DNA of 6,494 bases, from positions 1 through 6,494 of the forward strand of contig DAOVRJ010000146.1 in assembly GCA_030628225.1 (NCBI GenBank). Direction: 5' to 3'. Origin of the DNA: Candidatus Zixiibacteriota bacterium. Its GTDB lineage: Bacteria > SM23-81. The notes beneath the pieces are model-generated. The model was not told the DNA's origin, did no database searches, and saw only the letters and a program-made list of their open reading frames with translations. Both the position numbers and the translations under genes were made by a program. Positions 1 to 6,494 of the stretch are shown in pieces. Positions within the stretch are counted from its first letter, which is position 1, and the number at the start of each line of letters is the position of its first letter.

Positions 1-17
1 ATAGGCGTGCGTTTCAT
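1..17 (-). CDS. Start of an unidentified gene, cut by the window edge
   Basis: Only the first five codons (Met-Lys-Arg-Thr-Pro) and two bases of the sixth are visible, so no function can be given. The start is well supported. An ATG at 17..15 is preceded by GGAGG (30..26) with 8 nt of spacing, an excellent ribosome binding site. The gap to the stop codon of the DUF5659-like gene is only 19 nt and holds no terminator, so the two genes are probably co-transcribed from the RpoE-like promoter at 327-356. The Lys-Arg start could be a cytoplasmic protein or the beginning of a signal peptide. Confidence 0.6.
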
Positions 18-36
18 CGTAATTTCCTCCTCTTGG

Positions 37-270
37 TTAGATCATCTTCTTCAAATTTCTCAGCTCGTTGTAGAATTGAAGGAACTGGCTGTTGATGAAC
101 TCCACCTTGAGCCGATCATTTTCTCCATCCACGTTAAACGTGAACAGTATTTTTGATTTCTTGCTATCTGATCTGATGAGCCGATAGCCTTTCATCTTCA
201 GGTAGGCTGAAAATGCCAGGTCATCGGTGGTGATGTGATTGTCTGCGATTTGATGTGCATCAACGCTCAT
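37..270 (-). CDS. Small DUF5659-like protein, function unknown
   Basis: This encodes 77 residues with no signal peptide, membrane segment or Cys, so it is probably cytoplasmic. The pattern resembles DUF5659-type proteins from memory: an N-terminal TTDDLAFSAYLKMKGYRL segment (an active 'lives on shelf of sequence X' helix plus first strand), then KKSKILFTFNVDG, then a C-terminal helix with FYNELRNLKKM. No biochemical role is known to me for the family. The start at 270 follows AAGGAG (285..280) with 9 nt of spacing. It is the first gene downstream of an RpoE-like promoter matching that of the sigma-factor operon, and it is followed after 19 nt by another gene, so it is a likely member of the same stress regulon. 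It is more A+T rich than the genes to its right. The reading as a real gene is firm; the family name is moderate. Confidence 0.8.
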   Translation of the reverse strand: MSVDAHQIADNHITTDDLAFSAYLKMKGYRLIRSDSKKSKILFTFNVDGENDRLKVEFINSQFLQFYNELRNLKKMI

Positions 271-279
271 AGGTCATCA

Positions 280-285
280 CTCCTT
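280..285 (-). promoter_or_regulatory. Ribosome binding site of the DUF5659-like gene
   Basis: AAGGAG on the minus strand lies 9 nt before the ATG at 270. It fixes the start of the small gene and supports its being translated. Confidence 0.75.
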
Positions 286-326
286 CTGTTGAGGTTACTT
301 CTTCGCCGTCTCGGGTTGTTTCATTT

Positions 327-356
327 ATTAGACAACGCGGTCTCTGGATTTATTCC
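327..356 (-). promoter_or_regulatory. RpoE-like ECF promoter of the DUF5659-like gene
   Basis: On the minus strand, GGAAT (356..352, within CGGGAAT at 358..352) is followed by a 16-nt spacer and TTGTCTAAT (335..327). E. coli sigma-E promoters have GGAACTT-type -35 and TCTAA/TCTGA-type -10 elements about 16 nt apart, so this is a good ECF-type promoter. Both elements and the spacer length are identical to those upstream of the sigma gene at 2111-2140, and similarity continues just past the -10 (TGAA on the coding strand). The predicted transcript starts near 320 and has a leader of about 50 nt before the ATG at 270. Recognition by the local sigma factor is inferred. Confidence 0.75.
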
Positions 357-418
357 CGATTTGTTGACGGCTTCTGAGAGCAATAATGGGTAAACACATC
401 TCTCTTCCATTCATGATG

Positions 419-541
419 TCATGTCTCAATGGGATTGGGTGCGGCGGTTTTGCGGGCGGGAAAGAATCCGACCAGCACACCCGCGGTCTCCGAAAAGGGC
501 AGAAAGATAATCACACGGTTGTTGAGTGTTTTCAGGTTCAT
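419..541 (-). pseudogene. Remnant of an ABC-transporter permease C-terminus (MacB/FtsX type)
   Basis: A 40-codon reading frame ends with the stop at 421..419. Its last 24 residues (493..422) read like the extreme C-terminus of MacB/FtsX-type permeases: GVLVGFFPARKTAAPNPIE, where the family typically has GxxxGxxPAxxAAxLxPIEALRYE. The final LRYE part is missing (it ends NPIET) and R/L changes are present. The rest of the permease is absent: immediately upstream lies the terminator of the sigma operon. The ATG at 541 has no convincing ribosome binding site. I read this as a relic left by deletion or rearrangement. A short real membrane peptide is possible but less likely. The resemblance is from memory of the family pattern. 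Confidence 0.45.
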
Positions 542-553
542 GAATTCGCCCGT

Positions 554-588
554 AAAAAAGGGCCGCCGAGCTGTTCTGCTCAGCGGCC
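554..588 (-). terminator. Intrinsic terminator of the sigma-factor operon
   Basis: On the minus strand, GGCCGCTGAGC (588..578), loop AGAACA (577..572) and GCTCGGCGGCC (571..561) form an 11-bp stem with one T-G wobble. One C and six T residues (559..554) follow. It begins 38 nt after the stop of the CnrX/Spy-like gene, as expected for the end of the three-gene operon. In the other direction there is no T tract. Confidence 0.93.
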
Positions 589-626
589 ATCCAGGGAAGG
601 GCCATTTGCCCATCTGTCTTCTAATC

Positions 627-1091
627 TTACCCCTCATCTCTGTCCGGTGGAGGTGGATGTAATCCTCCCTTCGTTGGAAGAGGTGGCGAAGACCCGGGCT
701 CATGCTGTCTCCAAGGACCCGGTCGTCGATCCCTGAAATGTTTTGGCGGCTTGGGCTGCCTTTCCAATCGCTTTTTTTGCTCCTCGGTGAGAATGGGATC
801 CAGGTCTTTTTTCAACGAATCTCTCAGGGCCAGCATCTCACCCTCGAATCGGGAATGGATCTTGAGAAATCGCTGCGAATGCTTGCGCAAAATGTCACGC
901 ACCGCCTCGCGCTGCGATTCATCCGGATCGATGATTCTTTCCACATGCGCCCCCATACGTCCCGGCTCTCTCATGGACATGAATCGTCCGATGCGATGTC
1001 GAGCAAAAGCCCCGGTGATCAAGGCCCCGATGATCATCCCGATGATCAGGGTGATCAGGATAACCAGGACGGTCTTCGTTCCCATTTTCAT
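627..1091 (-). CDS. Membrane-anchored periplasmic CnrX/Spy-like sensor protein
   Basis: The 154-residue protein has an N-terminal membrane anchor (about residues 6-29, very Ile/Leu/Gly rich) and then a charged helical periplasmic part. Residues 52-110 look like the helical hairpin of the Spy/CpxP/ZraP/CnrX superfamily: a PDESQREAVRDIL helix, a second helix with DSLKKDLDPIL, and LTEEQKKRLE, an LTxxQ-like motif. The tail (111-154) is Pro/Arg/His rich and probably disordered. His49, His71 and His79 with nearby Glu and Met could bind metal, but this is inference. The ATG overlaps the anti-sigma stop as ATGA, and GGAGG (1103..1099) lies 7 nt upstream. As third gene after sigma and anti-sigma it may signal to the anti-sigma, as CnrX does to CnrY, or act as a chaperone. 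Exact family membership is uncertain. Confidence 0.82.
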   Translation of the reverse strand: MKMGTKTVLVILITLIIGMIIGALITGAFARHRIGRFMSMREPGRMGAHVERIIDPDESQREAVRDILRKHSQRFLKIHSRFEGEMLALRDSLKKDLDPILTEEQKKRLERQPKPPKHFRDRRPGPWRQHEPGSSPPLPTKGGLHPPPPDRDEG

Positions 1092-1522
1092 AGCAATTCC
1101 TCCAGCGTAAAGTCAAATGGCGATTCCAGCACCTCCTCGAGGGTCTCCTGGGGCATGCCCAAGACCCCCGCCACGGAAACATCGCCGGTCTTCACGAAAT
1201 TGTAGACCGCTAAAGCGATGATCACCGTCGCACCCACGACGGCCACGCGGCGAAAAGCATATTGCAGCGATTCGAAGAACGCTTCCGCGCTTCTGCTTCT
1301 CTCCCTGGTCGAAGCGATCCTGCGCATCACCCTCTCGGCAAAGAATGGTTTAAACGACTTGGCAGCGCTGGCCGAAATGGCACCGCGCATGGCCGTGATT
1401 CGCTCTTTCTCTTCCCGTAACTCCTTTGATCCGGCCAGCGCCTCCTCAAGCTGCTCTTTTTCCCGGGGCGTCAGCGAGTCATCAAAGGATCGATAGAGTA
1501 ACTCAATCGCTTTTTTGTTCAT
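1088..1522 (-). CDS. Single-pass anti-sigma factor, no zinc motif
   Basis: The 144-residue protein has a cytoplasmic N-terminal helical region (about 1-88), one membrane helix (about 93-110, VAVVGATVIIALAVYNFV) and a short acidic periplasmic tail. The opening IELLYRSFDDSLTPREKEQLEEAL follows the layout of anti-sigma N-terminal domains (short helix, D-x-L-T/S-P-E-E turn, second helix). However, the protein has no Cys at all, so the HxxxCxxC zinc site of ZAS-type anti-sigmas is absent. It would bind the adjacent ECF sigma at the inner membrane and release it on an envelope signal. The start overlaps the sigma stop as ATGA, with GGAG 7 nt upstream, so translation is coupled. The short tail (about 34 residues) may contact the following CnrX/Spy-like protein. 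Function is assigned mainly from position and topology. Confidence 0.85.
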   Translation of the reverse strand: MNKKAIELLYRSFDDSLTPREKEQLEEALAGSKELREEKERITAMRGAISASAAKSFKPFFAERVMRRIASTRERSRSAEAFFESLQYAFRRVAVVGATVIIALAVYNFVKTGDVSVAGVLGMPQETLEEVLESPFDFTLEELL

Positions 1523-2082
1523 CGCTCATCTCCAATATAAGGTGATAACAGTTCTTTTAATTTATCCTGTGCCCGGGCCAGTCGCGACAGCACTGTGCCC
1601 ACAGGAACATTTAAAATATCCGCCGTCTCTCGCGTTGAATATCCGTCAATAAGCCTGAGGACCACCACCGACCGAAACTTGCTTTCCAGCTTCTGGATGG
1701 CTCGTTGCACCATTTCTCTATCCTCGTTCAGCTCACTGTCCGCTTTTGGATCGGGAATGTCATAGGCTTCTTCGATCGGTCTGGAAAAAAACAACACCGA
1801 CCTGCGCCTGCGCCGCTTCAGCTCATTCAGGGATAAATTAATGGCAATCCGGGTGAGATAGGTTCCAACGCCGGATTCACCGCGAAATTTCTTCAATCCC
1901 CTGTAGAAACGGATAAAGGTTTCCTGACCGACATCCTCTGCCTCCGCGCACCTGCCCAGCATGCCGATAACCGTCGCGGCAACACGGGACTCATGGCGCC
2001 TGACAAGCTCCTGGAAGGCATTCTGGTCACCTTCACGCGCGGCTGTGATCAGTTTCTCGTCCGTCAAAGTCTTTTCCGTCAA
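1519..2082 (-). CDS. ECF-type RNA polymerase sigma factor (RpoE-like)
   Basis: From the TTG at 2082 the protein has 187 residues, a normal ECF length. Region 2 spans about 8-92, with AEDVGQETFIRFYRGLKKFRG (49-69 area) for core binding and -10 recognition, then TYLTRIAINLSLNELKRRRRR. Region 4 spans about 124-180, with the helix-turn-helix STRETADILNVPVGTVLSRLARAQDKL that reads the -35. There is no region 1.1 or 3, as expected for the class. The frame is open up to an ATG at 2235, but that extension would span the promoter at 2111-2140 and has no conserved sequence. The TTG is preceded by AAGGAAAGGGA. It heads an operon with its anti-sigma and a CnrX/Spy-like sensor, and probably activates its own promoter and the one at 327-356. 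Function is firm; the regulon is inferred. Confidence 0.93.
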   Translation of the reverse strand: MTEKTLTDEKLITAAREGDQNAFQELVRRHESRVAATVIGMLGRCAEAEDVGQETFIRFYRGLKKFRGESGVGTYLTRIAINLSLNELKRRRRRSVLFFSRPIEEAYDIPDPKADSELNEDREMVQRAIQKLESKFRSVVVLRLIDGYSTRETADILNVPVGTVLSRLARAQDKLKELLSPYIGDER

Positions 2083-2091
2083 AAGGTCTGG

Positions 2092-2102
2092 TCCCTTTCC
2101 TT
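2092..2102 (-). promoter_or_regulatory. Ribosome binding site deciding the TTG start of the sigma gene
   Basis: AAGGAAAGGGA on the minus strand ends 9 nt before the TTG at 2082..2080. A transcript begun at the ECF promoter would start near 2105, so the leader is only about 20 nt and contains just this site. That makes the TTG the only sensible start. Confidence 0.65.
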
Positions 2103-2110
2103 GTTCACTA

Positions 2111-2140
2111 ATTAGACAACCCAAAATCGGGATACATTCC
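2111..2140 (-). promoter_or_regulatory. Autoregulatory RpoE-like promoter of the sigma operon
   Basis: GGAAT (2140..2136, within CGGGAAT at 2142..2136), a 16-nt spacer and TTGTCTAAT (2119..2111) lie 28 nt before the TTG start. The GGAA-type -35 and GTCTAA -10 resemble sigma-E promoters. The same two elements with the same spacing occur at 327-356. ECF sigma genes commonly transcribe themselves, so the obvious reading is positive autoregulation. A base-line promoter for the operon is not evident. Confidence 0.8.
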
Positions 2141-2142
2141 CG
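2128..2142. repeat. Inverted repeat over the -35 of the sigma promoter
   Basis: CGGGA (2128-2132) and TCCCG (2138-2142) form a perfect 5-bp inverted repeat with a 5-nt centre overlapping the -35 element. The promoter at 327-356 keeps it imperfectly (CTGGA 344-348, TCCCG 354-358). It could be an operator for a dimeric regulator or extended sequence read by the sigma factor; a 5-bp arm can also be chance. Confidence 0.3.
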
Positions 2143-2448
2143 TTTTTGAGAGTTTTTGGGGGGGAAGAGCATCGGCGAACTGCCATGCTCTGAGACCGCA
2201 GAATCACAAGGAAACCATAGCTGCAAAAGATACATTGGTAAAATATAGCGGATTTTTTCAAACGCAAGAGCTAAACATAAAATAAGTTCAACTCAAAAGG
2301 CCGCCCTTCCGCAGAAAGACGGCCTTAAAAAGGGGGCGGATGTCTAAGCCTGGGTTCCAGAGGTAATCGTTATACTTCCCCGGCTTTTTGCAGAGAAAGC
2401 CACCTCACAAGTTCGACACCCGCCCGATACGAGACGATCTGTTTCCAA
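2143..2448. other. Intergenic region between sigma operon promoter and secreted-protein gene
   Basis: About 300 bases with no supported gene. It contains the hairpin terminator at 2297-2326 and, between that and the stop at 2451, a trailer of about 120 nt. A weak hairpin GGCTTT/AAAGCC (2382-2401) lacks a following T run. I see no tRNA, no second ECF-type promoter and no direct repeats here. Confidence 0.6.
2295..2326 (-). terminator. Intrinsic terminator after the secreted multimodular protein gene
   Basis: On the minus strand, AAGGCCGTCTTTC (2326..2314), loop TGCG (2313..2310) and GAAGGGCGGCCTT (2309..2297) form a 13-bp stem with two wobble pairs, followed by TT at 2296..2295, so that the run is CCTTTTG. 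The loop is of the stable cUNCGg type. The T run is short, but four U in total with a very strong stem is adequate. It lies about 120 nt after the stop of the gene at 2449 and insulates the sigma operon from readthrough. Confidence 0.8.
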
Positions 2449-4467
2449 CTACTTTGCGTTCAGCAAATCCTTGTCGAATTCACCAACGGGATTAGATTGA
2501 GCCGACTCCTTGGTGACGGAGACAGCGATCACCGAGTAATAGTAGTGGGTCACGGCGCTGCCCACTACCCCGGAAACATCCAGGTAGAACAGGTCCGTGG
2601 TGGAATCGATCAGAGTGGTTCCGACTTCACCGGCGGCGGTGTCGCGATAGATCTTGTAGCGATCCACCCACACCGGATGGTCGTTGAGATTCAGGGTCAC
2701 CGCCGACCACTCCAGCTGCAGATCGTCGGCGGACAGGGCGACGGTCAGGTCGTCAACGGCCTTGGGGATCACGTCCCTGAAGTAGCCGAACAGGTCCGTG
2801 GGCCTGATCTGCGGGTTGCCCACACCGTAGTTATCGTCGTCGGTGATGTGAATCCTGTTGACGTAAGGCGGCAGATCGTTGTCGAAAGCACCGTTGCCAT
2901 ACTTGTACTCCACCCACTCGCTGGATCCCCTGGGGAAGGTGATGGTGGCGGACCAGATATCGTCCCCGGCGGTGACATCTCCATTATACCCCTCGTCGTT
3001 GAGGGTGTCGTCGTTGGCCGGATCGAAGTCCCAGCTCAGCGGAGCCACGCTGCCCACCACCAGCAGCGGGAGCATCACCGAGTCGGCGGTGGTCATGTCC
3101 ACGGAGAAGACCACCGGCACGTCATGGTTGGCCTGTTCCTGGGTGGTATAGGTCAGCTCCTGAGCCGTTTGATCGACCACCTGGAACTGCCAGTTGCCGT
3201 CGATCCAGACGCCGCCGGTATCCGTGACGCCCCACTCCCAGGTGTTGGTACCACCATCGGGCACCAGGTCGAGGGTGCGCTTCCAGATGTGGTCTCCAGG
3301 TGTGTCATCGCCGTTGGTCCCGTCGTCGTACATATCATACAGGAAACCCAACCCCCAGGAGGCATCGTAGGCATGATAGGTGTTGGTATCCCAGCTACCC
3401 TTGAACTTGAAACCGGGGGCCCAGACGCTGTCCGCTGAATCGTCCACGATGAAGGTCACCTGGGCGATGCCGAATCCGGTGAAGGTGGCCTCGTCGTGGT
3501 CCGGATGGATATAGTTGCCGGCCATGTCCTCTACCGAGGAGCTCACCTGCACTGTGTACTCGACGCCGTAAGTTTGACTGCTGGTGGTCAACCTGACACC
3601 GTCAACGCCCAGTGACTCAGCGGCCGTCACCGACAACCCGGCTATGGTGTAGTTTGCGGGATTGAAGGCCGAGGTGTCCATGGCCTCGCTGAAGGTCACC
3701 TCCACGTGCGTCCAGTCAGTGGCCAAGGCTCCCAACACCCAGGGCTTGGTGGTGTCCGCGCCGCTGGTCTCGTGAACCAGGGTGGAGAGGTCCAGGTAGG
3801 CCATGGTGGACCAGTCGCCCTCGGGACCGTTCCAGTCGTCGGCCGGGTCGTTGGATGTGTCCCGGGCATTGTCATGGTCTCCACCGCCGGTGTCCCACAC
3901 CTCACACCACAGAGAATCGGGAGAGCCGATCCGCGACTTCTCTATTTTCCACTCCAAACCCGAGGTGGCCTCGGTGCTGATGCCCACGCCGTCTAAATTC
4001 CCATACATCGTCCAGCTGCCAGCACCATCGTCATAGGCCCAAAATTGCGTGTGATTAACATCGTAGGGCGGGCTATCGACCCAACTGTATATGCTATATT
4101 CGGGCAGGTGCGGATCATTACAGCGCACGTTACGGGTCCAGGCATCGGAGGTATCGGCCCCCGATCCGCTGACCCCATCGGTGTCCAGATAGATGACGTA
4201 CTTGCCCCAGTTGGTTGCCCCGATGTCATCGTCGATGGTGAAGCAGAAATACCAGTAGGTGCCGTCGTTGCAAACGTAAAGGTCAACAAGATCCATGTTG
4301 TCATTGCCGCCCCCGTCCGTGCTGGGATCGGAGGCCTCGGCCGAGCCGTAACAGGCATCGGGGGTTCCATCCATGACTGGTGAGCCAAATCCCTCGGCCC
4401 AGACGCCGGTGGACCAGAGTAGAGCACCGGCCATCAGAATGACCAGGGACAAGAAGATCTTTTTCAT
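2449..4467 (-). CDS. Secreted multimodular carbohydrate-binding-like protein
   Basis: The 672-residue exported protein has a signal peptide at 1-24 (MKK..., hydrophobic core, VWA cleavage site). Next comes a CBM9/DOMON-like beta-sandwich at about 26-230 (WYFCFTIDDDIGATNWGKYVIYLDTD), then a Big_5/SbsA-type Ig-like domain at about 239-332 (VEVTFSEAMD ... YTVQVSSSVEDMAGN). Two related modules resembling starch-binding CBM20/48 domains follow at about 335-443 and 448-565, each with a D-G-x-N-G-D-x-T-x-G-D-x-I-W loop (379-395 and 489-505). An Fn3 module (569-657) and the tail SNPVGEFDKDLLNAK complete it. No catalytic domain is recognisable. An upstream in-frame ATG at 4485 is possible, but the ATG at 4467 has AGGAG 7 nt upstream and gives a normal signal peptide. 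It has its own promoter and shares the Fn3 end with the peptidase. Glycan binding is inferred from module style. Confidence 0.85.
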   Translation of the reverse strand: MKKIFLSLVILMAGALLWSTGVWAEGFGSPVMDGTPDACYGSAEASDPSTDGGGNDNMDLVDLYVCNDGTYWYFCFTIDDDIGATNWGKYVIYLDTDGVSGSGADTSDAWTRNVRCNDPHLPEYSIYSWVDSPPYDVNHTQFWAYDDGAGSWTMYGNLDGVGISTEATSGLEWKIEKSRIGSPDSLWCEVWDTGGGDHDNARDTSNDPADDWNGPEGDWSTMAYLDLSTLVHETSGADTTKPWVLGALATDWTHVEVTFSEAMDTSAFNPANYTIAGLSVTAAESLGVDGVRLTTSSQTYGVEYTVQVSSSVEDMAGNYIHPDHDEATFTGFGIAQVTFIVDDSADSVWAPGFKFKGSWDTNTYHAYDASWGLGFLYDMYDDGTNGDDTPGDHIWKRTLDLVPDGGTNTWEWGVTDTGGVWIDGNWQFQVVDQTAQELTYTTQEQANHDVPVVFSVDMTTADSVMLPLLVVGSVAPLSWDFDPANDDTLNDEGYNGDVTAGDDIWSATITFPRGSSEWVEYKYGNGAFDNDLPPYVNRIHITDDDNYGVGNPQIRPTDLFGYFRDVIPKAVDDLTVALSADDLQLEWSAVTLNLNDHPVWVDRYKIYRDTAAGEVGTTLIDSTTDLFYLDVSGVVGSAVTHYYYSVIAVSVTKESAQSNPVGEFDKDLLNAK
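2773..3465 (-). repeat. Two tandem CBM20/48-like modules (protein-level repeat)
   Basis: The two modules (3465..3139 and 3126..2773) are diverged copies. The clearest match is MYDDGTNGDDTPGDHIW against LNDEGYNGDVTAGDDIW, 110 residues apart, each followed by an alternating hydrophobic strand. The Asp/Asn-rich loop could hold calcium. Similarity is visible in the protein only. Confidence 0.65.
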
Positions 4468-4474
4468 ACCCCTT

Positions 4475-4480
4475 CTCCTT
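4475..4480 (-). promoter_or_regulatory. Ribosome binding site deciding the start of the secreted protein
   Basis: AAGGAG lies 7 nt before the ATG at 4467. The alternative ATG at 4485 has AGGA immediately abutting it, which is too close, and would add MERRRG before the signal peptide. Confidence 0.75.
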
Positions 4481-4532
4481 TCCATTCCTGCAAATAGTGA
4501 AGAGCCTAAAAAGGTAACATCTCTACCAATTT

Positions 4533-4561
4533 ATTTTACCAGATATGCATTTCTTTGTCAA
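4533..4561 (-). promoter_or_regulatory. Housekeeping (sigma-70-type) promoter of the secreted protein gene
   Basis: On the minus strand, TTGACA (4561..4556, a perfect -35), a 17-nt spacer and TAAAAT (4538..4533, one mismatch to TATAAT) occur in the 125-nt gap before the gene. The spacer ends TGG, giving an extended -10 (TGn). Predicted transcription starts near 4526, with a leader of about 58 nt to the ATG at 4467. Strong, and of a different class from the two ECF-type promoters. Confidence 0.85.
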
Positions 4562-4592
4562 GATGTTTTTTACAACTTTTTCTCTCATACCC

Positions 4593-6494
4593 CTACTTTG
4601 CCGCATCCAAATCCCTGTCGAACTCGCCGACCCTATTGGATTCGCCGGACTTTTGACCTGCGGCATCCACAGCCTTGACCGCATAGAAGTAATTGCTGCC
4701 CACATCGCCGGCCGCTCCCATATCCGTGTAAGCGGTATCCACAGTGCCGGCAAGAGAATCGCCCAAAGAGCCGGGTGCGGTGCTGCGGTAGACCACATAG
4801 CGGGTGACGCCGCACTCGCTGTAGGGCTCGGTCCACTCCAGGCGAATGTCTTCGCCCATAAGTGTACTGGCCAGGTCGTCGATGGCCATGGGCAAAGAGC
4901 AGATATTGATGCGCAGAGTTGGATCGCCGATGAGCACGAGACCATAGTACCAGCAGACCTCCCAGTTGTAGAAGCCATCCTGTCCCTGTTTGCGGAACCA
5001 CTCCTGCAGGGCCTGCCCCACACAACAACCCTCTCCCAGCTCGCAATAGAAATCTTCAAATTCGAGCATCGACCCGGACTTGGTGGAACCGATGGTGGAC
5101 AGTCCGTAGGTATCGGCAAAGGTGTATTTTCCGGCCAGGTAATTTGACTCGGTGAAACGGGCCGCCGAGCAGGCGAAGAGGTTGTAAAGAAAGCCGTCCG
5201 GGTCTATCGTCTGGATCTCACTGGCGGAGAGCTCTCCTCCATCCTCGGAGAAGTATTCCTCCAGATCGAACCAATCCCCGGTGCCATACCCGGGAGCCCA
5301 GACGAAGGAACCCGTGGAATCCCCCTCCCCTGGCTGAACGGTCGCCTCACCACCCAGGTAATCCTGGGTGAGACGGGTGGCCGGGTCGTGATTCTTGTAG
5401 TATCCGTTCATCAGCCATCCGTGGATGTAATCCGCGGTCGTGGGGGCGGGATCGTAGGCAAGTCCTTCCACCTCCAACTTCTCAGAATCCCCAAGCCTCC
5501 CGGAGAGCTGAGCGCCATACCAGACGCTGATCTTGATCAGCAGGCGATTCCAGCCCGCCGCCAGATCGAGCTGCACCTGTTGAGCATCCGGTTCGAAGCT
5601 GTGATAGGTGTTGTCGTAGTAAACCACATCGCCGTTGAGCCATATCTTGGCCCCGGAGTATGTGCCCAGCCAGAGAGTTATTGTCTGGGCGGACTCGCTG
5701 TACAGATGAGTAAAGGCGTAGACGGCTCCCACATCCATGTCGCCGTAGATGGTGGAGAAATCGAGAAATCCGGAGCCGATGTCCCACAGTTGCCAGGTCT
5801 TCCCCCCGGAGACGAGGCCCTCATAGGCGTCGATACCGGCCTCACCTCCCAGGAAATCCTGGTTCAATGCTCCCCAGAAGTTGCTCCAGTAATGAAAACC
5901 GTTGGTCAGCCAGGCGGTGACATAGGGCGCATGCCGGTCGGGGTCATCGGGGTCCTCCAGGTGATAGACCAGCCCGGGGATGGGACTTCCGCCCGTGTCG
6001 GTGAAGCGGGCCTTAAACCCGTAATCATACTTATCCTGAGCGACCTTGACCAGAAGGGAGTTGATTCCCTCGTTCAGGGTAACGGCAACAAGGTCAAATT
6101 CAAAACCATGCGTTCCATTGGGATCGGTCAGTATCACCGACCCGTTCAGCCAGATCTTGAAACCGTCCTGGCCGCTGATGCGCAGCTGGCACTCCCGCGA
6201 AGAGTCGGATTCGACATAGACATGAGCATAGCAGGCGCAGTCGCAGGGCCGGGAGCTGAAGACGTGACCGCCGGGCCAGGAGTGGGCGCAGACCTGGATG
6301 GTCTCATAGCCCGTGCCCAGCTCGATGGCGTATGTGTCGGCAACGGTCGTCTGATGGTCATTGACGGCCTTCACCTGGGAGGAATAGATGGAGTCCATGC
6401 CGCAGGTGGTCCAGTCACTCCAGTCGTCATCGATAAAGGTCAATCCGCGTTGGGGCTGAGCAAGAGTTCCCCCTCTGTGGGCGGCTATTTTGCC
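4593..6494 (-). CDS. C25 (gingipain)-like cysteine peptidase with large insert, N-terminus outside window
   Basis: The frame is open to the window edge; 633 residues are visible and the N-terminus with any signal peptide is missing. A TTG at 6443 is internal, since TLAQPQRGLTFIDDDW continues through it. Peptidase motifs, numbered from the edge: IDDDW (21-25), the probable catalytic His in AHSWPGGHVF (His71, codon 6284..6282), the probable catalytic Cys in NLFACSAARF (Cys442, codon 5171..5169), GSTKSGSML (469-477) and LIGDPTLR (521-528). This is the pattern of C25-like peptidases in FCB-type bacteria. Between His and Cys lies an insert (about 79-415) of two jelly-roll-like units; family members usually have some 30-45 residues there. 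An Fn3 module (536-618) and the tail SNRVGEFDRDLDAAK end the protein. It probably acts outside the cell or on its surface; substrate unknown. Confidence 0.88.
   Translation of the reverse strand, partial: GKIAAHRGGTLAQPQRGLTFIDDDWSDWTTCGMDSIYSSQVKAVNDHQTTVADTYAIELGTGYETIQVCAHSWPGGHVFSSRPCDCACYAHVYVESDSSRECQLRISGQDGFKIWLNGSVILTDPNGTHGFEFDLVAVTLNEGINSLLVKVAQDKYDYGFKARFTDTGGSPIPGLVYHLEDPDDPDRHAPYVTAWLTNGFHYWSNFWGALNQDFLGGEAGIDAYEGLVSGGKTWQLWDIGSGFLDFSTIYGDMDVGAVYAFTHLYSESAQTITLWLGTYSGAKIWLNGDVVYYDNTYHSFEPDAQQVQLDLAAGWNRLLIKISVWYGAQLSGRLGDSEKLEVEGLAYDPAPTTADYIHGWLMNGYYKNHDPATRLTQDYLGGEATVQPGEGDSTGSFVWAPGYGTGDWFDLEEYFSEDGGELSASEIQTIDPDGFLYNLFACSAARFTESNYLAGKYTFADTYGLSTIGSTKSGSMLEFEDFYCELGEGCCVGQALQEWFRKQGQDGFYNWEVCWYYGLVLIGDPTLRINICSLPMAIDDLASTLMGEDIRLEWTEPYSECGVTRYVVYRSTAPGSLGDSLAGTVDTAYTDMGAAGDVGSNYFYAVKAVDAAGQKSGESNRVGEFDRDLDAAK
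5250..6260 (-). repeat. Duplicated jelly-roll module inserted in the peptidase
   Basis: Two copies of a module of about 165-170 residues are seen in the protein. The beta-sandwich halves (6236..6000 and 5726..5496) share FKIWLNG/AKIWLNG, then a long loop, then GINSLLVKV/GWNRLLIKI. The lead-in halves share WLTNG...LNQDFLGGEA and WLMNG...LTQDYLGGEA, 165 residues apart. The order is sandwich, lead-in, sandwich, lead-in, so the copies are in permuted register compared with the usual lead-in-then-sandwich order seen in such modules. No DNA-level identity long enough to suggest recent duplication was noticed. Confidence 0.7.

What the first reader, a model, noticed from the sequence alone, without database searches (positions are those of the whole stretch)
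5250..6260. Jelly-roll pair inserted between the catalytic His and Cys of a C25-like peptidase
The His motif (AHSWPGGHVF) and Cys motif (NLFACSAARF) are about 371 residues apart, while gingipain-type peptidases place them about 33-45 residues apart. The insert consists of two repeated carbohydrate-binding-like beta-sandwich units. Flanking peptidase sequence resumes in register (FSEDGGELSASEIQTIDPDGFLYNLFACS). An insert placed between dyad residues could gate the active site, recognise a glycosylated substrate, or be a removable pro-like element. I do not know of a described example.
Basis: partly seen in the sequence, partly recalled or inferred. Interest (0 to 1): 0.78.

Follow-up and report, generated by a model that had tools for sequence, protein, structure and literature searches.

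The report
Gingipain-like protease with permuted jelly-roll insert
A secreted gingipain-like protease from uncultured sediment bacteria carries, exactly between its two catalytic residues, two sugar-binding-type domains spliced in half a domain out of phase, so that one domain is split around the other; it probably helps hold substrate next to the active site, though that is untested.

Summary
On the minus strand, His71 and Cys442 of a contig-edge-truncated C25-like peptidase lie 371 residues apart. In 23 insert-free homologues where I could measure it, the spacing is 33-44 (one 67). Two independent orthologues (L011, L012) have the identical 371 spacing with no length change, the insert is under purifying selection, and the trio is one clade, so it is neither chance nor an assembly artefact. 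A profile built from unrelated proteins matches the insert as positions 66-163, then 2-159, then 2-63 of a 164-position jelly-roll unit, in all three orthologues. That is one intact galactose-binding-like domain nested inside a second that is split and circularly permuted: two repeat periods spliced in half a unit out of phase. Both ends of the insert then fall in one inter-strand turn, which would let a two-domain arm sit on a single loop (L3 of clan CD). Best guess at function: a substrate-binding exosite beside the cleft, like PA domains in subtilases. The full-length model failed (pLDDT 35), so closeness of the dyad and pairing of the halves are unproven. No described example found. New variant of a known kind.

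The parts
4593..6494 (-). C25-like peptidase gene, 5' end cut off by the contig edge (633 aa seen; the orthologue L011 supplies the missing N-terminus)
   Evidence: PF01364 in L011 at 37.8 bits against a cut-off of 23
6258..6494 (-). peptidase part before the insert (residues 1-79), with the invariant DDDW motif and catalytic-His motif
   Evidence: alignment A1
6282..6284 (-). His71, predicted catalytic His (AHSWPGGHVF)
   Evidence: invariant in A1; aligned with the His of strong C25 members
5244..6257 (-). insert between catalytic His and Cys (residues 80-417), at the L3 position of clan CD
   Evidence: absent from the insert-free homologues examined, same length in three orthologues
5952..6242 (-). 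A2: C-terminal ~60% of a jelly-roll unit (residues 85-181, profile positions 66-163)
   Evidence: independent profile; PF02837 positions 75-134 of 169 at residues 94-152, 30.4 bits, cut-off 28
5454..5927 (-). B: intact jelly-roll unit (residues 190-347, profile 2-159)
   Evidence: model pLDDT 67.5, pTM 0.71; galactose-binding-like folds of GH2 enzymes and PA14, Z up to 9.7
5244..5432 (-). C1: N-terminal ~40% of a jelly-roll unit (residues 355-417, profile 2-63), complement of A2
4914..5243 (-). peptidase part after the insert (residues 418-527), ending in the GDPTL motif
   Evidence: A1
5169..5171 (-). Cys442, predicted catalytic Cys (NLFACSAARF)
   Evidence: invariant in A1; aligned with the C25 Cys
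4596..4889 (-). C-terminal fibronectin-III-like domain (by sequence pattern; no Pfam match) with SNRVGEFDRDL tail, shared with many proteins of this lineage

Best explanation
SHOWN: a C25-like peptidase of a Zixibacteria-type lineage carries ~338 residues in the loop after its catalytic His (clan CD loop L3), made of two repeat periods of a galactose-binding-like jelly-roll unit in half-unit-shifted order: second half, whole unit, first half. INFERRED: the two halves pair into one discontinuous, circularly permuted domain at the base, with the intact domain nested at its natural termini as the distal tip. Because both ends of the insert lie in one inter-strand turn, the arm sits on the loop without pulling His and Cys apart. 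INFERRED: the most parsimonious origin is a single splice of two periods out of a tandem array, before the split of the two bacterial families that carry it. INFERRED, weaker: the arm is a substrate-binding exosite beside the cleft that holds glycosylated or particulate protein, as inserted PA domains do in subtilases.
For: Complementary tiling 66-163 / 2-159 / 2-63 or 64 in three orthologues, from a profile that excludes them. A2 resembles B2 and C1 resembles B1 but not the reverse. In about 35 other proteins the unit is read in order 1 then 2, never with a trailing first half. In the B model the cut falls in the turn between strands 62-68 and 74-84. Fold matches are GH2 sugar-binding domains, CBM6, CBM35 and PA14. 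H-C spacing exactly 371 in all three. Trio clade support 1.000 and ultrafast bootstrap 100. dN/dS 0.05-0.28 wherever computable. dN/dS of B 0.07-0.10, aromatic FHxWxxFW conserved. Analogy: the inserted PA domain of subtilase P57 binds collagen through aromatics (PMC5177683).
Against: No reliable full-length model: pLDDT 34.8, so His-Cys proximity and pairing of the halves are not demonstrated. A2 holds seven of the strands and might fold nearly alone. Jelly-roll folds are common, B scores are moderate (Z 8.5-9.7, low identity), and binding of any sugar or protein is untested. Only three genomes carry the arrangement. dS is near saturation in places.
Confidence: 0.5

Rival explanations
1. The insert is a gate that restricts access to the cleft, so only some substrates reach the dyad.
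For: Position in L3, beside the dyad in clan CD (PMC4357240). [quoted passage not shown]
Against: No structure shows the arm over the cleft. Not exclusive of the exosite role.
Confidence: 0.2
2. The insert is a pro-like element removed or cleaved on activation, as the loop between His and Cys is in family C11.
For: In PmC11 the autocleavage site Lys147 lies between His133 and Cys179 and is proposed to cause steric autoinhibition; clostripain loses a nonapeptide on activation (PMC4850288).
Against: If cleavage is after Arg/Lys, excision needs a basic residue at each end. The window protein has none between His+303 and Cys, the basic residue at the C-terminal junction is Lys in L012 and L011 but Glu in the window, and that at the N-terminal junction precedes Pro. 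A folded, conserved, length-constant arm looks kept.
Confidence: 0.15
3. The insert is a stabilising or neutral decoration with no role in catalysis.
For: Its position in a loop with both ends close together would be tolerated. No function has been measured.
Against: Purifying selection in insert as in peptidase and no length change among three lineages.
Confidence: 0.15
4. Two ordinary tandem jelly-roll domains, not permuted.
For: The insert length equals two units, and A2 alone already contains most strands.
Against: No first half precedes A2 and no second half follows C1; the profile coordinates are complementary in three orthologues.
Confidence: 0.04
5. Assembly chimera or chance frame.
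For: The window is a short draft contig.
Against: Same junctions and length in three separately recovered genomes, open frames, dN/dS well below 1.
Confidence: 0.01

Closest known systems
Gingipain family C25 (RgpB, Kgp; Pfam PF01364), clan CD
   Same: PF01364 match above cut-off in L011 and L012; His and Cys align; C-terminal GDP motif; secreted look.
   Different: His-Cys spacing 371 instead of about 33-44. From my own knowledge, the jelly-roll adhesin domains of gingipains lie C-terminal to the catalytic domain, not within it.
[quoted passage not shown]
   Same: A beta-rich domain inserted within a peptidase catalytic domain (between active-site residues, from my own knowledge); binds insoluble substrate or limits access (PMC5177683).
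   Different: Unrelated peptidase clan and insert family; one domain, not permuted.
C11 peptidases (PmC11, clostripain)
   Same: Clan CD; the segment between His and Cys controls activity (PMC4850288).
   Different: A short helix and loop cut by autolysis, no inserted domain.
GH2 N-terminal sugar-binding domain (PF02837), CBM6/CBM35, PA14 and other galactose-binding-like folds
   Same: PF02837 match over cut-off on A2; B model aligns along the whole domain in the same strand order.
   Different: Here one copy is split and permuted and sits in a peptidase loop; ligand unknown.
Androglobin (calpain-like peptidase with a circularly permuted globin, PMC11077535)
   Same: A permuted domain in a cysteine peptidase.
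   Different: Unrelated families; not read beyond its listing.

Membership tests
Peptidase family C25 | match to PF01364 above the curated cut-off | tested here: met
   L011 37.8 bits, L012 29.6 bits, cut-off 23. The truncated window protein alone gives no match.
Peptidase family C25 | His and Cys at the family's catalytic positions | tested here: met
   Profile-profile alignment of insert-free homologues with seven strong C25s, 97.7%, E 1.5e-12, His on His and Cys on Cys; invariant in A1.
Peptidase family C25 | His and Cys about 33-45 residues apart in sequence (usual, not defining) | tested here: not met
   371 in all three orthologues.
Peptidase family C25 | caspase-like alpha/beta fold with the dyad side by side | tested here: inconclusive
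   Full-length model too poor, pLDDT 34.8; no PDB match by sequence.
Peptidase family C25 | cysteine peptidase activity, Arg or Lys in P1 | not testable with these tools
   Needs enzyme assay.
Galactose-binding-like jelly roll (GH2_N and CBM type) | jelly-roll fold in the canonical strand order (unit B) | tested here: met
   Model pLDDT 67.5, pTM 0.71; Z 9.7 to a GH2 beta-galactosidase, 9.5 to a beta-glucuronidase. Moderate Z values.
Galactose-binding-like jelly roll (GH2_N and CBM type) | carbohydrate binding | not testable with these tools
   No ligand data.
Circularly permuted discontinuous domain | two complementary parts of one unit in reversed order | tested here: met
   Profile 66-163 at 85-181 and 2-63 at 355-417; columns meet without overlap.
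Circularly permuted discontinuous domain | the two parts pack as one domain | tested here: inconclusive
   Full-length model too poor.
T9SS type A substrate | C-terminal sorting domain PF18962 | tested here: not met
   No PF18962 match on the window protein, though the genome has 52 such tails. L011 is cut before its C-terminus.

The most novel reading that the evidence does not exclude
A lectin-gated protease: ligand binding by the nested jelly-roll arm moves the loop that carries it and so aligns or uncovers the His-Cys dyad. The half-unit phase shift is what makes a two-domain sensor compatible with an active-site loop, a general rule for inserting repeat pairs into enzymes.
Probability: 0.12. 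Interest if true: 0.82.

Novelty: new variant of a known kind. Interest (0 to 1): 0.58.

Why it matters
C25 peptidases were the most abundant exported peptidase genes (over 40%) in White Oak River sediments (PMC6752024), and one orthologue comes from a genome whose record title carries a WORSMTZ label. A natural case of a two-domain arm spliced into the loop between catalytic residues, half a unit out of phase so that its ends coincide, shows how evolution can place a large recognition module at an active site without breaking it. It would give protein engineers a testable recipe for domain insertion.

Tried and rejected
Full-length structure (job 1, four rows) failed: pLDDT 34.8. The prediction tool does not list genome-search loci as allowed input, so the insert-free homologues were not used to deepen it. 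PDB sequence searches with the peptidase profile and with the insert: nothing meaningful. Insert query in 386 genomes: 52 have a match, but inside a C25 only the same three; two further small phylum searches found only insert-free homologues. The insert-free peptidase tree does not fix the sister group: weak support. First IQ-TREE run failed on thread count. Literature: 9 searches of an open library found no C25 with an inserted domain; absence there is not proof of novelty. Chimera, chance, and plain tandem domains rejected as in the rivals.

Full report
WHAT IS THERE. The window is a complete 6494-base contig of a draft genome (G000:C38). On the minus strand an open frame runs from the contig edge (6494) to 4593 and encodes 633 residues of a protein whose N-terminus is missing. 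Two orthologues were found in public genomes: L011 (Candidatus Zixiibacteriota bacterium CSMAG_1030), which has the N-terminus with a signal-peptide-like start, and L012 (candidate division Zixibacteria SM23_81). They are the same records as G003 and G001 of the genome search. Identity to the window is 75% and 84%.

PEPTIDASE IDENTITY. The window fragment alone has no PF01364 match, but L011 (37.8 bits) and L012 (29.6 bits) match Peptidase_C25 above its cut-off of 23, and insert-free homologues such as L016 match it from profile position 46 to 374. His (L011 292) and Cys (663) are invariant in an 11-member alignment, as are H298, the DDDW motif and the terminal GD motif. A profile of eight insert-free homologues aligns with a profile of seven strong C25 proteins from the same genome at 97.7% probability, E 1.5e-12, with His on His and Cys on Cys. 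No closer candidate His in the C-terminal half is conserved.

THE INSERT. His71 and Cys442 are 371 residues apart in the window, L011 and L012 alike. In 23 insert-free homologues where both residues could be placed, 22 have 33-44 and one has 67. Searches of 386 related genomes with the insert-free peptidase found about 35 hits in which the region is continuous, and only the three orthologues interrupted by about 1 kb. The trio forms one clade (FastTree support 1.000; ultrafast bootstrap 100); its exact sister is unresolved. Non-synonymous change is well below synonymous in every part of the insert (dN/dS 0.05-0.28 where computable; dS near saturation), similar to the peptidase halves. It is not chance and not an assembly error.

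ITS ANATOMY. Pairwise comparison shows something more specific: the segment after the His motif (A2) resembles only the second part of the central unit (score 112 against a shuffle mean of 25), the segment before the Cys part (C1) resembles only the first part of the central unit (86 against 29), none of 1000 shuffles reaching either, and A2 and C1 do not resemble each other. A profile of 15 units from unrelated proteins, excluding the trio, matches the window protein as 66-163 at residues 85-181, 2-159 at 190-347, and 2-63 at 355-417, and gives the same pattern in L011 and L012. In about 35 other proteins the same unit is read in the order 1 then 2, with no trailing first half; an example is the DUF362 protein L034 of the orthologue's own genome. 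In two of those proteins only the second part is detectable. In alignment A11 the C1 rows end at column 64 and the A2 rows begin at column 65. So the insert holds two unit-equivalents in half-unit-shifted order: one intact unit (B) nested within a split, circularly permuted one (C1 plus A2).

FOLD. Modelled alone with its halves as extra rows, unit B gives a jelly roll (pLDDT 67.5, pTM 0.71). Solved structures that match it are galactose-binding-like domains: GH2 beta-galactosidases and beta-glucuronidases (Z up to 9.7), RetS sensor domain, PA14, CBM6 and CBM35. These Z values are moderate, and fold does not prove sugar binding. The split point falls in the turn between strands 62-68 and 74-84 of the model. 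If the halves pair, both ends of the insert lie side by side in that turn. The full-length model failed (pLDDT 34.8); even so, its two second parts show the same eight-strand pattern. Pairing of the halves and closeness of His and Cys remain inferred.

MECHANISM. The insertion point is loop L3, after the strand that carries His in clan CD (PMC4357240). Most likely the arm is a substrate-binding exosite beside the cleft. Support: conserved B unit with aromatic-rich FHxWxxFW, constant length, sugar-binding-type fold, and the precedent of subtilase PA domains, one of which binds collagen through aromatics while others are reported to limit access (PMC5177683). A pro-like removable element has precedent in C11 (PMC4850288) but is weakened by the lack of Arg/Lys between His+303 and Cys in the window protein, on the assumption of gingipain-like specificity. 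How it arose is inferred: one splice of two periods from a tandem array, which needs no later rearrangement, in the ancestor of the two families.

NOVELTY. Known kind (C25 peptidase, galactose-binding-like domains, domain insertion near an active site), new variant: insertion between the dyad residues with a half-unit phase shift. Nine literature searches in an open-licence library found no described example; this is limited evidence.

LIMITS. Three genomes, one clade; truncated genes (window at 5', L011 at 3', L012 with a frame change near its 5' end); no biochemical data.

Noticed in passing
window 4596-4889 (-) and 2449-4485 (-), C-terminal ends: Both secreted-looking proteins end in a fibronectin-III-like domain with a SNxVGEFDxxL tail close to the stop. 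28 matches in this genome and 44 in the related G001, weaker matches elsewhere; possibly a lineage-specific surface-sorting or anchoring tail used beside the 52 T9SS tails.
   Followed up: partly
window 627-2235 (-): ECF sigma factor, anti-sigma-like protein and a small membrane-anchored protein with a weak Metal_resist match, in overlapping frames (1519/1522 and 1088/1091): looks like a sigma / anti-sigma / periplasmic-sensor operon.
   Followed up: partly
window 2449-4485 (-): 678-aa exported-looking protein with a Big_5 domain and a sub-threshold choice-of-anchor X match, next to the peptidase.
   Followed up: no
window 37-270 (-): 77-aa DUF5659 protein (36.5 bits, cut-off 23.6).
   Followed up: no
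window 6237-6245 and 6189-6191 (-): CxC pair at the very start of the insert (Cys84, Cys86) plus Cys102, conserved in all three orthologues; possible disulfide or metal site at the junction.
   Followed up: no
G000, 17 places: The genome has 17 matches to Peptidase_C25 (two adjacent ones may be one gene), most with full-length domains: a large proteolytic set.
   Followed up: no
L012 about 355-378: Frame change in the orthologue's N-terminal part (contig end), from a sequencing error or a decaying gene.
   Followed up: partly
L027 (G002:C23): An insert-free relative with His-Cys spacing 67 instead of 33-44, so this loop also tolerates smaller extensions.
   Followed up: no
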